In this document: positions 1 through 64,000 of the stretch, piece by piece
Numbering within the stretch: position 1 is the first letter of the stretch
Layout of the letters: every line of letters begins with the position of its first letter
DNA from: Solirubrobacterales bacterium
Lineage (GTDB): Bacteria; Actinomycetota; Thermoleophilia; Solirubrobacterales; Solirubrobacteraceae
Length of the DNA stretch: 64,000 nt
Direction: 5' to 3'
NCBI GenBank assembly: GCA_003138355.1
Contig: PLFX01000043.1
Location: forward strand, 117,848 to 181,847
The notes under the pieces: model-generated
What the model saw: only the letters and a program-made list of their open reading frames with translations
The model's database searches: none
What the model was told of the DNA's origin: nothing
Position numbers and translations under genes: made by a program

Positions 1-1
1 G

Positions 2-1363
2 GCGACCTGGCTCCTCGGCCTTCACACCAAGATCGCTCACCGGCTCAAACTCAATCTCTACGAGGTGGCCGATTCGGCAGAGTCGGGGGTCATTTTCGAG
101 GTCATGAATAACCGAGGCCGACCACTTTCGGACCTGGATCTCGTGAAGAACTACGTTCTCTACCTGGGGACGAAGCTGGATCTCGAGGTTGCGACAAACC
201 TTCTCGTAGATGACGTCGCATCAGCTTGGGCAAAGATCTTCACGAACCTCACGAACGCTGAACTCGACGATTCCGAGTACGAGAACCAACTTCTCCGCAC
301 GCACTGGCTCGTCGGCTACGACTCGGACGCCCGGGAGTGGCACGGACGCAAGTCGGTCAAGGACTATTTCGCGCTGCGCGCGTATGAGGACCAGCACGAC
401 GAGTTGCTAGCCGGTCTACGCGCGTTCGTGCAGACGCTGGCCGACACGTCGCTGGCCTACGCCGACATTCACCGCCCGATCCGCGACGGAGCGTTTCAGG
501 AATACGCCGGTCAACCCAAGATCCGTGCTGAGATCGTGGAGCTCAGCGACTGCCTCGTGCGGCTCGAGCACGTCGCACCTTTCAGGCCGCTACTTGTCGC
601 GACGAGGCTCCGACTCGGCGGCGACGCCCAGAAGTATCTGGAAGTACTGCGTCTCTGCGAAATCTACGCTTTCAGGATCTACGGACTCTTCGAGAAGCGC
701 TCGAACACAGGACAGTCGACCCTGTTCTCGCTTGCCGGGAAGCTCTGGGATGAGGAGCTGAGCTTCGAAGAGTTGCTGCGCCAGTTCGCTGGAACGCTGC
801 TCTCCTATGTCAGCCAGAAGGACTTTCTTGCGGCGTGGGATATGCCAGAGCTCGGCGAGGACCCCGACGAATGGTACGGCTGGCGCGGTTGCAAGTACCT
901 CCTTTTCGAGTACGAACGGCACTTCGTCGGGCAGGATGATCTAGGAACCAGGTGGTCAGCGAAGCTAAAGGCGGACCGTCAAAAAACGATCGAGCACATC
1001 CTCCCGCAGACCCCTGATGATCCGTACTGGGTTAAGCACTTCACGTCCGAGGAGGTCGAGCATTACGGGCACAGCCTGGGGAACCTCTGCCTGACGGAGG
1101 ACAACAGCAGCTACGGCAAGAGGTCCTTCACTGAAAAGCGCGGGACTCCTGGGCAAACGACGCCGTGCTACGCGAATGCGCCGCTCAAGAGCGAGCGCGA
1201 GCTCGCGCAGTACGACCAGTGGGGGCCCGCCGAGGTCCTTGAGCGTCGCGCCGAGCTGGTGGCTTGGGCTATCGAACGCTGGGCGCTGCCGGTCGGACTT
1301 GAAGCGGTCGAGCCAACGTCGGTCAAGTCTGCCGACGACGAGCTTGTCGAGGAAGTCGTCTGA
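2..1363 (+). CDS. GmrSD-like (DUF262/DUF1524) restriction protein, 5' end outside the window
   Basis: The frame is open from the first complete codon, so the gene begins upstream; the GTG at 65 is probably internal. The visible N-terminal part has IFEVMNNRGRPLSDLDLVKN, typical of the end of a DUF262 (GmrS-like) domain. The C-terminal part has the DUF1524 His-Me/HNH-like motif TIEHILPQ, with its histidine at about codon 311 counted from 65, followed by HSLGNLCLTEDNSSYGKRSF. Proteins with this pair of domains are modification-dependent (type IV) restriction enzymes that use NTP hydrolysis to cut modified phage DNA. The N-terminal nucleotide-binding motif lies outside the window and cannot be checked. 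The next gene follows after 21 bases on the same strand, suggesting an operon. Confidence 0.85.
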   Translation, partial: ATWLLGLHTKIAHRLKLNLYEVADSAESGVIFEVMNNRGRPLSDLDLVKNYVLYLGTKLDLEVATNLLVDDVASAWAKIFTNLTNAELDDSEYENQLLRTHWLVGYDSDAREWHGRKSVKDYFALRAYEDQHDELLAGLRAFVQTLADTSLAYADIHRPIRDGAFQEYAGQPKIRAEIVELSDCLVRLEHVAPFRPLLVATRLRLGGDAQKYLEVLRLCEIYAFRIYGLFEKRSNTGQSTLFSLAGKLWDEELSFEELLRQFAGTLLSYVSQKDFLAAWDMPELGEDPDEWYGWRGCKYLLFEYERHFVGQDDLGTRWSAKLKADRQKTIEHILPQTPDDPYWVKHFTSEEVEHYGHSLGNLCLTEDNSSYGKRSFTEKRGTPGQTTPCYANAPLKSERELAQYDQWGPAEVLERRAELVAWAIERWALPVGLEAVEPTSVKSADDELVEEVV

Positions 1364-1384
1364 ACCCGGGCGCCCGGTGATCGC

Positions 1385-2266
1385 ATGCCCACGCTTGACC
1401 CAGATTTTGAGGAGGCATCCTTCGCGGGCGCAGCCAACGCCGAACTCGGCCGTGACCGCGGTCGCTGGTTCACCCCAGGGCAAGTGGAGGAGGCGATTCT
1501 TGGGTACGACGCATCGACCGTGCCCGGCGATACGGCGCGTGCCGTCCTGCGGCGAGTAGCCGGGATCGAGCTCGGGCCCGGCGTATGGCTAACCCCGAAT
1601 TGGTGGCTCAGGTGTGCCGCCCGTCCGGAAGGCAGCCTGCTCCAAAGTCGATTCGCGAGTCTTCTTCTGCAGTACAAGCGCCCGACGATGCAATACGGGG
1701 CCTCGGCACCGCTCATGGAGCGATACGGCGCGCCCTACTTCCGGTTCGCGTTCACGCCAAAACAGCACAGAACCCTCGTCCGGCTGGACGAGGCACTGCT
1801 TGATGAAGCGGTAGTGCGCTACGCCAGTCCATGCACATGCCACAGGAAACAGGTCGAGCAATGGCAGATGGATCGCAGCGTGCTCGAGAACACGAACTTT
1901 GTGTCGCCACGCCGAATCGGACTCAAGCATCGTGCCTGGACATACCTCTTGCCCGGAGCCGTTGGATACCGAAACCGCTTCTCGTCCGACGACGACGCGA
2001 TCCCAAGCGATTCTGACGCTTCGCTCTTCGCGCAGCTTGTCGACGGCGCAAGGGCACTAGCCCTAGACCGGCACGTATCCCAACTGCTACGGCTGTTGGC
2101 CGGGGAAGCTGCCGACACTGCCGTCGACGAAACGATTGCTGAACTCGAAGTCAGCGAAATCGACACACCACGAGCGCAAGCGATCGCCACTGTCGCTCGA
2201 CTGCTGCTCGTCGGTGTTGAGCTGCAGGACTCGGGCGTGTCATGGTGGTTGCTCGAAGCTCGATGA
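1385..2266 (+). CDS. Uncharacterised defence-island protein with possible Q-x-K nuclease motif
   Basis: A 293-residue protein starting at an ATG 21 bases after the GmrSD-like gene. I do not recognise a named family. Seen directly: a WFTPGQVEEAIL segment near the N-terminus that may be a winged-helix-like module, then SRFASLLLQYKRPTMQYG with Q96-Y-K98, FRFAFTPKQHRTLVRL, and a conserved-looking NFVSPRRIGLKHRAWTYL. A Q-x-K preceded by acidic residues can be the core of a PD-(D/E)XK nuclease, but that is only inference. There is no signal peptide or membrane segment. Position and strand suggest co-expression with the restriction gene, as a partner subunit or a separate anti-phage effector. Confidence 0.7.
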   Translation: MPTLDPDFEEASFAGAANAELGRDRGRWFTPGQVEEAILGYDASTVPGDTARAVLRRVAGIELGPGVWLTPNWWLRCAARPEGSLLQSRFASLLLQYKRPTMQYGASAPLMERYGAPYFRFAFTPKQHRTLVRLDEALLDEAVVRYASPCTCHRKQVEQWQMDRSVLENTNFVSPRRIGLKHRAWTYLLPGAVGYRNRFSSDDDAIPSDSDASLFAQLVDGARALALDRHVSQLLRLLAGEAADTAVDETIAELEVSEIDTPRAQAIATVARLLLVGVELQDSGVSWWLLEAR

Positions 2267-2521
2267 CGCTCGCCCTCGTGCCGGAGCGAGCGTCCGCACG
2301 AAGCCGCGTGCGCGATTCCGTCCAGCACCGCTCACGACGCAAGAAACAGGCCGCGCAGCGCGGGCCCACCTGCTGAGCCGCGCACGGCGCCCGCTGTGCG
2401 GGCGTGCTGGCTCGGTGAGCTACTGATTCGTGGCTGCTGTCTTGCTCGCCGGTCCGTGCGATCTGCTCGTAGGCTTCTCGGCATGTGGCGCGGACCGGCA
2501 CGGCCGTGATGTAGTTGGGAG

Positions 2522-3982
2522 ATGTCCGTCGGGCCTGACCTACGCGAGCAGCTTGAACGCTTGGATGCGTTGGGTGCAGCCGCGCGCGGCCGCGCGGCTG
2601 AGGTCTTGCTTCGTGCGCTGCTCCGACGCGGGCACATAACCGTGCATTCGGATGCTGGCATTGCGCGGCCTCGGCGCACTGACCTCTTTGCGTACACGGA
2701 GCGCCACCAGTACCTGGTTGAGGTCAAAGCGCGTGGCACGAAGGCAAACATCAGCGATCTCGATGGCTTGCGGGCGAGACTCGATCGATGCCCCAGCGGC
2801 GTTGTCGGAGTGCTTGTGTCTCTCGCGGGATTCACGCAGCCGGCCGTGCAGGCCGTCGCCGAGCATCGGAGCCAACCGATCCTGTTGCTCGGTCGACACG
2901 AGCTCGAGAGCCTTGCGGAGGACGTCGAAGACATGCGCGCGCTGCTGGACCGCAAACTCAGCGCGCTTACGCGCGATGGCAAAGTGGACCTCGCGCGGGA
3001 ACCAATCGACCAGATCCGCCGCTACCCAGGGGCGCGCCCCGAGGACATGTTCTTGGCCGAGTTAGACGGTCAGCGGCTGGATTGGTTTACAAGCGGCGGC
3101 GACTTCGGCGTGTTCACCTTCGTTCAGGCCGTGACCGACCCAACTTGGGGTCCTGGCCCCGAGACCTCGACGATGGTGCATATGCCGGTGCACGTTGGTT
3201 CGCAGACCCGAATCCTGGAGATCCTCGCCGGCCTCGATGAGGCCGGATGGTCGAGCAACATGGGACGCTGGTGCATCCAGCAATCGAATGTCAACTGGCA
3301 CGGTGCCGGCACGCGGACCCTGCGCGGAGCGCTCGAACGGTGGGACGAGCGTTACGCCGGCTGCGAGGGGCTGCACTATCGCGAGGAGGTGTGCTACGCC
3401 GACTCTTTCAATGACGGCTTCTACACGCTGACGTTCGACGTAGCCGCCGACGCGACGCGGCAGATCTGGTACACAGACGTGTCGGTCGAACTCGCCGGCA
3501 TACCGCTCGACCGGCAGCCGCTTCAGGCGCTCGCCGAGATACTCGGCGTGCGCGAGCCGCTGTACCTCCGAGTACGAGACCATCCGGTGCTTGAACGCTG
3601 CAGTCTGCGCGAACTCGATCTCAATCCGATCGCACCGACGGCGTACGTCGTCGCCGAAGACGAAAGAGCAGATGGCGCCCATTACTCGGTAATGGGTGTG
3701 GTTCTCGCCAACCCGTGGAGAAACGTTGCGTTGCCCGTGGAGCTTCCCAGGCAATTGCAAGATTCGCATTACCTGATCTGCGATCTCGCCGACTGGCACC
3801 CGCTGGTCGACAAGCTGTCCGCGTACAAAGTTGTCTCTGCGGAATGGGGCTGGACCTCCGCCGGCGCAGTGATCCGCGTCCGCGCGGATTGGGCCGACGA
3901 GGAGTACGAGCGGAAGCTAGACAAACGCTACGCCAATGGGCCCAGACGAGACGACGCCGCTGACAGCTTCCCGCTGGAGTGA
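2522..3982 (+). CDS. Probable restriction-endonuclease-like protein, PD-(D/E)XK N-terminus and unknown C-terminal domain
   Basis: A 486-residue soluble protein. Residues about 15-125 look like a Mrr/PD-(D/E)XK fold: a helix, then RRTDLFAY with D54, and YLVEVKARG with E67-x-K69, the expected D...ExK spacing. Residues about 150-486 hold an unrecognised region rich in Trp and Tyr, for example GRWCIQQSNVNWHGAG and YRVMGVV-like strands, which may be a sensor or substrate-binding part. It starts at ATG 2522, 255 bases after the previous gene, so it may have its own promoter. It ends 59 bases before the convergent end of the large NTPase gene. It could be a solitary nuclease or the effector of a system with its neighbours. 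Confidence 0.7.
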   Translation: MSVGPDLREQLERLDALGAAARGRAAEVLLRALLRRGHITVHSDAGIARPRRTDLFAYTERHQYLVEVKARGTKANISDLDGLRARLDRCPSGVVGVLVSLAGFTQPAVQAVAEHRSQPILLLGRHELESLAEDVEDMRALLDRKLSALTRDGKVDLAREPIDQIRRYPGARPEDMFLAELDGQRLDWFTSGGDFGVFTFVQAVTDPTWGPGPETSTMVHMPVHVGSQTRILEILAGLDEAGWSSNMGRWCIQQSNVNWHGAGTRTLRGALERWDERYAGCEGLHYREEVCYADSFNDGFYTLTFDVAADATRQIWYTDVSVELAGIPLDRQPLQALAEILGVREPLYLRVRDHPVLERCSLRELDLNPIAPTAYVVAEDERADGAHYSVMGVVLANPWRNVALPVELPRQLQDSHYLICDLADWHPLVDKLSAYKVVSAEWGWTSAGAVIRVRADWADEEYERKLDKRYANGPRRDDAADSFPLE

Positions 3983-4041
3983 CGGGCGATCGTCGACAAC
4001 AACCAGGCAACGATGCGAGACGCGCCAGTCACACCACAGCG

Positions 4042-7000
4042 CTACTCCGAGTAGGGTGCGAGCGTCCGATTACCCGCCACCACGAGGCCATCGACTACGT
4101 TCTGCCACGTGGTTTGACTGCCGGCGTCTGCGGCAGCCGACCGGATATCCGTGAGCCATCTCGAGATCAGGTAGCTCCCACGTGCGATCGCGTCGGCGTG
4201 GTCAAGGACAAGCATCGCCACCCGCGGGAGTCCGAAGGAAGCCTGCTCGTGCTCCGGAAGCGCGCGCACGAGCCCAATGAGCGAATCGACACAGTCCGGC
4301 TCCCCGACGGCCAGCGGGATCCACGCATCGATCTCGCTTGCCCATGCGCGTGGATCTGGCCAGATAATCGGGTTCGCTCCGACCTCCCAGAACAGATACT
4401 CGACCTCCTGGATCGGCGTGGGCATCAGCTCTCGCAACGCTCCAGTTCCGTAGCGCCGGTCGTGTAACGGCTGATGGCCTTGCGCGTTCAGTTCGAGAAC
4501 CTGCGAGATCACTTCGGGCCAGACCCGGCGCGCTGCGTTCGCCGTCTCCTGCCGCTCCTCAGCTGCGGCGTTTAGCGCTCTGAGCATCCCGGTCAGATGC
4601 GTGCTTTCGTCCGCGTACGCCTCGATCGTCTCGTGCAGAGGTGCATCGTCACCGGCGCCTGCCACGTCGAGAAGCGCACGCGCCGCGATCAGAGCATGAG
4701 TGCCCCGGTGGTCGTAGAGATCGTCCTGCGCCAGTAGGCCACGGCGTTGCGCGTGGAGTAGGCGCGGGAGGAGCGCCGCGGCTTCCTCCCGCACGCAGCT
4801 CGGCCGGGCCGCGGCCCTACCACACGCCCGGATTGCGGCGTCGAGCTTCGGGAACAAAAGATCATCGTCTGGGACACGGTCGAGTTCCGTTGCGATGGGA
4901 TCCGGCACTCGCCCCACATGTCGACGTTGGCCCGCAACGTCCCAGGCACCGAGAACGCAATCCCGCATCGACTCGGTAGCGATCTCGAGCGCGAGCGAAT
5001 GGTGGCACGGAGCCTCCGCGCTGCACGGAGCACTCCAGATCACATCCAGGCCACGAGCGAGGTGCAGGCGCGTCTCGTCGGCCACGGCCTGCGCGAGACG
5101 CTTGCATGCGTCCGCCACCCGTGACAGGCTCGCTGCGCCTTCGGCGTCAAGGAGGCCGCGTAGAGGCGCTGCCTGCGGCAATAGAAGAAGCGGCAAAGCA
5201 CGACCGGCCGCACGATCTGGGCCCTGCTCGAAGTAGCTGCCCTCGAACTCGAACGCATCGGGGACCGATTGCGCGGCCGCAGACATCAGAGCGTTCACGA
5301 CGAAGGATGCGGCCGACGGTGTGAGCGCCTCACCGTGCAGAACGACCATCTCGACGGCGTGGGCCGCTATCGCCGTGGCCATATCTACAACCGGGGTCGC
5401 GGAGTTCGTCGGAGGATCGTTGACGAGGGCTTCGGCCAGCGCGAGATCGTGCGCGAGCGCCTCGCCCACGGGCGGAGGTGCCTTCTCCCGCCCGCGCGCG
5501 CCGCCGGCGAAGTAACGCCACTGAATCCGGGTTACCTCCTGCCCGCGCTGAAGATCTTCGGCGCCTGGTTGCAGCGACGCCTCAACATCCTCCGGCGCGC
5601 GACTTTGCACGTACGTCGTGTCCCCTTCGGCGTGCACCTCGTAGCTGCCCTGATCGAGCGCGCTCGCCCACGCTCGCGCAAGCGTGCTCAGAGATGGGCC
5701 GGCGTCGGGCTCGATGGATTCGGCTGCGCCTTCCTCCTCCGATGCGTCCGGTTCCGCCTCCAGCTCCCTCGCATGCTCCACCAGCCGGTCGCCAATGGCA
5801 CGCAGGGCCGCCGCCCGTTCAGGACTCGCGGTGACGGTCAGCCAGGATGCAGCCTCGCGACACGACCACGACCGGCGCTCGGGTGCGACCAGGCCCTCGG
5901 AGCTCGCCGCCAGCAGGCTTGCCTCGTGCACAACGCGGACGAACTCCAGGCGCCACACGAGCGGCTCCGCCAAAAAGGGATCGAGCGACGTGCCGGCACG
6001 TTCAATGTGGCGCACGACAAGCCCCACAACGAGGCCCGGCATCGCCAGGTTCTCGCACCCATCCAGCAGAAGTGCCGCGAGGCGATCGGGAGCCGCTCCG
6101 TTGGACAGGAGCTGGTCACACACCCGCTCCAGCGCGCGCAGCGCACTCACGCAAGGAGGCGGACCCACGGCAGATCCGCGATACCAACGCCACACATGGT
6201 CATCGCCGAAGTACGCGCGCGGTGCTCCGGTCAGCCGAAGGGTGATCCCGAGCCCATAGACATCGTTGTCATCAACCTGGCGCCACGGGTTGCCAACTGC
6301 CACCATTGTGCGAACCCGCGCCCGTGCTGCGTGATTCAGCAGCCGGTTCAACACGGCGATACCCCGCCGCAAGTCGCTCTGAAATAGGAACGCGAACGGT
6401 CCCTTCCACGGGCCAGACAACGGCGCCACCGACCCGCGAGCGCGGTGGTCGCGCACGCCGTCGTCGTGGAGACCAAACCGGCCGTCGGCTTCGTCGATGT
6501 AGTAAGCCTCCACCAAATCAGCCAACAGACCGTGGCCGTAGCTCGCCAAAGCGCGACCGGTACCGAGCTCTTCCACTGCCGGAGCCAGTTCCCCTGGAGC
6601 CTCCGAAGCCACCTGCCTGAGAAGCCGCTCCCCGTCGTCACCCAAATCTGGCCCAAGCAGCGCAAGCAATTCGACCACGATCTCTTCGCGTAACTCGCGC
6701 GCGAGCTGAGGGGCACGCCGCCTCCGCGTGCGCGCACCGAGAACGCCACGCAAGGCATCGCGTCGCGCGGCGTTGTGCTGCTCCTCTTCAGACGGCTCGA
6801 CAGCCTCCGCGCTTTGCGCTGCAGTCTCGAGGTGTTGTCGTTGGAGGAAATCAGCCTGGGCGCTATCACATGCCCCCACCAAGCTCTCGCGCAGACGGAT
6901 CCGCAGGGGATCCCCACTCTGCCTGTCCCGCACAACCAGGGCAAGCAGCCATTCGCGAAGCAGTCGCCCGGTCTCAGCGTCCTCCCACGGCGTCTCGTCA

Positions 7001-9255
7001 TTCAGGACCAGGGAAACAATCGGCTCGACGACGACGGGATCCACGAACGCGTCCACCCGGTGCCGTTGGTCCACCAAACGAAGCAGCCGACCCAGACCAG
7101 CGCTGTCACCCTGATGCAGACCCGCCCACGCTTCCGCGAGGACTGGCGCAGGATCGCCAAGCGTAAGGAGCGCTTCCGAGGGCACGTCACCCCACCGGGC
7201 TCCGTGTCCGGCGGCCACGAGCGCGTCGAACGCCTCCTGCTGCCGCCCGAGCCGGCCGTGCAACGGCTCGTCGGAGCTATCCGGCTGCGATAGCACCGCC
7301 TGCGACGCAAGGCGCGCGGCTGGTAGCGCCCAGCGCGGAGCGTCCGCAGCAAGAAGCGTCGCGACGGGATCCCCGTCGGCCAGCAGGGCGCGGGCCACCG
7401 CGTAGCGCCGCACCTCGTCGTGGGCGAAGTCTGGGACGAGCTGCCACGGCCTGCTGACCGACGCTCGTAACAACCCGTCCTGCCGCAGGCCGTCGATGGC
7501 GCCAGCGTCCAGCTCGGCTGCCAACTCGACAGCTGATCCTCGCGAAAGCTCTCGCAAGGCCAGACGGACAAGCACATGCTCGCGTGCATCTGGAAGGCCG
7601 CGATCCCGCTTCTCGTGCCGGCGCACGAGACCGGCCCAGACTTGGCGCATCGCGTCAACGTCGCTCATCGGGAGCCCACTCGGCTCACTCCGTACGAGAA
7701 GGTCAACCACGACCAGACGTCTGAGTAGCTCGCGAGACCGCTCGTTTGCGCCTAACCGGGCGAGCTGAGGGAACGCGACGATGACCTCGTCGAGTTCAGT
7801 GTCGTTGAGGCCGCCGACGGTGTATGGCGCGACGTCGTCTGTTCCAATTCTCTGCGAGACGATGTCGCGAACCACTTGGCTGGCTTCGCTGGTGCTCACA
7901 GCGATAACGCAAACACCGGCCGTATGCGCTGCGTCTACCACGTACGAGAACACGTCGGAGCGCGACTCCGTCGCTGCGTCAGCGCCATCCACCACCAAGA
8001 GCCGGAGCGGTGCGCTCATCTCGGAAAGGACGTCTGCAAGCGAACTACCCAACACCGACACCAGGTCCAGAGGCCGCTCGGGAAGATGTCGGAGGTTGAG
8101 GGAGACGACGCCTGCATCGCCGGCTTCGTCTGCTTCGGCGGCAGCTCGCAATACCAGCGAGCTCTTCCCCACGCCGGACTCGCCGTCCACGACCAGCGCG
8201 CGAGCATTTGCGGTCGCCGCGATAATGGCCTCCGCGCTTGCGGTGCGGTCCACGCGAAAGGCGCTCGCTCCAACCGGTCGGATCTCGTCTCGGACCGCCG
8301 CTCGCGCCTCCTGCTGCAGGTGCTCCAGCAGAAGCCACGCGCGGGTATGTCGCCGCTGGCCGGGTTCGAGAAGCGAATGAACCTCGCGACGGAGCGATGA
8401 GAGATCAACGACGGCGGCGGCCGGACCGTACTGGCCCGCAAGCACCTCAAGACGGTCGAGGAGGTGGTGCGCCGCGCCAAGATCGCGCCCGCGAGCGACC
8501 GCCGCCAGTCGGTTCTGTGCGTGGATCCAATCTGTTGTGTCCGGCTCCTCGACCCGAGGCGTAAGCACCCACAGACGGCGCAGGAGCCGCCACGTCATTC
8601 CGCGCCCGCCATCAGCGATCACCATCTCCACTGGATGAGGCGCTGCGCTCACGAGCGCGCTCAAGTGTTCAAGTCGATTGACCAGACCTTGCGCAAAGCG
8701 TCCGGGCTCCGAGAGCAGCTCGAAGAAGGCCAGCGCGTCGACCTGGGTACGGGCATGCGCGCACAACTCGGAGAGCTGCTCGGCGTGGGTATTGCGGCCG
8801 GCCACAACCAGAGCCAGCCGGTGCTCGCGGTTGTCATCCGGCGCATCGACAAGGGCTTGGACGTACTGTCCGAACAGCGTCTGCGCGTCGCCGTTGCTGC
8901 GTACGAGATTTGGCCGCCGCCGAATGCCGATTGCCAGCTCGACGCTTGGCTCAGTCTCGCCGGGCCGCGACACCGTTACGACGAGGTCGTCGACGGATAC
9001 GCGTGGCGCCTGCTGAAAGGCCACTGAGACGATTGCACCGTCGTCTCCAAGTTCTGGCGAGGTATCGCCGGTCAGGAGCTGCGCAAGGTAGAGCGCTCCG
9101 ATTCTGCGCTCGAGCGTAACCCCGCCACCACCGGTCGAATACGGGCTTGAGGCCTCGCCTGAGCGTGAGCCGGACGGCCGCTCGCGGCCGTCCGCTTGGT
9201 TGCCCGCGCCGTCGCTTTCCGGTGCCTCTGCGACGTCAGCGTCGTTGTTGTTCAT
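4042..9255 (-). CDS. Giant STAND-like P-loop NTPase, putative defence protein (1737 aa)
   Basis: A single uninterrupted 1737-residue reading frame. After a low-complexity N-terminus, residues about 44-140 (GGGVTLERRIGALYLAQLL ... VDDLVVTV ... VELAIGIRRRPNL) resemble the DUF4297/Cap4-type dsDNA endonuclease region, but the usual catalytic (E/Q)xK is replaced by AIGIRRR, so activity is doubtful. An NTPase module follows: Walker A GESGVGKSS (K364), Walker B LRLLVVDGADA (D423), and a C-terminal FAHDEVRRYAVAR box (H612), as in STAND ATPases. The remaining 1100 residues are helix-rich, without clear repeats, and could be a target-recognition platform. No transmembrane segment is evident. Avs-type and related STAND proteins sense phage products and activate a nuclease; that this protein does so is inference. 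It is convergent with the nuclease gene at 2522. Confidence 0.75.
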   Translation of the reverse strand: MNNNDADVAEAPESDGAGNQADGRERPSGSRSGEASSPYSTGGGGVTLERRIGALYLAQLLTGDTSPELGDDGAIVSVAFQQAPRVSVDDLVVTVSRPGETEPSVELAIGIRRRPNLVRSNGDAQTLFGQYVQALVDAPDDNREHRLALVVAGRNTHAEQLSELCAHARTQVDALAFFELLSEPGRFAQGLVNRLEHLSALVSAAPHPVEMVIADGGRGMTWRLLRRLWVLTPRVEEPDTTDWIHAQNRLAAVARGRDLGAAHHLLDRLEVLAGQYGPAAAVVDLSSLRREVHSLLEPGQRRHTRAWLLLEHLQQEARAAVRDEIRPVGASAFRVDRTASAEAIIAATANARALVVDGESGVGKSSLVLRAAAEADEAGDAGVVSLNLRHLPERPLDLVSVLGSSLADVLSEMSAPLRLLVVDGADAATESRSDVFSYVVDAAHTAGVCVIAVSTSEASQVVRDIVSQRIGTDDVAPYTVGGLNDTELDEVIVAFPQLARLGANERSRELLRRLVVVDLLVRSEPSGLPMSDVDAMRQVWAGLVRRHEKRDRGLPDAREHVLVRLALRELSRGSAVELAAELDAGAIDGLRQDGLLRASVSRPWQLVPDFAHDEVRRYAVARALLADGDPVATLLAADAPRWALPAARLASQAVLSQPDSSDEPLHGRLGRQQEAFDALVAAGHGARWGDVPSEALLTLGDPAPVLAEAWAGLHQGDSAGLGRLLRLVDQRHRVDAFVDPVVVEPIVSLVLNDETPWEDAETGRLLREWLLALVVRDRQSGDPLRIRLRESLVGACDSAQADFLQRQHLETAAQSAEAVEPSEEEQHNAARRDALRGVLGARTRRRRAPQLARELREEIVVELLALLGPDLGDDGERLLRQVASEAPGELAPAVEELGTGRALASYGHGLLADLVEAYYIDEADGRFGLHDDGVRDHRARGSVAPLSGPWKGPFAFLFQSDLRRGIAVLNRLLNHAARARVRTMVAVGNPWRQVDDNDVYGLGITLRLTGAPRAYFGDDHVWRWYRGSAVGPPPCVSALRALERVCDQLLSNGAAPDRLAALLLDGCENLAMPGLVVGLVVRHIERAGTSLDPFLAEPLVWRLEFVRVVHEASLLAASSEGLVAPERRSWSCREAASWLTVTASPERAAALRAIGDRLVEHARELEAEPDASEEEGAAESIEPDAGPSLSTLARAWASALDQGSYEVHAEGDTTYVQSRAPEDVEASLQPGAEDLQRGQEVTRIQWRYFAGGARGREKAPPPVGEALAHDLALAEALVNDPPTNSATPVVDMATAIAAHAVEMVVLHGEALTPSAASFVVNALMSAAAQSVPDAFEFEGSYFEQGPDRAAGRALPLLLLPQAAPLRGLLDAEGAASLSRVADACKRLAQAVADETRLHLARGLDVIWSAPCSAEAPCHHSLALEIATESMRDCVLGAWDVAGQRRHVGRVPDPIATELDRVPDDDLLFPKLDAAIRACGRAAARPSCVREEAAALLPRLLHAQRRGLLAQDDLYDHRGTHALIAARALLDVAGAGDDAPLHETIEAYADESTHLTGMLRALNAAAEERQETANAARRVWPEVISQVLELNAQGHQPLHDRRYGTGALRELMPTPIQEVEYLFWEVGANPIIWPDPRAWASEIDAWIPLAVGEPDCVDSLIGLVRALPEHEQASFGLPRVAMLVLDHADAIARGSYLISRWLTDIRSAAADAGSQTTWQNVVDGLVVAGNRTLAPYSE

Positions 9256-9367
9256 ACCCTAGTCACGGACCAATAGTGCCAGTGGATCTGGCTGCAAAGC
9301 GTGGCGCCTGACAGCATGGCTCACAAGGGCCATGGCCGCGTCTGACGAGCGCGAGTTGCGGTCCTGC

Positions 9368-9952
9368 TCAAGGAGCGGTCTGGAGTGCTCGCTCGATCGC
9401 GCGGTACACGGTCGACCGGGCGACGCCGAAAAGTTCGGAGAGCTCACCGGGGGTCTTCTCCCCCGCTTCGTGCAGAGCCGCGAGGTGCGCCTCTGTCGCC
9501 CGGCTGAGCTTTGGCTGACGCCCGCGCAGCTTGCCGGCCGCCCGGGCGGCCGCCATCCCCTCCCGGGTCCGTGCGCGGATCAGGTCGCTCTCGAACTCAG
9601 CGATCATCGCAAGCATGTTGAACAGCAGGCGACCGACGGGATCGGTCGGGTCGTGGACTGACCCGCCGAGATTGAGCTTGACTTGACGCTCGGTCAGCTC
9701 GTCGGCGATGTCGCGCGCGTCCGGTAGCGAACGCGCGAGCCGGTCCAGCTTCGTGACCACGAGCGTGTCGCCCGCACGGCACGCCGCTAGCGCCTCACGC
9801 AAGCCGGGGCGCTCACGGTTCGTGCCGGTCAAGCCGTGGTCGACGTAGATCCGCTCACGCGCCACGCCGAGCGCTTCGAGCGCCTCCCGCTGCGCGGTCA
9901 GGTCCTGCTCCTGGGTGGACACACGCGCGTAGCCGATGCTCAGACCGGGCAC
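9368..9952 (-). CDS. Serine recombinase / resolvase, Pin-Hin family
   Basis: A complete 194-residue small serine recombinase. The catalytic N-terminal domain starts with IGYARVSTQEQDL, where S12 is the expected nucleophile, and continues with TGTNRERPGLREAL, VTKLDRLARS and AMIAEFESDLIRARTREGM. A C-terminal helix-turn-helix follows (EKTPGELSELFGVARSTVYRAIERAL). Such enzymes invert or resolve DNA segments, or are carried by Tn3-type transposons and plasmids. No transposase or obvious pair of inverted terminal repeats was found next to it. It lies 112 bases beyond the start of the giant NTPase gene on the same strand and marks the right side of the defence-like island. Confidence 0.93.
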   Translation of the reverse strand: MPGLSIGYARVSTQEQDLTAQREALEALGVARERIYVDHGLTGTNRERPGLREALAACRAGDTLVVTKLDRLARSLPDARDIADELTERQVKLNLGGSVHDPTDPVGRLLFNMLAMIAEFESDLIRARTREGMAAARAAGKLRGRQPKLSRATEAHLAALHEAGEKTPGELSELFGVARSTVYRAIERALQTAP

Positions 9953-10267
9953 ACGGACAGTGTCCCAGCTGAGGCGCCATTGCGGGATTCCAATTCGGAC
10001 GGGCTTATCGGGACGATCGACCTCCCGGGATCATTGGCTCGCGCCCGCCGCCGTGACGAGGTAGATGGCGTCCCGGCAGCCGTTCCCTGCCGGGACGATT
10101 GCGTAGACCCTCTCGGTTGTGACCGGCACCGTCGCATCGCTACCGCATTGGCCTACAAGAGACAAGGCCGCCGGTACACACGGGAGTTCGTCCACGATGC
10201 TCCGATGGTGGGCACGTGGAAGCAGGCGCCGGCATCGACGGCACCGAGCGACTTAGCAATCGGAGAC
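9953..10267. other. Gene-free stretch upstream of the recombinase
   Basis: These 315 bases hold only reading frames that lack a ribosome binding site and read as Arg-rich noise. The stretch presumably contains the recombinase promoter. I see no strong hairpin, tRNA or repeat in it. It separates the defence-like island from the GC-richer chromosomal block and could contain the crossover site of the recombinase, but no matching partner site was identified. Confidence 0.5.
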
Positions 10268-10969
10268 TCAGTTAGCCCAGTGCGCGAGGATGGGCTCTGA
10301 CTGGCGCGGCTTGACGATCTCCCCTGTCCCCTCGGGGTCCCAGGGCCGTGGGAGGCAGAGGCGGTCGCGCCAGTGGTGCGGGCAGACGTAGGGGTTCCAG
10401 GTGCTTGTGCGGAGCGCGACGCGCGCGTAGCGAAAGGTGAACGGGACGCGGCCGATGCGCGCGCCGGCGAGCTCGCCCGTTTCGACGAGCGCGAAGGAGC
10501 GCGGCAGGTGCGTGGGACGCGACATGACCTCGTTGCACCACAGCCGCCACCAGTCCTCGTAGTCCTCGACGAGGCCGTCGTCGACGTAGACGTGCTCGCG
10601 GAAGAGCTCGACGCCGCGCCGGCGCGTCTCCCAGTGCCAGCTCGGGGCGGCGCCGACGATCCAGCCGCTGCTGAGCTTGTGCTCGGCGATCGCGGCGGCG
10701 AGCTTTGCGATGTCCCAGGCGCAGCCGGCGAGGCCGTCCCCGGAGATGCACCACTGGAGCTCGATCCCGATCTCGCCCTCCAGTACGAGGTCGAGCGGGG
10801 CGATCGCGGGCCAGTGCTTGAGCGTCAGTGGCGCGTTCGCCGTCCCCGCTGCCTCGGCGAGCGCGGCGATGACGTCGGCCTCCGACAGCTCGGTCGCGCG
10901 CTTTGCGCTCGCGGCGCGATCGAGTGCGGGAAGCGCGCGTTCGAGCAGTTCCCGTGGCGTTCCTACCAC
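10268..10969 (-). CDS. Hypothetical protein, 233 aa
   Basis: A GTG start at 10969 gives a 233-residue soluble protein whose composition is protein-like (TLKHWPAIAPLDLVLEGEI, SSGWIVGAAPSWHWETRR, HVYVDDGLVEDYEDWWRLW). I do not recognise the family. The centre, with conserved-looking Glu/Gln on a strand (GEIGIELQW) and then helix AWDIAKLAAAIAEHKL, could fit a nuclease-like or restriction-associated fold, but no clear motif is complete. It lies 105 bases from the next gene on the same strand and has no obvious operon partner. Moderate confidence that it is a gene; no function is assigned. Confidence 0.6.
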   Translation of the reverse strand: MVGTPRELLERALPALDRAASAKRATELSEADVIAALAEAAGTANAPLTLKHWPAIAPLDLVLEGEIGIELQWCISGDGLAGCAWDIAKLAAAIAEHKLSSGWIVGAAPSWHWETRRRGVELFREHVYVDDGLVEDYEDWWRLWCNEVMSRPTHLPRSFALVETGELAGARIGRVPFTFRYARVALRTSTWNPYVCPHHWRDRLCLPRPWDPEGTGEIVKPRQSEPILAHWAN

Positions 10970-11074
10970 GCGAGTCAGCGTACTACGGGCGCTTCGCGGC
11001 GCCAGCGGGTGCCGGCGCAGATCCCGCTAGTTCCAGGGATCTGTGTGGGGATCCTCGGCCGAGCGACGATGCGA

Positions 11075-11371
11075 CTAGACGCGGACCGCGGTGAACGGCG
11101 CCGCCGGGAAGAAGCCGGCCTTCGCGTGGCCTGTCATTTCGTCTCCCTCGACGGTGGCCGTGAGCGTCGCGGTCACGGCAATCGGCTTCGTGACCTTGAC
11201 CTTCCAGGTCGCGTTGTCGCCATCGACCGAGCCGTCGAAGATCTCGATCGTCTCTCCGTTGCTCGAGGCGCTGCCGGTCAGGCTGCTCCCGTCCACGGCG
11301 AGTTCGACTATCGATTCCTGCCGTCCCAACGGGGTGTCGATCGTGAGCTTCCAGCTGCCGGCGACGCTCAT
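11075..11371 (-). CDS. Small beta-barrel-like hypothetical protein, 98 aa
   Basis: This short protein reads as alternating beta strands: SVAGSWKLTIDTPLGRQ, SIVELAVDGSSLTGSASS, ETIEIFDGSVDGDNATWKV, TLTATVEGDEMTGHAKAGFF. This pattern (G-x-W at the N-terminus, repeated GxxxG strands) is seen in conserved actinobacterial and proteobacterial proteins found next to acyl-CoA synthetases or oxidoreductases. No signal peptide is present. It ends in FPAAPFTAVRV. It lies 56 bases downstream of the acyl-CoA synthetase gene on the same strand, so co-transcription is plausible. The ligand, if any, is unknown. Confidence 0.75.
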   Translation of the reverse strand: MSVAGSWKLTIDTPLGRQESIVELAVDGSSLTGSASSNGETIEIFDGSVDGDNATWKVKVTKPIAVTATLTATVEGDEMTGHAKAGFFPAAPFTAVRV

Positions 11372-11427
11372 GTGTAGCTGCCTCTCTCGTGGTCGGGGAA
11401 ACGAAGGATACGGGCTGCGCTGCGCGC

Positions 11428-13005
11428 CTACCGCTCACTGCCGGCGCCCAAATCCCCCGCCTCGCGCAGCGCCCGCAGCGCGCGCTTGTCGAACTTGCCG
11501 ACCGAGGTCTTGGGGAGCGAGTCGACGAAGGCGAAGCGCTCGGGAAGCCAGAACGAGGCGACGTGCGGGCGTAGGTGCTCGCGCAGCTCCTCGGCGCTCG
11601 CGGGCGAGGTGAGGACGACCGCGGCGAGCGGGCGCTCGCCGAAGCGCTCGTCGGGCATCGCAATCACCGCCGCCTCGCGGACCGCGGGATGGGCCATCAG
11701 CAGGTTCTCGAGCTCGACCGAGGAGATCCACTCGCCGCCCGATTTGATCACGTCCTTCGTGCGGTCGGTGAGCTGGACGAAGCCGGCAGGGTCGATGTGG
11801 GCGACGTCGCCGGTGCGAAGCCAGCCGTCGTTGAAGCCGTCGGGCGACGGGTCCTCGTAGTAGGCGCTCGCGACCCACGGGCCGCGCGCCTCGAGCTCGC
11901 CCGGGGTCTGCCCGTCCCAGGGCAGCTCGCCGCCGCCTTCGTCGGTGATGCGAAGCTCGACGAACGGGACCGCCTTCCCCTGCTTGGGCGAGACAGGGTC
12001 GGGATGGGCCCGCGAGACGGCGCCCATCGGCGAGGTTTCGGTCATCCCCCAGGCGTGCAGGAGCCTCAGGCCGTGGCGGTCGTGGAGCGCCTGCGCGAGG
12101 GCGGGCGGCATCGCCGAGCCGCCGCAGACGCCGAAGCGCAGCGAGCTCAGGTCGGGGTGGTGCTCGTCGGCGTAGCGCAGGAGGTCGGCGTAGATCGTCG
12201 GGACACAGCCGATCACGCTCGCCCGCTCCTGCTCGATCAGCTTCGCCAGCGGCTCTGGCTGGACGTGCGGGCCTGGCAGGAGCAGCGTCATCGCGTTCAG
12301 CGCCGCCGCGTGCGGCCAGCCCCAGCCGTTGACGTGGAACATCGGCACGACGAGCACGGCGCGGTCTGAGGCTTGAAGGCCGATGGCGTCTGTCATCAAA
12401 AGCGAGCTCGAGTGCAGGACGATCGCGCGGTGCGAGTAGAGAACGCCCTTCGGCTCGCCGGTCGTGCCGGTCGTGTAGCAGAGCGCCGCCGCCTGGCGCT
12501 CGGGGATCTCCGGGTAGTCGAACGGCGTCTCGGGCGAGTCGGCGAGGAGCTCCTCGTAGCCGATCGCATTCGGGAGATCGGTCGGGGTCTCCCCCATGAC
12601 CACGTAGCGCATGACGCTCGGCAGGCGATCGGCGATCGCGGCAAGGCGCGGCGCGAGCGTGTCGTCGACGAAGATCACGCGGTCCTGCGCGTGGTTGATC
12701 ACGTAGGCGAGGTGGTCGGGGTGAAGGCGGATGTTGAGCGTGTGCAGGACCGCGCCGCTGCAGGGAATCGCGAAGTAGCACTCGAAGTGGCGCTGGCTGT
12801 TCCAGGCGAAGGTGCCGACGCGCTCGCCCGGAGTGACGCCGAGGCGGCGCAGCGCGTGCGCTAGGCGGTCGATCCGCGCCGTGATCTGCGGATAGGCGGC
12901 GCGGGTCGCGCCCGCGGTGGTCAGCGTCACGACCTCACCCTCGCCCGGGTAGCTACGAAGCCGGCGCAGCGCGTAGGGCAGCGCCAGCTGGAAGTCGTCC
13001 TGCAT
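11428..13005 (-). CDS. Acyl-CoA synthetase (AMP-forming), long-chain fatty acid CoA ligase family
   Basis: A 525-residue ligase of the ANL superfamily, which activates a carboxylic acid with ATP and then CoA. Visible motifs are the P-loop CYTTGTTGEPKGVLYSHRAI, the A5-type LHAWGMTETSPMG, the hinge region TGDVAHIDPAGFVQLTDR followed by KDVIKSGGEWISSVELE, and the C-terminal catalytic lysine in PKTSVGKFDKRALR. The length matches the FadD/AlkK-like branch. The reading frame extends further upstream, but ATG 13005 (MQDDFQLALPYALRRL) matches the family N-terminus. Substrate chain length cannot be read from sequence. It is divergent from the small protein gene at 13130. Confidence 0.92.
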   Translation of the reverse strand: MQDDFQLALPYALRRLRSYPGEGEVVTLTTAGATRAAYPQITARIDRLAHALRRLGVTPGERVGTFAWNSQRHFECYFAIPCSGAVLHTLNIRLHPDHLAYVINHAQDRVIFVDDTLAPRLAAIADRLPSVMRYVVMGETPTDLPNAIGYEELLADSPETPFDYPEIPERQAAALCYTTGTTGEPKGVLYSHRAIVLHSSSLLMTDAIGLQASDRAVLVVPMFHVNGWGWPHAAALNAMTLLLPGPHVQPEPLAKLIEQERASVIGCVPTIYADLLRYADEHHPDLSSLRFGVCGGSAMPPALAQALHDRHGLRLLHAWGMTETSPMGAVSRAHPDPVSPKQGKAVPFVELRITDEGGGELPWDGQTPGELEARGPWVASAYYEDPSPDGFNDGWLRTGDVAHIDPAGFVQLTDRTKDVIKSGGEWISSVELENLLMAHPAVREAAVIAMPDERFGERPLAAVVLTSPASAEELREHLRPHVASFWLPERFAFVDSLPKTSVGKFDKRALRALREAGDLGAGSER

Positions 13006-13129
13006 TAGGCCGGCGAGCACGGGGGCGAACGCTAGCGGGGTGCCGGCGACAGGGGCCGGCCCGCACCTTTGCATGACGCAGGACGCGGGGATAGGCTCAG
13101 CCACATCCAAGCGAAGGAGAGGACCCCCG

Positions 13130-13417
13130 ATGGCAGTCGGTTTGCGCATCAAGTTCGACGGCGGCACGCAGGACCAGTACGACGCGATCCACTCGCACAT
13201 GAAGATCGATGAGAACCCACCTGACGGGATGATCTTCCACTCAGCCGGGCCGATCGAAGGCGGTTGGGGAGTGATCGACTTCTGGGAGTCGCGCGAGCAC
13301 TTCGACCGCTTCGTCGGCGCGCGTCTGCAGCCGGCGATGGCGGAGCTCGGTGATCGCACGATGCAGTCGCCACCGGACATCAAGGAGTTCCCCGTCCACC
13401 ACATCACGAAGTCCTAG
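13130..13417 (+). CDS. Small hypothetical protein with ferredoxin-like / ABM-type fold
   Basis: A 95-residue protein with a clear ribosome binding site (gaaggagagg) just before ATG 13130. The sequence begins MAVGLRIKFDGGTQDQYDAI, then MIFHSAGPIEGGWGVIDFWES, then REHFDRFVGARLQPAMAELG. This pattern, with one beta-alpha-beta half and a W-x-x-x-D-x-W segment, is typical of short dimeric alpha-beta-barrel proteins in Actinobacteria. It is divergent from the acyl-CoA synthetase, with 124 bases between starts. No enzymatic residues are identifiable. Confidence 0.85.
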   Translation: MAVGLRIKFDGGTQDQYDAIHSHMKIDENPPDGMIFHSAGPIEGGWGVIDFWESREHFDRFVGARLQPAMAELGDRTMQSPPDIKEFPVHHITKS

Positions 13418-13549
13418 ACGCCTTCGCGTGAGCCTCGCGCCGGGTTGCCAGGCCCCGTCTGGTGGCCTCGGCGCGAGCTACGCCCTCGGCGTGCGAGCGC
13501 GCGTACTTTCTCCTGACCCTGCCGCGGCCCGATCCCTAACCTGAGGGGC

Positions 13550-14299
13550 GTGTCAGAGCCTTCGCCCGCCGGCGCGAACGGGACGATCGTCGCCGCGGAC
13601 GAGCTGACGCGCCGCTACGGTCAGGGCGAGGCGGCGGTCGAAGCGCTCGCCGGCGTCACGGTCGCGTTCCCGGCGGGGCGCTTTGCCGCGATCATGGGGC
13701 CGTCGGGCTCGGGCAAGTCGACGCTGATGCACCTGCTAGCCGGGCTTGACCGTCCGAGCTCCGGCAGCGTGACGCTCGACGGCGTCGAGCTCGGAACGCT
13801 TGACGACACGGCGCTCACGCGCTGGCGGCGCGAGCGCGTCGGCTTCGTCTTCCAGACCTTCAACCTGCTGACGACGCTCGACGCGCGCGAGAACATCCTG
13901 CTGCCGCTCGCGATCGCCGGCAAACGGCCCGACCAGGACTGGTTCGATCGGCTGATCGCCACGGTGCGGATCGGTGACCGCCTCGATCACCGTCCGGCGG
14001 AGCTCTCGGGCGGCCAGCAGCAGCGCGTCGCGATCGCGCGGGCGTTGATCACTCGCCCCGCGGTCGTCTTCGCCGATGAGCCGACCGGCAACCTCGACTC
14101 GAAGGCTTCCGGGGAGGTCCTCGAGCTGCTGCGCCGCGCCGTCGACGAGCTCGGCCAGACCGTCGTCATGGTGACCCATGACGCCCATGCCGCGGCGCAA
14201 TCGGACCGGCTGATCGCGCTCGATGACGGGCGCATCGTGCACGACGGTGAGGCGCTCGACCAGGCCGGGATCCTCGATTTGATGAAGTCGCTCGGCTGA
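13550..14299 (+). CDS. ABC transporter ATP-binding protein, MacB/LolD type
   Basis: A 249-residue nucleotide-binding subunit starting at GTG 13550. It has Walker A (GPSGSGKST), the Q-loop in FVFQTFNLLTTLDARENI, the ABC signature LSGGQQQR, Walker B VVFADEPTGNLDS and the H-loop VMVTHD. The FQTFNLL and GNLDS segments are characteristic of the MacB/LolD/FtsE subgroup that pairs with FtsX-like permeases. The stop codon overlaps the ATG of the permease gene by one base (TGATG), so the two are translationally coupled. It likely powers a mechanotransmission-type complex moving lipids, peptides or drugs out of the membrane. Confidence 0.95.
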   Translation: MSEPSPAGANGTIVAADELTRRYGQGEAAVEALAGVTVAFPAGRFAAIMGPSGSGKSTLMHLLAGLDRPSSGSVTLDGVELGTLDDTALTRWRRERVGFVFQTFNLLTTLDARENILLPLAIAGKRPDQDWFDRLIATVRIGDRLDHRPAELSGGQQQRVAIARALITRPAVVFADEPTGNLDSKASGEVLELLRRAVDELGQTVVMVTHDAHAAAQSDRLIALDDGRIVHDGEALDQAGILDLMKSLG

Positions 14300-16881
14300 T
14301 GGCCCGCGTCGTGCTGCGCGGCTTCGCGGAGCGCAAGCTGCGGGCCGCGCTGACCGCGATCGCGATCGTCCTCGGCGTCGCGCTGATGTCGGGGACCTAC
14401 ATCCTCACCGACACGATCAACCAGTCGTTCAGCTCGATCTTCGCGATCTCGAACTCGAACAAGTCGGTGATCGTCACCCCCAATCAGCCTTTCGGTGCCA
14501 CAGCGACCGTGCAAACGAAGGCGATTCCCTCTGCCGTACTCGCGAAAGTGAAGACGGTTCCGGGCGTCGCCTACGCCGCCGGCGCGATCTTCTCGCTCGC
14601 GTCGATCTTCGACGCCGACGGTCAGCGCCTGAACACCGCGGCTCCCGCGTTCGTCGGCTCGACGACTCCGTCGCGCTTTGAGAGCTGGGCGACGGTGACC
14701 GGGCACTTCCCGCGCCAGGCCGGCGACATCGCGATCGACCAGGACGCCGCGCAGCGCTACGGCCTGCGCCTCGGCGACCTGCTGCGCGTCGCGGGCGAAG
14801 CGCGCACCGGCACGTTCACGCTCGTCGGCATCCTCCAGTTCGCCAAGAGCGCCAACTTCGGCGGCGCTAGCGTCGTGCTGACGACGCTGCCGGTCGCGCG
14901 CGCGCTCGCCGGCGAGGCCGACACCTTCGATGAGCTCGACGTCGCGGCAGCCGCCGGCGTCTCTCCCGCCGCGCTGCGCGCGCGTGTGCAGGCGGTCCTG
15001 CCGAGCGGCTTCACGGCTCGCACGGCGTCCCAGCAGACCGCGCACGAGACCTCGGACCTCGAAAGCGAGCTCGGCTTCGTGCGGACGTTCCTCTTGATCT
15101 TCGCCTACGTCGCCCTCTTCGTCGGTGCCTTCATCATCTTCAACACGTTCTCGATCACGGTCGCGCAGCGCACGCGCGAGCTCGGCCTCCTGCGCGCGCT
15201 CGGCGCGACGCGCGGGCAGCTGATCCGGAGCGTCGTCGCGGAGGGCTTGCTCCTTGGTCTCGGCGGCGCGGTGCTCGGCCTGCTGCTCGGAATCGGCGTC
15301 GCGCCCGGGCTCGACCAGCTGTTCAAGTCCTTCGGCGCCGACCTGCCAGACAGCGGCACTGTCGTCGAGACGCGAACGATCGTCGTCTCGCTCGTTGCCG
15401 GAACCACGATCACGGTGCTCGCCGGCCTCTGGCCGGCTGTGCGCGCCTCGCGCGTCCCGCCGGTCGCGGCCCTGCGCGAAGGCGTCTCGCTCGGGGAGTA
15501 CCCGATCCGCCACAGCAACGTCGGTCGCCTCGCACGCCTCGCCGCCGGGGCGATCGCCGTCGTCGCCATGGTCGCGCTCGGCGCCAACGTCGCCGGTCCG
15601 ATCGGCGCCGCCGTGATGCTGGCGATCGCGATCGTCGTCTGGGTGCGCCCGGCGCGGCGCCGGCTCGCCCCGGCGGGGGCGGCCTTGATGCGCTCGACGA
15701 CCAGGCTCGTCTCACTCGCGGTCAGCTGGCGCGGTACGTTCGGGCGGCTCGCGCGCGAGAACACGCTGCGCCAGCCGGGCCGCACCGCGGCGACGGCCGC
15801 CGCGCTGATGATCGGCGTCGGCCTCGTCACGTTCGCGGCGATCTTCGCCGCAGGGCTGAAGGCGACGATCAACCAGGCGATCGACCGCTCGTTCGCCGGC
15901 AACCTGATCGTCGACGCAGCCAACCAGTCGGGCAGCGCCGCCGGCATCCCGGCCGCGATCCCCGGCGCTCTACGCACGGTTCCCGGTGTCCGCGACGTCA
16001 CCGCGATCGCGTTCACGCAGGCCGAGGTGCACGGCCTGAGCGGCAAGCAGAGCGTGACCGCGATCAACCCGCGCGACTTCGCCTCCGTCTACCGCCTCGA
16101 CTGGGACCAGGGCTCGGACGCCGTGCTCGCGGGCCTCGACGGCAGCGGCACCGTCCTCGCAAAGAACTTCGCCGACTCACACCACTACCGCGTCGGATCG
16201 CGCCTACGAATGCTCACTCCATCGGGTCGTCGAATCACGCTCACCGTGCGCGGGATCGTCACCGATAACGCGCGCCTGCTCGGCGACCTGACGATCACGC
16301 TCGGCCTCGCACGCGGCCCGTTCGCGCAGACGACCGATGCGGTCGACTTCATCAGCTTCGAGCCCGGCGCGCGCACCGCGCAGGTCCAACCGCAGGTCGA
16401 CGCGCTATTGAACGGGCGCTTCCCGCAGACCCACTCGCAGACACCGGCCCAGTTCAAGGCGAGCGAGGCGAACCAGGTGAACAGCCTGCTCGCGTTCGTC
16501 TCGGTGCTGCTCGCGCTCTCGATCATCGTTTCGCTCTTCGGGATCGTCAACACGCTCGTCCTCTCGATCTTCGAGCGCACACGCGAGATCGGGATGCTCC
16601 GCGCGATCGGGACGGTCCGCCGGCAGATCCGCCAGATGGTCCGCTACGAGTCGATCCTGATCGCGCTGATCGGCGGCCTCCTCGGGATCGTCCTCGGCAT
16701 CGTCGCCGCACTGATCCTCACCGCGACCGCACTGGCGAGGACGGGCTTCATCTTCACGATTCCCGCGGGGACGCTGGTCGCGGTGCTTATCGCGGCGGGC
16801 GTCGCCGGGATCATCGCCGCGGCCTGGCCGGCCCGCCGCGCGGCGCGGATCGACGTGCTCGCGGCGCTCGCGACCGAGTAG
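14299..16881 (+). CDS. FtsX-like ABC transporter permease, 860 aa
   Basis: A large permease with two FtsX/MacB cores. The N-terminal transmembrane helix (about residues 12-35, AALTAIAIVLGVALMSGTYI) is followed by a large extracytoplasmic domain. Then comes the first FtsX core with TFSITVAQRTRELGLLRALGATRGQLIRSV, additional helices, a second extracytoplasmic domain and a second core (NTLVLSIFERTREIGMLRAIG). The ERTREIGMLRAIG motif is the classic FtsX coupling loop. It is the partner of the ATPase it overlaps. The 860-residue duplicated form is common in Actinobacteria. Substrate is unknown. Confidence 0.95.
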   Translation: MARVVLRGFAERKLRAALTAIAIVLGVALMSGTYILTDTINQSFSSIFAISNSNKSVIVTPNQPFGATATVQTKAIPSAVLAKVKTVPGVAYAAGAIFSLASIFDADGQRLNTAAPAFVGSTTPSRFESWATVTGHFPRQAGDIAIDQDAAQRYGLRLGDLLRVAGEARTGTFTLVGILQFAKSANFGGASVVLTTLPVARALAGEADTFDELDVAAAAGVSPAALRARVQAVLPSGFTARTASQQTAHETSDLESELGFVRTFLLIFAYVALFVGAFIIFNTFSITVAQRTRELGLLRALGATRGQLIRSVVAEGLLLGLGGAVLGLLLGIGVAPGLDQLFKSFGADLPDSGTVVETRTIVVSLVAGTTITVLAGLWPAVRASRVPPVAALREGVSLGEYPIRHSNVGRLARLAAGAIAVVAMVALGANVAGPIGAAVMLAIAIVVWVRPARRRLAPAGAALMRSTTRLVSLAVSWRGTFGRLARENTLRQPGRTAATAAALMIGVGLVTFAAIFAAGLKATINQAIDRSFAGNLIVDAANQSGSAAGIPAAIPGALRTVPGVRDVTAIAFTQAEVHGLSGKQSVTAINPRDFASVYRLDWDQGSDAVLAGLDGSGTVLAKNFADSHHYRVGSRLRMLTPSGRRITLTVRGIVTDNARLLGDLTITLGLARGPFAQTTDAVDFISFEPGARTAQVQPQVDALLNGRFPQTHSQTPAQFKASEANQVNSLLAFVSVLLALSIIVSLFGIVNTLVLSIFERTREIGMLRAIGTVRRQIRQMVRYESILIALIGGLLGIVLGIVAALILTATALARTGFIFTIPAGTLVAVLIAAGVAGIIAAAWPARRAARIDVLAALATE

Positions 16882-16902
16882 CGGCGCCGTCGCGCGAGAC
16901 GT

Positions 16903-17499
16903 CTAGAGCGGAAGGCCGGCCTCGAGGTGGGCGAGGCTCGCATCGAGTAGCTCGAGGTAGCTCGACGCCGGGTCCGCCGCGGCGCCGAGGAGCGCGGCGA
17001 GCGAGACGCCGATCAGCGCGCCCGTCATGTTGCGCACGGCGGGGTCCTCGGCGTCGCGACCGGCGCGTTGCGCGATCTCGCTCGCGAACGCCGCCATCGT
17101 GCTCGCCAGCTGGTCGAGCGAGCGCGCGCGCAGCTCGGGCACGGAGAGGATCAGGGTCGCGCGCTGGCGCTCGCGCTCGACCTCCTCCGCCGGCAGCGAG
17201 CCGAGCACCTCTTGCATCGTCGCGCGGAGTGCCGCGATCACGCCGAGCTCCGGCGGCTGCGCGTCGAACGCGCCGAGCAGCAGCGGGTCGTAGCGGTCGT
17301 GGAGGACGACGTCCTCTTTGGTCGGGAAGTAGCGAAAGAACGTGCTCGGCGAGACCTCGGCGGCGGCCGCGATCGCGTCGACCGTCGTCGCGTCGTAGCC
17401 GCGCTCGGCAAAAAGCGCCAGGGCGTGCTCCTGGATCGCCTCCCGCGTGCGCGCCTTCTTGCGCTCGCGCAGGCCGTAGGGCTCAGCTTGTGATTGCAA
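16903..17499 (-). CDS. TetR-family transcriptional regulator
   Basis: A 198-residue repressor. The N-terminal helix-turn-helix reads RKKARTREAIQEHALALFAE, then RGYDATTVDAIAAAAEVSPS and TFFRYFPTKEDVVLHDRY, a classic TetR DNA-binding domain. The ligand-binding C-terminal half is divergent. Its start lies 17 bases inside the end of the MFS pump gene, and both read in the same direction, so pump and repressor form one operon. A 34-bp palindrome just upstream of the pump is the likely operator. Autoregulation with induction by the pump substrate is inferred. Confidence 0.93.
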   Translation of the reverse strand: MQSQAEPYGLRERKKARTREAIQEHALALFAERGYDATTVDAIAAAAEVSPSTFFRYFPTKEDVVLHDRYDPLLLGAFDAQPPELGVIAALRATMQEVLGSLPAEEVERERQRATLILSVPELRARSLDQLASTMAAFASEIAQRAGRDAEDPAVRNMTGALIGVSLAALLGAAADPASSYLELLDASLAHLEAGLPL

Positions 17500-19021
17500 C
17501 CTCGACCTGCTCGGTGATCTGGGTGTGTGCGCGCGCGGGCAGCCAAGCGAGCGCCAGCAGCAGTCCGAGCGCGGCGAAGCCGCAGGAGACGATCAGCGCG
17601 CCGTCCATTCCGTGCACGAACGCGCCACGCGCCGACTGCAGAAGCGCCGGGTCCCCGAGCTTGTGCGCGAGGGCGACCGCGCCGAAGATGCTCGCGCGCG
17701 CCGAGGCGCCGGCGCCCGCGGGCAGGCCGGCGACGCTCAGGCGCGCGAGGTAGATCGAGCTCAGCACGCTGCCGAGGATCGCCGCGCCGAGGGGGCCGCC
17801 CGTCTTGTTGACCGCCTGGAGGACGGCCGAGCCGACGCCGCTGCGCTCAGGGCTCAGCTCGGCGAGCGCGGCCGACGAGGCGGTCGCCAACGCGAGCCCC
17901 ATGCCGGCGCCGACGAGCGCCATCCAGCAGGCGAGAAAGGCGCCGCTCGAGTGGACGCCCGTCGCCGTGCCGAGGCCGAGGCCGGTGCCGATCAGCGCGA
18001 AGCCGAGGCTCGCGCCGAGCTTCGCGCCGATGCGGCGCACAAGCTGGTCGGCCGGCAGCGCGCCGACGATCAGGCCGCCGATCAAGGGCAGCAGGCGCAG
18101 GCCCGAACCCATCGCGCTCGTCCCCGCCACGCCCTGGAAGTACTGCGGCATCGTGAACATGACGCCGAGCATCGCAAGCACGCCGATCGCCGCGAGGATG
18201 ACGCCCCAGGTGAAGGAGGCCGAGCGAAACAGCGCGAGGTCGACAAGCGGCTCACCGTCGGCGCGGCGGGTCAGGCGCTGCTCCCAGGCCAGGAACGCGA
18301 GCAAGAGCGCGACCCCGACGCCGATCGAGAGCAATGCGAGAAGCGTGCCCCAACCGTCCTGCCCGGCGCGGATGAAGCCGTAGGTCAGGAGCGTCAGACC
18401 GGCGACCGAGAGCCCGACACCGGGGAGATCGAACGCCGGCCGCTGAGATGCGCGGGACTCCGGCACGAGCGTCGTGACCGCGATCAGCGCGATCAGCACG
18501 ACCGGCACGTTCATCAGGAAGATCCAGCCCCACCAGTAATGGGTGAGTAGCCAACCGCCGAGGATCGGCCCGATCGGGAGCGCGAGGAAGTTCATCGCGG
18601 CCCAGATGCCGACCGCGCGCGGTCGCTCGCGTTCGTCGAAGAGCACCGTCAGCGCGGTCACCGCCATGACGATCACGCCGGCGCCGGCGAAGCCGAGCAG
18701 CGCGCGCGCGGCGAGAAACTCCGCGCTCGAGGTCGCGGTGGCGCAGAGCGCCGAGCCGAGCGCGAACAGGACGAGCGAGACGACGAGGACCTTCTTGCGG
18801 CCGTAGCGGTCGCCGAGCATGCCCGCCGGCAGCATCGCGGCCGCGAGCACGAGCAGGTAGGCCGAGGTGAACCACTGCAGATCAGACTCCGACGCGTGGA
18901 GCTTGCCGGCGAGCGTCGGCAGCGCGACGGTCAGAACCGTCCCGTCGAGGCCGACGGCGAGCACCGAGAGGCTGACCGCGGCGAGTGCCCACCAACGCCT
19001 GCTTGGGGCTTCTGCTCCCAT
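17483..19021 (-). CDS. MFS drug:H+ antiporter, DHA2 (EmrB/QacA) family
   Basis: A 512-residue transporter with about 14 predicted membrane helices. The first begins WWALAAVSLSVLAVGLDGTV, with motif D1 (LDGTVLTVALPTL). Motif A is GDRYGRKKVLVVSLVLFALG, and motif C-like glycines occur in GFAGAGVIVMAVTALTVL. The length and the LDGTV motif place it in the 14-TMS DHA2 group of multidrug exporters. The ATG start is only 4 bases from the 34-bp palindrome, so repressor binding would cover the promoter and 5' end. It is co-transcribed with the TetR gene downstream. Confidence 0.93.
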   Translation of the reverse strand: MGAEAPSRRWWALAAVSLSVLAVGLDGTVLTVALPTLAGKLHASESDLQWFTSAYLLVLAAAMLPAGMLGDRYGRKKVLVVSLVLFALGSALCATATSSAEFLAARALLGFAGAGVIVMAVTALTVLFDERERPRAVGIWAAMNFLALPIGPILGGWLLTHYWWGWIFLMNVPVVLIALIAVTTLVPESRASQRPAFDLPGVGLSVAGLTLLTYGFIRAGQDGWGTLLALLSIGVGVALLLAFLAWEQRLTRRADGEPLVDLALFRSASFTWGVILAAIGVLAMLGVMFTMPQYFQGVAGTSAMGSGLRLLPLIGGLIVGALPADQLVRRIGAKLGASLGFALIGTGLGLGTATGVHSSGAFLACWMALVGAGMGLALATASSAALAELSPERSGVGSAVLQAVNKTGGPLGAAILGSVLSSIYLARLSVAGLPAGAGASARASIFGAVALAHKLGDPALLQSARGAFVHGMDGALIVSCGFAALGLLLALAWLPARAHTQITEQVEVAITS

Positions 19022-19024
19022 GTT

Positions 19025-19058
19025 CTGATAGTAGCTCCCAAATGGAAGTTACTATCAG
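19025..19058. promoter_or_regulatory. 34-bp palindromic operator upstream of the MFS-tetR operon
   Basis: The sequence forms a near-perfect inverted repeat: the outer 9 bases of each arm (CTGATAGTA and TACTATCAG) match exactly, and the inner halves match with a few changes around the centre at 19041/19042. It lies directly in front of the MFS start codon. TetR-family regulators bind such palindromes, and the only nearby TetR gene is the downstream partner in the same operon. Confidence 0.8.
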
Positions 19059-19074
19059 TATTCTTCCGCGGTCG

Positions 19075-19587
19075 CTACCCGGCGTAGACCGGCGAGACGT
19101 TGATCAGCCCGCAGCGGAGGGCCTCGATCGTGCCGCCGAAGGATTGCAGGCGCCAGTTGATCGTGAGCGCCGCGAAGTCGTTCGGCGGCGTGATCTCGAC
19201 GCGCGTCGAGGTCGGGCAGCGCTTGTTGGCGTAGCCGGTCGCGCTGGCGTAGCCGATGTCGAACGCCGCGCTCTGCCCCGGGGCGAGCGTGACAACGCTC
19301 ACTGGGCGCGCGCTGACGGTGACGGACGCGCCGCGATGGACCACGGTCGGGAGCGCGTGGCCGGACGCGTTCAGCAGCAGCATCCCCGGGTAGCCCTCGA
19401 GCGTGCAGGTCACGTGCGCGAGGTTGCGCAGCTGGACCGTCTGGCCGACGCTGCCGGCGGCTCCCTGGGCGCGACCCGGCGTGACCGCGAGCTGCGAGGT
19501 GTAGCAGCGGTGCACCGCGCTCGCACTCGCGCTTGCCGGCGTGATCGCGGCGAGCGCTACGAGCGCGATGAGCATCCTAGAAGACAT
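19075..19587 (-). CDS. Secreted DUF4232-like protein
   Basis: A 170-residue protein with an N-terminal signal peptide (MLIALVALAAITPASASASA). The mature part starts HRCYTSQLAVTPG and has paired cysteines plus NLAHVTCTLEGYPGMLLLN, the pattern of the actinobacterial DUF4232 domain, an immunoglobulin-like secreted or lipoprotein domain of unknown role. It ends RCGLINVSPVYAG. The start overlaps the end of the upstream fibronectin-type gene by 11 bases on the same strand, so the two exported proteins are likely co-expressed. Confidence 0.85.
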   Translation of the reverse strand: MSSRMLIALVALAAITPASASASAVHRCYTSQLAVTPGRAQGAAGSVGQTVQLRNLAHVTCTLEGYPGMLLLNASGHALPTVVHRGASVTVSARPVSVVTLAPGQSAAFDIGYASATGYANKRCPTSTRVEITPPNDFAALTINWRLQSFGGTIEALRCGLINVSPVYAG

Positions 19588-20386
19588 CGATCGGAACCTT
19601 CAAAGTATTGCCCGTCAGGCCGTTCGCGGTCGCGCTCAGGCGCAGCTGGTAGACGCCCCCGGGCAGGGCGTGGCCGTCCAGGCGGCCGCTGAAATGCAGG
19701 CTGTTAGCGCCGCTGGCATCGGGCTTCGTGAAGCTGCCGAGGAGCTCGTAGGAGCTACAGCGCTTGCGCGCCGGCGCGGCGTGCGTGAGGCAGCTGCCGG
19801 CGTGCTCGTAGCCGGGGCTGACGCGAATCACGTCTACCGTGACGGTCGCGGCCTCGCTGTCCGTGTACGTCAGATCGGTGCCGGTTCCGTGCGCTTTGGT
19901 CATCGGTCCCCCGCTCGGCGCGGCGAAGAAGGAGATCAGCGACGCCTTCAACGCGCTCATATCGGGCGGTGTCGCGCCGGCGGCCGGCGCGAGCGTCGTC
20001 ATCGGCGGCGTGCGCGCCGATGGAAGTCCCGTGCCGGCGGCGTTTGACGCGGTGACCGTGAAGGAGTAGGCGCTCGCGGGCTGGAGGCCGCCAACGGTGA
20101 TCGGCGAGGCGGCGCCGAAGACCTGCTTGTTCCCCGGCGTGACCGTGACCATGTAGCTGGCGCCGGGATGACTACTCGCTGCAGGTCCGGTCTGGCCGCT
20201 GGCCGATGTCGATCCGCTGGCTCCCGTGGAGCCGCTCGCAGCGCCGAAGCTGATTATCGCGCCATCGGCTCCCGGGGTCGCTGTGACGCCCTCGGGAGCC
20301 GGCGGCGGGCCCGCGCCGGCGGCGATGGCGCTCGCCGCGCCAAGCAGCGCAAGCGTCGCCACAGTCAGTGCAATCCGTTGCTTCAT
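19577..20386 (-). CDS. Secreted fibronectin type III domain protein
   Basis: ATG 20386 gives a 269-residue protein with a signal peptide (MKQRIALTVATLALLGAASA). One FnIII-like domain follows: PPAPEGVTATPGADGAIISF, a Ser/Gly/Thr-rich insertion of about 25 residues, then VGGLQPASAYSFTVTASNAA. A second C-terminal beta-rich region (TVDVIRVSPGYEHAG ... LPGGVYQLRLSATANGLTGN) resembles Ig-like cell-surface modules. Longer upstream starts would bury the signal peptide, so they were rejected. It lies in an apparent operon with the DUF4232 gene. Its role, possibly cell-surface adhesion, is unknown. Confidence 0.85.
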   Translation of the reverse strand: MKQRIALTVATLALLGAASAIAAGAGPPPAPEGVTATPGADGAIISFGAASGSTGASGSTSASGQTGPAASSHPGASYMVTVTPGNKQVFGAASPITVGGLQPASAYSFTVTASNAAGTGLPSARTPPMTTLAPAAGATPPDMSALKASLISFFAAPSGGPMTKAHGTGTDLTYTDSEAATVTVDVIRVSPGYEHAGSCLTHAAPARKRCSSYELLGSFTKPDASGANSLHFSGRLDGHALPGGVYQLRLSATANGLTGNTLKVPIDVF

Positions 20387-20420
20387 CGTCGCGATCAACT
20401 GCCGGTAGAGTCGGAATGTA

Positions 20421-20969
20421 GTGGCGTTGGCGGACCCTTCACGGGCGATCATCTTTCACGGCTCGGGCGGCCATCCCGACGTGTGCTGGTACGGCTGGCT
20501 CGGAGCGCGGCTGCGAGCGCGCGGGTACAGCGTCGAGCTGCCGCACTATCCCGGCCTCAACCGGGAACCGATCGCAAGCTTCCTGCCCGGGGTCATGGCG
20601 AGTCACAGCTTCGACAACCGAACCGTGCTCGTCGGCCACTCCGGCGGCGCCGCATTACTGCTCGCGCTGCTCGAGCACCTCGAGACGGCCGTCGCGCAGG
20701 CGATCCTCGTCGCCGGCTACTGCACGCCGCCGAACGCGGCAGACGAGCCGGTCCTGCAGCAGAGCTACGACTGGGATGCGATTCGCGCCCACGCCGGGGA
20801 CCTCTACTTCATCAACTCGGTCCGCGACCCTTACGGGTGCGATGCCGAGCAGGGGCGGGCGATGTTCGACCGCCTCGGTGGCACCTTGATCGTGCGCAAC
20901 GAAGGCCACTTCGGTGACGTCGACGACCCCCACCCCACTTTCGAGCTGCTCGACCGGCTGATCGCCTGA
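20421..20969 (+). CDS. Alpha/beta hydrolase, RBBP9/YdeN-like serine hydrolase
   Basis: A 182-residue compact hydrolase. IIFHGSGGHPDVCWYGWLGA is the oxyanion-hole region, VLVGHSGGAALLLALLEHL contains the nucleophile elbow G-H-S-G-G, and NEGHFGDVDDPHPTFELLD holds the catalytic histidine. This size and layout fit the RBBP9/YdeN family. It starts at GTG 20421 and is divergent from the FnIII gene, with 34 bases between starts, so the two promoters must be compact or overlapping. Substrate is unknown. Confidence 0.85.
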   Translation: MALADPSRAIIFHGSGGHPDVCWYGWLGARLRARGYSVELPHYPGLNREPIASFLPGVMASHSFDNRTVLVGHSGGAALLLALLEHLETAVAQAILVAGYCTPPNAADEPVLQQSYDWDAIRAHAGDLYFINSVRDPYGCDAEQGRAMFDRLGGTLIVRNEGHFGDVDDPHPTFELLDRLIA

Positions 20970-20974
20970 GGCTC

Positions 20975-21029
20975 GCTTCGATCAGCGAAGCTCGCTCGCG
21001 GGTTCGACCCGCTAGGTTTCGCGACCTAG
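20975..21029 (+). other. Three consecutive small hairpins between hydrolase and mutarotase genes
   Basis: Three adjoining perfect 6-bp stems follow the hydrolase stop: GCTTCG/CGAAGC (20975-20991), GCGGGT/ACCCGC with loop TCG (20998-21012), and CTAGGT/ACCTAG (21012-21029). There is no T tract. They could be a terminator, an mRNA-stabilising element or a small RNA structure ahead of the next gene's ribosome binding site. Confidence 0.5.
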
Positions 21030-21076
21030 GCATCCCGTGAGGCGGATGCCCGAGGATCGCGAGAGAGGAGAAGCGC

Positions 21077-21397
21077 ATGACGGAGTTCACCGGCTTGCGG
21101 ACGCGACTGCGACCCGGGACCGAGGAGGCCTACAAGCGGGCGCACGACGAGATCTGGCCCGAGCTGCTCGAAGCGCAGCGGGCCGTCGGGATCAAGCGCT
21201 GGCTGATCTTTCGCGATGGGCTCGACCTGTTCCACAGCGTCGAGGCCGACGACTTCGACGCCGCGATCGCGCAGCTCGAGCAAGACCCCACCGACCAGCG
21301 CTGGCAGGCCGAAATGGCGAAGTTCGTGGAGGCGGAGCCAGATGCGCAGCGTCCGGCGTCAACGCGACTGACCCTCATCTACCACCGCGTGCCCTAG
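21077..21397 (+). CDS. L-rhamnose mutarotase family protein
   Basis: A 106-residue protein with a strong ribosome binding site (gagaggag) before ATG 21077. The family signature is clear: GLRTRLRPGTEEAYKRAHDE, then IWPELLEAQRAVGIKRWLIF, then LFHSVEADDFDAAIAQLEQD, and DQRWQAEMAKFVE near the end. Members are dimeric alpha-beta-barrel proteins that interconvert sugar anomers (RhaM, alpha/beta-L-rhamnose or fucose). No rhamnose catabolic gene is nearby, so the true substrate is open. It ends 9 bases from the convergent end of the esterase gene. Confidence 0.9.
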   Translation: MTEFTGLRTRLRPGTEEAYKRAHDEIWPELLEAQRAVGIKRWLIFRDGLDLFHSVEADDFDAAIAQLEQDPTDQRWQAEMAKFVEAEPDAQRPASTRLTLIYHRVP

Positions 21398-21406
21398 CAG
21401 CACGCG

Positions 21407-22297
21407 TCAGTCGCGCGCGCAGTTGGCGAGCGCTGTGGCGTAGAACTGCAGGTAGTCGCCCCAGTGGCTGTTCCAGTAGTCCAGGCTGTGTGATCCGGGC
21501 CAAACGTGGAACTGAACGGAGCTACCGTGCGCTCGCAATAGCTCGGCGAGCGTCGTGTCGGCGGCGCGGAACGGGTCCGCTGACCCGACGTCGAGCCAGA
21601 CCGCCAGCCCGCGGTACGGGTCGTGGATGCGGGCGGCGGCGATGACGTCGTTGCGCGCGAAGTCCTCCGCGTTGTCGAAGGCGCCGGCGGCGCTCTCTCC
21701 CCCGCTCAGCCAGAGCGCCGCGGAGTGGCCGCCGACCGCGCAGAAGCGGCCGGGGTCAAGACGCGCGATGTTCAGGGCGCCGAAGCCGCCCATCGAAACG
21801 CCACCGATCGCGACGCGGGCGCCGTCCGCGTGAAGGCGGCTGATCGCCTGCGGGATCACCTCGCGCAACACATACGAGCCCCAAGCGCCGCCGGCGCGGT
21901 CATGCCAGTAAGAGTCGGCGCCGCCGTAGGGGAAGACGATGTCCGGAGCACGCTTTCCAAGCCGCGCCAGCGCCGCGAACAGCTGACCGTTGATGCTCGA
22001 GTTCTCATCCCCGCCTTTGCCGTGCAAGAACACGAGCAACGGCCGGCGCGAGCCGGTCGCGCCACCAGGGATCACCGCCGCCACGGGCAGCACCCGATGC
22101 ACGAGCCGACTGTCGATCGTGAAGCGCACAACTCGCGCACCGCGCGTGGCGAGCCCAGGAACGAGGGCGGGCGCGCCAACGAGCGCGCCCAGGAGCACCG
22201 CGGCGAACACACCGACCGCGACCAGTCGCCGCCGGAGATATCTACCGCGGCGTTTCCCTCGCAACCCGCGTGATGCCGGCCGGGCAGCGCCAACCAC
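21407..22297 (-). CDS. Membrane-anchored or secreted esterase, alpha/beta hydrolase (esterase D/PHB-depolymerase-like)
   Basis: A 296-residue protein starting at GTG 22297. A basic N-terminus (RGKRRGRYLRRR) is followed by a hydrophobic segment (LVAVGVFAAVLLGALVGAPA), giving a signal or membrane anchor. The catalytic domain has LLVFLHGKGGDENSSINGQL, the nucleophile elbow VAIGGVSMGGFGALNIARLD (G-V-S-M-G), an acidic region LDVGSADPF and the catalytic histidine in VWPGSHSLDYW. The layout resembles antigen-85/esterase D/feruloyl esterase proteins acting outside the cell. It lies 9 bases from the TetR gene and reads the same way. Confidence 0.88.
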   Translation of the reverse strand: MVGAARPASRGLRGKRRGRYLRRRLVAVGVFAAVLLGALVGAPALVPGLATRGARVVRFTIDSRLVHRVLPVAAVIPGGATGSRRPLLVFLHGKGGDENSSINGQLFAALARLGKRAPDIVFPYGGADSYWHDRAGGAWGSYVLREVIPQAISRLHADGARVAIGGVSMGGFGALNIARLDPGRFCAVGGHSAALWLSGGESAAGAFDNAEDFARNDVIAAARIHDPYRGLAVWLDVGSADPFRAADTTLAELLRAHGSSVQFHVWPGSHSLDYWNSHWGDYLQFYATALANCARD

Positions 22298-22306
22298 GCG
22301 CCCAGC

Positions 22307-22948
22307 CTAACGGCGCGCTCTGCCCGAGCCCTCGGCGCGCTCACGGGCAAGACTCCCTGAGCTCACGCCGGCCACCAGTCGGCGGGCGGAGCGCTCGAGC
22401 GCGTCGGGCTCAATCCCGCTGAGCGTCCGCAGGCGGTAGATGACCGGCGGGGAGATCGCGGCGAGGATCATCCCGGCAAGTGCTTGGTGGTCGAGCTCCG
22501 GATCGATGTCGCGGAGCAATGCCGCCAGGTGGATCAGCAGCGTGCCGGCGACGCGCGTCGTCGGTTGGCCCGCAGCGCTCTCAGCGGCCATCACCGTGTC
22601 CATGTGAGTCGTCTGAAAGCGAACGACTTCGACGACAAATGCCTCGAGGCGCTCGCCGGGCGGCGCGCCGGGGCCGAGCGGCGGCGGACCGCTCAAGATT
22701 GCGTCCTGAAGCTCGCGAGCGTAGTCCTCGAGCAGGGCGGCCGTTAGTCCGGCACGATCGCCGAAGCGGCGAAAGACGGTGCCCTTCCCGACGCCCGCGG
22801 CGGCGGCGACGGCCCCCATCGTCAGCGCCTCGAAGCCACCCTCCTCGAGCAGGCCACGGGCCGCGTCGAGGATGCGCTGGCGATTGGCCGCGGCATCGCG
22901 GCGCTCGGCCCGGCGCTCGCCGGCGATCGGCAGCTCAATCGGTCGCAT
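22307..22948 (-). CDS. TetR-family transcriptional regulator of the yceI-like gene
   Basis: A 213-residue repressor with a typical TetR head: RRDAAANRQRILDAARGLLE, EGGFEALTMGAVAAAAGVGK and GTVFRRFGDRAGLTAALLED. The C-terminal half (DTVMAAESAAGQPTTRVAG) is similar to the TetR_C SbtR-like group. It is divergent from the YceI gene, and the 94-bp region between them carries two CGGACC-type palindromes, so the regulator most likely represses both its own and the yceI promoter. The downstream esterase gene is 9 bases away and probably co-transcribed. Confidence 0.92.
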   Translation of the reverse strand: MRPIELPIAGERRAERRDAAANRQRILDAARGLLEEGGFEALTMGAVAAAAGVGKGTVFRRFGDRAGLTAALLEDYARELQDAILSGPPPLGPGAPPGERLEAFVVEVVRFQTTHMDTVMAAESAAGQPTTRVAGTLLIHLAALLRDIDPELDHQALAGMILAAISPPVIYRLRTLSGIEPDALERSARRLVAGVSSGSLARERAEGSGRARR

Positions 22949-22966
22949 GACCCAAGTGTAGCTAAC

Positions 22967-22981
22967 CGGACCGACGGTCCG
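22967..22981. promoter_or_regulatory. Operator 1: CGGACCGACGGTCCG
   Basis: A perfect 7+1+7 inverted repeat in the region shared by the divergent tetR and yceI-like genes, 18 bases upstream of the tetR start codon. Together with the second copy 34 bp away (centre to centre), this is the likely TetR binding site. Confidence 0.8.
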
Positions 22982-23000
22982 AACGTGCTATCGTGATAAG

Positions 23001-23015
23001 CGGACCATCGGTCCG
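23001..23015. promoter_or_regulatory. Operator 2: CGGACCATCGGTCCG
   Basis: A perfect 6+3+6 inverted repeat sharing the CGGACC/GGTCCG arms with operator 1, lying 27 bases upstream of the yceI-like ATG. Two nearly identical sites between divergent genes fit co-repression by the adjacent TetR protein. Confidence 0.8.
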
Positions 23016-23042
23016 AAACAATCACTCAAATGGAGGGACACC

Positions 23043-23588
23043 ATGGAAACCCAAACCAGCACCATCCAAGCCCCGACCACCACACTCAGCGGCGACTGGC
23101 GCGTCGACCCGGGCCGCAGCCGCGTTCGCTTCCATACCCGCGCCATGTTCGGCCTGCTTCCCGTGCTTGGCCGTTTCGAGCGCTTCGGGGGTGCGCTCCA
23201 CGTCGCGGATACGGGTCAGGCCACCGGCGACCTGCGCATCGAATCCGCAAGCATCCGAACCGGCATCAGTAAGCGCGATGGCCACCTGCGGACCGAGGAC
23301 TTCTTCCACGCCGACGCTTATCCGTACCTGACCTTCAAGCTGACCGGGCTGCGCACCGGCAGCGACATCGGCGAGGTGACCGGCACGCTCGGCATCCGTG
23401 GGAAGACGCTGCCGATCCGGGCGCGCGCCGCGATCGCCGACGCCGATTCAGAGCTTCAAATCGACGCGCGTTTCCCGGTCGATCACGACGCGGCCGGCCT
23501 CGGCTGGGCGAAGCCGGGCCTGATTCGCAAGGTCATCGACGCCGACGTCCAGCTCACGCTGACGCGCGAGACGGCAAACGACGTGTAG
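23043..23588 (+). CDS. YceI-family protein
   Basis: A 181-residue lipocalin-like protein with a good ribosome binding site (tggaggga) before ATG 23043. The YceI pattern is clear: GDWRVDPGRSRVRFHTRAMF, then ESASIRTGISKRDGHLRTED, FFHADAYPYLTFKLTGLR and VTGTLGIRGKTLPI. The family binds isoprenoids or other hydrophobic compounds. No signal peptide is visible, so it is a cytoplasmic form. Expression is probably controlled by the divergent TetR through two palindromes. The reductase remnant follows immediately after its stop codon. Confidence 0.93.
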   Translation: METQTSTIQAPTTTLSGDWRVDPGRSRVRFHTRAMFGLLPVLGRFERFGGALHVADTGQATGDLRIESASIRTGISKRDGHLRTEDFFHADAYPYLTFKLTGLRTGSDIGEVTGTLGIRGKTLPIRARAAIADADSELQIDARFPVDHDAAGLGWAKPGLIRKVIDADVQLTLTRETANDV

Positions 23589-23882
23589 GTGATCGCGGAA
23601 TTGCGAGTGCCGCTCGCGAACGGCCGCTGGTTTCCTTTCAGTAGCACTTACTTCGTCGATCCAACTTTCAGCGCCGGCACGCCGACGATGCTGATCGCGG
23701 GCGACGATGCCGAGGCAAAGCGCGTTGTCGGCGACATACTCGTCGACTTCGGCTGGCCTGAGCCGATCGATCTCGGCGGGATCGAGGGATCACGCGAGCT
23801 CGAGGTGATCTGCATTGCCTGGGTCAAGATCGGCGGCGTACGCGGCGCCTGGGACCACGGTTTCTCCCTACTCGCGGGATGA
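23589..23882 (+). pseudogene. C-terminal remnant of an F420-dependent NADP oxidoreductase-like protein
   Basis: The frame begins with a GTG directly after the yceI stop codon and encodes 97 residues. The part from STYFVDPTFSAGTPTMLIAG onward, through GDDAEAKRVVGDILVDFGWP and IDLGGIEGSRELEVICIAWV, matches the C-terminal half of PF03807-type reductases. The N-terminal Rossmann (GxGxxG) half that binds NADP is missing. It is most likely a gene remnant, although the open frame and tight coupling to yceI mean a short protein could still be made. Confidence 0.75.
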
Positions 23883-24095
23883 GCGTTCGCGTGATCTCGC
23901 CGGCGCCGCGCTACCGGCTGAGCCGGCCGCCAAGATGCGGCGTAGCAAGTACAAATCGAGGACCAGGGGCGCGACGAACGCGAGGCCCCACCAACGTCCT
24001 GTGGCGCAGAGCACGATGACGACGGCTGTGATCCAAACGGCCAGCAGCAGCCGGATCACCAGCGATGACTTCCGGTGTCGCAGATCCCAGTTCAT
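23868..24095 (-). CDS. Small membrane protein, 75 aa
   Basis: ATG 24095 gives MNWDLRHRKSSLVIRLLLAV, then a hydrophobic stretch (WITAVVIVLCAT), a short turn GRWW, and a second helix (GLAFVAPLVLDLYLLRRIL), ending in a basic Ser/Arg-rich tail. It therefore has two predicted membrane helices. Longer upstream starts give low-complexity Arg-rich sequence and are rejected. The end overlaps the reductase remnant on the other strand by 15 bases. Family unknown. Confidence 0.6.
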   Translation of the reverse strand: MNWDLRHRKSSLVIRLLLAVWITAVVIVLCATGRWWGLAFVAPLVLDLYLLRRILAAGSAGSAAPARSRERSSRE

Positions 24096-24124
24096 CGTTG
24101 CCGCACGGTACTGGTAGCGGCGCG

Positions 24125-24367
24125 CTGGCGCCGGCGCGAATCGCGCTGCGCCTGACGCGAGCGCGCATGGCGTGGGCGTTCGAGCGTGCGCCCGAAGTGT
24201 GGGACTTGGGCAACACTCGCAACGCGCCATCGCTCGCGTTACACGCGAAGGTCGGCTTCGTCGAGGTGACGCAAGGCTTCTTCTGCCGGGACGTCTCCTT
24301 CGCGGGCGGCGTTGGGGTATTGGGACGCGCCAAACTTGACGGCGCGGCAAGCCGGCCGACCCACTGA
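24125..24367 (+). pseudogene. C-terminal remnant of a GNAT acetyltransferase
   Basis: The frame ending at 24367 contains ALRLTRARMAWAFERAPEVW, then NTRNAPSLALHAKVGFVEVT and FAGGVGVLGRAKL. The N-x-x-S-x-x-L-H-x-x-x-G-F-x-E-V-T pattern is the C-terminal half of GNAT acetyltransferases. The acetyl-CoA binding loop (R/Q-x-x-G-x-G/A) and everything N-terminal to it are absent, and no start or ribosome binding site fits. It overlaps nothing essential and looks like a decayed gene. Confidence 0.65.
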
Positions 24368-24461
24368 CTGCCCGCAAGCGCGGGCGCTATCGAGCTGCAT
24401 GGCCCGCAGAACCGTGCGGGGCTGCTCCTACGAAACGCCGTCCACGACTACAGCCCGTACT

Positions 24462-24647
24462 TCACTGGTCAAGGTTCACTCGGCGGCGCGTTGCGATCCC
24501 GAGCTTCTCCAGCTCGCGGGCCGCCCGAAGCTCGCGGGCTTCCTTGTGTGCCGCCTCGTTGCGCGCGGCGATCTCATCCCTGACATCGCTGAACGTCGTG
24601 ACAGACGTCGAAAGAACATGCTCCGACTCGGAGGGCTTCTTGGCCAT
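24462..24647 (-). CDS. Small charged hypothetical protein, 61 aa
   Basis: ATG 24647 gives a soluble 61-residue protein (MAKKPSESEHVLSTSVTTFS, then a charged helix DVRDEIAARNEAAHKEAREL and RAARELEKLGI). A GGAG element lies about 9 bases upstream of the start. The long Glu/Ala/Arg helix suggests a coiled coil. No family is recognised. Confidence 0.6.
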   Translation of the reverse strand: MAKKPSESEHVLSTSVTTFSDVRDEIAARNEAAHKEARELRAARELEKLGIATRRRVNLDQ

Positions 24648-24942
24648 TCCGTTGCACTCCTTGGGCTCTTCCGGAAGACCGGGCCACAGAGGAAATGCGA
24701 GAGCGCAACACCCAGCTGTGGAGCTACCGACCCAGTCTAGCGGAGCCAACAGCGCCGCTCCAGCGCTGCGACCCCGGATCCTTCGACGGCTCCGGTCGCC
24801 CCCATCCGCGCGCGAGCCGACCGACGCGGCTGCTGTTCGCGCGTTGGCGGCACCACGAGGGACGCCACTGAGGCGGTCGCTCTGGTCTGATTGCAGGCGT
24901 GTCGGACCGCGCGAGCGCCGTGCGGTGGCCTACCGTCTGTGT

Positions 24943-25515
24943 ATGCGCCAGCGGGATATTGGCGAGCGGGACGTTGGTGGCGGCGGCTACGTCGGCGAGG
25001 AACCTGTGCGGATGGTGACCTACGATCCCGCGTGGCCCGCGCGTTTCGACGAGGAGCGCACAGCGTTGACCTCTGCTATCGGTGACTGGGTTGTCGGCGG
25101 TATCCACCACGTGGGCAGCACGTCTGTTCCGGGTCTTGAGTCCAAGCCGGTGATCGACATCCTCGTCGGTGTTCAGGGTCTGGGGGCCTCGCGGCCTTGC
25201 TTTGATCGGCTGCGCGATCTCGGGTACGTGTACGCGCCGTATCGCAGTGACGAGATGCACTGGTTCTGCAAGCCGGATCCGAGTCGGCGCACGCACCACC
25301 TGCACCTGGTGCCGGTCGACTCGCCGCGGTTTCGCGAGGAACTCGCGTTTCGCGACTATCTGCGCGGTCACCGCGACGCCGCGGAGCGATACGGCGCGTT
25401 GAAGCGCGCGTTAGCGCAGGAGTTTCGCAACGACCGCGAGGCATACACAAACGCGAAGGCCGAATTCATCCAAGCGACCGTGACACGCGCCCTCGACGAG
25501 CTCGGCCGCGCCTGA
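24943..25515 (+). CDS. GrpB family (UPF0157) nucleotidyltransferase-like protein
   Basis: A 190-residue protein. Family motifs are VTYDPAWPARFDEERTAL, IHHVGSTSVPGLESKPVIDI (G-S-T-x-V-P-G-x-x-x-K-P-x-I-D-x, a nucleotidyltransferase-like core), THHLHLVPVDSPRFREELAF and RDYLRGHRDAAERYGALKR. The ATG at 24943 was chosen because the family core starts about 25 residues later; the frame is open further upstream but reads as noise. GrpB proteins resemble small nucleotidyltransferases; substrates are unclear. Confidence 0.92.
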   Translation: MRQRDIGERDVGGGGYVGEEPVRMVTYDPAWPARFDEERTALTSAIGDWVVGGIHHVGSTSVPGLESKPVIDILVGVQGLGASRPCFDRLRDLGYVYAPYRSDEMHWFCKPDPSRRTHHLHLVPVDSPRFREELAFRDYLRGHRDAAERYGALKRALAQEFRNDREAYTNAKAEFIQATVTRALDELGRA

Positions 25516-25690
25516 CTGACGCACGCGGCTCCGTTTCGCGCAACGGGCCGATGTCGCCGGGCTGGTGGCGCGTTGCCGGTCCCAGATTGCGCCAGCGGTG
25601 CTGGGGCGGCTGTCTTGTGGATTGCGCGATTGCTGCACGGCGGGCAGTGGCGGTGTGGCGGCGTGATGGTGGTTGGCGGTGGCGGGCGTG

Positions 25691-26722
25691 TTACTCGGTG
25701 GCGCCGGTGGCGGGTGAGCGTGCGGGCGTGATGCCGGGGACCAGCTCGCGGCTGAGTGTTGTGCCGGTTGCGGTCTGTTGGGTGACGATGATCTGGCCGG
25801 CTCGTTGGGGGAGCGTGAATGCGAACACTCCGTCGCGGACGAGGGCTAGCCGGCTTGGCGTGTCGGGTTTGCCGTTGCGGGCTGGCTGGATCCTTACGCG
25901 TGCTGCGCCGGTAATGGCGATGCCCATGTAGATCGTTGGTGTGCAGCGAGGGGTGTGGTGCGGTGTGTCGGGATAACAGGCGCTGGCCTGGCTGACGATG
26001 CCGGTGGGGAGCGTCGTGCCGGGGGCGACAGGGATGCCGGCGCCGGCCCCGCTTCCGTATCGTGGCGCGCCGTGCTGTCCGCTCGGAATCGTTTCGAGTG
26101 CGAGGGTTTGGACTCCGGGCCGTGTGCTGAGGTCGGTCTCGATCGTGTGAGCGACGGTCGCGCGGAGCTTCGCCGATGGCCTGGGTCGCAGTCTCGTGAG
26201 CGTTGCGAGTCGAGCGTTCTCGCACTGTGTGGGGCTGATCGCTTCGACGGGGTAGCGGCCCCGGTTGACGAACATGACGACCCGGATGCCGCCGGGGAAG
26301 CTGATTTCTCGGATCGTGTGCACGAGGATCGTGCCGCCCTGCTCTTCGGCGAGGCGCAGCGCGGCGGTGGATGGGGGCGCGTGCGGCACAGTGGCGAGTT
26401 GCGGGATCGTCGCGGTAATCCCGCGAGCGGGCGCCGCATCACTGAGCACGGCGTGCTGGAACGCAACGATCCGGCAAGCGGGCGTGTGCTTCGTCGCGTC
26501 AAGGACGCGGCCGAAGAGCTTCTGTGCGGCGCTCTCGCCAGGCCGGATCACGATCACCGTCGCAGCAGCAGCCGCCGCGAGCACGAGCGGTGCGAGCGCG
26601 AACACGAGCGCACGACGCGAGCGCCAGCGAGCGAACCCCAACCGCTCGCCCCTGTCTGCGGTGTTCCCAGCGCGACTGATCGCGTCGAGTAGTTGCTGTT
26701 CGAGCTGATCAAAACCACTCAT
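25691..26722 (-). CDS. Putative anti-sigma factor / single-span membrane protein
   Basis: A 343-residue protein. An N-terminal cytoplasmic part of about 37 residues (MSGFDQLEQQLLDAISRAGN) is followed by one membrane helix (ALVFALAPLVLAAAAAATVIVI) and a large extracytoplasmic domain. The ATG overlaps the stop of the ECF sigma gene by four bases (ATGA), the standard arrangement for a sigma/anti-sigma pair. There is no HxxxCxxC zinc motif, so it is not a ZAS-type anti-sigma. The role is inferred from topology and position only. Confidence 0.7.
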   Translation of the reverse strand: MSGFDQLEQQLLDAISRAGNTADRGERLGFARWRSRRALVFALAPLVLAAAAAATVIVIRPGESAAQKLFGRVLDATKHTPACRIVAFQHAVLSDAAPARGITATIPQLATVPHAPPSTAALRLAEEQGGTILVHTIREISFPGGIRVVMFVNRGRYPVEAISPTQCENARLATLTRLRPRPSAKLRATVAHTIETDLSTRPGVQTLALETIPSGQHGAPRYGSGAGAGIPVAPGTTLPTGIVSQASACYPDTPHHTPRCTPTIYMGIAITGAARVRIQPARNGKPDTPSRLALVRDGVFAFTLPQRAGQIIVTQQTATGTTLSRELVPGITPARSPATGATE

Positions 26723-27279
26723 GCCGTTTCCTCCAATCGCTTACGCAGGCGGCGCAGACCGCGGTGCACGCGCTGGCGCACGACAGCCTCAGAGCAGGAC
26801 AGCTCGCGCGCGATCGCCTCGTAGGGGCGCTCGTCCAGAACGCGCGCGCTAATCGCAGCCTGCTGCTCAGCGGACAACTCGCCCAGCAGCAACATCAGCC
26901 GCTCGCGATCGGCGAGTGACGCGAGATCGTCAACGCGCGCGAGATCCGCATCTTCGAGGATGACGCGCTCAAGACCGAGCCGTGTCCGCGCCGATGACTC
27001 GACGCGCGCGCGGCGCAGGCTGTCGGCCAGCTTGTGCTCAGCGATCGCAAACAGCCAGCCGGCGGCCGGACCGCGCTCGGGATCGAACCTGCCACATCCC
27101 GAGACAACGGCCGCAAACGTCTCCGCAGTCAGATCAAAGGCGACCTCCGGAACCCCAACGCGGCGCAAGTGAAACCCGACGACCTGCGGCAACCAGCGCC
27201 GATAGAACGCCTCGAACGCCGCCTGCTCACCACGCGCGGCCGCCATCAGCAACCGCCCATCATCAACCGCGTCGCTCAC
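26719..27279 (-). CDS. ECF-type RNA polymerase sigma factor
   Basis: A 186-residue sigma-70 family protein. Region 2 spans AFEAFYRRWLPQVVGFHLRR through DLTAETFAAVVSGCGRFDPE and GWLFAIAEHKLADSLRRARV. Region 4 is SAEQQAAISARVLDERPYEA followed by IARELSCSEAVVRQRVHRGL. The frame is open for another 93 codons upstream with Arg-rich noise; GTG 27279, preceded by GAAGGA at a good distance, gives the normal ECF length. The next gene overlaps its stop and is the probable anti-sigma factor. Target promoters are unknown. Confidence 0.9.
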   Translation of the reverse strand: MSDAVDDGRLLMAAARGEQAAFEAFYRRWLPQVVGFHLRRVGVPEVAFDLTAETFAAVVSGCGRFDPERGPAAGWLFAIAEHKLADSLRRARVESSARTRLGLERVILEDADLARVDDLASLADRERLMLLLGELSAEQQAAISARVLDERPYEAIARELSCSEAVVRQRVHRGLRRLRKRLEETA

Positions 27280-27585
27280 CACACCCAGTCCTTCGCACGC
27301 CGCGAGCTTCTGTGACAGCCTCGCACACGCCGGCCGCACCAACGCCCGGGGCGCCGTTGATCCGGCGCTGCTCTTCTGCTCGTGAGCACGCGCCTGGTCA
27401 CGGGCTTGGGCCTTCTCGCGGCGGCAGCGAGAGCGGCTGGGGTTGCTCAGCCGGCCGCCTAGGATGCCCCAGAGCAGCCAGTGACCGCGGCGGTCGCGGG
27501 AAAGCAAGCGAGACCCTGCCTCCGAGACGCGGACATGCCTATGCTCAGAACCACGCACGAACGTGTTGCCGTGACTGAGCTCCAG
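27280..27585. other. Gene-free stretch between the sigma factor and a secreted protein
   Basis: About 306 bases with no supportable gene. Reading frames here are Arg-rich and lack ribosome binding sites. It should contain the sigma-factor promoter reading leftward. No obvious palindrome or terminator with a T tract was seen. Confidence 0.5.
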
Positions 27586-28122
27586 TCAATGGATGTAGTA
27601 GATCAGTGCGTGTCCGCGACGGTCGAGCAGGAAGACCTGTGAGACGCAGTCGCCGCAACGCGGGGGGTGTGTCTGGCGTGGGCCGACGCCAACGAGGAGC
27701 GACTTCGAGACGAGCGCCTGTCCGCAAGAGAAGCGGACGATGACCGCGTAGTCGCTGCGCGACGCGAGCTCGGAGCCGTAGATCGCCGTCACCTCACTGG
27801 TTGCTCCGGTGCTAGAGGTGCGTTTGCTCCACACATGGCGCGCCTGTGGCCACCAGGCGCGATCGGAGTTGCGCAGGTCTGTCGCTTCACTGATGAGCAG
27901 GTAGCTTCGCGCGATCTTGACCGCGCTGACCTGTCCGGCGGTTGTGAACGCTTGCAAGCCCGCGGGGTTTGGGCAGGTCGCGAGCGCGCCGCCGCGCGAG
28001 TGCACCGGTGCGGGATAGATCGACGGCGGAAACGATCCGGAGGCATCAGCGACGGTCCCCCCGAACGCTGCGGCCGCCACGGCTAACCCAACGGCCGAGA
28101 CTCGCCGCAACACGGTACGCAT
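27586..28122 (-). CDS. Secreted hypothetical protein, 178 aa
   Basis: ATG 28122 gives a signal peptide (MRTVLRRVSAVGLAVAAAAF, cleavage near VADASG). The mature protein contains LATCPNPAGLQAFTTAGQVS, then RYGSELAS-like strands and VRFSCGQALVSKSLLVGVGP. Two pairs of cysteines (ATCPNP; FSCGQ; PRCGDCVS) suggest disulfides. It ends with FLLDRRGHALIYYIH. Related secreted proteins of unknown role are common in soil Actinobacteria. Longer upstream starts are rejected because they remove the signal peptide from the N-terminus. Confidence 0.75.
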   Translation of the reverse strand: MRTVLRRVSAVGLAVAAAAFGGTVADASGSFPPSIYPAPVHSRGGALATCPNPAGLQAFTTAGQVSAVKIARSYLLISEATDLRNSDRAWWPQARHVWSKRTSSTGATSEVTAIYGSELASRSDYAVIVRFSCGQALVSKSLLVGVGPRQTHPPRCGDCVSQVFLLDRRGHALIYYIH

Positions 28123-28333
28123 CGTGCAGCCAACGCTACGCCGCGCGGCGCATCGGCACAACACGCCGTGAGAAGGGATGCGGCTCCCAAGGCGCCCGTG
28201 CGAAGGACGCTGACGATCGCCATTCGCGCAAGGGAGCCACGCGATGCCGCGACGCGGAGGCTGCTGCTCCCGCAAATTGCGACAGCGACCTAGCCGCGAT
28301 AATTCAAATGTCCCTGCGTCGATGGAGGAGCCT

Positions 28334-29299
28334 ATGAGGGCGATTGTCAACACCAACTATGGCGCGCCTGACGTTCTGGAGCTCCGGGAGATCGACAAGC
28401 CGCTCCCTGATAGCGGCGACGTGCTCGTGCGAGTGAAGGCGGCGTCCGTCAACGCCCTCGACTGGCATTTCATGAGGGGTCTGCCGTACGTTCTTCGCGC
28501 AGCGGGCGGTGGCATGCTCAAACCCAAAGCGACCGTGCGCGGCGTTGACGTTGCCGGCCTGGTTGAGGCTGTTGGTGCCGAGGCGACCGGGTTTCAAGTT
28601 GGCGAGGAGGTGTTCGGCGGGCTGGCGGGCGCCTTCGCGGAGTATGCGTGTGGCTCGCAGGAGAAGCTCGTCCGCAAGCCGGTCGGGCTCACCTTCGCGC
28701 AGGCTGCGGCTGTCCCGATCGCGGGCTGCACCGCCCTCCAGGCGCTGCGCGATCAAGGGCAGCTCCAGTCGGGGCAAAGGGTTCTGATCAATGGCGCCGC
28801 CGGTGGGGTAGGCACCTTCGCCGTGCAGATAGCCAAGGCATTCGCCGCGGAAGTGACCGGCGTGTGCAATACCGGGAACATCGAGCTAGTGCGTTCGCTC
28901 GGCGCTGACCACGTGATCGACTACACCGCGGACGACTTCACAAAGGGCCTGCGATATGACCTGATCATTGACTGCGTTGGCAACCACCGGTTGGGCGACC
29001 TGCGGCGAGCGCTCACCGCGACCGGAACGCTGGTCATGGTCGGTGGAGACACCGGCAACTGGCTCGGCCCGCTGATCCGTCCGCTCCAAGGCCTCGTGCT
29101 ATCGCGATTCATCAAACAACGGCTGCGGTTCTTTATCGCAAACATCAACACGGCCGACCTAGTCGCACTCAGCGAGCTAGTCGACGACGGAAAGCTCACG
29201 CCGGTCATCGACCGGACGTACCCCCTGAACGAGACGCCGGAGGCGATCCGATACCTCGAAACGAGGCACGCCCGAGGCAAGACCGTCATCACCATGTAG
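28334..29299 (+). CDS. NAD(P)-dependent zinc-type alcohol dehydrogenase / quinone oxidoreductase (MDR family)
   Basis: A 321-residue medium-chain reductase with a strong GGAGGAG site before ATG 28334. The catalytic domain begins MRAIVNTNYGAPDVLELREI, and RGVDVAGLVEAVGAEATGFQ is the G-x-D-x-x-G segment. The cofactor fold shows VLINGAAGGVGTFAVQIAKA (AxxGGVG, NADPH-binding) and LVRSLGADHVIDYTADDF. Zinc-ligand cysteines of true alcohol dehydrogenases are absent, so a zinc-free quinone oxidoreductase or enoyl reductase-like enzyme is more likely. No operon partner. Confidence 0.92.
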   Translation: MRAIVNTNYGAPDVLELREIDKPLPDSGDVLVRVKAASVNALDWHFMRGLPYVLRAAGGGMLKPKATVRGVDVAGLVEAVGAEATGFQVGEEVFGGLAGAFAEYACGSQEKLVRKPVGLTFAQAAAVPIAGCTALQALRDQGQLQSGQRVLINGAAGGVGTFAVQIAKAFAAEVTGVCNTGNIELVRSLGADHVIDYTADDFTKGLRYDLIIDCVGNHRLGDLRRALTATGTLVMVGGDTGNWLGPLIRPLQGLVLSRFIKQRLRFFIANINTADLVALSELVDDGKLTPVIDRTYPLNETPEAIRYLETRHARGKTVITM

Positions 29300-29397
29300 A
29301 ACCTCGCCCGAGGCGCCCATGTGATCGCGTAGGCGCCGGGTTGTCGGAGCTCGCGCTGAGGGACGGCCGCGGGCCAGGCGCGTGTCGTGGCTGCTTT

Positions 29398-29841
29398 TCA
29401 GAACGCGGCGTACGAGCGCTTCGTAATCGTGAAGCCGTGATGCTCACCGTTCACACAGCGAACGGATCGCGTGTTGATCGTGCAGGTCACGTTGACCGTG
29501 CCGAGCTGCCACTTCGTTCCTGCCCGTAGCTTCACAGGGTTGCCCGTCCCAGCGAAAGTGTCCTGGCTCGTCCGGGCGAGGACCGCACGGCCGGACGACG
29601 CGAGAAACACGAAGCCGGGATCCCCATCGGCAGGTCCCTCGTTCTTGGGGGCTGGAATGCGAATGTCGCTACAGATCAGCTCGCTCGCAGGCTTACCCGG
29701 CGCGTGGATCGCTGCGCCACACGAAACGTTCCCGTCCAGTGCGGTCCAGAGCTCAACTTTCGAAGCCGACGCTGCAAACACGGGCACAGCCAGACAGCAG
29801 ACGAGCACGACAGTCAGAAGGCCCAAGCGCCGCACCGCCAC
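29398..29841 (-). CDS. Secreted DUF6636-like protein
   Basis: A 147-residue protein with a signal peptide (MAVRRLGLLTVVLVCCLAVP, AxA site near VFAASA). The mature part has the DUF6636-like pattern: DGNVSCGAAI, SELICSDIRIPAPKNEG, LRAGTKWQLGTVNVTCTINT and VRCVNGEHHGFTITKRSYAA. Conserved cysteines probably form disulfides. These small exported proteins are frequent in Actinobacteria; their function is not known. Confidence 0.8.
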   Translation of the reverse strand: MAVRRLGLLTVVLVCCLAVPVFAASASKVELWTALDGNVSCGAAIHAPGKPASELICSDIRIPAPKNEGPADGDPGFVFLASSGRAVLARTSQDTFAGTGNPVKLRAGTKWQLGTVNVTCTINTRSVRCVNGEHHGFTITKRSYAAF

Positions 29842-30127
29842 ATCATTCCACCCGAGACGAGGCCAAACTCGCGGTAGCGCCCAGGCCGAAGCTCCCGACG
29901 TGATCGCTGTTCGCGCTCAGCGACAACGCAACCCTCGTTCGCGCTCGCGGCTCCTTTCGGAGTTTGCGACTGTCTGGTTGGCGCGCAGTCTGGATCGGAA
30001 GGCTGATGGTCGCCGCTTCGCTCGTTGGCTGTGTCCGCACGATCTCGGGTACGGTCGCCGGTGTGGTCGACGAGCGCGATCGGCGCTGCCGCGGTGAGGG
30101 TGTTCGCCACCTCGCCACCTCGGCACG

Positions 30128-30973
30128 ATGATCGCGCTACTCGGCGGACTGGGCGCCGCGCTGTGCTGGACTGTCTCGGCGCTGTGCGCCACAGCGGCGA
30201 GCCGCTCGATCGGCTCCGCCTCGACGCTCGCGTGGGTGATGGGCCTCGGCCTTATCCTGATCGCGCTACCGACCGCGCTGCTTGCGCCGCTGTCCCAGCT
30301 CACGCCGAGCACCGTGGGGCTGATAGCGCTCGCTGGAGGCACCAACGTCATTGGTCTGCGGATCGAGTATGTGGCCTTTCGCCGGGGCAAGGTGGGAGTC
30401 ATCAGCGCGATCGCTTCTACCGAGGGCGTGATCGCTGCCGTGATCGCGGTGGCGTTCGGCGCACACCTCGCGGCGTGGACCGCAGTGCTGCTGCTCGCGA
30501 TCGCCGGCGGGGTCGTGCTCGCCGCGTGGCACCCAGACCCGAGCAACGAGTCTGCCGGCGGCGTCAGCGCAGCCGTGCTCGCGATCCCGGTGGCATTGCT
30601 CTTCGGGGTCAGCCTCTACGCCGTGGGTCGCGCGGGCAGCGAGCTGTCAGTCCTGTGGGTGCTGGTTCCAGCTCGCCTGTTCGGGACCGTCTTCATGATG
30701 GTGCCGTTGCGCTTGAGCAGCTCGCTGCGAATAACCCGACGCGCATTCCCGCTGGTCGCCGGTGCTGCCGCCGGAGAGGTTGTCGGGATTATCAGTTACG
30801 AGCTCGGCGCCCGTCACGGCCTGGCGGTGGCCGCCGTGCTCGCGTCGCAGTTCGCGGCGCTCGCAGCGCTCGGGGCGTTCCTGCTCTTTAGCGAACATCT
30901 GAGTCGCTTCCAGCTTGCCGGACTCGTCGTCATCGCCGCTGGCGTCGGTCTGCTCGCCGCCGGTCAGACGTAG
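30128..30973 (+). CDS. EamA/DMT superfamily transporter
   Basis: A 281-residue protein of ten predicted membrane helices arranged as two EamA-like halves. The first starts IALLGGLGAALCWTVSALCA; the junction is RIEYVAFRRGKVGVISAIAS and TEGVIAAVIAVAFGA; the second half ends SQFAALAALGAFLLFSEHLS and LVVIAAGVGLLAAGQ. The E near the end of the penultimate helix and the repeated topology are typical of drug/metabolite exporters. Substrate unknown. Its last 10 bases overlap the small convergent gene. Confidence 0.9.
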   Translation: MIALLGGLGAALCWTVSALCATAASRSIGSASTLAWVMGLGLILIALPTALLAPLSQLTPSTVGLIALAGGTNVIGLRIEYVAFRRGKVGVISAIASTEGVIAAVIAVAFGAHLAAWTAVLLLAIAGGVVLAAWHPDPSNESAGGVSAAVLAIPVALLFGVSLYAVGRAGSELSVLWVLVPARLFGTVFMMVPLRLSSSLRITRRAFPLVAGAAAGEVVGIISYELGARHGLAVAAVLASQFAALAALGAFLLFSEHLSRFQLAGLVVIAAGVGLLAAGQT

Positions 30974-31161
30974 CGGGACGGCGGAAGCGTGGGACCGACA
31001 CCTGCGGAGCGGCAGATCCTGCTTTCGACGCTAACGATGATCCGCAGCGCTGCAACCGCGGTGCCGCGGTGCCGCTCGACGTAGCGCGGATCGATTGCCA
31101 AGAGCTCGTGGTCGAAATCGCCGGGCTCGGGCACAGCGGTGGTCCAAGGTGACTCGCTCAT
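30964..31161 (-). CDS. Possible small protein, 65 aa
   Basis: A 65-residue frame (MSESPWTTAVPEPGDFDHEL, LAIDPRYVERHRGTAVAALR) with protein-like composition but a weak ribosome binding site. It overlaps the end of the EamA gene by 10 bases, tail to tail. It could be a genuine small cytoplasmic protein or noise. Confidence 0.35.
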   Translation of the reverse strand: MSESPWTTAVPEPGDFDHELLAIDPRYVERHRGTAVAALRIIVSVESRICRSAGVGPTLPPSRYV

Positions 31162-31328
31162 TTGCTCGCTAGGAGTCGACGTTCGGGCTCCGTCGCGGTG
31201 CGCGGGTGGGGGACGCGTTTGAGCTGAGACCAGAGGGCCGGCTCGTCGTGTGACGTTGATCTAACGGCCGGTCCGTAAGTTGCAAAGCGCAGTCGCTCTA
31301 GCCCGACGTTCGATTGAAAGGTGTGGTC

Positions 31329-31892
31329 ATGTCGACGATTTGGAAGGTTGCGGAGGACGTGAGTCGCAATCGTGTTCGCCGGCACCGCAGCACCGCCCTG
31401 CCGCGTCGCGTGGTTGCTCTGGCGGCCGTTCTCAGCGTTGCCGCCGTGGTGCCGGCATACGCCTCGACGCGGGACTACAGCGGGTCAGTCGCCGGGGGCG
31501 GGACGATCACGCTCAAAGCGACGTTCAAGGACGGCAAGGCGACGAAAGTGAAGATCACCTGGAGCGACGTGCCGACGACGTGCGACGGCTCGGAGATCTA
31601 CTCGAGCACGACGTCGGGGACGATCAGCGGTCCGGTGGTGCACGAAGGCGCTGCCGCGCCAGAGCGTTCGTTCTACCCGAAGCACGCGGGCTTTTCCGGC
31701 AGTGACATCGTGTGGGGTGTGTCCGGGCGCTTCAACAAGTCCTATAGCAGCGCGAAGGGCTTCTTCACATGGCAAGACATCGAGGCGGAGCCAGCGCAGA
31801 TCACGAACCCGACGGGAATCAAGGCCACTTGCAACCTCGTGCAAGCCGGCAACCCCGTGACCCTGCAGAACTTCGCGGTCACCGCGAGCTGA
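31329..31892 (+). CDS. Secreted hypothetical protein, 187 aa
   Basis: ATG 31329, preceded by GAAAGGTG, gives a long basic N-terminus, a signal peptide core (VVALAAVLSVAAVVPAYAS) and a beta-rich mature region: STRDYSGSVAGGGTITLKAT, KVKITWSDVPTTCDGSEIYS, WGVSGRFNKSYSSAKGFFTW. The layout (G-x-x-x-G-x-I-x-L-x-x-x in the first strands, cysteine near TTCDG, late CNLVQAGN) recurs in secreted actinobacterial proteins of unknown function. An alternative TTG start at 31314 adds five residues. Confidence 0.75.
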   Translation: MSTIWKVAEDVSRNRVRRHRSTALPRRVVALAAVLSVAAVVPAYASTRDYSGSVAGGGTITLKATFKDGKATKVKITWSDVPTTCDGSEIYSSTTSGTISGPVVHEGAAAPERSFYPKHAGFSGSDIVWGVSGRFNKSYSSAKGFFTWQDIEAEPAQITNPTGIKATCNLVQAGNPVTLQNFAVTAS

Positions 31893-32193
31893 GGCTCTCG
31901 CCGGCCTCAGCATTGACGCCTTGTTCGAGGCCACCCGGGCTCCGCTGAGCCGCAAACTCTGAGGTAGCTGCGCTACGCGACGCGTTCGACATCACCGACG
32001 CTCGACTCGTCGCGCGCGGATACGCCGAGCAACTTCTCGACCCAACCTGAGAACGCGACACCAACGCCGTCACCGCAGCTGCCTATCGCGCTCAGCAGCA
32101 GGCGAGGGGGCCGCCGTTGGTGGCTGCTCTCGTATTTTGCGACTGCGGCCGAGGGATGCGACTGCGTGTTTGGGTCCGCTAGCGTTGTCTAGT
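31893..32193. other. Gene-free stretch before the DnaJ-like gene
   Basis: About 300 bases. One short plus-strand open stretch at about 31950-32050 codes for about 33 protein-like residues (RDAFDITDARLVARGYAEQL) between two stops, possibly the tail of a lost gene, but I cannot name it. No RNA gene or repeat was recognised. Confidence 0.4.
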
Positions 32194-32688
32194 GTGCGTG
32201 CCGGGCTTGATCCCTATGACGTTCTCGGGGTGGCGAAAGACGCGGATCAAGCGGCAATCCATGACGCCTACCGGACTGCGGTGAGGCGAGCTCATCCCGA
32301 CGCGGGTGGCAGCGCCGCCGCGTTCGAGGCGGTGCAGGAAGCCTACGAGTTGCTGGGCGATCCAGCGAGACGGCGTGCCTGGGACGCCCAACGGAGTCGC
32401 CCGCGCCCGCGTGTGACCCCTGGCAACCGGGCGGCGACGTATCGAGGCTCGGGTGTTGGCTCGGGCTCCGCGGGCAGTTCTATGGAGGACCTGCTGGCCG
32501 AGTCGCGACGTTTGGAGGATGAGGCCCGTCGGCTTGCCGGACTGCCCCCTCGCTATGGTCCGTCCTCGCCGTCGAGCGAGCCTGACGACAGCGTGGCCGC
32601 GATTGTGCGTGACGCGGGACAGCAGTTGCGGGATGTCGCCGCCGGGGGCGCCCGCGAGCTTCGCCGTCGCATCCGACGCGTGCTCTAG
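32194..32688 (+). CDS. J-domain (DnaJ-like) protein, 164 aa
   Basis: GTG 32194 gives a protein that starts with a J domain: LDPYDVLGVAKDADQAAIHD, then AYRTAVRRAHPDAGGSAAAF with the HPD motif needed to stimulate DnaK, and EAVQEAYELLGDPARRRAWD. The rest is a low-complexity Gly/Arg/Ser linker followed by a charged helical tail, without the zinc-finger and substrate-binding domains of true DnaJ. It is thus a class C J-protein that could recruit DnaK to a specific client. The frame extends upstream of the GTG but that part has no protein-like character. Confidence 0.87.
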   Translation: MRAGLDPYDVLGVAKDADQAAIHDAYRTAVRRAHPDAGGSAAAFEAVQEAYELLGDPARRRAWDAQRSRPRPRVTPGNRAATYRGSGVGSGSAGSSMEDLLAESRRLEDEARRLAGLPPRYGPSSPSSEPDDSVAAIVRDAGQQLRDVAAGGARELRRRIRRVL

Positions 32689-32946
32689 CGAGGGATCGCG
32701 ACCATGACCGGTGCGGCGCTGTTTCGTGTGGTCCGCTTACGCGAGCGGTCTCGTCGGCGCCGTTTCGCGAGGTTTGCGCTGCTGGCGTGCGTCGCCGCGT
32801 GGTGACACCACGCGGCCCTGCGCTCAGCGCTGGCTACCGAGAAGCACGGCCGCCAGGACCACTACGGCAAGCGGCAGGCTACCGACCAACTGGACCGTGA
32901 GCGTGGCGTTATCAGGTACACGGAGCCACGCCGCGAGTCGCCGACG

Positions 32947-33135
32947 CTAGGCCACCGGTCGTGCGCGCAAAGCAGCCAGGATGTCCGTGCGACCGTTTCG
33001 GTACACCGCAAGAGTCTCTGCCGCGACACGGTCGGATTCGATCCCATCCTTCACAACCACATCGCCACAGACGATCCGCCAAAACGAGCTCCCGGTTCTG
33101 TCGCAGTAGCGCTCCGCGGTCGGTTCGGTGCTCAT
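32947..33135 (-). CDS. Small hypothetical protein, 62 aa
   Basis: A 62-residue protein with an excellent ribosome binding site (cggaggaatac) just before ATG 33135. Sequence MSTEPTAERYCDRTGSSFWR, then IVCGDVVVKDGIESDRVAAE and TLAVYRNGRTDILAALRARP. It contains two cysteines and a predicted C-terminal helix. No family is recognised. It overlaps, in another frame of the same strand, the tail of the decayed McrA-like gene. Confidence 0.65.
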   Translation of the reverse strand: MSTEPTAERYCDRTGSSFWRIVCGDVVVKDGIESDRVAAETLAVYRNGRTDILAALRARPVA

Positions 33136-33180
33136 GTATTCCTCCGGGTTCGGTTGTCCCGTGCGGCGGAAGACTACTTT

Positions 33181-33514
33181 CGGCGGTGACGCCTCGTCCG
33201 CGTTCGCTCAGGGCCTCGCGGCTGTGAGCCGGCGGGACCTTGGTAAAGAGGTGGATATCGCGACCGTCGCTTGCGTGGTCGCGTACTGCGCGGTTCCCGC
33301 GCACGAACTCCATGTCGCCTGACTGCCCTTCGCCGTAGTAGACGAAGGTGCCGTCCTCGAGCTGTTCATCGTCGTAGCCGTAGCCAAGCCCGGCCTCGCC
33401 CGTTATCAGCAGGATGAGCGGATGGCCTGCAGGCGTGACAATGCCGCCCTGCTGCTGGCCGCCGAACTCTGCGTGCAGATCGCGGCGACGGTAAACCTTG
33501 CCCGGCTCGAACAC
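33181..33514 (-). pseudogene. Truncated ScoMcrA-like sulfur/5mC-recognition domain of an HNH endonuclease
   Basis: From GTG 33514 the frame reads VFEPGKVYRRRDLHAEFGGQ, QQGGIVTPAGHPLILLITGE, YYGEGQSGDMEFVRGNRAVR and DHASDGRDIHLF. This is the N-terminal domain of McrA-like HNH endonucleases (PGxxYxRRxLHxxFGGQQQGGI ... YTGEGQxGDMxFxRGNRAI). After HLF the sequence loses all similarity and the C-terminal HNH nuclease is missing. The frame then runs on as noise across the small gene at 32947. A decayed restriction gene is the best reading; a recognition-only protein is less likely. Confidence 0.75.
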
Positions 33515-33758
33515 GGGCTGAGTGTGACAGGGGTACGTCGTAGATGTGGGTCTGCGGCGCACTCCGCCGTGTCCGGAGACGGCCTGAGCGGGCGGCGGAG
33601 GCACGCGGCGCAGGGACGCGCGCAGCGCCCCCGCGCCGCGCGCCCCGCCGCCCGCACTGCCCCATCACCGCCATGCGGGAGCGCGCACGCCACCGCAGCG
33701 TGCGAAGCGAGGTTGTCGCCTATGAGACGCGCGACCACGCAGTCGCCCGGGCGATCGT

Positions 33759-34199
33759 CTACAAGCCTACGAAGCCGAAGATCCCCATCGCCTTCGCGCG
33801 CTCGCCCTGTTCGGTGAAGAGCGCCATCGTCAGCGCAAGCGACACCGCGTTCACGATCGCGCCGCCAAACCCCTGGATCAGCCGCGCCACGACGAGCATC
33901 GTCTGGCTCTCCGAGAGCCCGCAGGCCAGCGAGGCGGCGGTGAACAGCGCGATCCCGCCCATGAACAGGCGCCGAGCTCCGAATATGTCCCCGAGGCGTC
34001 CGCCGAGCAGCAGGAACCCGCCGAAGGTCAGCAGGTAGCCGTTCACGACCCAGGCGAGCGAGGACTGGTTGAAGCCGAGCGAGCGGTTGATCGTCGGCAG
34101 CGCGACGTTCACGATCGTCGTGTCGAGCACGATCATCAGCGTGCCCAGGCACAGGATGAGGAGTGCGATCCAGCGCGAGCGATCCTGCGCGTCGTCCAT
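33759..34199 (-). pseudogene. N-terminal fragment of an MFS (DHA2-type) transporter
   Basis: From ATG 34199, with a good GGGAGGCG site upstream, the frame encodes the first four or five helices of a 14-TMS exporter: ALLILCLGTLMIVLDTTIVN, LAWVVNGYLLTFGGFLLLGG, motif A GRLGDIFGARRLFMGGIALF and MLVVARLIQGFGGAIVNAVS. It stops after AKAMGIFGFVGL, about 147 residues instead of about 480. The missing two thirds are not found downstream in any frame, so the gene is truncated. Confidence 0.85.
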
Positions 34200-34666
34200 A
34201 GCTGCGCCTCCCGTCGGCCGCGATTGCACCATCATTCAAGCAAAGGCGCTTCGCCGGGCTTTTCATGGCGGCTCCGCCGCCGGCGGCCGCTCCAGCCCTA
34301 CCTCCCGTTTTCGGCGGGCGAGGACGCAGGGCGCAGCCGCACCGATGGCGGAGCCCGTTTTGCGGGCTGCCTCGCCGCGACCGAGGACGCGGCGAGGCGG
34401 CATCGTTTCGGATCGGGCATTTCAAGACGGCCCGCTGGCGACGAGGGTGGCGGCCCACACAGTTCGTGGGCCGCGCTGACCCTCTGCCCCACCCGGCGAG
34501 CGCCGGTCGCTGATGGTTTCACTGGCGAGCGAACTCAGCCTTGCCTGCCCCGTCGGCCAAGGAACGCAAGCGCGCGACCGGCGGCAGTCGTCAGGACACA
34601 CTGGATCGCTTGAACGGCTGCGGGGAGCGGCGCTCCGCTCGTGCCTGGAGCGCGCGCCCGTGCGCT
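34200..34666. other. Gene-free stretch, GC-rich, containing one strong hairpin
   Basis: About 467 bases upstream of the truncated MFS gene with no supportable gene. All reading frames are Arg/Pro/Ala-rich noise. It contains the hairpin at 34450-34474. It may be debris between accessory genes. Confidence 0.45.
34450..34474. terminator. Perfect 9-bp stem-loop
   Basis: GCGGCCCAC and GTGGGCCGC form a perfect 9-bp stem around the loop ACAGTTC. No run of T follows on either strand, so it is not a canonical intrinsic terminator. It could stop transcription as a GC-rich hairpin, as many actinobacterial terminators do. Confidence 0.4.
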
Positions 34667-34921
34667 TCAACCCTCCTCGTGACCCTCCTCGCCGGAGCCC
34701 GGCGAATCGGCCTCGCCGAGGGCCTGCGCCTCCGCGGACTCCTCGGACTCGTCGCTTGCCGGAACTTTCGAAGCGCCGTCGGCGCCATAGCGCTCGTCGT
34801 ACAAGCGTTCCAGGACCTGCAGGTCTGCGAGCTTGCGTTCGAGGCGCTCAATCCGCCGGCGCACATCGTCGATCGGCATCTCGTCAAGCCAGGCCTTGTA
34901 GGACTCGTGCGTCATCACCAT
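34667..34921 (-). CDS. Small coiled-coil protein, 84 aa
   Basis: ATG 34921, preceded by gaggagacg, gives MVMTHESYKAWLDEMPIDDV, then the heptad-like helix RRRIERLERKLADLQVLERL and YDERYGADGASKV, and a highly acidic Ser/Glu tail (SDESEESAEAQALGEADSPG). The amphipathic Leu/Arg/Glu pattern is a short coiled coil. Function unknown; it could act as a dimeric regulatory or scaffolding protein. Confidence 0.7.
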   Translation of the reverse strand: MVMTHESYKAWLDEMPIDDVRRRIERLERKLADLQVLERLYDERYGADGASKVPASDESEESAEAQALGEADSPGSGEEGHEEG

Positions 34922-35096
34922 CGTCTCCTCTGCGTCGAAATTCCTGGGCGCCGGCGTGCTGAGTATCGCGCCCGCTCGGGCCGCCGCGTTACCCAACGGC
35001 GCCGGGCCCCGCGCGATCACGCGGCGCGCACTTGCGAGACATCCCGTGTGCCCGCAGGCGCCGCGGTCAGGCGGCTTGCGGCGCTCGCCGCCAGCC

Positions 35097-35807
35097 TCAC
35101 GATCCTACTCTCCGCAGACGCCAGGTGTGCGATTTGACGACGCAAACCTGCTGGCCGGCCCTCAGACGCACCGTTGGTGTCGCTGGCGCGTCGTGGGCCC
35201 CATTCGCTCGCGCGGCAGGTAAGGTTCCGTGGAGCAGCCTCTCCCGCGTTTGAGCGACTTGACCCGCGTAGACGCGCGACACACGCCGCTCGGCCGCTGT
35301 CGTCATCGGAAGCACGACATGCACATGCAGCACGCCCCGCCGCTGGAACTCCCACATCCGCGCCAGCACGCCCCATGACGGACAACCCACCCTCTGCGCG
35401 TAGCGACTCGCAGCCTGTCGCGCGCGGCGGTGCAGCTCGCGCCAGTGCTCAGGCGCCGCCTCATTCCACGACGCAGCGATATCACGACGAACACGACACC
35501 CCTCGCGCCCGCTGTGACGATGCCGGCCGCGCCAAGCACACCACTCGTCATCCCACACTAGCCCGCCCGCCACGCCCGGAGCCGTCACCGTCACCATCCC
35601 CACGAACGGCGTCATCACCGCATTCCGCAGCAGCTTCACGCGCGTGTCCATCGCCCACAGCCAGCCGCACGACACGCACCGCCGACTCCGGCACCGTGAC
35701 GCCACTCGCTCCCAGCGCCCGGTTAAGGGATTACGCCGATACGGCGGGCGAGGACACGCACCCACCGAGACGGGAGTGCGCACGCGCCCCCACCTCATGA
35801 CCGCCAC
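35097..35807 (-). CDS. Rolling-circle replication initiator-like protein (RepSA/HUH type), probably truncated
   Basis: A 236-residue frame with a zinc-ribbon-like start (RCRSRRCVSCGWLWAMDTRV) and the HUH-type signature MWEFQRRGVLHVHVVLPMTT, in which H-V-H is the metal-binding histidine pair. This resembles Rep proteins of actinobacterial integrative elements and plasmids. The C-terminal part containing the catalytic tyrosine helix and the usual A-x-Y-L-x-K-Y segment is not recognisable; the frame ends in Arg-rich sequence after AGQVAQTRERLLHG. It lies 135 bases from the 3' end of a tRNA gene, the usual integration point of such elements. Probably a decayed element. Confidence 0.65.
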   Translation of the reverse strand: MAVMRWGRVRTPVSVGACPRPPYRRNPLTGRWERVASRCRSRRCVSCGWLWAMDTRVKLLRNAVMTPFVGMVTVTAPGVAGGLVWDDEWCAWRGRHRHSGREGCRVRRDIAASWNEAAPEHWRELHRRARQAASRYAQRVGCPSWGVLARMWEFQRRGVLHVHVVLPMTTAAERRVSRVYAGQVAQTRERLLHGTLPAARANGAHDAPATPTVRLRAGQQVCVVKSHTWRLRRVGS

Positions 35808-35942
35808 GCACGCCGCTGCAATGCCGCTGCAACGACGACCCGACCTAGGCGGTTTTCAGCGGTCCCAGGCGGACCTAGGCGGCAGCGCCGCGGCCGGCCT
35901 GAAAGTGCTGCATTGCCGGCGCTTTCCCGGCGCGCCTGGCTA

Positions 35943-36013
35943 CGGGGGACCCAGGAATCGAACCTGGCGTTGCGGTTTTGGAGACCACCGTGTTACCGAT
36001 ACACCAGTCCCCC
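35943..36013 (-). tRNA. tRNA-Trp (CCA)
   Basis: Reading the minus strand from 36013, a full cloverleaf forms: acceptor GGGGGAC/GTCCCCC, D stem GTGT/ACAC, anticodon stem GTGGT/ACCGC with loop CTCCAAA (anticodon CCA), and T stem CCAGG/CCTGG around TTCGATT. The discriminator base is G, as expected for tRNA-Trp. The 3' CCA is not encoded. The length of 71 nt and small D-loop are normal. Confidence 0.9.
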
Positions 36014-36081
36014 ACGCGCGCAGCCGACCCGGCAGTGTACGGGTTGCCGGCTTTCCTCCGCCGGGCCGGTCTAGTCAGCTG

Positions 36082-37026
36082 TTAGCCCGCGACGGCGGCA
36101 GATAGGTCGGCGACGCCGGGAAGGCGGCTGAGGGTTCGCGCGACCGATTCACGTGCGCTTGCCATGACGCGCTCGGCACGGTCGCGGGCCATCGGATTGA
36201 GGCCCATCGCGTTGAGGTCATCGAGGCCGGGCTCGAGCACGACGAGGTGGACCTTCCTCGCGAGCTTGCGGCACTCGTTGTCGAGGATCGCGGCGGAGCG
36301 GCGCCGGCGCGCGGCCGCCAGGCGCTCGAGCATCGTCGTGCTGCGCGGCGACACGCGGGCCGACATCGGGTTCAGGCAGATCACGAGGTCGAGCTCCTCG
36401 CTCGCGATCATGTCGAGGTTCGAATGTGAGTGGATTCCCCCGTCGACGTAGTCGCGCTCACCGATCTTTACGGGCCGGAAGAACGCGGGCACCGCGCAGG
36501 ACGCGGCAACCGCGGCGCCGACGCTCGAATATGGAGCCCAGTCCGAGCCGAACGTGACGCGCTGCCCGGTCGCGTAGTCGCACGCTACGACCCGCAAGCT
36601 CGGGCTGAGCGGCCAGACACCCCCGTGGACCTTCTCGACGAGGTGATCGATCGGGTCGGTGTTCACGACCCCCCGCGGGAGCAATCCCATGACCATCGCC
36701 GTGAGGCTGCGGTCGCGCTGGCCGCGCAGCATCGCCGCCGCCAACCGGGGAGAGCCGAGCACGAGCTGCGGCCGGCCGGCCGCACGATACGAGCCCACCA
36801 GATAGGGAACGGTACCGACGGCGCTTTCGGCCATCTCCTCCGCGGAGACGCCCGCCGCACCGAGCGCGCCGACGAGCGCACCAGCAGACGTTCCGAGCAC
36901 GCGCTTGGCGTCCCGGACGCGCAGACCGCACTCATCCTCGAGCGCTTGCAGGGCGCCGACTATCCACGCCGCGCCAACGACGCCACCACCACCCAAGACG
37001 AGCCCGACCTGCATTCGAATGCTCAA
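36082..37026 (-). CDS. Patatin-like phospholipase, RssA family
   Basis: A 314-residue protein with the patatin nucleotide-like glycine loop QVGLVLGGGGVVGAAWIVGA, the nucleophile elbow VLGTSAGALVGALGAAGVSA (G-T-S-A-G) and the catalytic dyad Asp in YVDGGIHSHSNLDM (D-G-G). Together these define patatin/RssA-type serine hydrolases acting on phospholipids or acylated targets. No signal peptide is present. The first Met, 5 residues before MQVGLVL, is the longest start. No operon partner. Confidence 0.92.
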   Translation of the reverse strand: MSIRMQVGLVLGGGGVVGAAWIVGALQALEDECGLRVRDAKRVLGTSAGALVGALGAAGVSAEEMAESAVGTVPYLVGSYRAAGRPQLVLGSPRLAAAMLRGQRDRSLTAMVMGLLPRGVVNTDPIDHLVEKVHGGVWPLSPSLRVVACDYATGQRVTFGSDWAPYSSVGAAVAASCAVPAFFRPVKIGERDYVDGGIHSHSNLDMIASEELDLVICLNPMSARVSPRSTTMLERLAAARRRRSAAILDNECRKLARKVHLVVLEPGLDDLNAMGLNPMARDRAERVMASARESVARTLSRLPGVADLSAAVAG

Positions 37027-37072
37027 CCTCTTCGCTCGCGGCGCGTGCCGCCGATGACCAGTTGTAAGCGTA

Positions 37073-37999
37073 CTAACGCTCTGCTTCGACCGGGCAGAAG
37101 CTCGCGTCGTCGGCGACCACGATCCCGCCGTGTGGCAGCCAGCCGGCGGCGGCGTCCGGCCCGCTCAGCAGCGCGGCCTTCGCGCGCCATTCCGCCTCGA
37201 CACCGCTCGGCGCGATCGCCGTCACCTGGACAAGGCCGGTGAACGCGGGGCGTCCGCTCGCCGGATCGAGCAGGTGGTGCGCCGGTCGGCCGTCCGCGCC
37301 GAGCCAGCTGCGTCTACCGATACCGCTTGTCGCCACGGCACCCGCGCTGAGGCTGAAGCTGTGGAGCGTGATTGCCTGGAACGGGCTCTCAACGAGTACG
37401 GGACGCTCGATCTTCTCGCGGCCGCCCAGGCGGACGTCACCGGAGCAGTCGATCGCGAAGCTCGCGTGAGTTTCAAGGACGGTGGCGAGGATGTCGCCGA
37501 AAAGCCCCTTGGCGATGCCCCCGCTGTCGAAGCGAAGCCCAGGCGCACGTGTCACGGTGCGCGCGCGGCGGTCAAGCGTGACCTGCCGCCAGCGCGCGTC
37601 GGACGATGGACCGCCGGGCGCGCGGGACGGGGCGAGCTCGAGGGCGCGGCGCAACGGAACCGGCACGCCGTCGAAGTGCTCGCTATAGCCGGCCGTCTCG
37701 ATCTCATCGACCAGCGTCGCGTCGACCAACCCGCCGCTACTTTGCGCCGCGTCAATGATCGCTTCGATCAGCCGGGCCATCACGGGGGTTACCGCAACCG
37801 TCGGGCGCAGGTCGGCATTCAGGACGGCCAGCTCGCTTGAGTGATCGAAGCGCGAGAGCTGGCGGTGCCACGCGAGCATCCGGCGCTTGACCATCGCGAC
37901 GGCCTGCTCCGGCGTGCCCGCGGCGCCGTCGCCCATGACGATCACCGTGACGCGACCACCGAAGCAGTCAAAGCTCTCGATCGCCTCAGCGTCGGCCAT
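37073..37999 (-). CDS. apbE: FAD:protein FMN transferase (ApbE)
   Basis: A 308-residue enzyme that flavinylates threonine residues of redox proteins. The frame is open far upstream, but ATG 37999 (MADAEAIESFDCFGGRVTVI) is the natural start. Family features are WHRQLSRFDHSSELAVLNAD (S-R-F-x-x-x-S-E-L), SSGGLVDATLVDEIETAGYS, LRFDSGGIAKGLFGDILATV, FAIDCSGDVRLGGREK and the late AVATSGIGRRSWLGADGRPA, HHLLDPASGRPAFTGLVQVT. No obvious flavinylated substrate gene is adjacent. It is divergent from the glycosyltransferase gene with only 6 bases between start codons. Confidence 0.9.
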   Translation of the reverse strand: MADAEAIESFDCFGGRVTVIVMGDGAAGTPEQAVAMVKRRMLAWHRQLSRFDHSSELAVLNADLRPTVAVTPVMARLIEAIIDAAQSSGGLVDATLVDEIETAGYSEHFDGVPVPLRRALELAPSRAPGGPSSDARWRQVTLDRRARTVTRAPGLRFDSGGIAKGLFGDILATVLETHASFAIDCSGDVRLGGREKIERPVLVESPFQAITLHSFSLSAGAVATSGIGRRSWLGADGRPAHHLLDPASGRPAFTGLVQVTAIAPSGVEAEWRAKAALLSGPDAAAGWLPHGGIVVADDASFCPVEAER

Positions 38000-38005
38000 A
38001 CGGAC

Positions 38006-39556
38006 ATGATCGTGATTACATGGCGCCCCGTGAGCGAGACGGGGCACAGCGCAGCGCCGAGGCCTGCGACGCGAGGCGGACTCCCCGGCTGGTGGCCGCT
38101 CGCGGCGCTGACGCTGCTCGCCGCCGGGCTGCGCTTTGCGACGCTCGACGTGCAGAGCTTCTGGTACGACGAGGCATTCACGCCCGTCCACGTGCTGCAC
38201 GCGAGCCTCGGCGCGACGCTCCACGGCATCGTCAAGACCGAGAACACGCCTCCGCTCTGGTATGTGTTGATCTGGGTCTGGTCGCGGATCTTCGGCGCGG
38301 GAGTGGTCGCCTTGCGCTTCCCGTCGGCGCTCGCCGGGGTCGCCACCGTACCGGTGGCCTGGGAGATCGGCAAAGAGCTTGCTGGGCGGGCCGGCGGCTC
38401 GCGCCGCGTGGCGATCGTCTGCGCCGCGCTCGTCGCCGTGAACCCGCTGTTCGTGTGGTATTCGCAGGAGGCCCGGGCCTACGGTCTCTACGTCTTCCTC
38501 TCGGCACTCGCGCTGCTCTATCTGTTGCGCGCCGATCGTGCGCCAACGCGCGGGAATCTCGTCGGGTTCGCGCTCGCCGCGGCGCTCGCGCTCGCGACGT
38601 TCTACTTCGAGGCCTTCATGTTGATCCCGATGGCTGTCTGGCTCCTGCGCGACCGGGCGCGCTGGCGGACGACGCTTCCCGCGGTCGCGGTGCCTGCGCT
38701 GACAGGACTCGCGCTCGTACCGCTGATCCTCGCCCAGGGCGGGCACGGCACGCAGTGGATCTCGAGCTGGGCGCTTTCGAACCGCGTGCAGGCGATCCCG
38801 CAGTACTACCTGACGGGGTACTCCGGAGCGCCGCTCGGACACGGCGTCGAAGCGTTGATCGCACTGCTCATCGTCGTCGGGCTCGCATTCGGCGCGACGT
38901 TCGGACTCCCAGCGGCGGCCAGGCGAGGCGCTCTGCTCGCCCTTGCGATCGCGGCGTGCGGTGTTCTGATTCCGCTCGCGATGGCGCTGGCCGGGGCCGA
39001 CTACCTCGCGCCGCGCAACGTCGTCGCGGCGATGATCCCGCTCACTGCGATGATCGCCGTGGTCGTGTCCTCACCGCGCGCGGGGCGCGGCGGGACCGCA
39101 ATTGCGGCGCTGCTGGCGATTGCGTTCCTCGCGGTTACGATCGATGTGAACGTCAACGTCCGCCTGCAGCGAAGCGACTGGAGCGGCGTCGCCAACGCGA
39201 TCCGTGTCCCGCTACGCGCCGGCGCGCGCGTAATCACGATCGAGGAGCTCGCCTCAGCACCGCTCGAGTACTACATGCCGCCACTACACAACATGGCGTC
39301 GGGAGCGACCGCGCGGCTCACCGAGATCGACGAGCTCGGCTGGTTCCCGCTCCGGAGCGGCGCGGCGGATCCCCCAGCGCCCGGGTTTCGCTTGGCCCAG
39401 CGGCTCGATATTCACGACCTGATCGTCTACCGCTTCGTCTCCCCCGCCCCGACGCCGGTCGCCGAGCGGACACTCCTCGATGAGGTGCTCACGCGCGACC
39501 AGCACTCGGAGGTGCTCGTGCCCGGCCGCGGTGCGCTCAGCGTCGGAGCGCCATAG
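38006..39556 (+). CDS. Membrane glycosyltransferase, ArnT/PMT-like (GT39/GT83 type)
   Basis: A 516-residue integral membrane protein with about 11-12 predicted helices. The N-terminal luminal loop carries FWYDEAFTPVHVLHAS, with the Asp-Glu catalytic motif of the ArnT/PMT superfamily, and TENTPPLWYVLIWVWSRIFG. FVWYSQEARAYGLYVFLSAL (Y-S-Q-x-x-R-x-Y) is the second family signature. It transfers a sugar from a polyprenyl-phosphate donor to a lipid or protein on the outside. ATG 38006 is used; GTG 38030 would be possible. The promoter must share the 6-base gap with apbE. Confidence 0.88.
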   Translation: MIVITWRPVSETGHSAAPRPATRGGLPGWWPLAALTLLAAGLRFATLDVQSFWYDEAFTPVHVLHASLGATLHGIVKTENTPPLWYVLIWVWSRIFGAGVVALRFPSALAGVATVPVAWEIGKELAGRAGGSRRVAIVCAALVAVNPLFVWYSQEARAYGLYVFLSALALLYLLRADRAPTRGNLVGFALAAALALATFYFEAFMLIPMAVWLLRDRARWRTTLPAVAVPALTGLALVPLILAQGGHGTQWISSWALSNRVQAIPQYYLTGYSGAPLGHGVEALIALLIVVGLAFGATFGLPAAARRGALLALAIAACGVLIPLAMALAGADYLAPRNVVAAMIPLTAMIAVVVSSPRAGRGGTAIAALLAIAFLAVTIDVNVNVRLQRSDWSGVANAIRVPLRAGARVITIEELASAPLEYYMPPLHNMASGATARLTEIDELGWFPLRSGAADPPAPGFRLAQRLDIHDLIVYRFVSPAPTPVAERTLLDEVLTRDQHSEVLVPGRGALSVGAP

Positions 39557-39618
39557 CGTCCCGCACGCTGGACTTGCGGCGCATGCGAACATGTGTTCGT
39601 GTTCGACGGCCCCTCGCA

Positions 39619-39993
39619 ATGACCTCGGAGGGTCGGCCCTACGCGCGCTTTCGCCGCGCACTCGACGGGTCCTCGATCGAGCTGATCCGCTCCGCCGCGT
39701 CCGAGCTCGAGCGGATCGACCTCGCTGACGGCCTTGCGATCTGCCTTGCCTTCCTAGAGCTCGAGCCGGCCACCTATCCGCGAGCGGCAACGCGCTGGGT
39801 TGCGCGCCTCGCGCTCGAGCACAGGCTCACCCTCGCCGAGTCCCAGCTGGCGCTCGCAGCGCTCGGAGCACTCGACGGCGCGACGGCGCGCGCCGGAGCT
39901 GAAGCTCTGATCGAGCTGTGCACGAGTCACGGACTCAGCCGCGGCGAAGCGGTGGTCGGAGCTTGGCTTGGCCGCCGGGGGTTGGCCGACTAG
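39619..39993 (+). CDS. Hypothetical alpha-helical protein, 124 aa
   Basis: ATG 39619 gives a compact helical protein: YARFRRALDGSSIELIRSAA, SELERIDLADGLAICLAFLE, LEPATYPRAATRWVARLALE and LTLAESQLALAALGALDGAT. The pattern of paired helices with Leu/Ala spacing resembles conserved actinobacterial proteins of unknown function. It follows the glycosyltransferase gene by 62 bases on the same strand. Confidence 0.75.
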   Translation: MTSEGRPYARFRRALDGSSIELIRSAASELERIDLADGLAICLAFLELEPATYPRAATRWVARLALEHRLTLAESQLALAALGALDGATARAGAEALIELCTSHGLSRGEAVVGAWLGRRGLAD

Positions 39994-40061
39994 TCGTGGC
40001 GGCTGATGCCTCGCGGCGGGCCGTAGCGGTACGGCTGGGTGGGCTGCCCCGACTACCGACG

Positions 40062-41279
40062 TTATGGTTGGGTTACCGGGTCGCGGCGAGGCGCGTGCGC
40101 GGGTGGCGTTGCGGCGCTGCCGCCAGCGGCGACGCCCGTCTCGATATCGAAGAAGTGGAGCCCGTCGATGTGCACGGCGAGCTCGACCTCGCCCCCGAGC
40201 GCGAAGAGCGCACGACTGTCGATCTGCGCCGTGAACTCCGCGCGCTCCGAATCCGCGAAGAGCGTCTGCTCCTCCGCGGCCGTGTCGGTCGCGGCCTGGA
40301 CCGCCTCGGCGCTCACGCGCGGTGCATCGATGTGAAAGAGCAAGAGCGTCTCGGCGCCGAGCCCCTGGGCGATCTCGGGCCGGACGCGAATTCGCGGCAG
40401 TGCAGGGTCTGCCGTTGACGTGTGCTCGAAGTCGGTCGGGCGGATGCCCACGAGGACTCGGCCCCGCGGGAGCTCGCGCCCGGCGGGCAGCGGAAGCCCG
40501 AAGCCGCCAAAGCGGATCTGATCGTCTTCGATCTGGCCCTCAACGAGGTTCATCGACGGCGAGCCGATGAACGCGGCGACGAAGAGGTTCGCGGGCGCAT
40601 TGAAGAGATTCTGCGGTGTGTCGATCTGCTGAACCTGGCCGTCGCGCAGGACGACCACGCGTTGTCCAAGGGTCATCGCCTCGACTTGGTCGTGCGTGAC
40701 GAAGACGGTCGTCACCCCGAGGCGCTCGTGGAGCCGCAGCAGCGCCGCCCGCATCGAGACGCGCAGTTTCGCATCGAGGTTCGAGAGCGGCTCGTCCATC
40801 AGGAATGCGGCCGGCTCGCGCACCAGCGCACGGCCGATCGCGACGCGCTGGCGTTGGCCCCCGGAGAGCGCCGCCGGCTTACGCTCGAGCAGCTGGTCGA
40901 GGCCAAGCGTCTGCGCTGCGTCGAGGACCCGGCGTCTGCGCTCCTCCTTGGCGACCTTGCGCAACTCGAGCCCGAACTCGAGGTTCTCTCGCACGGTCAT
41001 GAACGGGTAAAGCGCATAGTTCTGGAAGACCATGGCGATGTCGCGCTCCTGGGGGCGGGTCGTGGTCACGTCCCTGCCGCCGATCACGATCGCGCCGTCG
41101 GATGCCTCCTCGAGTCCGGCGATCAGCCGCAGCAGCGTCGTCTTGCCGCAGCCAGACGGACCGACGAAGACCATGAACTCGCCCTCCTCGATCTCCAGGT
41201 CGACGTGGTCGACGGCGAGCACGCCGCCGTCGTAGACCTTCGTAATGCCCTGGAGGGAGATCCCGCCGCTGCTCACCAC
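40062..41279 (-). CDS. Sugar ABC transporter ATPase, UgpC/MsmK/MalK type
   Basis: A 405-residue ATP-binding subunit. Walker A is GPSGCGKTTLLRLIAGLEEA, the signature is LSGGQRQRVAIGRALVREPA, Walker B is AFLMDEPLSNLDAKLRVSMR and the switch is VFVTHDQVEAMTLGQRVVVL. After residue 240 a TOBE/OB regulatory domain follows (NLVEGQIEDDQIRFGGFGLP, RGRVLVGIRPTDFEH), as in the MalK group. It starts at GTG 41279, overlapping the YesL-like gene by 7 bases, and is the last gene of the sugar operon. It powers the two permeases upstream. Confidence 0.95.
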   Translation of the reverse strand: MVSSGGISLQGITKVYDGGVLAVDHVDLEIEEGEFMVFVGPSGCGKTTLLRLIAGLEEASDGAIVIGGRDVTTTRPQERDIAMVFQNYALYPFMTVRENLEFGLELRKVAKEERRRRVLDAAQTLGLDQLLERKPAALSGGQRQRVAIGRALVREPAAFLMDEPLSNLDAKLRVSMRAALLRLHERLGVTTVFVTHDQVEAMTLGQRVVVLRDGQVQQIDTPQNLFNAPANLFVAAFIGSPSMNLVEGQIEDDQIRFGGFGLPLPAGRELPRGRVLVGIRPTDFEHTSTADPALPRIRVRPEIAQGLGAETLLLFHIDAPRVSAEAVQAATDTAAEEQTLFADSERAEFTAQIDSRALFALGGEVELAVHIDGLHFFDIETGVAAGGSAATPPAHAPRRDPVTQP

Positions 41280-42001
41280 TTACCGTCCTCCGTATTGTCG
41301 AACTCCGTCGCCGCGCCCCGCGCGCGCAGGTCTGCGCGCCGGATCGCGGGATCGGCCGTTAGCCTGACGAGACTCGCCAACGCGAGCGGCAGGCCGATCA
41401 GAGCGAGCGCCGGGTCGGCGAGCAGCAGGAACACAACCGCCGCAGACTCCGCCGCCAGCAACGGGCTCGTCCAGAACAGGTTGCGCACTGCGAGCGAGAC
41501 CGACCAATACCAAAGATCGGTTACCGCCAGATCCGTTCGCCTTGCGCCGAGCACCAGGACATAGCCGAAGCTCGCAAGCGATAGCAGCAGGGCATCCACC
41601 CCAAGCCCCAGGCACACCCAGTTGACCGCGCTGCCGCCACGCGAGAAGAAATGCACCTCTTCGAGCGCCAGTACTGCCGCGGCTAGCGGGCCACCAGCAG
41701 CCAGCGACGTGTGAAGGAACGGCCTTGATCGCAGCGCCGCAACGTACTCGCGCACGACACGATCCTCGCCTTCGCCGCGCCACCGATCGAGCGCGACGAC
41801 CGCCGCCTGGAACGCCGCCGGAACCGTGACGATCGGCAGGCAGGTAACGAGCAACGCAAGGTTGAGGGCGAGGCAATTGAAGATCGCGCTCAGCACCGCC
41901 ATCACCCGCAGCCTCGGGTCGGCGCGCGATGGCGCCGCCTCGCGCGAGTGCCGCGTCGCGGCGGACGCCTCGCCCAGGTTCGCATACGAGAGGAATCCCA
42001 T
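41273..42001 (-). CDS. YesL-like (DUF624) membrane protein
   Basis: A 242-residue protein with about five predicted membrane helices. The N-terminal part (LRVMAVLSAIFNCLALNLAL, LLVTCLPIVTVPAAFQAAVV) and RWRGEGEDRVVREYVAALRS match the YesL/DUF624 family, commonly found inside sugar ABC operons. Its ATG overlaps the stop of the upstream permease gene by one base, and its end overlaps the ATPase start, so it is expressed with the transporter. Its role in uptake is not established; it may assist complex assembly or act as an accessory membrane component. Confidence 0.85.
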   Translation of the reverse strand: MGFLSYANLGEASAATRHSREAAPSRADPRLRVMAVLSAIFNCLALNLALLVTCLPIVTVPAAFQAAVVALDRWRGEGEDRVVREYVAALRSRPFLHTSLAAGGPLAAAVLALEEVHFFSRGGSAVNWVCLGLGVDALLLSLASFGYVLVLGARRTDLAVTDLWYWSVSLAVRNLFWTSPLLAAESAAVVFLLLADPALALIGLPLALASLVRLTADPAIRRADLRARGAATEFDNTEDGKW

Positions 42002-42861
42002 CAGCCCTTCTCCCCTGTGCCCTGGATCGCGATGCCCTTGAGGAAGGTGCGTTGGGTGAAAAAGAACAAGATCACAATCGGCATGGTTGCCGCCGTGGCC
42101 GCCGCCATCACCCATGGCCAGTTGGTGGTGTAGGTCCCCAAGATGAGCGTCAGTCCGAGGGAGACCGGATACCACGACTGGCTCTGGATATAGATGAGCG
42201 GACCGAGGTAGTCGTTCCAGCAGTACACGAACTGAAACAGAATTACCGTCGCGAGCGCCGGCTTCGACATCGGCAGGATCACGCGCCGATAAATCGTGAA
42301 TTCGTTTGCTCCGTCCACTCTCGCAGCGTCGGAGACCGACTGCGGCAGGGTCATGAAGAACTGGCGCAGTAGGAAAGTGCTGAAGATTGAGCTGCCAAGG
42401 AAAGTCGGGACAATTAGCGGCCAGTACCACCCGACCATGTGAAAGTTCTTGTACATCACGAACAGCGGAATCAGCGTCGCGAAGAACGGAATGAGCAGCG
42501 TGCTCACCATCACCTTGAACACGAAGTCGCGACCCTTCCAGCGAATACGCGAGAAGCCATAGGCGACGAGGCTGCTGGAGATGCACACCCCGGCGATCGT
42601 GGAAGCCGCGTACATGAGCGTATTCAGCACGAAGCGAGGGAATGACACGGCAGAGATCACATTCGGGTAGTTGCTCCAGAGGAACGGGTGCGGAATCCAG
42701 ACCGGCGGATCCGCAAGCGCCTGGGGGTTGGTCTTCAACGACGTCAATGCCATCCACAGCAGTGGAAAGCCGAGCACCACGCTGACCAGGATGAGCACGA
42801 CGTGCTTGCCCGTGCTCGTGACGAGCTTGTGGCGAGTCCTGCTGTCGATGGCCACTCTCAT
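42001..42861 (-). CDS. Sugar ABC transporter permease, MalG/UgpE type
   Basis: A 286-residue permease with six predicted helices starting MRVAIDSRTRHKLVTSTGKH. The EAA coupling loop is SVSDAARVDGANEFTIYRRV, followed by ILPMSKPALATVILFQFVYC and WNDYLGPLIYI, typical of the second permease of CUT1 systems. Its start overlaps the stop of the first permease by four bases (ATGA) and its end overlaps the YesL-like gene by one base. Together they form the channel for an oligosaccharide. Confidence 0.95.
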   Translation of the reverse strand: MRVAIDSRTRHKLVTSTGKHVVLILVSVVLGFPLLWMALTSLKTNPQALADPPVWIPHPFLWSNYPNVISAVSFPRFVLNTLMYAASTIAGVCISSSLVAYGFSRIRWKGRDFVFKVMVSTLLIPFFATLIPLFVMYKNFHMVGWYWPLIVPTFLGSSIFSTFLLRQFFMTLPQSVSDAARVDGANEFTIYRRVILPMSKPALATVILFQFVYCWNDYLGPLIYIQSQSWYPVSLGLTLILGTYTTNWPWVMAAATAATMPIVILFFFTQRTFLKGIAIQGTGEKG

Positions 42862-43823
42862 CCTTCGCTCGCGTAATACACCCAGCGTGACGAGGTCCGG
42901 AACAGCACAACCATGACGATCGCGCTGATCACGAACAAGAAGAAGGCCATCGCCGAGGAGTAGCCAAGCTTGAGGTACTGGAAAGCCTGCACGTAGAGGT
43001 ACTGCACGTACATCCACGTCGAGGTCCCGGGACCGCCAAGGTCCGAGCCCTCGATCACCTGGACCTGTGTGAAATACGCGAAGCAAGCCACGAGCTGGAG
43101 GATTACGTTGAAGAGGATCACCGGACTGAGCATCGGGAGCGTGATGCGGCGGAAGCGCTTCCAGGCGCGCGCACCGTCGAGAGCGGCGACCTCGTACAGC
43201 TCGCTCGGAATGCTTTGGAGCCCGGCCAGGTAGATGACCATCGGCTGGCCGACGCCCCAGAGTCCGAGCAGGATGAATGAGGGCTTGGACCAGGCCGGGG
43301 AGAAGAACCACCCCGGTCCCTGAATATGCACGTTGTTCAGCAGGTCGTTGACGATCCCGGTCGCCGGATTGAAGATCCAGACGAAGATCAAGCACGACGC
43401 GACGAGCGGCACAATCGAGGGGATGTAGAAGATCGTGCGATAGATCGCCCTCCCCTTCACGTCCTGGTTGAGCAGGAGCGCGAGGCCGAGTGCAACCACG
43501 GTCGAGAGCGGCAGCTCGAATATGGTGTAGAAAAAGGTATTGAAGAGTGACGTAAAGAAGAGCGGATCGTGGAACAGGGCCGTGTAGTTGGCGAACCCGA
43601 TCCACTGCGGCGACTGAACGCCGTTGAAATTGGTGAAGCTGTAGTAGATCGTGGCGAAGAACGGGTAGGCAAAGAAGGCCAGGAACCCGATCACCCACGG
43701 GCTCACGAAGAGCAGGCCTGTTCTCAAGCGGCGACGCGAATACCGAGGACGCTGCAGCCCACCGCGCGTGGCCGCCGTCTGCGGCGCCGCTTCCGTGGTT
43801 GCATGTGCCGACACGCCGGACAT
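42858..43823 (-). CDS. Sugar ABC transporter permease, MalF/UgpA type
   Basis: A 321-residue permease with six helices. The N-terminus (RTGLLFVSPWVIGFLAFFAY, PFFATIYYSFTNFNGVQSPQ) and the EAA loop (SIPSELYEVAALDGARAWKR, FRRITLPMLSPVILFNVILQ) define the first permease of CUT1 carbohydrate transporters. It lies 190 bases downstream of the solute-binding gene, with two strong hairpins in the gap, and overlaps the second permease by four bases. Confidence 0.95.
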   Translation of the reverse strand: MSGVSAHATTEAAPQTAATRGGLQRPRYSRRRLRTGLLFVSPWVIGFLAFFAYPFFATIYYSFTNFNGVQSPQWIGFANYTALFHDPLFFTSLFNTFFYTIFELPLSTVVALGLALLLNQDVKGRAIYRTIFYIPSIVPLVASCLIFVWIFNPATGIVNDLLNNVHIQGPGWFFSPAWSKPSFILLGLWGVGQPMVIYLAGLQSIPSELYEVAALDGARAWKRFRRITLPMLSPVILFNVILQLVACFAYFTQVQVIEGSDLGGPGTSTWMYVQYLYVQAFQYLKLGYSSAMAFFLFVISAIVMVVLFRTSSRWVYYASEG

Positions 43824-43843
43824 TCTCCCTAACCGCGCGGACT

Positions 43844-43867
43844 GGGGCAGGGCTCTCGCCCTGCCCC
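43844..43867. terminator. 10-bp stem-loop in the binding-protein/permease gap (first)
   Basis: GGGGCAGGGC and GCCCTGCCCC form a perfect 10-bp stem with loop TCTC. It lies in the mRNA between the solute-binding and permease genes. A hairpin here typically protects the upstream message or reduces transcription into the permease genes; there is no T run. Confidence 0.65.
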
Positions 43868-43910
43868 CCTCTGCGTGTCTTGGTCGGTGAATCCTCTCCC
43901 TGCCGCGTAG

Positions 43911-43938
43911 GGGGGGCAGGGCGCTTGCCCTGTCCCCC
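43911..43938. terminator. Second stem-loop in the binding-protein/permease gap
   Basis: CAGGGC/GCCCTG around loop GCTT, continued by GGGGG/CCCCC with one bulged base, gives a second very strong hairpin 44 bases from the first. Two tandem hairpins of related sequence suggest a partial terminator or mRNA-stabilising element that raises binding protein over permease. Confidence 0.6.
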
Positions 43939-44013
43939 CTGCCGCGAACCTTGAACGGCTGGCCATCTTGGTTGGCTACTTGTCGATGGCCTCGAGCGCC
44001 TGGAGAGGCTTCG

Positions 44014-45390
44014 TTAGCTGTTGCCCTGCTGGTCGATGTACTGGAGTGCCTGAATGGGCGTCATCGTCCCCTGGAGCACGTTGGCCGACGCCGTGTCCTC
44101 CGCCGTGAACAGTTGCGAATTGGTCGGCGTCAGCAACGGGGCCGCCGTGTACTTGTCCGTCTCCTCCGGCAGGAACCCCTTGAGCCACGGGTTGGCAGCG
44201 ATCCACGACTTGTAGACCGGCAGCTTCGTGACGGACGGTCCACCCGGGACCCAGCCGCCCTCCGTATCGATCTTGGCGATGGCGGCGGCCTGCGACTTAG
44301 AGCCGTAGCCCGACATCCAGGCCATGAACTCGAACGCATCTTTGGCATGCGCAGCGCCTTTGGGGATGATGTTGAAGTTGCCCTGGCCGAGCGTCGCACC
44401 GGTGTACTGCGCAGTCCCGGGGAACGCCTCGACGCCGAAGTTGCCCTCGAGCGCCGGGTCCGTGCTTGGGACCGTCACCTGCCCCTCCCATGGACCTGAC
44501 AGCATGAACATCGACTTGCCGGCTCCCCAGATGTCAGTCGAGCCGCCGGCGACGGTGCCGAGGGCCGTCTGCAGCGCCATCACCTGCGAGTAGGAGTACT
44601 GGGCGTAGCTCTGGAAGAAGTTCATCTCCGCGATCCCGCCCGGGCAAGCCGTGGGGCTCTCAAAGTCGTACTTGCCGCTCTTGATGCAGTTCGTGTCGCC
44701 GAAGAACGGCGTGTAGAACTCGAAGCTGTTCCCGTCCGTGTCCGGATAGAAGCCCAGTTGCTGCAGCTGGCCGTTACTGCTGACCCACGCCTTGGCCTGG
44801 TCGGCCTGGAGCGCGGCCAAGGTCGTTGGCGGCGAGGTGATGCCGTACTTCGCCATCAGCGTCTTGTTGTAGTAGAGCGCCCACGAATTGAGAGCCTGCG
44901 GCACGGCGACCAGCTTGCCCTTGTAGGAGCCGCCCTGGACCGCTACCGGATAGAGGAACTTCTCAAAGCCCTTGTACGGGCCCGTGAGGAACTGGTTGAG
45001 GGACGTCAGATCGCCATCGGCAGCGAACGAGCCGATCTCCGGCCACCACTCCGTGAACAGGGAGGGTGGATCTCCCGCGGCGATCGCCGAGAGCAGCTGC
45101 GCCGTGCTCGTCGTCTGCACGCTGGGGATGCTCGTCTCGCTCACCTGAATGCCGGGGTGCGACTTGTTCCACGCCGCCACGATCTTGTTGACCGCGGTCA
45201 ACGAGCTTCCGGACCACATCGTCCACCAGGTGAGATGGACGACGCTGGCCTTGTGAGCTGTGGCGGCGGTTGACTGGGTCGCAGCGGCCGTGGCGAGCCC
45301 GCCCGCGAGTGTAAGCGCGAGCGCCCCAACGGCGAGCCTCGATCTCAGGCCCCTACCTGCTGGGCCTGATTTCTGCCTAGCAATGCTCAT
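44014..45390 (-). CDS. Sugar ABC transporter solute-binding protein, family 1
   Basis: A 458-residue exported protein. The signal peptide is LRSRLAVGALALTLAGGLAT, without a lipobox cysteine after it. The mature part shows VVHLTWWTMWSGSSLTAVNK, IVAAWNKSHPGIQVSETSIP, AVPQALNSWALYYNKTLMAK and a Trp/Tyr-rich sugar-binding surface, typical of cluster-B binding proteins. Its ATG overlaps the LacI stop by four bases (ATGA), so regulator and binding protein are translated together. The ligand is probably an alpha-galactoside such as raffinose or melibiose, inferred from the divergent galactosidase. Confidence 0.92.
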   Translation of the reverse strand: MSIARQKSGPAGRGLRSRLAVGALALTLAGGLATAAATQSTAATAHKASVVHLTWWTMWSGSSLTAVNKIVAAWNKSHPGIQVSETSIPSVQTTSTAQLLSAIAAGDPPSLFTEWWPEIGSFAADGDLTSLNQFLTGPYKGFEKFLYPVAVQGGSYKGKLVAVPQALNSWALYYNKTLMAKYGITSPPTTLAALQADQAKAWVSSNGQLQQLGFYPDTDGNSFEFYTPFFGDTNCIKSGKYDFESPTACPGGIAEMNFFQSYAQYSYSQVMALQTALGTVAGGSTDIWGAGKSMFMLSGPWEGQVTVPSTDPALEGNFGVEAFPGTAQYTGATLGQGNFNIIPKGAAHAKDAFEFMAWMSGYGSKSQAAAIAKIDTEGGWVPGGPSVTKLPVYKSWIAANPWLKGFLPEETDKYTAAPLLTPTNSQLFTAEDTASANVLQGTMTPIQALQYIDQQGNS

Positions 45391-46541
45391 CGATCATTCT
45401 CCTCTCCTTCATCGTGCGAATTTGGACCCGTGTCAGGTCTAGTGCCAAGTGGTGTCGCGATCGCCTGCCTGCCACGTGGGCCAGACCGCGGCGGAGGCCC
45501 GGCGCTCTCGCGGATGATCAGCTGCGCCTGCGGCGAGGCCAGCGTGGGGGCTGTTCGGCCCGAGTGCGAGAGCTCGAGCAGCTTGTGAAAAGCAACCTTG
45601 CCGAGCGTCTTGAAGTCCTGGCGCACCGTGGTGAGCGCGGGAGAGAAGAAGCGAGCGTATGGAACGTCGTCAAAGCCGACCACGCTGATGTCGTCGGGGA
45701 CACGCCTGCCGGCCTCGTGCATCGCACGCATCACGCCGAGCGCGATCTCGTCGTTTCCGGCCAAGACCGCTGTCACGCGCGAGTCCTTGGCGAGCTTGCA
45801 ACCCGCCTCGTAGCCCGACTGAGCGGTCCAGCCGCCTTGGAGCGCGTTGGGGGGTCGCACGGCGGCCTGTTCAAGCGCCGCCCGCCAGCCCTCCATGCGC
45901 CGCGTCGCTGCGGACCAGCTCGGGATCGCGAGGTGATGGACGGTGGCGTGACCAAGCCCGAGCAGGTACTCGGTCGCCTCCTTCGCTGCGGCGAACTCGT
46001 CGATCCAAACGGACGGCCGCCCCGGAAGGGTGGCGCTGGACGGAGCCTGAATCATCGCCACCGTGGGGACCTCCGGCGGCACGCACTCGAGCGCCATGGC
46101 ACCCGCCTGATCGAAGGCGATCACGATCAGGGCACCTGCCGGCTCGATCGCGCGCTCGACCGCGTCGCGCATGTCCGCCGGGTTGAGCGACTCGAGCGCC
46201 CGGAATCCCATGCCGAATCCCGCGTCCCGCGACGCCTCCTCGACGCCCTCCAGCGGTGCAGCGAAGCCATAGAGACTCGTGTTAGATCCCAAGACCGTGA
46301 CTGACTGAACCGGGCCGCCGGCGAGCGCCCGGGCGGCCCGATTGGGGCGGAAGCCGAGCTGGTCGATCGCTGCCAATACAGCCTCGCGCGTCGCGCGGCT
46401 CACCTTGGGGCTGTCGTTGATGACACGCGACACCGTTTGGTGCGAGACCCCGGCGGCGCGAGCGACGTCGCGGATGCTGACCGCGGGTGACCGGTCACTA
46501 TTGCCGGACAAGTGGGATGCGTGGGTGATGTGACCGGTCAC
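45387..46541 (-). CDS. LacI-family regulator of the alpha-galactoside operon
   Basis: A 384-residue repressor. The DNA-binding head reads VSIRDVARAAGVSHQTVSRV, INDSPKVSRATREAVLAAID and QLGFRPNRAARALAGG, and the ligand domain ends FKTLGKVAFHKLLELSHSGR. GTG 46541 is chosen because GGAGGAG lies just in front of it; TTG 46568 would place the start ahead of that site. The start codon lies inside a perfect 12-bp palindrome, and a second identical palindrome lies within codons 13-18, so the protein probably blocks its own promoter and that of the diverging galactosidase until the sugar binds. It is the first gene of the transporter operon. Confidence 0.92.
   Translation of the reverse strand: MTGHITHASHLSGNSDRSPAVSIRDVARAAGVSHQTVSRVINDSPKVSRATREAVLAAIDQLGFRPNRAARALAGGPVQSVTVLGSNTSLYGFAAPLEGVEEASRDAGFGMGFRALESLNPADMRDAVERAIEPAGALIVIAFDQAGAMALECVPPEVPTVAMIQAPSSATLPGRPSVWIDEFAAAKEATEYLLGLGHATVHHLAIPSWSAATRRMEGWRAALEQAAVRPPNALQGGWTAQSGYEAGCKLAKDSRVTAVLAGNDEIALGVMRAMHEAGRRVPDDISVVGFDDVPYARFFSPALTTVRQDFKTLGKVAFHKLLELSHSGRTAPTLASPQAQLIIRESAGPPPRSGPRGRQAIATPLGTRPDTGPNSHDEGEENDR
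46487..46498. promoter_or_regulatory. LacI operator palindrome GTGACCGGTCAC (inner copy)
   Basis: A perfect 12-bp palindrome with the ACCGGT core favoured by LacI/GalR proteins. It lies inside the first codons of the lacI gene, 43 bp (centre to centre) from an identical copy. The pair could be bridged by a LacI tetramer or two dimers. Confidence 0.8.
46530..46541. promoter_or_regulatory. LacI operator palindrome GTGACCGGTCAC (outer copy)
   Basis: An identical perfect 12-bp palindrome that contains the GTG start codon of lacI and lies 12 bases downstream of the likely -10 box. Occupancy would block both transcription and ribosome access. It is about 88 bases upstream of the galactosidase ATG. 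Confidence 0.82.
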
Positions 46542-46553
46542 CTCTCCTCCGCG

Positions 46554-46585
46554 CCTATACTCGCCCAAAGCCTTCGGGATGTCAA
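46554..46585 (-). promoter_or_regulatory. Candidate promoter of the lacI-transporter operon
   Basis: On the minus strand TTGACA (46580-46585) and TATAGG (46554-46559) are separated by 20 bases. The -35 is perfect, the -10 is fair, and the spacing is longer than the ideal 17. The outer LacI palindrome lies directly downstream, as expected for a repressed promoter. Confidence 0.5.
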
Positions 46586-46628
46586 GGCTCCACCGTCGCG
46601 GTTAGACTGGCGCCAGAGAGAGAAAGTG

Positions 46629-48824
46629 ATGATTTCCGCGAGAACATCGGGCGAGTCGGTCACGTGGGCCGACGATGCAATGGATTTGCAAGTCGATGTC
46701 GGCGACGACGGTGTCGCGCGCCTTGCCCTGCTAGCGCCCGCAGAGGTTGACGCGCGGCTCGAAGCGGAGATCGCGTCGGAGCCGCCGGCTCGGGTTCATC
46801 GCGGCGTATCCGGCCTGCCGTTGCTCGATGTGCTGCTCGCCGGAAGTGGCCGGCAGTGGGCGGGACAACGCTACTCGGAGTCCGTGGTCGGCAGCCGGAT
46901 GCGTTACGTCAGCCACGACGTCCGGGAAGACGGACCGTGGAGCCTGCTGGAGATTGCGCTGCTTGACCCGGTGACCGAACTCGCGGCAACGGTCTCCTAC
47001 CGGCGCCTTCCCGACGTAGGGGTGCTGCGTAGCTCGGTCAGCTTGAGGAACGACGGTGACTCCCCGCTGACGATCGAGTCCGTGTCGTCTTTTCTCGGCA
47101 GTGGCCTCGCCGGACCAGGCGGCGATCTGAACGACGTCGAAGTGCTCTGGGCTGAGAACGACTGGCAGGCCGAGGCGCGCTGGCAGGCCAGGGGCTTCCG
47201 TGAGGCGCTCCCGCAGCTGAACAGCCATGTGCAAGACGGGCGGTCGCGAGGCCGGTTGGCGATCACGAGCACCGGTAGCTGGTGCTCGGGGGCCTATCTA
47301 CCAATGGGTGCCGCCGTTAACGATCGGACGGGCTACACGCTGCTGTGGCAGATCGAGCACAACGGCGCCTGGCAGTGGCAGGTCGGCGAGCATCGCGGAG
47401 AGGGGCCAACGACCTCGTATCTGGCGCTGCTCGGCCCCACAGATATCGAGCACCACTGGCGGCTGACCCTCTCGCCGGGCGAGTCCTTCGAGACCGTTCC
47501 GGTGGCGGTCGCAGTGAGTCGTGAAGGACTCGAGGATGCCGCCGCCCGAATGACGCAGTATCGCCGCCTGATGCGGCGACGTCACGGCGACCACCGTCGC
47601 CTCGCCGTCATCTTCAACGACTACCTGAACACGCTGAAGGCGGATCCAACGACGGAGCGGCTGCTGCCCCTGATCCGTGCGGCGGCGCGCGCAGGCGCGG
47701 AGTACTTCTGCATCGACGCCGGCTGGTACGCGGAACCGGGCGAAGGGTGGTGGGACACGGTTGGCGAATGGGTGCCGTCAACAGCCCGATTCAGCGGCGG
47801 CTTCCCTGCGGTGATCGAAGCGATCAAGGCTGAAGGCATGGTCCCCGGCATCTGGATCGAGCCGGAGGTGATTGGCGTGCAGAGCCCGATTGCCGACGTG
47901 CTCCCGCGCGAGGCGTTCTTCACGCGCAATGGGGAGCGGGTCGTCGAGCAGAGCCGATACCAGCTCGACCTCCGCCATCCGGCCGCGAGGGATCACCTCG
48001 ATCGGACTGTCGACTTCCTCGTCGGCGAACTTGGATTCGGCTACATCAAGATGGACTACAACATCAACGTCGCACCCGGGACGGACGCCGGAGGCCTCGC
48101 GGCGGGCGCCGGGATGCTCGAGCACAACCGCGCGTTCCTTGACTGGATCGACGGTGTGCTCGATCGCCACTCGGACCTGACCCTGGAGAGCTGCGCATCA
48201 GGCGGCATGCGAACCGACTACGCGTTGCTGTCTCGCTTCCAGATCCATTCGACAAGCGACCAGGAGGATCCGCTGCGCTACCCGCCGATCGCGGCGGCCG
48301 CACCGCTCGCTGTAGCGCCGGAGCAGGCTGGCGTCTGGGCTTCCGTCCAGCCCGAGATGACCGACGATCTCATCGCGTTCACCCTCTGCAGCGCAATGCT
48401 CGGGCGTGTGCAGCTCTCGGGCCATCTGGACCTCATGACAAGCGCGCAGCAGCAGCTGGTCGCCGAAGCGGTCGCGATCTACAAGCAGATCAGGGCTGAC
48501 CTCGCGGACGCCGTTCCCTTCTGGCCGCTCGGGCTGCCGGGATGGGCCGACGACTGGCTCGCCGTCGGCATGCGCGCCGCCGGCGCAACCTACGTCGTGG
48601 TCTGGCGAAGGGAGAGCAGCACGCCGACCCCCGGCGAAGACACGGTCTCGCTGCCAATCGCGCCTGGCAACACCGAAGCGTGCCCGCGCCTGCTCTACCC
48701 GCAGAACGGGGCGCTGCTCGACTGGGATACGACCGCCGGCGAGCTACGCGTCTCGCTTCCGGGCTGCCCGTCGGCTTGCCTGGTCGCAGTCGATGCCGCG
48801 CTTCCGGCACGCGCGCGTCGCTAG
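46629..48824 (+). CDS. Alpha-galactosidase, glycoside hydrolase family 36
   Basis: A 731-residue enzyme starting at ATG 46629 after an agagagaaag site. The N-terminal beta-sandwich is followed by the (beta/alpha)8 barrel: YFCIDAGWYAEPGEGWWDTV, GIWIEPEVIG, the nucleophile in GYIKMDYNIN (D476) and the acid/base in LESCASGGMRTDY (D530), then GVWASVQPEMTDDLIAFTLC. These are the GH36 motifs. There is no signal peptide, so it hydrolyses imported alpha-galactosides in the cytoplasm. It is divergent from the lacI-transporter operon and shares its operator region. Confidence 0.95.
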   Translation: MISARTSGESVTWADDAMDLQVDVGDDGVARLALLAPAEVDARLEAEIASEPPARVHRGVSGLPLLDVLLAGSGRQWAGQRYSESVVGSRMRYVSHDVREDGPWSLLEIALLDPVTELAATVSYRRLPDVGVLRSSVSLRNDGDSPLTIESVSSFLGSGLAGPGGDLNDVEVLWAENDWQAEARWQARGFREALPQLNSHVQDGRSRGRLAITSTGSWCSGAYLPMGAAVNDRTGYTLLWQIEHNGAWQWQVGEHRGEGPTTSYLALLGPTDIEHHWRLTLSPGESFETVPVAVAVSREGLEDAAARMTQYRRLMRRRHGDHRRLAVIFNDYLNTLKADPTTERLLPLIRAAARAGAEYFCIDAGWYAEPGEGWWDTVGEWVPSTARFSGGFPAVIEAIKAEGMVPGIWIEPEVIGVQSPIADVLPREAFFTRNGERVVEQSRYQLDLRHPAARDHLDRTVDFLVGELGFGYIKMDYNINVAPGTDAGGLAAGAGMLEHNRAFLDWIDGVLDRHSDLTLESCASGGMRTDYALLSRFQIHSTSDQEDPLRYPPIAAAAPLAVAPEQAGVWASVQPEMTDDLIAFTLCSAMLGRVQLSGHLDLMTSAQQQLVAEAVAIYKQIRADLADAVPFWPLGLPGWADDWLAVGMRAAGATYVVVWRRESSTPTPGEDTVSLPIAPGNTEACPRLLYPQNGALLDWDTTAGELRVSLPGCPSACLVAVDAALPARARR

Positions 48825-48855
48825 CAGCTGGCTCGGAACGAGCCAGGGCGGCCAG

Positions 48856-49608
48856 CTAGAACAGCGAGTAACCCCCGTCGACCACGAGCACCGCGCCGGT
48901 CATGAAACTCGAAGCGTCGCTCGCCAGGTAGACGAGCGACGGACCCAGCTCGTCGGGCATCGCGTAGCGCTGCATCGGCGCGTCCTCGATCCAGTGGCGA
49001 CGAAACTCGGGGCGATCGACCGGCGCCAACTCCGTCTTGACGTAGCCGGGAGCCAGGGCGTTGACGCGAACGCCGTAGGGCGCCCACTCAGCGGCCAGCG
49101 ACTTGGTGAGCTGGTGGACCGCGGCCTTTGAGGCGTTGTAGGCCGGCTGCATCTGAGGGCGATTGACGACGAGCCCGGACAGCGATCCGATGTTCACGAT
49201 CACCCCGCTACCGCGCGAGACCATCTGAGCGCCGACGACGCGGCAGCAGTTCCAAAGACCGTCCACGTTCACATCCCACACCGCGCGCCACTCCTCCGCC
49301 GGCACGGCGAGCGCCGGGGAGTGGAAGCAGACTCCGGCGTTATTGATGAGGATGTCGATCGGTCCGTGCTGCTCTGCGACCGTCTCGAGCATCGCGGCGA
49401 CACTCGAAGCGTCCGTGACATCCGTCGCGACTGCGCTCACGCCAAGCTCGCCCGCCACCCGATCCGACCTGGGAACGTCGCGCGCCGCGATCACGACCCG
49501 CGCGCCCGCCTCGGCCAGGGCGCGCGTGAAGGCCATACCGAGACCGCGGTTCCCCCCGGTTACGACCGCAACCTTGCCGTCGAGGCGGAAGCTGTCGAGG
49601 ACGCTCAC
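48856..49608 (-). CDS. Short-chain dehydrogenase/reductase (SDR)
   Basis: A 250-residue classical SDR. GTG 49608 (VSVLDSFRLDGKVAVVTGG) fits the family length. The cofactor loop is TGGNRGLGMAFTRALAEAGA (TGxxxGxG), NNAGVCFHSPA is the NNAG motif, the catalytic Ser/Tyr/Lys lie in NIGSLSGLVVNRPQMQPAYN and ASKAA, and SFMTGAVLVVDGGYSLF is the typical end. The residue after the first Gly-rich strand (AARD) suggests NADP(H). It is 32 bases beyond the galactosidase stop on the opposite strand; a sugar alcohol or gluconate-type substrate is possible but not shown. Confidence 0.92.
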   Translation of the reverse strand: MSVLDSFRLDGKVAVVTGGNRGLGMAFTRALAEAGARVVIAARDVPRSDRVAGELGVSAVATDVTDASSVAAMLETVAEQHGPIDILINNAGVCFHSPALAVPAEEWRAVWDVNVDGLWNCCRVVGAQMVSRGSGVIVNIGSLSGLVVNRPQMQPAYNASKAAVHQLTKSLAAEWAPYGVRVNALAPGYVKTELAPVDRPEFRRHWIEDAPMQRYAMPDELGPSLVYLASDASSFMTGAVLVVDGGYSLF

Positions 49609-49708
49609 CGCTTTCGCCCCCCACGGTGACCGGACGGACCCATCGCGTGAGCTTTCCACGAATCGCCGCGGAGCGTCAGGCGCGGAGCCACCACCTCAGC
49701 GGCATACA

Positions 49709-49792
49709 TGCGGGCGGAGGGACTTGAACCCCCAAGGGCTTTCGCCCACCGGCTCCTAAGGCCGGCGTGTCTACCAATTCCACCACGCCCGC
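49709..49792 (-). tRNA. tRNA-Leu (UAG)
   Basis: On the minus strand a class II tRNA folds: acceptor GCGGGCG/CGCCCGC with discriminator A, D arm GTGGTGGAATTGGTAGACACG, anticodon stem CCGGC/GCCGG with loop CTTAGGA (anticodon UAG), a long variable arm (TGGGCGAAAGCCCTT) and T stem GGGGG/TCCCT-type pairing around TTCAAGT. The 3' CCA is not encoded. Length 84 nt. Confidence 0.93.
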
Positions 49793-49834
49793 GCGTACTT
49801 CGGCACAGCTGATACTACGATCTCAGCAACGCCT

Positions 49835-49918
49835 GCCCGGGTGCCCAAATTGGTAAAGGGAGCGGTCTCAAGAACCGCCGCTGGAAACAGCTTGGGGGTT
49901 CGAGTCCCCCCCCGGGTA
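49835..49918 (+). tRNA. tRNA-Leu (CAA)
   Basis: A class II tRNA on the plus strand: acceptor GCCCGGG/CCCGGGT (one G-T pair), anticodon stem GCGGT/ACCGC with loop CTCAAGA (anticodon CAA), long variable arm CGCTGGAAACAGCTT and T stem GGGGG/CCCCC around TTCGAGT, discriminator A. No encoded CCA. It is divergent from the tRNA-Leu(UAG) gene 42 bases away. Confidence 0.93.
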
Positions 49919-49945
49919 CTTGTGCGCTCGCGGCGCGCGGCGGCT

Positions 49946-50404
49946 TCAACGGCCGAGCGTACGTGTCAGCTCGCGCGTATGGCTCCCGAAATCCCCGAGC
50001 AGCACCCGCACCTGCTCGAGTGCGGCGCGCAGCGGCGGATCCCCCACCTCGACCGGGAGCATTGAGTCTTGGAGCGTGGCGAGCTCGGCGTCGGCGCCGG
50101 CGACCGCGGCTGCGGCCCTGCCGATGATCCCGTTGGCATCGTGCTCGCGCACCTGGACCCGCGGCGCCGTGAGAGCGCTCGTCGGTAACCCGTACCGCGC
50201 GGCGAACTCGGAACTCGCTCGTTGCGCCTGCCCGTAGGCGGTCTGGAGCGGTCGGAACAGGCGCTCCTCGAGCCGATCGGCCGCCGTTGTGTCGAGCTGC
50301 TCGTACGCCTCCCCGAGGTTGGCGAGCGCAACGCCGATCTGCTCGGTAGCCGCGCCGAGCGAGTCAAGCAACTGGCGGCGCCCCTGGGCGTTGGTGTAGG
50401 CCAC
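49946..50404 (-). CDS. Hypothetical helical protein, 152 aa
   Basis: A soluble, mostly alpha-helical protein: VAYTNAQGRRQLLDSLGAAT, EQIGVALANLGEAYEQLDTT, AADRLEERLFRPLQTAYGQA, and late ALEQVRVLLGDFGSHTRELT. The long amphipathic helices and the Ala/Glu/Leu pattern resemble conserved actinobacterial proteins of unknown function. GTG 50404 is my start; ATG 50446 would add 14 Arg-rich residues. It ends 27 bases from the tRNA-Leu(CAA) gene. Confidence 0.75.
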   Translation of the reverse strand: MAYTNAQGRRQLLDSLGAATEQIGVALANLGEAYEQLDTTAADRLEERLFRPLQTAYGQAQRASSEFAARYGLPTSALTAPRVQVREHDANGIIGRAAAAVAGADAELATLQDSMLPVEVGDPPLRAALEQVRVLLGDFGSHTRELTRTLGR

Positions 50405-50456
50405 CCAACGAGCATAGACGCGGGCCGACCGGCGGCGCGCCGGCAAGGATCATGGG

Positions 50457-51245
50457 TCAGGCGACGATCTCGAGCAGCGGCGTGGCCAGCTGCGGCGGCG
50501 CCGCGAGGATCCCGCCAGGCAGGCCCGGGCGATCGGCCAGCTCGTGCACCTCGAGGCCCGCGCACTCGCAGAGCAGGGCGCCCGCTGCCGTGTCCCATAC
50601 CTTGACGGTCCGCTCGAAGAACGCGTCCAGGCGCCCGACCGCGGTCCAGGAGAGGTCAAGCGCGGCGGCACCGCAGCGACGAATGTCGCGGACACTCGCG
50701 ATCAGTCGCGTCAGCGCATTGGCCTGAGCGCTTCGCACGGTGGCGTCGTAGGCAAAGCCGGTCCCGACCAGCGCCTGCGCAAGCGTCTGCGCGCGCGGTC
50801 TCGAGGGGACCGGCGGCGCGCCATTGTGTAGCAGCGGCTCGCCGCGCACGGCGGTAAACGTCTCCTCGCGCAGCGGATCGTGCACAACGCCGGCGAGCGT
50901 CCCGGCTTCGTCCTGCACGGCGACGGATACACACCAGAACGGAATGCCAAAGAGGAAGTTGATCGTCCCATCGAGCGGATCGACGACCCAGCGCAGCCCG
51001 TTCGAACCCGCCACGTTCGCGCCCTCCTCCTCGGCGAGAAAGCCGTCGTCGGGGCGTCGCGAGCCGATCAGCTCACGGATCGCGTTTTGCGCGGCGACGT
51101 CTGCCTCGGACACGAGGTCGGTCGGCGAGGACTTCGACTCGATCCCACGGATGCCGCCGGCTTCGAAGCGTTCGCGCAGCAGCGCGCCGGCGTTTCGCGC
51201 CGCCTGCTCGGCCAGCGCGAGGAGCTCATCGCGATCCTGGCTCAT
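50457..51245 (-). CDS. Inositol monophosphatase-family phosphatase
   Basis: A 262-residue Mg-dependent phosphatase. Metal-binding motifs are SSPTDLVSEADVAAQNAIRE, FLAEEEGAN (E-E), WVVDPLDGTINFLFGIPFWC (the D-P-L-D-G-T signature) and KVWDTAAGALLCECAGLEVH (W-D-x-A-A-G). Substrates in the family include inositol phosphates, fructose-1,6-bisphosphate, PAP or histidinol phosphate. ATG 51245 matches the family start. It diverges from the F420 reductase gene and may serve a housekeeping role such as phosphoinositol or sugar phosphate metabolism. Confidence 0.92.
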   Translation of the reverse strand: MSQDRDELLALAEQAARNAGALLRERFEAGGIRGIESKSSPTDLVSEADVAAQNAIRELIGSRRPDDGFLAEEEGANVAGSNGLRWVVDPLDGTINFLFGIPFWCVSVAVQDEAGTLAGVVHDPLREETFTAVRGEPLLHNGAPPVPSRPRAQTLAQALVGTGFAYDATVRSAQANALTRLIASVRDIRRCGAAALDLSWTAVGRLDAFFERTVKVWDTAAGALLCECAGLEVHELADRPGLPGGILAAPPQLATPLLEIVA

Positions 51246-51373
51246 GCTGCTCGCCGCACCCACGGGCACGGGCGATGCCCGCTCACGAGAGATCGTCGAT
51301 CGTGCGGTCGGGCCACTGTCCGCAGGTTATCTGTCCCCGAGCCGGGATCCGGCGCGACCTATACTGCCTGCGC

Positions 51374-52057
51374 TTGCCAGCGAGTGACACATCGCTCACG
51401 ATCATCGGCGCGAGCGGCGCATTCGGGTTCGGACTTGCGCTGCGACTGGGGCGCGCCGGCATCGAGGTGACGATCGGTTCCCGCGACGTCGAACGCGCCG
51501 AGGAGACGGTCGGGCGGTTGCGTGCACAGGTACCAAACGGACGGTTTGACGGCCTGGTGAACGCTCCGGCAGCAGCGGCCAACGAGATCGTCGTGCTGAG
51601 CGTCCCGTTTCGCAACCACTCGGAGACGCTCACGAACATCAGGGACTCCCTGCGCGGCGGGCAGATCCTGCTCGACTCGACGGTGCCGCTGGCCGCCGCC
51701 GTCAGCGGCAAGGCGACGCGCATGCTGGGCGTCTGGCAGGGGTCGGCCGCACAGCAGGCGCAGGAGATGGCTCCGGAGGGCGTCCGTGTCGTGTCGGGCC
51801 TGCACACGTTGAGCGCGGTCACGCTCGGGGACCTCGGGCACCCTCTCGACGAGGACGTCTTGTTGTGCGGCGACCGCCGCGAGGACAAGGAGCGCGTCGG
51901 CACGCTGATCGGCAAGATCGACGGCCTGCGCGTGGTCGATTGCGGACGCCTCGAGATGGCGCGCATCGCCGAATCGCTCACGGCACTGCTGATCGCGGTC
52001 AACGCGCGCTACAAGTCGCACGCTGGGCTGCGCGTCACGGGCCTACCCGGCCAGTGA
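51374..52057 (+). CDS. npdG: NADPH:F420 reductase
   Basis: A 227-residue reductase. The Rossmann motif is TIIGASGAFGFGLALRLGRA, followed by GIEVTIGSRDVERAEETVGR (the S-R that binds the 2'-phosphate of NADPH), EIVVLSVPFRNHSETL and VVSGLHTLSAVTLGDLGHPL. TTG 51374 is chosen because no ATG or GTG fits; a TATACT box lies about 10 bases in front of it, so the message may be nearly leaderless. It begins a four-gene coenzyme F420 operon and regenerates reduced F420 or NADPH. Its stop overlaps the cofD GTG by four bases. Confidence 0.9.
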   Translation: MPASDTSLTIIGASGAFGFGLALRLGRAGIEVTIGSRDVERAEETVGRLRAQVPNGRFDGLVNAPAAAANEIVVLSVPFRNHSETLTNIRDSLRGGQILLDSTVPLAAAVSGKATRMLGVWQGSAAQQAQEMAPEGVRVVSGLHTLSAVTLGDLGHPLDEDVLLCGDRREDKERVGTLIGKIDGLRVVDCGRLEMARIAESLTALLIAVNARYKSHAGLRVTGLPGQ

Positions 52058-52956
52058 GCGTCGTCCTCCTGTCGGGCGGATCGGGCGGCGCGAAGCTCGC
52101 GCGCGGCCTCTACGAACTGCTCGACGACGCGCTTACCGTGGTCGCGAACACCGCGGACGACACCGAGATCTACGGCGCCTACGTCTCGCCTGACCCCGAC
52201 CTTCTGACCTACTGGCTCGCCGATCGCATCGACGAGCGCGGCTGGGGAATCGCCGGCGACAGCTTCGGCGCTGTCGAGATGCTGCGCGAGCTCGGCGCCG
52301 AGCCATGGTTCGGCCTCGGCGACCGCGACCTCGGCCTGTGCCTACAGCGACGGCTGCTGCGCGAGGCCGGGCTCAGTGCCACCGACGCCCAGGCGCAGCT
52401 CACAGCCGCTCTCGGCGTGCGAGCACGCGTCCTACCGATGAGCGATCAAGCGGTCCGCACGCGCATTCGCACGAGCGGCGCGTGGGTGAGCCTCCAAGAG
52501 TTCATGGTCAGGCTGCATGCCAGCGCCCCGATCGAGGAGATCGAGTTCGATGGCGCCGCCGACGCCACGCCTACCGCGGAGGTGCTCGCAGCGCTGGGGA
52601 GCGCGAGCTCGATCGTGATCGGACCGTCCAACCCGGTGATCTCGATCGGCCCGATTCTCGCGCTCCCTGGAATGCGTGCTGCGCTCGTCGAGGCGCCCGC
52701 CCCAGTGATCGCGGTCAGCCCGATCGTCGCCGGCGAGGTACTCAAGGGGCCGACCGCCGCGTGCCTTGCCTGGGCGGGGCTGCCGGCCGACGCGAGCGGC
52801 GTCCTCGCCTACTACGAAGGCCTGGTCGACGGGGTCGTCTGCGATGAGCCGATTGAGGCGATCCCGGCGCTGCGCTGCGACACGCTCATGAGCACCCCCG
52901 AGCAGCGGCGCGCTGTCGCTACGCGGGTGCTCGAGTTCGCCGGGTCTCTCGGTTGA
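52054..52956 (+). CDS. cofD: 2-phospho-L-lactate transferase (CofD/FbiA)
   Basis: A 300-residue enzyme that joins the lactyl/PEP-derived phosphodonor to the deazaflavin Fo, making (dehydro-)F420-0. The start VVLLSGGSGGAKLARGLYEL is the family glycine loop, with NTADDTEIYGAYVSPDPDLL, WGIAGDSFGAVEMLRELGAE, GDRDLGLCLQR and GPSNPVISIGPILALPGM as the other CofD signatures. GTG 52054 overlaps the end of the reductase gene. The Fo synthase is not in this window. Confidence 0.95.
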   Translation: MSVVLLSGGSGGAKLARGLYELLDDALTVVANTADDTEIYGAYVSPDPDLLTYWLADRIDERGWGIAGDSFGAVEMLRELGAEPWFGLGDRDLGLCLQRRLLREAGLSATDAQAQLTAALGVRARVLPMSDQAVRTRIRTSGAWVSLQEFMVRLHASAPIEEIEFDGAADATPTAEVLAALGSASSIVIGPSNPVISIGPILALPGMRAALVEAPAPVIAVSPIVAGEVLKGPTAACLAWAGLPADASGVLAYYEGLVDGVVCDEPIEAIPALRCDTLMSTPEQRRAVATRVLEFAGSLG

Positions 52957-52960
52957 GCCG

Positions 52961-53605
52961 ATGGAGACCGTCGCGATCGTCCCGGTGAAGCGCTTCAGCC
53001 TCGCCAAGCAGCGCCTGAGCGAGCGACTGGCGCCGGCGTCGCGAGCGGCGCTTGCGGAGGCGATGGTCGCGGACGTCTTCGACGCCCTCCACGCGTCCTC
53101 GCGCCTCGCGGGGGTGCTCGTCGTGACGAACGAGCCCCGCGTCGCAGCGCTCGCCGACGGGCTCGGCGCCACGGTGATCGCGGACCACAGCGAGGCAGGA
53201 CAGAGCGCCGCTGCGAGCACTGGCGTCATCGAAGCGCTGCGGCGCGGGTGCGCTCGCGCCCTGCTCGTCCCGGGCGACTGCCCCGCTCTCGCCGTCGAGG
53301 AGCTCGACGCCCTACTCGAGCCGGAGCCGCAAGAGCGCCGCGTCGTCGTGGTGCCGGATCGTCACGGGACAGGAACGAACGCGCTCCTGCTGAGTCCACC
53401 GGATGTCATCGAGCCGGGGTTCGGGCCGGGGAGCTTCGAGCGCCATTGCGAGCGCGCGGCGACGGCGCACGCCGCGTGTGAGGTGCTCCGTCCGCCGAGC
53501 CTGCTGCTCGACATCGATACCCCCGCTGACCTCGCGACGCTCCTGGTCCAGGCGGACGGCCGCGCGCCGCACACACGCGCGGCCTGCGAGCTCATCGCGA
53601 CCTGA
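52961..53605 (+). CDS. cofC: 2-phospho-L-lactate / PEP guanylyltransferase (CofC/FbiD)
   Basis: A 214-residue nucleotidyltransferase that activates 2-phospholactate or phosphoenolpyruvate with GTP. Its motifs are VAIVPVKRFSLAKQRLSERL (P-V-K-x-x-x-x-A-K-x-R-L), VVTNEPRVAALADGLGATVI, LLVPGDCPALAVEELDALLE (the G-D-x-P metal site), PDRHGTGTNALLLSPPDVIE and FGPGSFERH. It follows cofD after 4 bases and ends on the ATG of cofE. Together the three genes make and extend F420. Confidence 0.95.
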   Translation: METVAIVPVKRFSLAKQRLSERLAPASRAALAEAMVADVFDALHASSRLAGVLVVTNEPRVAALADGLGATVIADHSEAGQSAAASTGVIEALRRGCARALLVPGDCPALAVEELDALLEPEPQERRVVVVPDRHGTGTNALLLSPPDVIEPGFGPGSFERHCERAATAHAACEVLRPPSLLLDIDTPADLATLLVQADGRAPHTRAACELIAT

Positions 53606-54354
53606 TGGGAGCGCTCAGCGCCAGGGCGGTCCGCGGCTTGCCGGAAATCACTCCCGGCGACGACCTGGCGGCGCTGATCCTCGAAGCGGGCGACGAGCCG
53701 ACCGACGACGAGATCATCGTCATCGCACAGAAGGTTGTCTCAAAGGCGGAGGGGCAGCTGCGCGAGCTCGCTGCGATCACGCCGTCCGCGCGGGCGCGCG
53801 AGCTGGCGGCGCAGCTCGGTAAGGACGAGCGCCACGTGCAGGCGATCCTCGATGAGTCAAGCGAGCTGCTGCGGGCCGAGCGCGGCCTGCTGATCGTTCG
53901 CACCCATCACGGCTTCGTCTGCGCGAACGCGGGGATCGACACCTCGAACGCGCCGCGCGACGGGCTGCTCGTGCTCCTGCCGCGCGATCCGGATCGCTCA
54001 GCGCGCGAGCTGCGCGCGCGCTTCCGGGCGCTCTGCGGTCACTCCCCCGCAGTCGTGGTGAGCGACAGCTTCGGCCGACCCTGGCGGCTTGGCCAGCTTG
54101 ACACGGCGATCGGCTGTGCCGGCATCGCGCCGCTCGATGACTGGCGCGGGCGAACCGATTGGCGTGAACGGGAGCTGAGTGCGACGGTGATCGCTGTCGC
54201 GGACGCGGTCGCGGCCACTGCCGAGCTCACCCGCACGAAGGACTCGGGCGAGCCGGTCGTCGTGGTCAGCGGCCTTGGCAAGCACGTGACCGCGCAGGAC
54301 GGGCCAGGCGCCAGCGCACTAGTTCGAGCGCGCGCTGACGATCTGTTCGCCTGA
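53605..54354 (+). CDS. cofE: F420-0:gamma-glutamyl ligase (CofE)
   Basis: A 249-residue GTP-dependent ligase that adds glutamates to F420-0. Motifs are ARAVRGLPEITPGDDLAALI, DEIIVIAQKVVSKAEGQLRE, TPSARARELAAQLGKDERHV, FVCANAGIDTSNAPRDGLLV (the N-A-G-I-D-x-S-N metal site) and VVVSDSFGRPWRLGQLDTAI. It is the single-domain form, lacking the C-terminal FMN-dependent part of mycobacterial FbiB, so dehydro-F420 reduction would need another protein. It overlaps cofC by one base and ends the operon. Confidence 0.95.
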   Translation: MGALSARAVRGLPEITPGDDLAALILEAGDEPTDDEIIVIAQKVVSKAEGQLRELAAITPSARARELAAQLGKDERHVQAILDESSELLRAERGLLIVRTHHGFVCANAGIDTSNAPRDGLLVLLPRDPDRSARELRARFRALCGHSPAVVVSDSFGRPWRLGQLDTAIGCAGIAPLDDWRGRTDWRERELSATVIAVADAVAATAELTRTKDSGEPVVVVSGLGKHVTAQDGPGASALVRARADDLFA

Positions 54355-54356
54355 CA

Positions 54357-54380
54357 CCCGCTCAGTAGCGCTCGAGCGGG
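54357..54380. terminator. Candidate bidirectional terminator after cofE
   Basis: CCCGCTC and GAGCGGG form a 7-bp stem around a 10-base loop between the convergent cofE and Arg-rich small-protein genes. There is no T tract. The location between two converging stops makes a shared terminator plausible. Confidence 0.35.
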
Positions 54381-54550
54381 CGAGGGAGCGCACGTATGCG
54401 GCGCCGTCGCGCCATTGTCCGCACGGCGCGGACCAGTGGCAGAGTGACTGAGGCGCTACGGCGCATGACGACCGCTTCGTCGCCGTAGCGCGGTCGCCGA
54501 CGCGACTCGGACGCACGCATCAGCATGATCGTTGGCTGGGGATGGATCAT
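54362..54550 (-). CDS. Arg-rich small protein, 62 aa, in a LacI regulon
   Basis: A 62-residue protein (MIHPQPTIMLMRASESRRRP, then RYGDEAVVMRRSASVTLPLV and RAVRTMARRRRIRALPRPLE) with a very high arginine content. ATG 54550 is preceded by ccaggaggac at a suitable distance. Upstream lies a LacI-type operator that resembles the two at the neighbouring lacI/MFS promoters. The positive charge suggests nucleic acid or membrane-surface binding. No family is recognised; noise cannot be excluded, but the ribosome site and operator argue for a gene. Confidence 0.5.
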   Translation of the reverse strand: MIHPQPTIMLMRASESRRRPRYGDEAVVMRRSASVTLPLVRAVRTMARRRRIRALPRPLERY

Positions 54551-54568
54551 CGGTTGTGTCCTCCTGGA

Positions 54569-54584
54569 TTGAAACCGGTTGCAA
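54569..54584. promoter_or_regulatory. LacI-type operator near the Arg-rich small gene
   Basis: TTGAAACCGGTTGCAA, a 16-bp inverted repeat with one mismatched pair around the AACCGGTT core. It matches the two operators at 55613 and 55650 and lies 19 bases upstream of the small gene's ATG. Confidence 0.75.
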
Positions 54585-54602
54585 ACGACGAGAAAAAAAG
54601 GG

Positions 54603-55613
54603 CTAGGCCGAGGCCCTCACGACGAGCTCCGCGGGAATCGAGACATGCGTCACAGCGCCGGTTTGCAACTGGCGGATCAGCGTCTCGGCGAGGAGGCGGC
54701 CGATCAGTGGACCGGGCTGGCGCACCGTCGTCAGGGGAGGATCGCTGTGGGAGGCGATCAGCGCGTCGTCATACCCGACCACCGCGACGTCGCCGGGCAC
54801 GCTGCGGCCGTGCGCGTGAAGCTCCTCGATCGCCGCGATCGCCATGACGTCGCTGCAGGCGAAGACAGCGTCGAGGCGCTCGTCGCGCTCGAGCAGCTTG
54901 CGCATCATCGCCGCGCCCGACTCGGCACTCCAGTTCCCATGAGTCACCAGGGACTCGTCGAGCTCGATGCCCGCCGCGCTCAGCGCCGCGGCGTAACCGT
55001 TGAAGCGGTCGCGCACCTCGATCTCGCGGCCAGGCCCCCCGATGAAGGCGATGCGCCGGCGTCCATTGCGAACCAGCTGCTCAGTTGCCATCCGTCCGCC
55101 GGCGAAGCTGTCGCCGGTGACGGTGCTGAAGTTACGCCCGTCCGGCGGCATCCCCCAGACGACGAACGGGGCGCCGCGTCCCTCGAGCCTGCTCAGATGC
55201 TCCTGCGTGCAGCGCGCCGCGAGCAGGACGAAGCCGTCGACACGCCCGGACTCGAGATAGCGGGAGATCCAACGCGTCTCGTCGGGGAGGGTCTGAATCA
55301 GCAGCAGGTCATAGGCGTCGGCGTGCAGGCCGGCCGTCAGGCCGCTCAGGATCTCGAGCACGAAGTCGTCCGGCACCGTCTCGCTCGGCGCGTAGGGATA
55401 CGTAACGAGCGCGACGACGTTGCTCTGGCGCCGGCTGAGACGTCGCGCCGAATCGTTCATCTCGAACCCGTGCTCCTGAGCGATGGCGCGGATGCGCTCC
55501 CGCGTACCGACGCTGACGAGCGGGCTGTCGTTGAGCGCGCGCGAGACGGTCGCCTTCGATACCCCGGCGAGGCGAGCGACGTCGGCGATCGTTCTGACGC
55601 GGGTCGTTTCCAT
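54603..55613 (-). CDS. LacI-family regulator of the MFS/small-protein unit
   Basis: A 336-residue repressor. The DNA-binding head is TRVRTIADVARLAGVSKATV, SRALNDSPLVSVGTRERIRA, IAQEHGFEMNDSARRLSRRQ. The ligand-binding domain shows SNVVALVTYPYAPSE, FVVWGMPPDG, RRRIAFIGGPGREIEVRDRF and VPGDVAVVGYDDALIASHSD. Its ATG lies at the edge of one AACCGGTT operator (55613-55626), and a second one controls the diverging MFS gene, so it is autoregulated. It is not similar in detail to the galactoside LacI at 45387, so it responds to another ligand. Confidence 0.93.
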   Translation of the reverse strand: METTRVRTIADVARLAGVSKATVSRALNDSPLVSVGTRERIRAIAQEHGFEMNDSARRLSRRQSNVVALVTYPYAPSETVPDDFVLEILSGLTAGLHADAYDLLLIQTLPDETRWISRYLESGRVDGFVLLAARCTQEHLSRLEGRGAPFVVWGMPPDGRNFSTVTGDSFAGGRMATEQLVRNGRRRIAFIGGPGREIEVRDRFNGYAAALSAAGIELDESLVTHGNWSAESGAAMMRKLLERDERLDAVFACSDVMAIAAIEELHAHGRSVPGDVAVVGYDDALIASHSDPPLTTVRQPGPLIGRLLAETLIRQLQTGAVTHVSIPAELVVRASA

Positions 55614-55626
55614 GGAACCGGTTGCA
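55613..55626. promoter_or_regulatory. LacI-type operator at the lacI start codon
   Basis: TGGAACCGGTTGCA, an inverted repeat with the AACCGGTT core, overlapping the lacI start codon. It lies 37 bp (centre to centre) from a perfect copy that serves the diverging MFS gene. Confidence 0.8.
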
Positions 55627-55649
55627 GTATACGCAGTTCGCTGCTAGTT

Positions 55650-55663
55650 TGCAACCGGTTGCA
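55650..55663. promoter_or_regulatory. LacI-type operator upstream of the MFS gene
   Basis: A perfect 14-bp palindrome, TGCAACCGGTTGCA, 16 bases upstream of the MFS start codon. It is the strongest of the three sites and would be a natural target of the LacI protein encoded next to it. Confidence 0.85.
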
Positions 55664-55679
55664 GAGGAGTATTGGTTAG

Positions 55680-56900
55680 ATGGGCTCTTGGCGAAAGCAA
55701 GGCGCGAGCGTCGCGGGCGGGCGCCCCGCGGCTCCGCTCGGTGCAGGCGGCGCAATTGCGGGCCTGGTCGCCTTGGGAGCCTGCGCGGCATGCTTCAACA
55801 CGGCCGAAAGCCTGCCGATCGGCCTGCTGCCAGCGATCTCCTCGAGCATGCACCGCTCGCTGTCGGAGACCGGCCTGCTCGTGACGATCTATGCGCTCGT
55901 CGTCGTGGGAGCGACCGTCCCGCTCACGCGCTTGACACGGCGCATCCCGCAGCGCCCACTGATGGCCGCGGTCGTGGCCGGGCTGATCCTCGGCAGTGTG
56001 GGCTCGGCAATAGCGCCTGACTATGTACTGCTGCTCGGCTCCCGCATTTTCACCGCGCTGGCGCAGTCGATCTTCTGGGGCGTGGCGCCAGTTCAAGCGG
56101 CAGCCCTGGTCAGTGCGAAGTCACGCGGAAAGGCGGTGACCGCCGTGCTTGTCGGCAGCTCAGCGGGCATCGTCATCGGCCTCCCGGCCGGCACGTGGCT
56201 CGGCCATGCCGCCGGGTGGCGCGTTTCCTTCATCGCCCTCGCCGCCCTCGCGGTGCTCGTGCTCGCGGCAGTCGTCGTCGCGCTTCCCCGCCGCGCCACG
56301 GCGCTCGTGCGCATGAGCGACGAACCGGCGCGGGATCTCCGGCGGTACCGGGCGGTCGTCGTGGCGGTCACGCTTGCCGTCACGGCCTTCTACGCGGCCT
56401 ACACCTACGTGAGTCCCTTCCTGGTTCACGTCAGCGGCGTCTCTCACGCGGCCGTCGCGCTCGTACTGCTCGCGGCAGGGCTTGCGTCGAGCGTCGGCCT
56501 CGCCGGTGGCGGCGTGCTCTACGCGCGCCATCCGCGCGGCGCGATAGCCGCCCCGGTGGCGGTGATGGTCGTCGCCCTCGCATGCCTGTTCGCATTCGCG
56601 AGCGACGCGGGGCTCGCAGTCGTGTTCGTCTCGCTCGACACTCTCGGCCTCGGCATCCTGGTGGTCGCAGGACAGACCGCCGTGCTCGATCTCGGTCCGC
56701 AGAACGGGACGGCCTGGTTCTCCACTGCATTCAACGTCGGTATCGCAAGCGGCCCGCTCGTCGGCGCGCTTGCGCTCGCGACCTCTGGCCTTCGCGCAAC
56801 CGCATTCGCCGCGGCGATCGTTGCCGCGATGGCGCTATGCGTGGCGATGCCACGGCGCGTCACGCCCGCAGCCAACGAGCGTGCTCAGCTCGTGAGCTGA
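55680..56900 (+). CDS. MFS transporter, DHA1/sugar-efflux type
   Basis: A 406-residue protein with 12 predicted helices. The first begins GGAIAGLVALGACAACFNTA, followed by SLPIGLLPAISSSMHRSLSE, the DHA1-like loop LVVVGATVPLTRLTRRIPQR, and LLLGSRIFTALAQSIFWGVA. LVGSSAGIVIGLPAGTWLGH is the motif C region. This fits the AraJ/Cmr/SotB-like arabinose or sugar-efflux and drug exporters. Control by the divergent LacI through a perfect palindrome points to a sugar or sugar-derived inducer. Confidence 0.92.
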   Translation: MGSWRKQGASVAGGRPAAPLGAGGAIAGLVALGACAACFNTAESLPIGLLPAISSSMHRSLSETGLLVTIYALVVVGATVPLTRLTRRIPQRPLMAAVVAGLILGSVGSAIAPDYVLLLGSRIFTALAQSIFWGVAPVQAAALVSAKSRGKAVTAVLVGSSAGIVIGLPAGTWLGHAAGWRVSFIALAALAVLVLAAVVVALPRRATALVRMSDEPARDLRRYRAVVVAVTLAVTAFYAAYTYVSPFLVHVSGVSHAAVALVLLAAGLASSVGLAGGGVLYARHPRGAIAAPVAVMVVALACLFAFASDAGLAVVFVSLDTLGLGILVVAGQTAVLDLGPQNGTAWFSTAFNVGIASGPLVGALALATSGLRATAFAAAIVAAMALCVAMPRRVTPAANERAQLVS

Positions 56901-56944
56901 AGGCGCGCGCATCCGCACGCGCGGGCGGGCGGACCGTGTGCGGG

Positions 56945-57301
56945 TCAGCGATCCTGGATCAGCCCGAGGACGTTGCCATCGAGGTCGGTCACGCTGGCAA
57001 CCAGGCGGCCGCCGCCAACCTCGCGCGGTGGATCCTTGACCGTGGCGCCGGCAGCCGTCACCTCGCCGAGCTTCGCCTCGATGTCGGATACGTGCCAGTA
57101 GGCGACGGGTGAGGTCATGCCCTGCGCACCGCCGCCCGGCACGAGGCCAATGTGCTGGCCCGCGGCCTCGAAGCCCACGTAGTAGGGCGAGTCGGCTTGC
57201 GGCGCCACGCCGAGGAGCGCCGTGTAGAGAGCCTTGGCGGCGTCGATGTCTGACACGGGGTGCAGCACAGTCTTGATTCCCTGGGTGGAAGAGCCTGTCA
57301 T
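56945..57301 (-). CDS. VOC/glyoxalase-family protein, 118 aa
   Basis: A compact protein of two beta-alpha-beta-beta-beta modules: GIKTVLHPVSDIDAAKALYT, ALLGVAPQADSPYYVGFEAA, HIGLVPGGGAQGMTSPVAYW, and VSDIEAKLGEVTAAGATVKD, LVASVTDLDGNVLGLIQDR. H-P-V-x-D and the late D-x-D-G-N are the usual VOC positions. The metal ligands are not all obvious, so it may be a lyase, dioxygenase or resistance protein of unknown substrate. ATG 57301 follows a normal site. No operon partner. Confidence 0.9.
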   Translation of the reverse strand: MTGSSTQGIKTVLHPVSDIDAAKALYTALLGVAPQADSPYYVGFEAAGQHIGLVPGGGAQGMTSPVAYWHVSDIEAKLGEVTAAGATVKDPPREVGGGRLVASVTDLDGNVLGLIQDR

Positions 57302-57406
57302 CGTCGCTTCCTTTGCGGTGGTCGATTACCGAGAGCACCGTAGCGGCGGAGCATGTGGGCCGTTTATCGATTCCTGATCGATTCGAGTCACGCATATCCT
57401 GCAGCG

Positions 57407-57730
57407 ATGGCCCGCATCCACGTGCTGAGCGACGACCTGCTCTTCTCCTCACGCCTGCAGGCAGCATTCGCGCAGGCGGGCCACGAGGTGAGCGTCGGCC
57501 TCGCGGTTCCTGACGGTGCCGAGGCGATCGTTGCGGATCTCACGCACGAACCGAAGCAGCGCCTCGCGGCGCTTGACGGCGACACGCCAACTCTCGCCTT
57601 CTACTCCCACGTGGAGAGCGAGGTCCGCATGCAGGCGATCGCGGCCGGGGTCGCGCTCGTGGTGCCACGCTCGCGCATGGCGCGCGAGCCCGTCGCGCTC
57701 GTCGAGCGGCTACTCGCTACTGGGCGTTGA
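57407..57730 (+). CDS. Receiver-like hypothetical protein, 107 aa
   Basis: ATG 57407 gives MARIHVLSDDLLFSSRLQAA, FAQAGHEVSVGLAVPDGAEA, IVADLTHEPKQRLAALDGDT, LAFYSHVESEVRMQAIAAGV and ALVVPRSRMAREPVALVERL. The layout of five beta-alpha units looks like a response-regulator receiver, but the phosphorylated aspartate is replaced within VADLTHE and the pair of N-terminal acids is reduced (SDD), so it is probably a pseudo-receiver. Its last 14 bases overlap the convergent gene at 57717. Confidence 0.8.
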   Translation: MARIHVLSDDLLFSSRLQAAFAQAGHEVSVGLAVPDGAEAIVADLTHEPKQRLAALDGDTPTLAFYSHVESEVRMQAIAAGVALVVPRSRMAREPVALVERLLATGR

Positions 57731-58103
57731 TGCGACGCTGCTGCTCGCGCACGGTGTACGGCCGGCCCCACATCGGCTCGACCGGCGCGCGTCCCTCGCG
57801 GACCTCGCGTACGACGAGCTCGCCCGTGATGCCGGTGTCGTCGAGCAGTGTCAGCCCCGAGCGCACGGCCGGCACCGCCGCGGCGTGGCCAAAACGGTGA
57901 GCGACGAGAATCCGCCAATTCCACTCGCTTTGCGAGTAGGGCTGGGCGTTGCAGACGACGAGCGCGACGGCGGCGTCGACGTAGCGCTCGATGTCATCGA
58001 TCCGCAGGTCGAGCTCGAGATCAGTCCAGTCGGGCGGCAGCGAGTCGACGATCTCCTGGAAGGCGTCCGTGAGTCCCATCCGGCCTAAGCCTAGCGAGGA
58101 CAC
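57717..58103 (-). CDS. Hypothetical protein, 128 aa
   Basis: A soluble protein: GLTDAFQEIVDSLPPDWTDL, ELDLRIDDIERYVDAAVALV, VCNAQPYSQSEWNWRILVAH, RFGHAAAVPAVRSGLTLLDD and GELVVREVREGRAPVEPMWG. The pattern of an N-terminal helix, an acidic stretch and a beta-rich end is seen in conserved actinobacterial proteins of unknown function. ATG 58103 or 58079 (MGLTD) are both possible. It converges on the receiver-like gene and overlaps the start region of the methyltransferase gene on the other strand. Confidence 0.75.
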   Translation of the reverse strand: MSSLGLGRMGLTDAFQEIVDSLPPDWTDLELDLRIDDIERYVDAAVALVVCNAQPYSQSEWNWRILVAHRFGHAAAVPAVRSGLTLLDDTGITGELVVREVREGRAPVEPMWGRPYTVREQQRRINAQ

Positions 58104-58818
58104 CTACCGCGAGTTCGCCCGCGTCTACGACGCGGTGATGGACGATCCGCGGCCGAAGATCGCGAGGGTGATGTCGCTCGTTGAGCGACATCACCCTCGC
58201 GCGGCTTCCTTGCTCGAGCTTGGGTGCGGTACCGGCACGATCCTCGCCGGCCTCCGCACATTCGAGTCGCTGACCGGCATCGACCGCTCCCCGGACATGC
58301 TCGCCATTGCGCGCGAGAAGGTCCCTCGCGCGCGCCTGGTCGAGGGGGACATCTCGGATTTCGATCTCGGCGAACGGTTCGACGTCGTGATCTGCGTCTT
58401 CGACACGCTCAACCACCTGCCGCGCTTCGAGCTCTGGGAGGCCCTGTTCGCGTGCACCCGCGCGCACCTGCGCGCCGGCGGCCTGTTCATCTTCGACGTC
58501 AACACGGTGACGAAGATCCACGGCCTCGCCGCCTACCCGCCGTTCTTCCTGGAGGCCGGCCCGGTGACCGTTGCGATGAACGTCGACGCGCCCGACGGCA
58601 ATGGGCTGTCGCAGTGGAACATCTGGCTAATCGAACGCCACCGCGATGGCTCGCTGAGCGGGCTCCACGAGCCCGTCTGGGAGCTCGGCGTCGAGCTGGA
58701 AGAGATCGAAAATGGCCTCCCGACGGCCGGTTTCACGGTGCTCGAGACGCTCGATGAACGCGGTGAGCGTCCGAGCGGCGAGTCCGAGCGCGTTCATTTC
58801 GCGACGCGCCCGCGATAG
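58069..58818 (+). CDS. Class I SAM-dependent methyltransferase
   Basis: A 249-residue protein from GTG 58069. Motif I is SLLELGCGTGTILAGLRTFE, then LTGIDRSPDMLAIAREKVPR (acidic residue binding the SAM ribose), ARLVEGDISDFDLGERFDVV (motif II), ICVFDTLNHLPRFELWEALF and AGGLFIFDVNTVTKIHG. The family methylates small molecules or proteins; the substrate is unknown. The start is ambiguous and lies inside the divergent gene at 57717. A perfect 19-bp inverted repeat interrupts the region before motif I (58161-58201), adding the unusual residues KIARVMSLVERHHPRA. Confidence 0.85.
   Translation: MSPIRPKPSEDTYREFARVYDAVMDDPRPKIARVMSLVERHHPRAASLLELGCGTGTILAGLRTFESLTGIDRSPDMLAIAREKVPRARLVEGDISDFDLGERFDVVICVFDTLNHLPRFELWEALFACTRAHLRAGGLFIFDVNTVTKIHGLAAYPPFFLEAGPVTVAMNVDAPDGNGLSQWNIWLIERHRDGSLSGLHEPVWELGVELEEIENGLPTAGFTVLETLDERGERPSGESERVHFATRPR
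58161..58201. repeat. Perfect 19-bp inverted repeat inside the methyltransferase gene
   Basis: CGCGAGGGTGATGTCGCTC (58161-58179) and GAGCGACATCACCCTCGCG (58183-58201) are exact reverse complements separated by three bases. In mRNA it would form a very stable hairpin inside the coding region. A 41-base near-complete palindrome of this kind is unlikely by chance. Confidence 0.9.
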
Positions 58819-58885
58819 CCGGGCGCGTTATCCTCGAGACGACGGACGGGCACTCGACGACGCGCGCGCGGCGCGGGACCGGGGG

Positions 58886-59232
58886 ATGTGGAAGCGAACG
58901 ACTTTGGCGGCGCTCGGCACGGCGGCTGCGCTCACCGGCGCGTCCCTGCTGGGCGTTCCCGCCGCGAGTGCGGGGACGACGCTCTACGTCTCCCCCACCC
59001 CGGCTCGGGTAGCACCGGCTGCGTGCAGGCTGCTCCCTGCGCCCTCCTGGCAACGGTTGGGGCCGCGAGCTCCGGGCAGACGATCGTCTTCCTGGTTGCC
59101 GCCCTCGGATATCTCGCGATCCTTGCCGACGCCACGAGCGCCACGCCGGCCGTGACGGTCGTCGCACTCGTGCTGCAGACGATCCCGATCGCCTTCCTCA
59201 CGCGGCGATCGGTGGGCTCGACGTTTCGCTGA
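58886..59232 (+). pseudogene. Frameshifted N-terminus of a secreted right-handed beta-helix protein
   Basis: ATG 58886 starts a good signal peptide (MWKRTTLAALGTAAALTGAS, then LLGVPAASAGTTLYVSP). After YVSPT the frame is lost, but shifting by one base restores a typical continuation: PGSGSTGCVQAAPCALLATV, GAASSGQTIVFL. GTTLYVSPTGSGSxGC and APCALLA are the usual beginning of parallel beta-helix surface proteins. After TIVFL the sequence becomes a hydrophobic run (TVVALVLQTIPIAFLT) and ends, so the gene is broken or a sequencing error hides a short protein. Confidence 0.65.
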
Positions 59233-59271
59233 AGCCGCGAAACCGCGGGTCAGCTTCAGCGTCGTCAAGCG

Positions 59272-59448
59272 CTAGAGCTGCGCCGCGAAGGTGTAGATCA
59301 CCATCGCGCTGACGACGAGGACGAAAATGCGTAGCGCCCACAGCGCGCGCGTCGCGTTGGCGCTGAGGGGGGCACGCGGGACAGGGTGTTCCTTGTCGGC
59401 GACCAGCTGGTCGCGCTCGAGGTAGGCGATGAGCTCTTCGTCGGTCAT
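59272..59448 (-). CDS. Small single-span membrane protein downstream of Nramp, 58 aa
   Basis: ATG 59448 overlaps the Nramp stop by one base (TGATG). The protein is MTDEELIAYLERDQLVADKE, a short Pro-containing linker, then one membrane helix (ALWALRIFVLVVSAMVIYTF) and AAQL. The acidic N-terminal helix would be cytoplasmic. Translational coupling to the transporter suggests an accessory subunit, but this is inference. It is too small to be annotated easily and is worth noting. Confidence 0.75.
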   Translation of the reverse strand: MTDEELIAYLERDQLVADKEHPVPRAPLSANATRALWALRIFVLVVSAMVIYTFAAQL

Positions 59449-60836
59449 CAGATGAGATGGGTGGTCTGGAGGAAAGAGTCGATGCCGTAGGCGGCGCCGC
59501 AGATCGAGACGAAGGCGACGATCGCGACCGCCACGCGGTTCAACAGGGCGCTGTTGCGCAGGCGGCCCATCAGCTCGCGGTCGTTCGCGAGCATGATCAT
59601 GAAGACGAGCGTCACGGGCAGCAGGACCGTGGCGAGGACGTTCGCGTTGAGCGCGATCGAGAGCAGTGGGGCGCCGGGGATCAGGATGACGCCGGCGGCG
59701 ATCAGGGCGACGGCGGCGGTCGCGCTGTAGAAGAGCGCGGCGCGGCGCGGCGAGTTGTTCAGCGAGCTGCGCACGCCGACCGCTTCCGCTGCGGCGTAGC
59801 CGGTCGAGGCCGAGATGGTGAGGACCGCGACGGCGCCCGCCTCGATCAGGCCGAGCGCGAAGATCGTCGCAACGCCGGGACCGGAAACCGCCCGCAGCGC
59901 GCCAGGGAAGCCGGCGCCGGCGAGGCCCTGGATACTCGCGCCGCCATGGCCGACGAGCGCGGCGCCGGCGATCAGCGCGCCGCAGCCGAAGATTGCGGCG
60001 AGCGTCCCGCCGGTGATCGTGTCGATGCGGCCCTGGGTGAGGTCGCGCGGCGTCAGGCCCTTGTCGGCTGAGGCGCTCTGCTGGAAGAAGACCATCCACG
60101 GCGTGACCGTCGCGCCGATCGTCGAGGCGACGAGCAGCAGCAGGGTGTTGAAGCTGCCGCCCGGGAGCGGTGAGAACGTCCCGATCGATTGCCCGACGGT
60201 GCCCCAGTCGGGCTTGACCATGATCGCCGCCACGAGGAAGAGCCCGTTGAAGATCGCGAGGCCGAGCGCGACCCGCTCCCAACGCCAGTAGCGCCCGCCC
60301 GAGAGCGTGAAGACGACGAGCACGACGCCGAGCGCGGCGGCGATGGGGGCGCCGAGGTGGAAGTAGGCGAGGCCGATGCGGATCGCGACGAACTCGGCGA
60401 CGAGCGTCACGAGGTTCGTGAACAGCAGGTCGGTCGCGGCGAACCAGCCCCACACGGGACCGAAGCGCTGCAGCACGAGCGCGCCGTAGCCGCGGTGCGT
60501 GACGGCGCCGACGCGCATGCACATCTCCTGGCAGACGATCGCCATCATGAAGGTGACGACGATGAACGGGAGGAAGAAGCCGAGGCCGTAGGTCGCGCCC
60601 GTCGTCGCGTAGGAGATCATGCTCGGGCCGTCGTTCTCGCCGAGCATCGCGAGGATGCCGGGACCCACCAGGAGCCAGAGCAGGTACCAGCGGCGGTTGT
60701 GCTCGCGCGCGCGGTACACGCGAGAGCGGTCGCGCGAGCGTGCCGCGTCCTCCGGCGTCAGCAGGCCGGGGAGCGCGACGGCGTCCGCCGGCGGCAGCAG
60801 GCCGGGGAGTGCGACGGCGTCCGCCGGCGGCTTCAC
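59448..60836 (-). CDS. Nramp-family divalent metal ion transporter
   Basis: A 462-residue transporter with about 11 membrane helices. The N-terminus carries two copies of a 12-residue repeat (PPADAVALPGLL, residues 3-26). TM1 reads LVGPGILAMLGENDGPSMIS in place of the canonical DPGN, and the TM6 MPH region is replaced by GATVTPWMVFFQQSASAD. It still has clear Nramp topology (RGYGALVLQRFGPVWGWFAA, RWERVALGLAIFNGLFLVAA, STGYAAAEAVGVRSSLNNSP). The changed metal-binding motifs mean manganese/iron specificity cannot be assumed; magnesium or another cation is possible. It overlaps the dtxR gene by four bases and is likely metal-regulated. Confidence 0.9.
   Translation of the reverse strand: MKPPADAVALPGLLPPADAVALPGLLTPEDAARSRDRSRVYRAREHNRRWYLLWLLVGPGILAMLGENDGPSMISYATTGATYGLGFFLPFIVVTFMMAIVCQEMCMRVGAVTHRGYGALVLQRFGPVWGWFAATDLLFTNLVTLVAEFVAIRIGLAYFHLGAPIAAALGVVLVVFTLSGGRYWRWERVALGLAIFNGLFLVAAIMVKPDWGTVGQSIGTFSPLPGGSFNTLLLLVASTIGATVTPWMVFFQQSASADKGLTPRDLTQGRIDTITGGTLAAIFGCGALIAGAALVGHGGASIQGLAGAGFPGALRAVSGPGVATIFALGLIEAGAVAVLTISASTGYAAAEAVGVRSSLNNSPRRAALFYSATAAVALIAAGVILIPGAPLLSIALNANVLATVLLPVTLVFMIMLANDRELMGRLRNSALLNRVAVAIVAFVSICGAAYGIDSFLQTTHLI
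60759..60830. repeat. Two tandem 36-bp repeats at the Nramp N-terminus
   Basis: Two near-identical in-frame 36-base units encode PPADAVALPGLL twice (residues 3-14 and 15-26). A third partial resemblance, TPEDAARS, follows. The repeats lie before the first membrane helix, so copy number could change without destroying the transporter. Confidence 0.85.
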
Positions 60837-61501
60837 GGCGCCTCCCGGTCGAGCTCGACGCGCATCGCGCGCGCGAGCTCACCGCCGATCGTCTGGTCGC
60901 GTTCGCCGAAGCGCAGGAAGAGCGGGCCGCCGAACGGCTGGCGTGAGACGACCTCGAAGCGATCACCAGGCGCGATGCCGCACTCCGCGAGGTAGCGCAG
61001 CATCCCCGGGTCCGAGTCCGAGACGCGCACGAACGTGCCGGCGTCGCCCGGCTCGAGCGATTCGATGGCATGCGTCGTACGTTCGTCGAGCTCGAGCTCG
61101 GCGCTCGGGATCGGGTCGCCGTGCGGATCGATCGTCGGGTTGCCGAGCTTCGCCGCGATCAGCGCCTCGAGCTCCTCGGAGAGGACGTGCTCGAGCACTT
61201 CGGCCTCATCGTGGACACGGTCCCAGGACATCTCGAGCGACTGGGTGAGGAAGAGCTCGAGCAGCCGGTGGTGGCGGACGATCTCGAGCGCGAGACGGCG
61301 CCCCTCCGGCGTGAGGCGCACGCCGCGATAGGGCAGGTGCGTGATCAGCCCGAGCTCGTCGAGCTTGCGCAGCATCGCCGAGACCGAGCCGGCGGTGATG
61401 CCGAGGCGTTCGGCGAGCGCGGTCGTGCTGACCGGCTGCGCAGTGCGGCCCTCGAGCGTGAAGATCGCCTTGGCGTAGTCCTCGACCGCGGCGGTACGCA
61501 T
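60833..61501 (-). CDS. DtxR/MntR-family metal-dependent regulator
   Basis: A 222-residue regulator. Residues 1-60 are a winged helix (AVEDYAKAIFTLEGRTAQPV, LAERLGITAGSVSAMLRKLD), then the dimerisation/metal domain with HHRLLELFLTQSLEMSWDRV, HDEAEVLEHVLSEELEALIA (H-x-x-A-E-x-x-E-H), and a C-terminal FeoA/SH3-like domain (GIAPGDRFEVVSRQPFGGPL). ATG 61501 is preferred to the TTG at 61519. It is the first gene of the operon and overlaps the Nramp start by four bases, implying metal-dependent self-control of uptake. Confidence 0.95.
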   Translation of the reverse strand: MRTAAVEDYAKAIFTLEGRTAQPVSTTALAERLGITAGSVSAMLRKLDELGLITHLPYRGVRLTPEGRRLALEIVRHHRLLELFLTQSLEMSWDRVHDEAEVLEHVLSEELEALIAAKLGNPTIDPHGDPIPSAELELDERTTHAIESLEPGDAGTFVRVSDSDPGMLRYLAECGIAPGDRFEVVSRQPFGGPLFLRFGERDQTIGGELARAMRVELDREAP

Positions 61502-61527
61502 TGAATCTCTTGTGGCCAAGGCAAGAT

Positions 61528-61556
61528 AAGTTATGGTGTGCCAAACTTTTTGTCAA
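61528..61556 (-). promoter_or_regulatory. Promoter of the dtxR-Nramp operon, possible metal-regulator box
   Basis: On the minus strand TTGACA (61551-61556) and TAACTT (61528-61533) are 17 bases apart, an almost ideal vegetative promoter, with the ATG of dtxR 27 bases from the -10. A short palindrome ATAACTTAT (61526-61534) overlaps the -10 and could be a half-site for the regulator. The diverging YgfZ-like gene starts close by and probably shares this region. Confidence 0.7.
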
Positions 61557-61573
61557 GGCAGTATCGTGAATGC

Positions 61574-62482
61574 GTGGCGAGCACCGTCGAGATGAACGCG
61601 GCGGACTACCGAGCGGCAACCGAGGCGGCCGGCTGGGTCGATCACTCCGATCGCGGCAAGCTCGCGCTGAGCGGCGATGAAGCGGTCGCGTTCCTCGATT
61701 CGCTGCTCTCGCAGGACATCGCTGCGATCCCCGTCGGCGGTGGCGCCGACGCCACGCTGCTCGGCCCCAAGGGCCACATGCTCGCCGAGGTGCGGGTCCT
61801 GCGAACCGAGCAGGAGTTGCTGCTCGACTGCGAGCGCGTCGCGTTGCAGGCGCTGTTCGACGCGCTGCGCAACGGCTCGCTCGGGTGGCAGGTGGACCTG
61901 CACAAGCGCACGCTCGAACGCGGGCTGATCTCGGTGGTTGGTCCGCACGCCGCGGGCGCACCGCAGGGGGAGCACGCGCACGCGCTGATCGGCGCCGTGC
62001 GCCACATACGCACCCGGCTCGGCGTCGACTTGCTCTGCGAAACGACTGAGCTGGAGCGCGCCAAGGCCGGCCTCGAGGCGGTCGCGATCGGCGAGGACGC
62101 GTACGAGTGCGTGCGCATCGAGGCCGGGATTCCGCGCTACGGCGTCGAGCTCGACGCCTCGACGATGCCCCAGGAAGCGGGCCTACACGAGCGCGCGGTC
62201 TCGTTCACCAAGGGTTGCTACGTCGGTCAGGAGACCGTCGCGCGCCTGTACTGGAAGGGCAAGCCGAACCGCTACCTGCGGCAGCTGCGCTTCAGCGAGC
62301 CGGTCGCGGCCGGCGCGGAGCTGCTCCTGGGCGGGCGCGACGTCGGCCGGGTCGCAAGCAGCGCCGTCTCCCCCAGGCTCGGGCCGATCGGGTTGGCGAT
62401 CGTGCGCCGCGAGGCACAGGTCGGCGCGCAGCTGCGCGTCGAAGGCAGCGCTACAACGGCCACGGTCGACGAACTTCCGTAA
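61574..62482 (+). CDS. YgfZ/GcvT-like folate-binding protein
   Basis: A 302-residue protein from GTG 61574 (ATG 61592 is equally possible). The start NAADYRAATEAAGWVDHSDR, GKLALSGDEAVAFLDSLLSQ and ADATLLGPKGHMLAEVRVLR match the GcvT fold, and the signature VSFTKGCYVGQETVARLYWK (K-G-C-Y-x-G-Q-E) is that of YgfZ proteins, which bind tetrahydrofolate and take part in iron-sulfur cluster enzyme assembly. It diverges from dtxR with about 70 bases between starts. Not a glycine-cleavage T protein because no GCV genes are present and it is short. Confidence 0.92.
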   Translation: MASTVEMNAADYRAATEAAGWVDHSDRGKLALSGDEAVAFLDSLLSQDIAAIPVGGGADATLLGPKGHMLAEVRVLRTEQELLLDCERVALQALFDALRNGSLGWQVDLHKRTLERGLISVVGPHAAGAPQGEHAHALIGAVRHIRTRLGVDLLCETTELERAKAGLEAVAIGEDAYECVRIEAGIPRYGVELDASTMPQEAGLHERAVSFTKGCYVGQETVARLYWKGKPNRYLRQLRFSEPVAAGAELLLGGRDVGRVASSAVSPRLGPIGLAIVRREAQVGAQLRVEGSATTATVDELP

Positions 62483-62497
62483 AGTTCTGCGCTGCCG

Positions 62498-62836
62498 ATG
62501 TCAGGCCTCGTGCACATACCCTGGTATGCGACCGCCTTCCGCGGCGATCAGCTGCAGGCGGAGCTGACACGCCTCTCCGCGATCGCCACCCAGTACGGAG
62601 CGACGAGCTACAGCCTGCACCGAGGCCGCGATGACCGCTACAAGCTCCTCCAGATCCTCGCGTTCGAGGACCACGCCGACTTCGAGCGCTACTGGTACGG
62701 GCCCGAGATGACCGACATGCGCGCGTACTGCAGCGGCTTCTACCAGGTACCGGTGCTCTACAACTGGTTCGACCTCGTGACCGAGGGCGACCGGCCGGCG
62801 CGCACCGGCGTTCACGCGGAGCCCGTCGAGACCTGA
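62498..62836 (+). CDS. Small ferredoxin-like / ABM-type hypothetical protein, 112 aa
   Basis: A 112-residue protein beginning SGLVHIPWYATAFRGDQLQA, ELTRLSAIATQYGATSYSLH, RGRDDRYKLLQILAFEDHAD and FERYWYGPEMTDMRAYCSGF, YQVPVLYNWFDLVTEGDRPA. It reads as a dimeric alpha-beta barrel, similar in layout to antibiotic biosynthesis monooxygenase-type proteins common in Thermoleophilia. No catalytic residue is assigned. It starts 15 bases after the YgfZ-like gene and may be co-expressed. Confidence 0.8.
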   Translation: MSGLVHIPWYATAFRGDQLQAELTRLSAIATQYGATSYSLHRGRDDRYKLLQILAFEDHADFERYWYGPEMTDMRAYCSGFYQVPVLYNWFDLVTEGDRPARTGVHAEPVET

Positions 62837-62844
62837 GCGCCGCG

Positions 62845-63477
62845 ATGCGACGGCTCGGGCTGGTTCTCGTTGCGCTCGCGGCGGCGCTCACGGCGGTCGC
62901 GAGTACGAGCGCGCTCGCTACCGGCGCCAGCGGGACCACGGGCATGACGGGGCTGACCGTGCCCACCGGTACGACGGGTGTGACGCCGCACGTCGTTGCC
63001 TGTCCCGCCGGTGTGGCAGCGCTGCCGGCAAAGGCCGAATGGGTCTGGAGCGACTACGGCAAGCCGAGCACGAGCGCCGCCAAGGTCAGCTACTCGCAGA
63101 GCGGCGGCAACGGCAGCTGGTCACGTGGCGCTGCGCAGGGCACGATCTGCAGCGAGAGCCAGGGTGGCGGCGAGCCGAAGCGCAGCATCGTGATGAAGGT
63201 GTCAGGGCCGTCGAAGCTCTCGCCGGGGATCAAGCGCTCCGGGCTCCTCGGGATCGGCATCGCGCTCGGCGTGAGCGTGATTAGGAGCGGTGATCCGAGC
63301 GGCTGCGCGGTCGGCTCGACCGGCACCGTGACGCTCTTCGCCAGCTACTACGAAACGCACGTCGACAAGGCGAGCATGCGCTTCGCGGGCGCCTGCGCGA
63401 GCTGGGACGAGAGCTTCAGAAGCCCGGGCCTGCACGTCCTGATCTCGAACAACGGCGCGATGATCCGGCCCGGCTGA
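62845..63477 (+). CDS. Secreted hypothetical protein, 210 aa
   Basis: A signal peptide (RRLGLVLVALAAALTAVAST, cleavage after SALA) is followed by a Thr/Gly-rich linker (ATGASGTTGMTGLTVPTGTT) and a globular part: HVVACPAGVAALPAKAEWVW, SDYGKPSTSAAKVSYSQSGG, GTVTLFASYYETHVDKASMR, FAGACASWDESFRSPGLHVL. Four cysteines could form two disulfides. No family recognised. It starts 8 bases after the previous stop. Confidence 0.75.
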   Translation: MRRLGLVLVALAAALTAVASTSALATGASGTTGMTGLTVPTGTTGVTPHVVACPAGVAALPAKAEWVWSDYGKPSTSAAKVSYSQSGGNGSWSRGAAQGTICSESQGGGEPKRSIVMKVSGPSKLSPGIKRSGLLGIGIALGVSVIRSGDPSGCAVGSTGTVTLFASYYETHVDKASMRFAGACASWDESFRSPGLHVLISNNGAMIRPG

Positions 63478-63483
63478 GGCCGG

Positions 63484-63771
63484 CTACTGCTCGAGCGGCG
63501 CCATCGTCAGACCGGCGGCGCGCAACTGCTCCCAATAGTGCTCGGCGGGCTCGCGGTGCCCGCTCCAGACGAGCGCGAGTCCCGCGTTGTGAATCTCGTT
63601 GGCGAGCGTGTAGCCGCGCTCGAGGCTAACGCCCGGGATCACCCGCGCGAGCGTCGCCGCGACGTGGTCGAACGTGTTGTGGTGGTCGTTGCGCACGATC
63701 ACCTTCCAGGAGCCGCCCGTGCCCGAGCCGGGTCCCGCGCTGCGCGGCCGCTCGAGCGTCTGCGGGCTCAT
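63484..63771 (-). CDS. clpS: ATP-dependent Clp protease adaptor ClpS
   Basis: A 95-residue adaptor that delivers N-end-rule substrates to ClpAP/ClpCP. The N-terminal part is flexible (PQTLERPRSAGPGSGTGGSW), then the core SWKVIVRNDHHNTFDHVAAT (the N-D-H-H/D-x-x-T-F signature), LARVIPGVSLERGYTLANEI, HNAGLALVWSGHREPAEHYW and EQLRAAGLTMAPLEQ. ATG 63771 overlaps the stop of the upstream gene by four bases (ATGA), so clpS is translationally coupled to it. No protease subunit is in the window. Confidence 0.92.
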   Translation of the reverse strand: MSPQTLERPRSAGPGSGTGGSWKVIVRNDHHNTFDHVAATLARVIPGVSLERGYTLANEIHNAGLALVWSGHREPAEHYWEQLRAAGLTMAPLEQ

Positions 63772-64000
63772 CCGTGCCTGGCCCTGTAGCGCGCGAAACC
63801 GTCGTAGTGGTGCTCGAACACTCCGCCCTGCTTGTAGGCGCCGGCCTGCGCGCCGCAATGGGCGTCGATGTCGGCCGCGAGCTCGCTCGTGAACGCTTCG
63901 CGGTCGAGCTCGTGGGCGCGCGCGGCCCAATGATCGAGCGCCGCCTCGAGGCGATCGAGCGACGGCCCGGGATCCGGCACCACGCCGAAATGCGTCAGCG
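63768..64000 (-). CDS. Partial gene upstream of clpS, start outside the window
   Basis: The frame is open to the window edge through HFGVVPDPGPSLDRLEAALD, then HWAARAHELDREAFTSELAA, DIDAHCGAQAGAYKQGGVFE and HHYDGFARYRARHG. GTG 63983 is probably internal because protein-like sequence continues beyond it. The residues are helical with several conserved-looking His/Tyr/Asp. I do not recognise the family. Its stop overlaps the clpS start, so the two form an operon. Confidence 0.6.
   Translation of the reverse strand, partial: LTHFGVVPDPGPSLDRLEAALDHWAARAHELDREAFTSELAADIDAHCGAQAGAYKQGGVFEHHYDGFARYRARHG

Follow-up and report, generated by a model that had tools for sequence, protein, structure and literature searches.

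The beginning of the analyzed DNA probably belongs to a defence island, with mutually independent restriction-type genes next to an Avs4-like receptor, whose front domain, a predicted dead nuclease, would act by binding DNA or a partner. The DNA is a stretch of 64,000 nucleotides, called the window hereafter, from contig C46 of a 2.76-Mb draft genome of a Solirubrobacterales bacterium. Genes 1 to 3 are separate restriction-type nucleases, i.e. a GmrSD, a putative QxK nuclease and a Mrr-like nuclease. As a cluster the cassette is unremarkable, and the part of interest is the dead, swappable front of gene 4. The features are located as follows (coordinates in the window):

2..1363, plus strand: gene 1, the 3' part (453 aa, running off the window edge) of a modification-dependent restriction gene of the GmrSD type
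1385..2266, plus strand: gene 2, 293 aa, putative PD-(D/E)XK nuclease with E36, D42 and Q96-x-K98
2522..3982, plus strand: gene 3, 486 aa, Mrr-like nuclease domain and a C-terminal part of about 330 aa
4042..9255, minus strand: gene 4, Avs4-like STAND NTPase of 1737 aa
4045..6645, minus strand: C-terminal helical-repeat region of gene 4 (residues ~871-1737), from Foldseek, VIA and hhalign comparison to Avs4
6175..6192, minus strand: W-x-x-Y-R-G motif (residues 1022-1027), common to the gene-4 family and Avs4
6832..8358, minus strand: NTPase and helical arm of gene 4 (residues 300-808), from fold comparison and hhalign
8161-8184, minus strand: Walker A of gene 4, GESGVGKS (residues 358-365)
8356..9153, minus strand: N-terminal domain of gene 4 (residues ~35-300), PD-(D/E)XK-like with a predicted degenerate active site, from motif alignment
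8917..8937, minus strand: residues 107-113, LAIGIRR, at the place of the missing Q-x-K (G110, R112), from motif alignment
8986..8991, minus strand: D89-D90 of the degenerate nuclease site, DD in 26 of 26 rows
9368..9952, minus strand: serine recombinase of the resolvase/invertase type (Pfam Resolvase, 4.9e-43)

An ORF check of the window recovered all four open reading frames where the preliminary description of this DNA had placed them. The first, which it called GmrSD-like, is indeed the end of an intact gene of 637 aa (L002:13298-15211) starting 551 bases ahead of the window, whose first base is L002:13849. The full protein passes the Pfam thresholds for both GmrSD_N (E 1.5e-33, 117 bits, cut-off 33.2) and GmrSD_C (E 3.8e-17, 62.9 bits, cut-off 23). 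A Mrr-type gene of 280 aa (Mrr_cat, E 3e-25) is located 73 bases ahead of GmrSD, outside the window, and further out before the window are an IS110 transposase and a RES/Xre-like pair. At L002:9157-9663 and L002:9534-10304 a RES toxin domain gene stands beside one that weakly matches an Xre/MbcA/ParS antitoxin, and L002:7227-9092, also before the window, encodes a protein of 621 aa matching TCAD9, response-regulator and kinase-like APH models. The Mrr gene, GmrSD, gene 2 and gene 3 share one direction and gene 4 is convergent to them, with 59 bases between the end of gene 3 and that of gene 4. G+C content is about 60-69% across the stretch of these genes and the DNA preceding the window, against 70-72% at 12-18 kb of the window, a lowering that would fit acquired DNA. 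Elsewhere, G+C goes down to 60.5% at window positions 42001-44000, a second possible acquired stretch, and a pair of tRNA-Leu genes (anticodons tag and caa) occupies 49709-49792 and 49835-49919 on opposite strands, with 42 bases between them.

The serine recombinase said to close the cassette is real; it precedes gene 4, whose strand it shares, and lies beyond the end that had been given for the cassette. Mobile DNA often carries serine recombinase genes. We also weighed, and set aside, a cassette that is invertible or bounded by transposons: the inverted repeats at positions 1-11000 are short and imperfect. Another serine recombinase (L076:12815-13396) follows, at about 520 bases, the gene of a Polaromonas sister protein of gene 4 (L076, see below), and the two recombinases share 33% identity over 135 aa.

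Neither the Pfam, PADLOC and NCBIfam models (E <= 1) nor the sequences of the PDB (E <= 10) yielded a match to gene 2. The sole homologue found is carried by a Vibrio coralliilyticus plasmid (E 4e-11, 24% identical). It keeps E36, D42 and the possible Q-x-K motif already pointed out in the preliminary description (Q96-Y97-K98), a conservation which makes a PD-(D/E)XK nuclease likely for gene 2 on sequence grounds. A caspase-domain gene (L026:6400-7833) lies near this Vibrio homologue. The D...ExK motif proposed for gene 3 is also borne out: it reads D54...E67-V-K69, with D54, E67 and K69 invariant in 4 aligned rows, and falls in the region of a weak Mrr_cat match (E 0.0038, 17.8 bits, below the Pfam cut-off of 21). 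The C-terminal part of about 330 aa extends beyond it, and is additional with respect to Mrr. Homologues of gene 3 on Streptomyces plasmids are annotated as "restriction endonuclease", and its single match in the PDB sequence search is a tRNA methyltransferase at E 0.2. Likeness to the type IV restriction enzymes GmrSD and Mrr is thus seen in gene 1, in the gene preceding GmrSD and, with its weak match, in gene 3. Single-protein scans of viral contigs gave no relatives of genes 2, 3 and 4, nor did an alignment scan for gene 2, and no relatives of genes 2 and 3 were seen in phage records.

The preliminary description hesitated between one undescribed system made of genes 2-4 and several single-gene systems parked together; the distribution of homologues fits the second. 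A survey of 296 genomes from the phylum detected gene 2 in at least 1, gene 3 in at least 2 and gene 4 in at least 6 (the window's own genome included, some of the others partial), and no genome except the window's own has more than one of the three. In a second set, 295 genomes from a single genus (by inference Streptomyces), gene 3 is present in at least 8 and a match to the NTPase part of gene 4 in at least 13 (3 of these 13 at E > 3e-4), with no overlap between the two groups of holders. Genome counts are lower bounds, since few candidates were scored per genome. A tblastn search of 24 gene-4-type loci (two front-domain-only loci and one sister protein included), 10 gene-3 loci and one gene-2 locus recovered neither another gene of the set nor anything related to the GmrSD or Mrr of the window. 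Of the 10 gene-3 loci, however, 9 gave back gene 3 (L064 did not), and several loci have short flanks, so the absence of co-occurrence is evidence within the sample; it is the outcome that the preliminary description had named in advance as counting against its proposal.

One could still imagine that genes 2-4, or 1-4, constitute a single undescribed system in which the nucleases are the effectors of a dead-front receptor, given that the genes are together in the window and that only 21 bases separate genes 1 and 2. We consider this very unlikely: genes 2, 3 and 4 are never found together in the loci and genomes just described, their own excepted, and gene 4 is oriented against the others. The same hypothesis can also call on loci L004 and L006, where the gene-4 homologue comes after a type I restriction-modification operon, which indicates that active nucleases do adjoin other dead-front receptors. 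However, of the other loci among the 24, only L006 carries a relative of the HsdR found in L004, and at 90% identity the two represent one case. Restriction-modification genes occur within 10 kb of 5 of the 19 gene-4 relatives (L004, L006, L005, L019 and L021), a count made on part of the neighbours and in which L004 and L006 are not independent; this makes a tie between gene 4 and restriction-modification no more than a lead.

The convergent P-loop NTPase of 1737 residues announced in the preliminary description was confirmed. G358, G363, K364, S365 and D423 are invariant in 10 rows, i.e. Walker A and Walker B are both there. Near full-length relatives, at about 45-48% identity, come from Pseudomonadales, Nitrospinae and Alphaproteobacteria records; a Chloroflexi relative is more distant (32%) and one further record is a fragment. 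Relatives are also found on plasmids of Streptomyces, Rhodococcus and Embleya. Two AlphaFold models were computed, one of residues 1-820 (6 sequences, mean pLDDT 66.5, low confidence over the front) and one of residues 855-1737 (7 sequences, mean pLDDT 72.9). For both halves the top fold match is Avs4 (AVAST type 4), known from a structure with the PhiV-1 portal bound (PDB 8dgf).

Fold comparison of the first model covers residues 300-774 and hardly probes the front. Over residues ~300-800, VIA gave Z 16.0 with Avs4 (8dgf_B, 461 aligned, rmsd 16.3), 15.8 with the NACHT of NLRP3 (381 aligned, rmsd 4.2) and 14.9 with NLRC4 (421 aligned, rmsd 4.7), so that a NACHT/STAND-type NTPase fold with a helical arm is present in gene 4. 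Foldseek placed Avs4 first (E 1.4e-8) and NLRC4 next (4.5e-7), and hhalign related the NTPase part to Avs4 with probability 99.3 and E 2.7e-20. Profile scans revealed no other enzymatic domain in gene 4. For the second model Avs4 stands out more: its Foldseek E-value is 4.4e-12 against 1.2e-4 for the next entry, and its VIA Z is 19.4 (725 aligned, rmsd 9.6, model 17-883 to Avs4 700-1584) against 12.9 for the next, where a shared arrangement of helical repeats can by itself give about 13.

This relationship was also seen with profiles. Seventeen family members (L050 and L056, which are near copies, the fragment L058, L009 and L068 being omitted) were compared by hhalign with four Avs4-type proteins from plasmid records, two annotated as Avs4 (E. 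coli) and two as hypothetical (Calothrix and Hymenobacter). The alignment runs over residues 302-1732 (probability 99.4, E 1.7e-21), and the C-terminal part alone remains collinear with Avs4 (probability 94.8, E 4.9e-8), while one reversed and five column-shuffled controls of this C-terminal comparison gave E 0.51-0.87. The exact W-x-x-YRG motif is present in 17 of 17 family rows, in 4 of 4 Avs4 rows, at the aligned place in E. coli Avs4, and in none of 5 sister rows, for a chance expectation of 0.02 per shuffled protein; the sister L076 has W-F-R-G at that place. A family profile of residues 945-1090 matches all 9 sister and Avs4 proteins (whole-protein E 3e-15 to 0.0012 in this nine-protein set). 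Against PDB sequences the whole-family profile reached Avs4 at E 0.012; the C-terminal profile did not reach it at E <= 10, and the C-terminal link to Avs4 consequently rests on profile-profile and fold comparison.

By profile alignment and predicted fold, residues ~302-1732 of gene 4 are distantly related to Avs4: the NTPase, the arm and the helical repeats of the C-terminal region are collinear, and both are single large genes. "Avs4-like" denotes likeness only, as gene 4 departs from Avs4 in its front and passes no curated Avs4 model. Identity in the fold alignments is only 11-14%, and the front of gene 4, predicted dead, is unrelated to that of Avs4 by hhalign (probability 0, E 0.9). Gene 4 has no PADLOC match at E <= 1, and the NCBIfam Avs4 model (NF041815) gave it E 0.0077 and 13.4 bits, far from the cut-off of 1500. 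The PADLOC Avs4 profile, run over 246 genomes, left the window's own genome unmatched and gave 5 weak matches in NTPase parts; relatives with other fronts match that model weakly (L054 at E 0.0014, L057 at 0.048, L055 at 0.09). The preliminary description had considered that its genes might each belong to an already characterised system; gene 4 does come close to one, Avs4, which it had not named.

The front domain (residues 35-300) carries the motif series TGGGG...E...D89-D90 followed by LAIGIRR at the Q-x-K place. After removal of repeats (L013, L018 and L036-L040), the 26 alignment rows amount to 18 distinct copies plus L070, a sister protein. Each of the 18 distinct copies has G, A or S at position 110 and R at position 112, and D89-D90 is kept in all 19 distinct loci (L070 included). 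By comparison, Q-x-K is kept in the five sister proteins examined, L070 and L076-L079 (the latter from Polaromonas, Rhizobium and two Streptomyces). Thirteen other matches of L070 were obtained: L076-L079 were retained as sisters, five are family members already counted, and H25, H30, H34 and H35 were left out. The sisters have the same architecture as gene 4 from front to C-terminus (hhalign E 5.8e-92; E 9.5e-24 for the fronts), and differ from it by the retained Q-x-K and by the absence of the exact W-x-x-YRG. Their motif order, TGGxG...DD...QxK, resembles that of the Cap4 nuclease of CBASS.

The preliminary description had spoken of a Cap4-like front. What holds is the motif order and, at low confidence, the order of the elements predicted by the first model (helix 44-62, strands 74-82, 89-96 and 104-106, helix 122-137, strand 147-150), since helix-strand-strand-strand-helix-strand would agree with a PD-(D/E)XK core. 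Beyond this the likeness to Cap4 finds no support: at E <= 1 none of 14 front domains is hit by a Pfam or PADLOC Cap4 model, and the catalytic Q/E-x-K has become G/A/S-x-R. Among the same 14 domains, one matches the PADLOC candidate PDC-M54A at 7.4e-6 (sister L070 does so at 1.2e-9) and one matches Pfam NA-iREase3 at E 0.022, a value which counts for little because an unrelated family scored 0.0055 in the same scan. A PDB sequence search with the front gave weak matches only (ryanodine receptor and "Gene 1 protein", best E 0.67). Two other settings of the degenerate domain are a fusion with a beta-propeller, in L066, and a protein of 564 aa, L067, that weakly matches an ATPase. In L019, L049 and L050 an extra winged-helix-like stretch precedes the dead front (MarR_2/HTH_IclR match in 1 of 10 rows), and its sequence would fit DNA binding.

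PD-(D/E)XK enzymes tolerate moved or replaced residues, so that "dead" is here a prediction. Gene 4 could then be an ordinary Avs4-like receptor whose front still cuts DNA through an altered site, with R112 in the role of the lysine and some other side chain in that of the glutamine. The constancy of D89-D90 in all rows and of R112 in 18 of 18 distinct copies is in line with this, as it indicates a site under constraint, with no free drift, and passages of PMC12931631 ascribe the use of nuclease activity to Avs1-4. Against it, Q110 and K112 are jointly replaced in all 18 copies and both kept in the 5 sisters read, and the residues found at position 110 (G, A or S) offer neither an acidic nor an amide group. 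We judge a cutting front unlikely; no DNA cleavage is expected of this domain, which most likely works through binding.

The fronts of the relatives are not all of one kind. Twenty ORFs, the window's included, are distributed as follows: 14 have the degenerate front, 3 a trypsin-like domain, 2 have no front, and 1 is a fragment (L058). The trypsin-like domain, with its H/D/S motif set, replaces the front in L022, L054 and L057, and a Trypco2 gene adjoins L022 and L057. In L055 and its near copy L056, which have no front, a phosphorylase-family gene is located directly upstream (PNP_UDP_1, scanned in L055). The protease part of L054 matches PADLOC Avs1b at 2.4e-7. Neighbouring reading frames of L057 resemble a Cas5-type gene and a stretch of CRISPR-like repeats.

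L022, with its trypsin-like domain, and L051, with a dead front, form a closely similar pair: the remaining 1406 residues are 91% identical. They are also sisters (100/100) in a tree of 26 proteins built by maximum likelihood, and this placement, together with the identity, indicates that both fronts occupy the same slot. The window's protein falls inside a group of 7 dead-front proteins (100/100). The three trypsin rows stand in three separate parts of the tree, requiring three changes and showing no clustering relative to shuffles; the slot has thus changed hands more than once. The tree program flagged uneven composition, and long branches where Avs4 meets the two remotest sisters, which leaves the deep branching order uncertain.

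According to passages of PMC12799240, trypsin-like fronts are known from Avs1 and other systems. Avs1-type systems resemble L022, L054 and L057 in having such a domain ahead of a STAND protein; their partner, in the same passages, is an upstream MBL-fold pro-nuclease, whereas Trypco2 stands beside L022 and L057, and the window's gene 4 has no protease. These passages also describe, in Hachiman, protease-fused HamA domains without the nuclease motif. There too a defence nuclease domain has been retained after loss of its catalytic motif; the difference is that the dead domain and the protease coexist in one protein, whereas here each replaces the other.

The swaps bear on a further reading, in which the front would be a sensor, of nucleotide or nucleic acid, and the effector function would lie elsewhere in gene 4. 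Sensing is proposed, in passages of PMC12839542, for inactive restriction-endonuclease domains paired with NTPases in other families, and both the beta-propeller fusion of L066 and, for what little it counts, the NA-iREase3 match would suit it. A protease in the same slot, in L022, L054 and L057, points rather to an effector slot, and gene 4 offers no other recognised enzymatic domain to which the effector function could be assigned. A sensor front appears quite unlikely. Dead HamA and the proposed inactive restriction-endonuclease sensors do provide precedents for keeping a dead nuclease.

The preferred reading, that of independent restriction-type genes beside a stand-alone Avs4-like receptor acting through a binding front, would operate as follows. 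In the resting cell the gene 4 protein would be autoinhibited and nucleotide-bound. Its C-terminal region would bind a phage protein, possibly the portal, which for gene 4 is an analogy with Avs4, and ATP-dependent oligomerisation would then gather the front domains. These might hold phage or host DNA, or recruit an effector in trans, possibly one of the neighbouring restriction enzymes, and the infection would be blocked or the infected cell would die. Recruitment in trans is made less likely by the neighbourhoods of the dead-front proteins, in which no conserved partner gene was seen. More tentatively, and with somewhat less confidence than for the window itself, we propose that gene 4 belongs to a cross-phylum Avs4-like clade with a dead-nuclease effector, working, with no built-in enzyme, by DNA clamping upon oligomerisation or by in-trans hand-over, whose slot has repeatedly been refilled by a protease. 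We found no description of a dead-front Avs4-like family in the open-licence PubMed Central literature, although this does not establish that it is new.

In bacteria, Avs proteins are the counterparts of NLR immune receptors. If the clade is as proposed, Avs4-type receptors would extend to members in Actinomycetota, Pseudomonadota, Nitrospinae and Chloroflexi (by record names), gene 4 itself being unrecognised by the PADLOC and NCBIfam models used. Avs1-4 are described, in passages of PMC12931631, as causing cell death through nuclease activity; in a clade which has the sensor and a dead nuclease-like domain, sensing and oligomerisation would be separable from cutting, and the question is raised of what activation achieves when the effector is unable to cut. 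The L022/L051 pair, protease versus dead nuclease on the same sensor, constitutes a natural experiment.

What the first reader, a model, noticed from the sequence alone, without database searches (positions are those of the whole stretch)
4042..9255. Giant STAND-like NTPase with a degenerate Cap4-type N-terminus
Walker A (K364), Walker B (D423) and an F-x-H-D box (H612) are intact, while the expected nuclease (E/Q)xK at the N-terminus reads AIGIRRR. A nuclease-like domain without catalytic residues in front of an intact NTPase and an 1100-residue unknown C-terminus suggests a sensor that calls in a separate effector, such as the nearby ExK nuclease.
Basis: partly seen in the sequence, partly recalled or inferred. 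Interest (0 to 1): 0.62.

Follow-up and report, generated by a model that had tools for sequence, protein, structure and literature searches.

The report
Avs4-like defence protein with dead nuclease
This giant gene encodes a relative of the bacterial phage-sensing protein Avs4 whose DNA-cutting front end lost its catalytic residues once, long ago, yet has been kept intact by selection and passed between unrelated defence proteins, so a non-cutting version seems to have a job of its own.

Summary
Window 4042-9255 (-) is one intact 1737-aa gene with intact Walker A (K364) and Walker B (D423), and its N-terminal nuclease motif reads G110-I-R112 instead of (E/Q)xK. The scaffold is not unknown. STAND plus sensor is homologous to AVAST type 4: the closest fold in the PDB for residues 300-1150 is portal-bound Avs4 (E 1.4e-14), and an Avs4-family protein aligns over residues 30-1107 (E 6.6e-36).

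The N-terminus (about 37-295) is a mobile effector-slot module. In 16 relatives it carries D-D...Q-x-K; in 18 others, one clade (support 96/96) that includes the window, it carries D-D...(G/A/S)-x-R-x-x-P. The module is under purifying selection (dN/dS 0.17-0.33). The degenerate form moved onto other backbones at least four times (beta-propeller, NACHT-like, STAND-TPR twice). In one Streptomyces plasmid an intact-looking trypsin domain replaces it, the rest being 78% identical.

So it is a conserved pseudo-nuclease in the effector position of an Avs4-like protein. The idea that it calls in the neighbouring ExK nuclease is not supported: that gene is convergent and absent from all other loci. 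How the pseudo-nuclease acts remains inferred; its own structure could not be modelled (pLDDT 45).

The parts
4042..9255 (-). Avs4-like STAND protein, 1737 aa
   Evidence: Intact ORF; homologues of 32-48% identity over the full length; hhalign to an Avs4-family protein 99.9%, E 6.6e-36
8371..9147 (-). Effector-slot module, residues 37-295: degenerate PD-(D/E)xK-like domain
   Evidence: Homologous to a QxK module (hhalign 99.9%, E 7.8e-34); GxR clade support 96/96; found on other backbones
8986..8991 (-). D89-D90, retained acidic pair
   Evidence: Invariant in all degenerate and all QxK homologues aligned
8920..8928 (-). G110-I111-R112 in place of Q-x-K
   Evidence: QxK set: Q 11/11, K 11/11; degenerate set: G9/A7/S1 and R 17/17
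8161..8184 (-). Walker A, residues 358-365 (GESGVGKS)
   Evidence: Invariant G358, V362, G363, K364, S365; AAA_22/NACHT Pfam hits on 350-490 just below cut-off
7987..8001 (-). Walker B, residues 419-423 (LLVVD)
   Evidence: D423 and G424 invariant
7417..7428 (-). F-x-H-D box, residues 610-613
   Evidence: F610 and D613 invariant; H612 is S in L006
4045..7395 (-). Helical sensor region, residues 621-1737
   Evidence: AlphaFold model of 300-1150 (pLDDT 76) best matches Avs4 bound to portal, 8dgf
6175..6207 (-). GDDHVWRWYRG motif (1017-1027), then V-G-P
   Evidence: Invariant in the family; aligns with the LWGLYRGTSVGP of the Avs4-family protein L043, itself aligned with Avs4 8dgf

Best explanation
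The gene encodes a bacterial NLR-like anti-phage protein of the Avs4 (AVAST type 4) scaffold. The C-terminal helical region senses an infection signal, probably a phage protein; the STAND NTPase then oligomerises; the N-terminal module carries the output (steps inferred from Avs4). In this clade the output module is a PD-(D/E)xK-related nuclease that lost its catalytic Q and K once (to G/A/S and R) and has since been kept by selection as a pseudo-nuclease. It most likely acts without cutting: once clustered, the retained D-D/R pocket binds nucleic acid or docks another effector encoded elsewhere. That it sits in the effector slot, is under selection and is exchangeable with a protease is shown by comparison; the non-catalytic action is inferred.
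For: Scaffold: hhalign of the family against an Avs4-family protein 99.9%, E 6.6e-36, columns 30-1107; that protein matches Avs4 8dgf at 2.8e-70; best PDB fold for 300-1150 is Avs4-portal, E 1.4e-14, next best 1.7e-06. Module: homologous to QxK modules, E 7.8e-34; Q110 to small and K112 to R without exception, D89/D90 kept; one clade, 96/96, with the motif columns left out of the tree; closest QxK cousins include L076, which has the same backbone and QIK. Selection: dN/dS 0.17-0.33 for the module and 0.10-0.25 for its first 90 residues in four pairs. Effector slot: in Streptomyces NBC_00525 a trypsin domain with H-D-S motifs and an upstream trypco2 gene replaces the module, the rest being 78% identical in protein, and DNA similarity starts at the junction. 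Shuffling: at least four backbone changes inside the degenerate clade.
Against: No structure of the module: AlphaFold failed (pLDDT 45), so the nuclease fold rests on homology to QxK sequences that no Pfam nuclease model recognises. Nuclease activity of the QxK cousins themselves is not shown. K-to-R is chemically mild and D-D is kept, so residual or altered catalysis cannot be excluded. No conserved partner gene was found that a docking module would call. Portal recognition and anti-phage function are untested; the window protein scores far below the Avs4 curated cut-off.
Confidence: 0.62

Rival explanations
1. The module is still a hydrolase with a rewired active site: D89/D90 with R112 in the role of lysine, so it cuts DNA, RNA or a nucleotide after activation.
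For: D89, D90, Q81 and R112 are invariant at the ancestral pocket; 7 of the 12 positions invariant in QxK modules are invariant here, against 21 of 265 overall. The module occupies a slot that can hold an enzyme.
Against: The E/Q position is always a small residue, and the helix glutamate E49 is lost in three members, leaving few metal ligands.
Confidence: 0.18
2. The module is an extra sensor or decoy: an inactive nuclease that binds invader nucleic acid or phage anti-nuclease proteins and feeds into the STAND switch.
For: This role has been proposed for inactive REase domains in BREX-related systems (PMC12839542), and inactive enzyme domains are common in related conflict systems (PMC7159879). 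The module also occurs on a beta-propeller protein without an NTPase.
Against: It sits in the effector slot and is replaced by a protease in a 78% identical sister; a second sensor would not be expected to be interchangeable with an effector.
Confidence: 0.15
3. One reading: the protein calls in the neighbouring ExK nuclease (2522-3982).
For: The neighbour has an Mrr-like stretch (E 0.0038, below cut-off) and lies 59 bases away.
Against: Convergent orientation, and no homologue beside any of 19 other loci. Several other nucleases are equally near.
Confidence: 0.03
4. The N-terminus is simply decaying.
For: Catalytic residues are gone.
Against: dN/dS 0.17-0.33; R112 and P115 invariant in 17 of 17; moved to new backbones after the loss.
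Confidence: 0.02

Closest known systems
Avs4 (AVAST type 4; PDB 8dgf; NCBIfam NF041815)
   Same: STAND NTPase plus long helical sensor, colinear to about residue 1107; best fold match
   Different: Far below the equivalog cut-off (13.4 against 1500 bits). The comparison of the Avs4-family protein L043 with 8dgf starts only after the N-terminal domain, so the effector domain differs. Published Avs1-4 act through nuclease effectors (PMC12931631)
PADLOC PDC-M54A and unnamed Avs4-like proteins with a QxK module (e.g. L043, L048, L076)
   Same: Same N-terminal module, with intact D-D...QxK; full-size proteins, L043 and L076 with the same backbone
   Different: Catalytic Q and K present; the window protein itself gives no PADLOC hit
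Cap4_nuclease (Pfam PF14130, formerly DUF4297)
   Same: Motifs in register (helix, D-x-x-V, QxK) with the QxK cousins; profile score above all 120 shuffles
   Different: Low hhalign probability; no Pfam hit; window lacks Q and K
NA-iREase3 (Pfam PF22739, NACHT-associated inactive restriction endonuclease) and iREases of BREX-related systems
   Same: Concept: inactive nuclease next to an NTPase; one module member hits weakly (E 0.025)
   Different: Window protein does not match the family; here the module sits N-terminal, in the effector slot
Trypsin/trypco2 effector modules (PMC7159879; protease-nuclease pairs, PMC12799240)
   Same: Occupies the same slot in the sister protein L011
   Different: Active-looking protease rather than pseudo-nuclease

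Membership tests
Avs4 / AVAST type 4 | Score above the NCBIfam NF041815 cut-off (1500 bits) | tested here: not met
   13.4 bits, E 0.0077; PADLOC none
Avs4 / AVAST type 4 | Homologous STAND NTPase and sensor scaffold | tested here: met
   hhalign 6.6e-36 to an Avs4-family protein over 30-1107; Foldseek to 8dgf 1.4e-14
Avs4 / AVAST type 4 | Active N-terminal nuclease effector | tested here: not met
   GxR for QxK throughout the clade; by sequence only, activity not assayed
Avs4 / AVAST type 4 | Recognition of the phage portal protein | not testable with these tools
   needs binding or activation assays
Cap4_nuclease (PF14130) | Pfam match | tested here: not met
   no hit for the window protein or the QxK cousins
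Cap4_nuclease (PF14130) | Catalytic D ... (E/Q)xK | tested here: not met
   D89/D90 present, Q and K replaced
Cap4 / PD-(D/E)xK superfamily | Distant sequence relation of the module family | tested here: inconclusive
   score 27.2 against a maximum of 20.1 in 120 shuffles, but probability 6-32%
Cap4 / PD-(D/E)xK superfamily | Fold of residues 37-295 | tested here: inconclusive
   AlphaFold pLDDT 45 with 6 sequences
NA-iREase3 (PF22739) | Pfam match | tested here: not met
   no hit for the window protein; one member at E 0.025

The most novel reading that the evidence does not exclude
A mobile class of pseudo-nuclease output modules exists: nuclease domains that lost catalysis once and were then selected and shuffled among bacterial NLR-like and propeller proteins as non-cutting effectors or adaptors, giving an Avs-type immunity that does not degrade DNA by itself.
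Probability: 0.4. Interest if true: 0.72.

Novelty: new variant of a known kind. Interest (0 to 1): 0.55.

Why it matters
Avs1-4 are described as acting by cutting DNA. A widespread Avs4-like clade (Actinomycetota, Pseudomonadales, Alphaproteobacteria, Nitrospinae, Chloroflexi) with a uniformly dead but selected nuclease would mean that bacterial NLRs, like some animal and plant ones, can work through non-enzymatic output domains. The near-identical pair with pseudo-nuclease and trypsin (L034 and L011) offers a ready natural experiment: one sensor, two outputs.

Tried and rejected
Partnership with the neighbouring ExK nuclease: rejected, not conserved. NA-iREase3 membership: not met; a search for members among relatives gave only one weak hit, not pursued. 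Viral contigs: no relatives in three scans; phages: none. Close relatives in 100 kin genomes: none. Cap4 members near the window's kin: too few, so taken from Streptomycetales. Direct PDB sequence search: only weak Avs4 (E 0.14).

Full report
What is there. Window 4042-9255 (-) is a single intact ORF of 1737 aa, complete in the assembly and absent from 100 related genomes searched, three of them of the same genus. Pfam sees only AAA_22/AAA_16/NACHT at 350-490, below cut-off.

Relatives. Full-length homologues of 45-48% identity occur in Pseudomonadales, Alphaproteobacteria and Nitrospinae MAGs, and one of about 32% in a Chloroflexi MAG. Others of about 32-48% are on Streptomyces, Embleya and Rhodococcus plasmids, and 10 of 294 genomes of the order around G123 (the order that holds the Streptomyces-like genomes) carry the N-terminal module.

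Scaffold. The profile of the family aligns with protein L043, an Avs4-family match by NCBIfam (514 bits, below the 1500-bit cut-off), at 99.9%, E 6.6e-36, over residues 30-1107. L043 matches solved Avs4 (8dgf) at 2.8e-70. An AlphaFold model of residues 300-1150 (pLDDT 76) has portal-bound Avs4 as its best PDB match (E 1.4e-14), ahead of NLRC4 at 1.7e-06. TM-scores are low (0.31), probably because domains are oriented differently and the model is partial, so this supports homology of the scaffold, not an identical architecture. The window protein is well below the Avs4 equivalog cut-off, so it is Avs4-related, not Avs4.

The N-terminal module. Residues 37-295 recur on other backbones: a PQQ beta-propeller protein (L014), an NTPase next to an IS256 element (L015), two STAND_TPR proteins (L035, L036) and, in the QxK form, an NTPase with repeats (L039). 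QxK relatives were found through L043 and in plasmids. The degenerate and QxK profiles match at 99.9%, E 7.8e-34. QxK modules have invariant D-D, Q and K. The degenerate ones have D-D, then G/A/S at the Q position, R at the K position and a new invariant P115. Enlarging to 18 and 16 sequences gave no intermediate.

History. With the motif columns left out, the degenerate modules form one clade, 96/96, 98% of bootstrap trees (95/92). Three of the four nearest QxK cousins form one group (L039, L076, L077), and L076 has the same backbone with QIK and is the outgroup of the degenerate proteins in the STAND-plus-sensor tree (a long branch, quick method, so its exact place is less sure). That the change was a loss rather than a gain is inferred from the wider spread of QxK. 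Within the degenerate clade at least four backbone changes are needed. dN/dS in four pairs is 0.17-0.33 for the module and 0.10-0.25 for its first 90 residues (simple Nei-Gojobori estimates).

Effector slot. In Streptomyces NBC_00525 (L011) a trypsin-like domain (Pfam 1.2e-4) with H34, D82 and S170 in motif context and an upstream trypco2 gene stands where L034 has the degenerate module. From the junction on the two are 78% identical in protein and 80% in DNA. Trypco2 is described as a partner of trypsin effectors (PMC7159879). [quoted passage not shown]

Neighbours. No flanking gene is shared across the loci beyond near-copies, a type I restriction system in two Pseudomonadales with a similar methylase gene by L008, and a zinc-ribbon protein near L008, L037 and L014. 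The window's ExK gene has no counterpart. The window gene sits in a defence island: Mrr-like gene, GmrSD-like gene, unknown gene, ExK gene, then the STAND gene and a resolvase, in DNA of somewhat lower G+C (59-69%) than the 69-73% beyond 10 kb.

What remains inferred. That the QxK module is a PD-(D/E)xK nuclease of Cap4 type rests on motif register and a weak profile match that beats 120 of 120 shuffles. The fold could not be modelled. Loss of cutting activity, oligomerisation, the trigger and the output are inferences from Avs4 and from sequence.

Noticed in passing
window 65-1363 (+), starting in G000:C46 before the window (L042:19298): GmrSD/DUF262-DUF1524-type gene matching PADLOC HEC-06; its start lies upstream of the window
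   Followed up: partly
window 1385-2266 (+): 293-aa protein with no hit in Pfam, NCBIfam or PADLOC, between the GmrSD-like gene and the ExK gene
   Followed up: no
L042:18382-19224 (+), just upstream of the window: Membrane-anchored Mrr-like gene with a D...QCK motif (by eye) and a C-terminal zinc-binding-like stretch
   Followed up: no
window 9368-9952 (-); L042:17080-18129 (+): Serine resolvase and an IS110-like transposase (by eye) flank the defence island, which has lower G+C than its surroundings
   Followed up: partly
L032, L008 and L080, N-termini: About 90-140 extra residues in front of the degenerate module, in L032 with weak MarR/HTH hits
   Followed up: no
L011:8119-13035: Trypsin domain replaces the degenerate nuclease module in a STAND protein otherwise 78% identical to L034
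   Followed up: yes
L014:5809-8019: Degenerate module fused to a PQQ beta-propeller with no NTPase
   Followed up: partly
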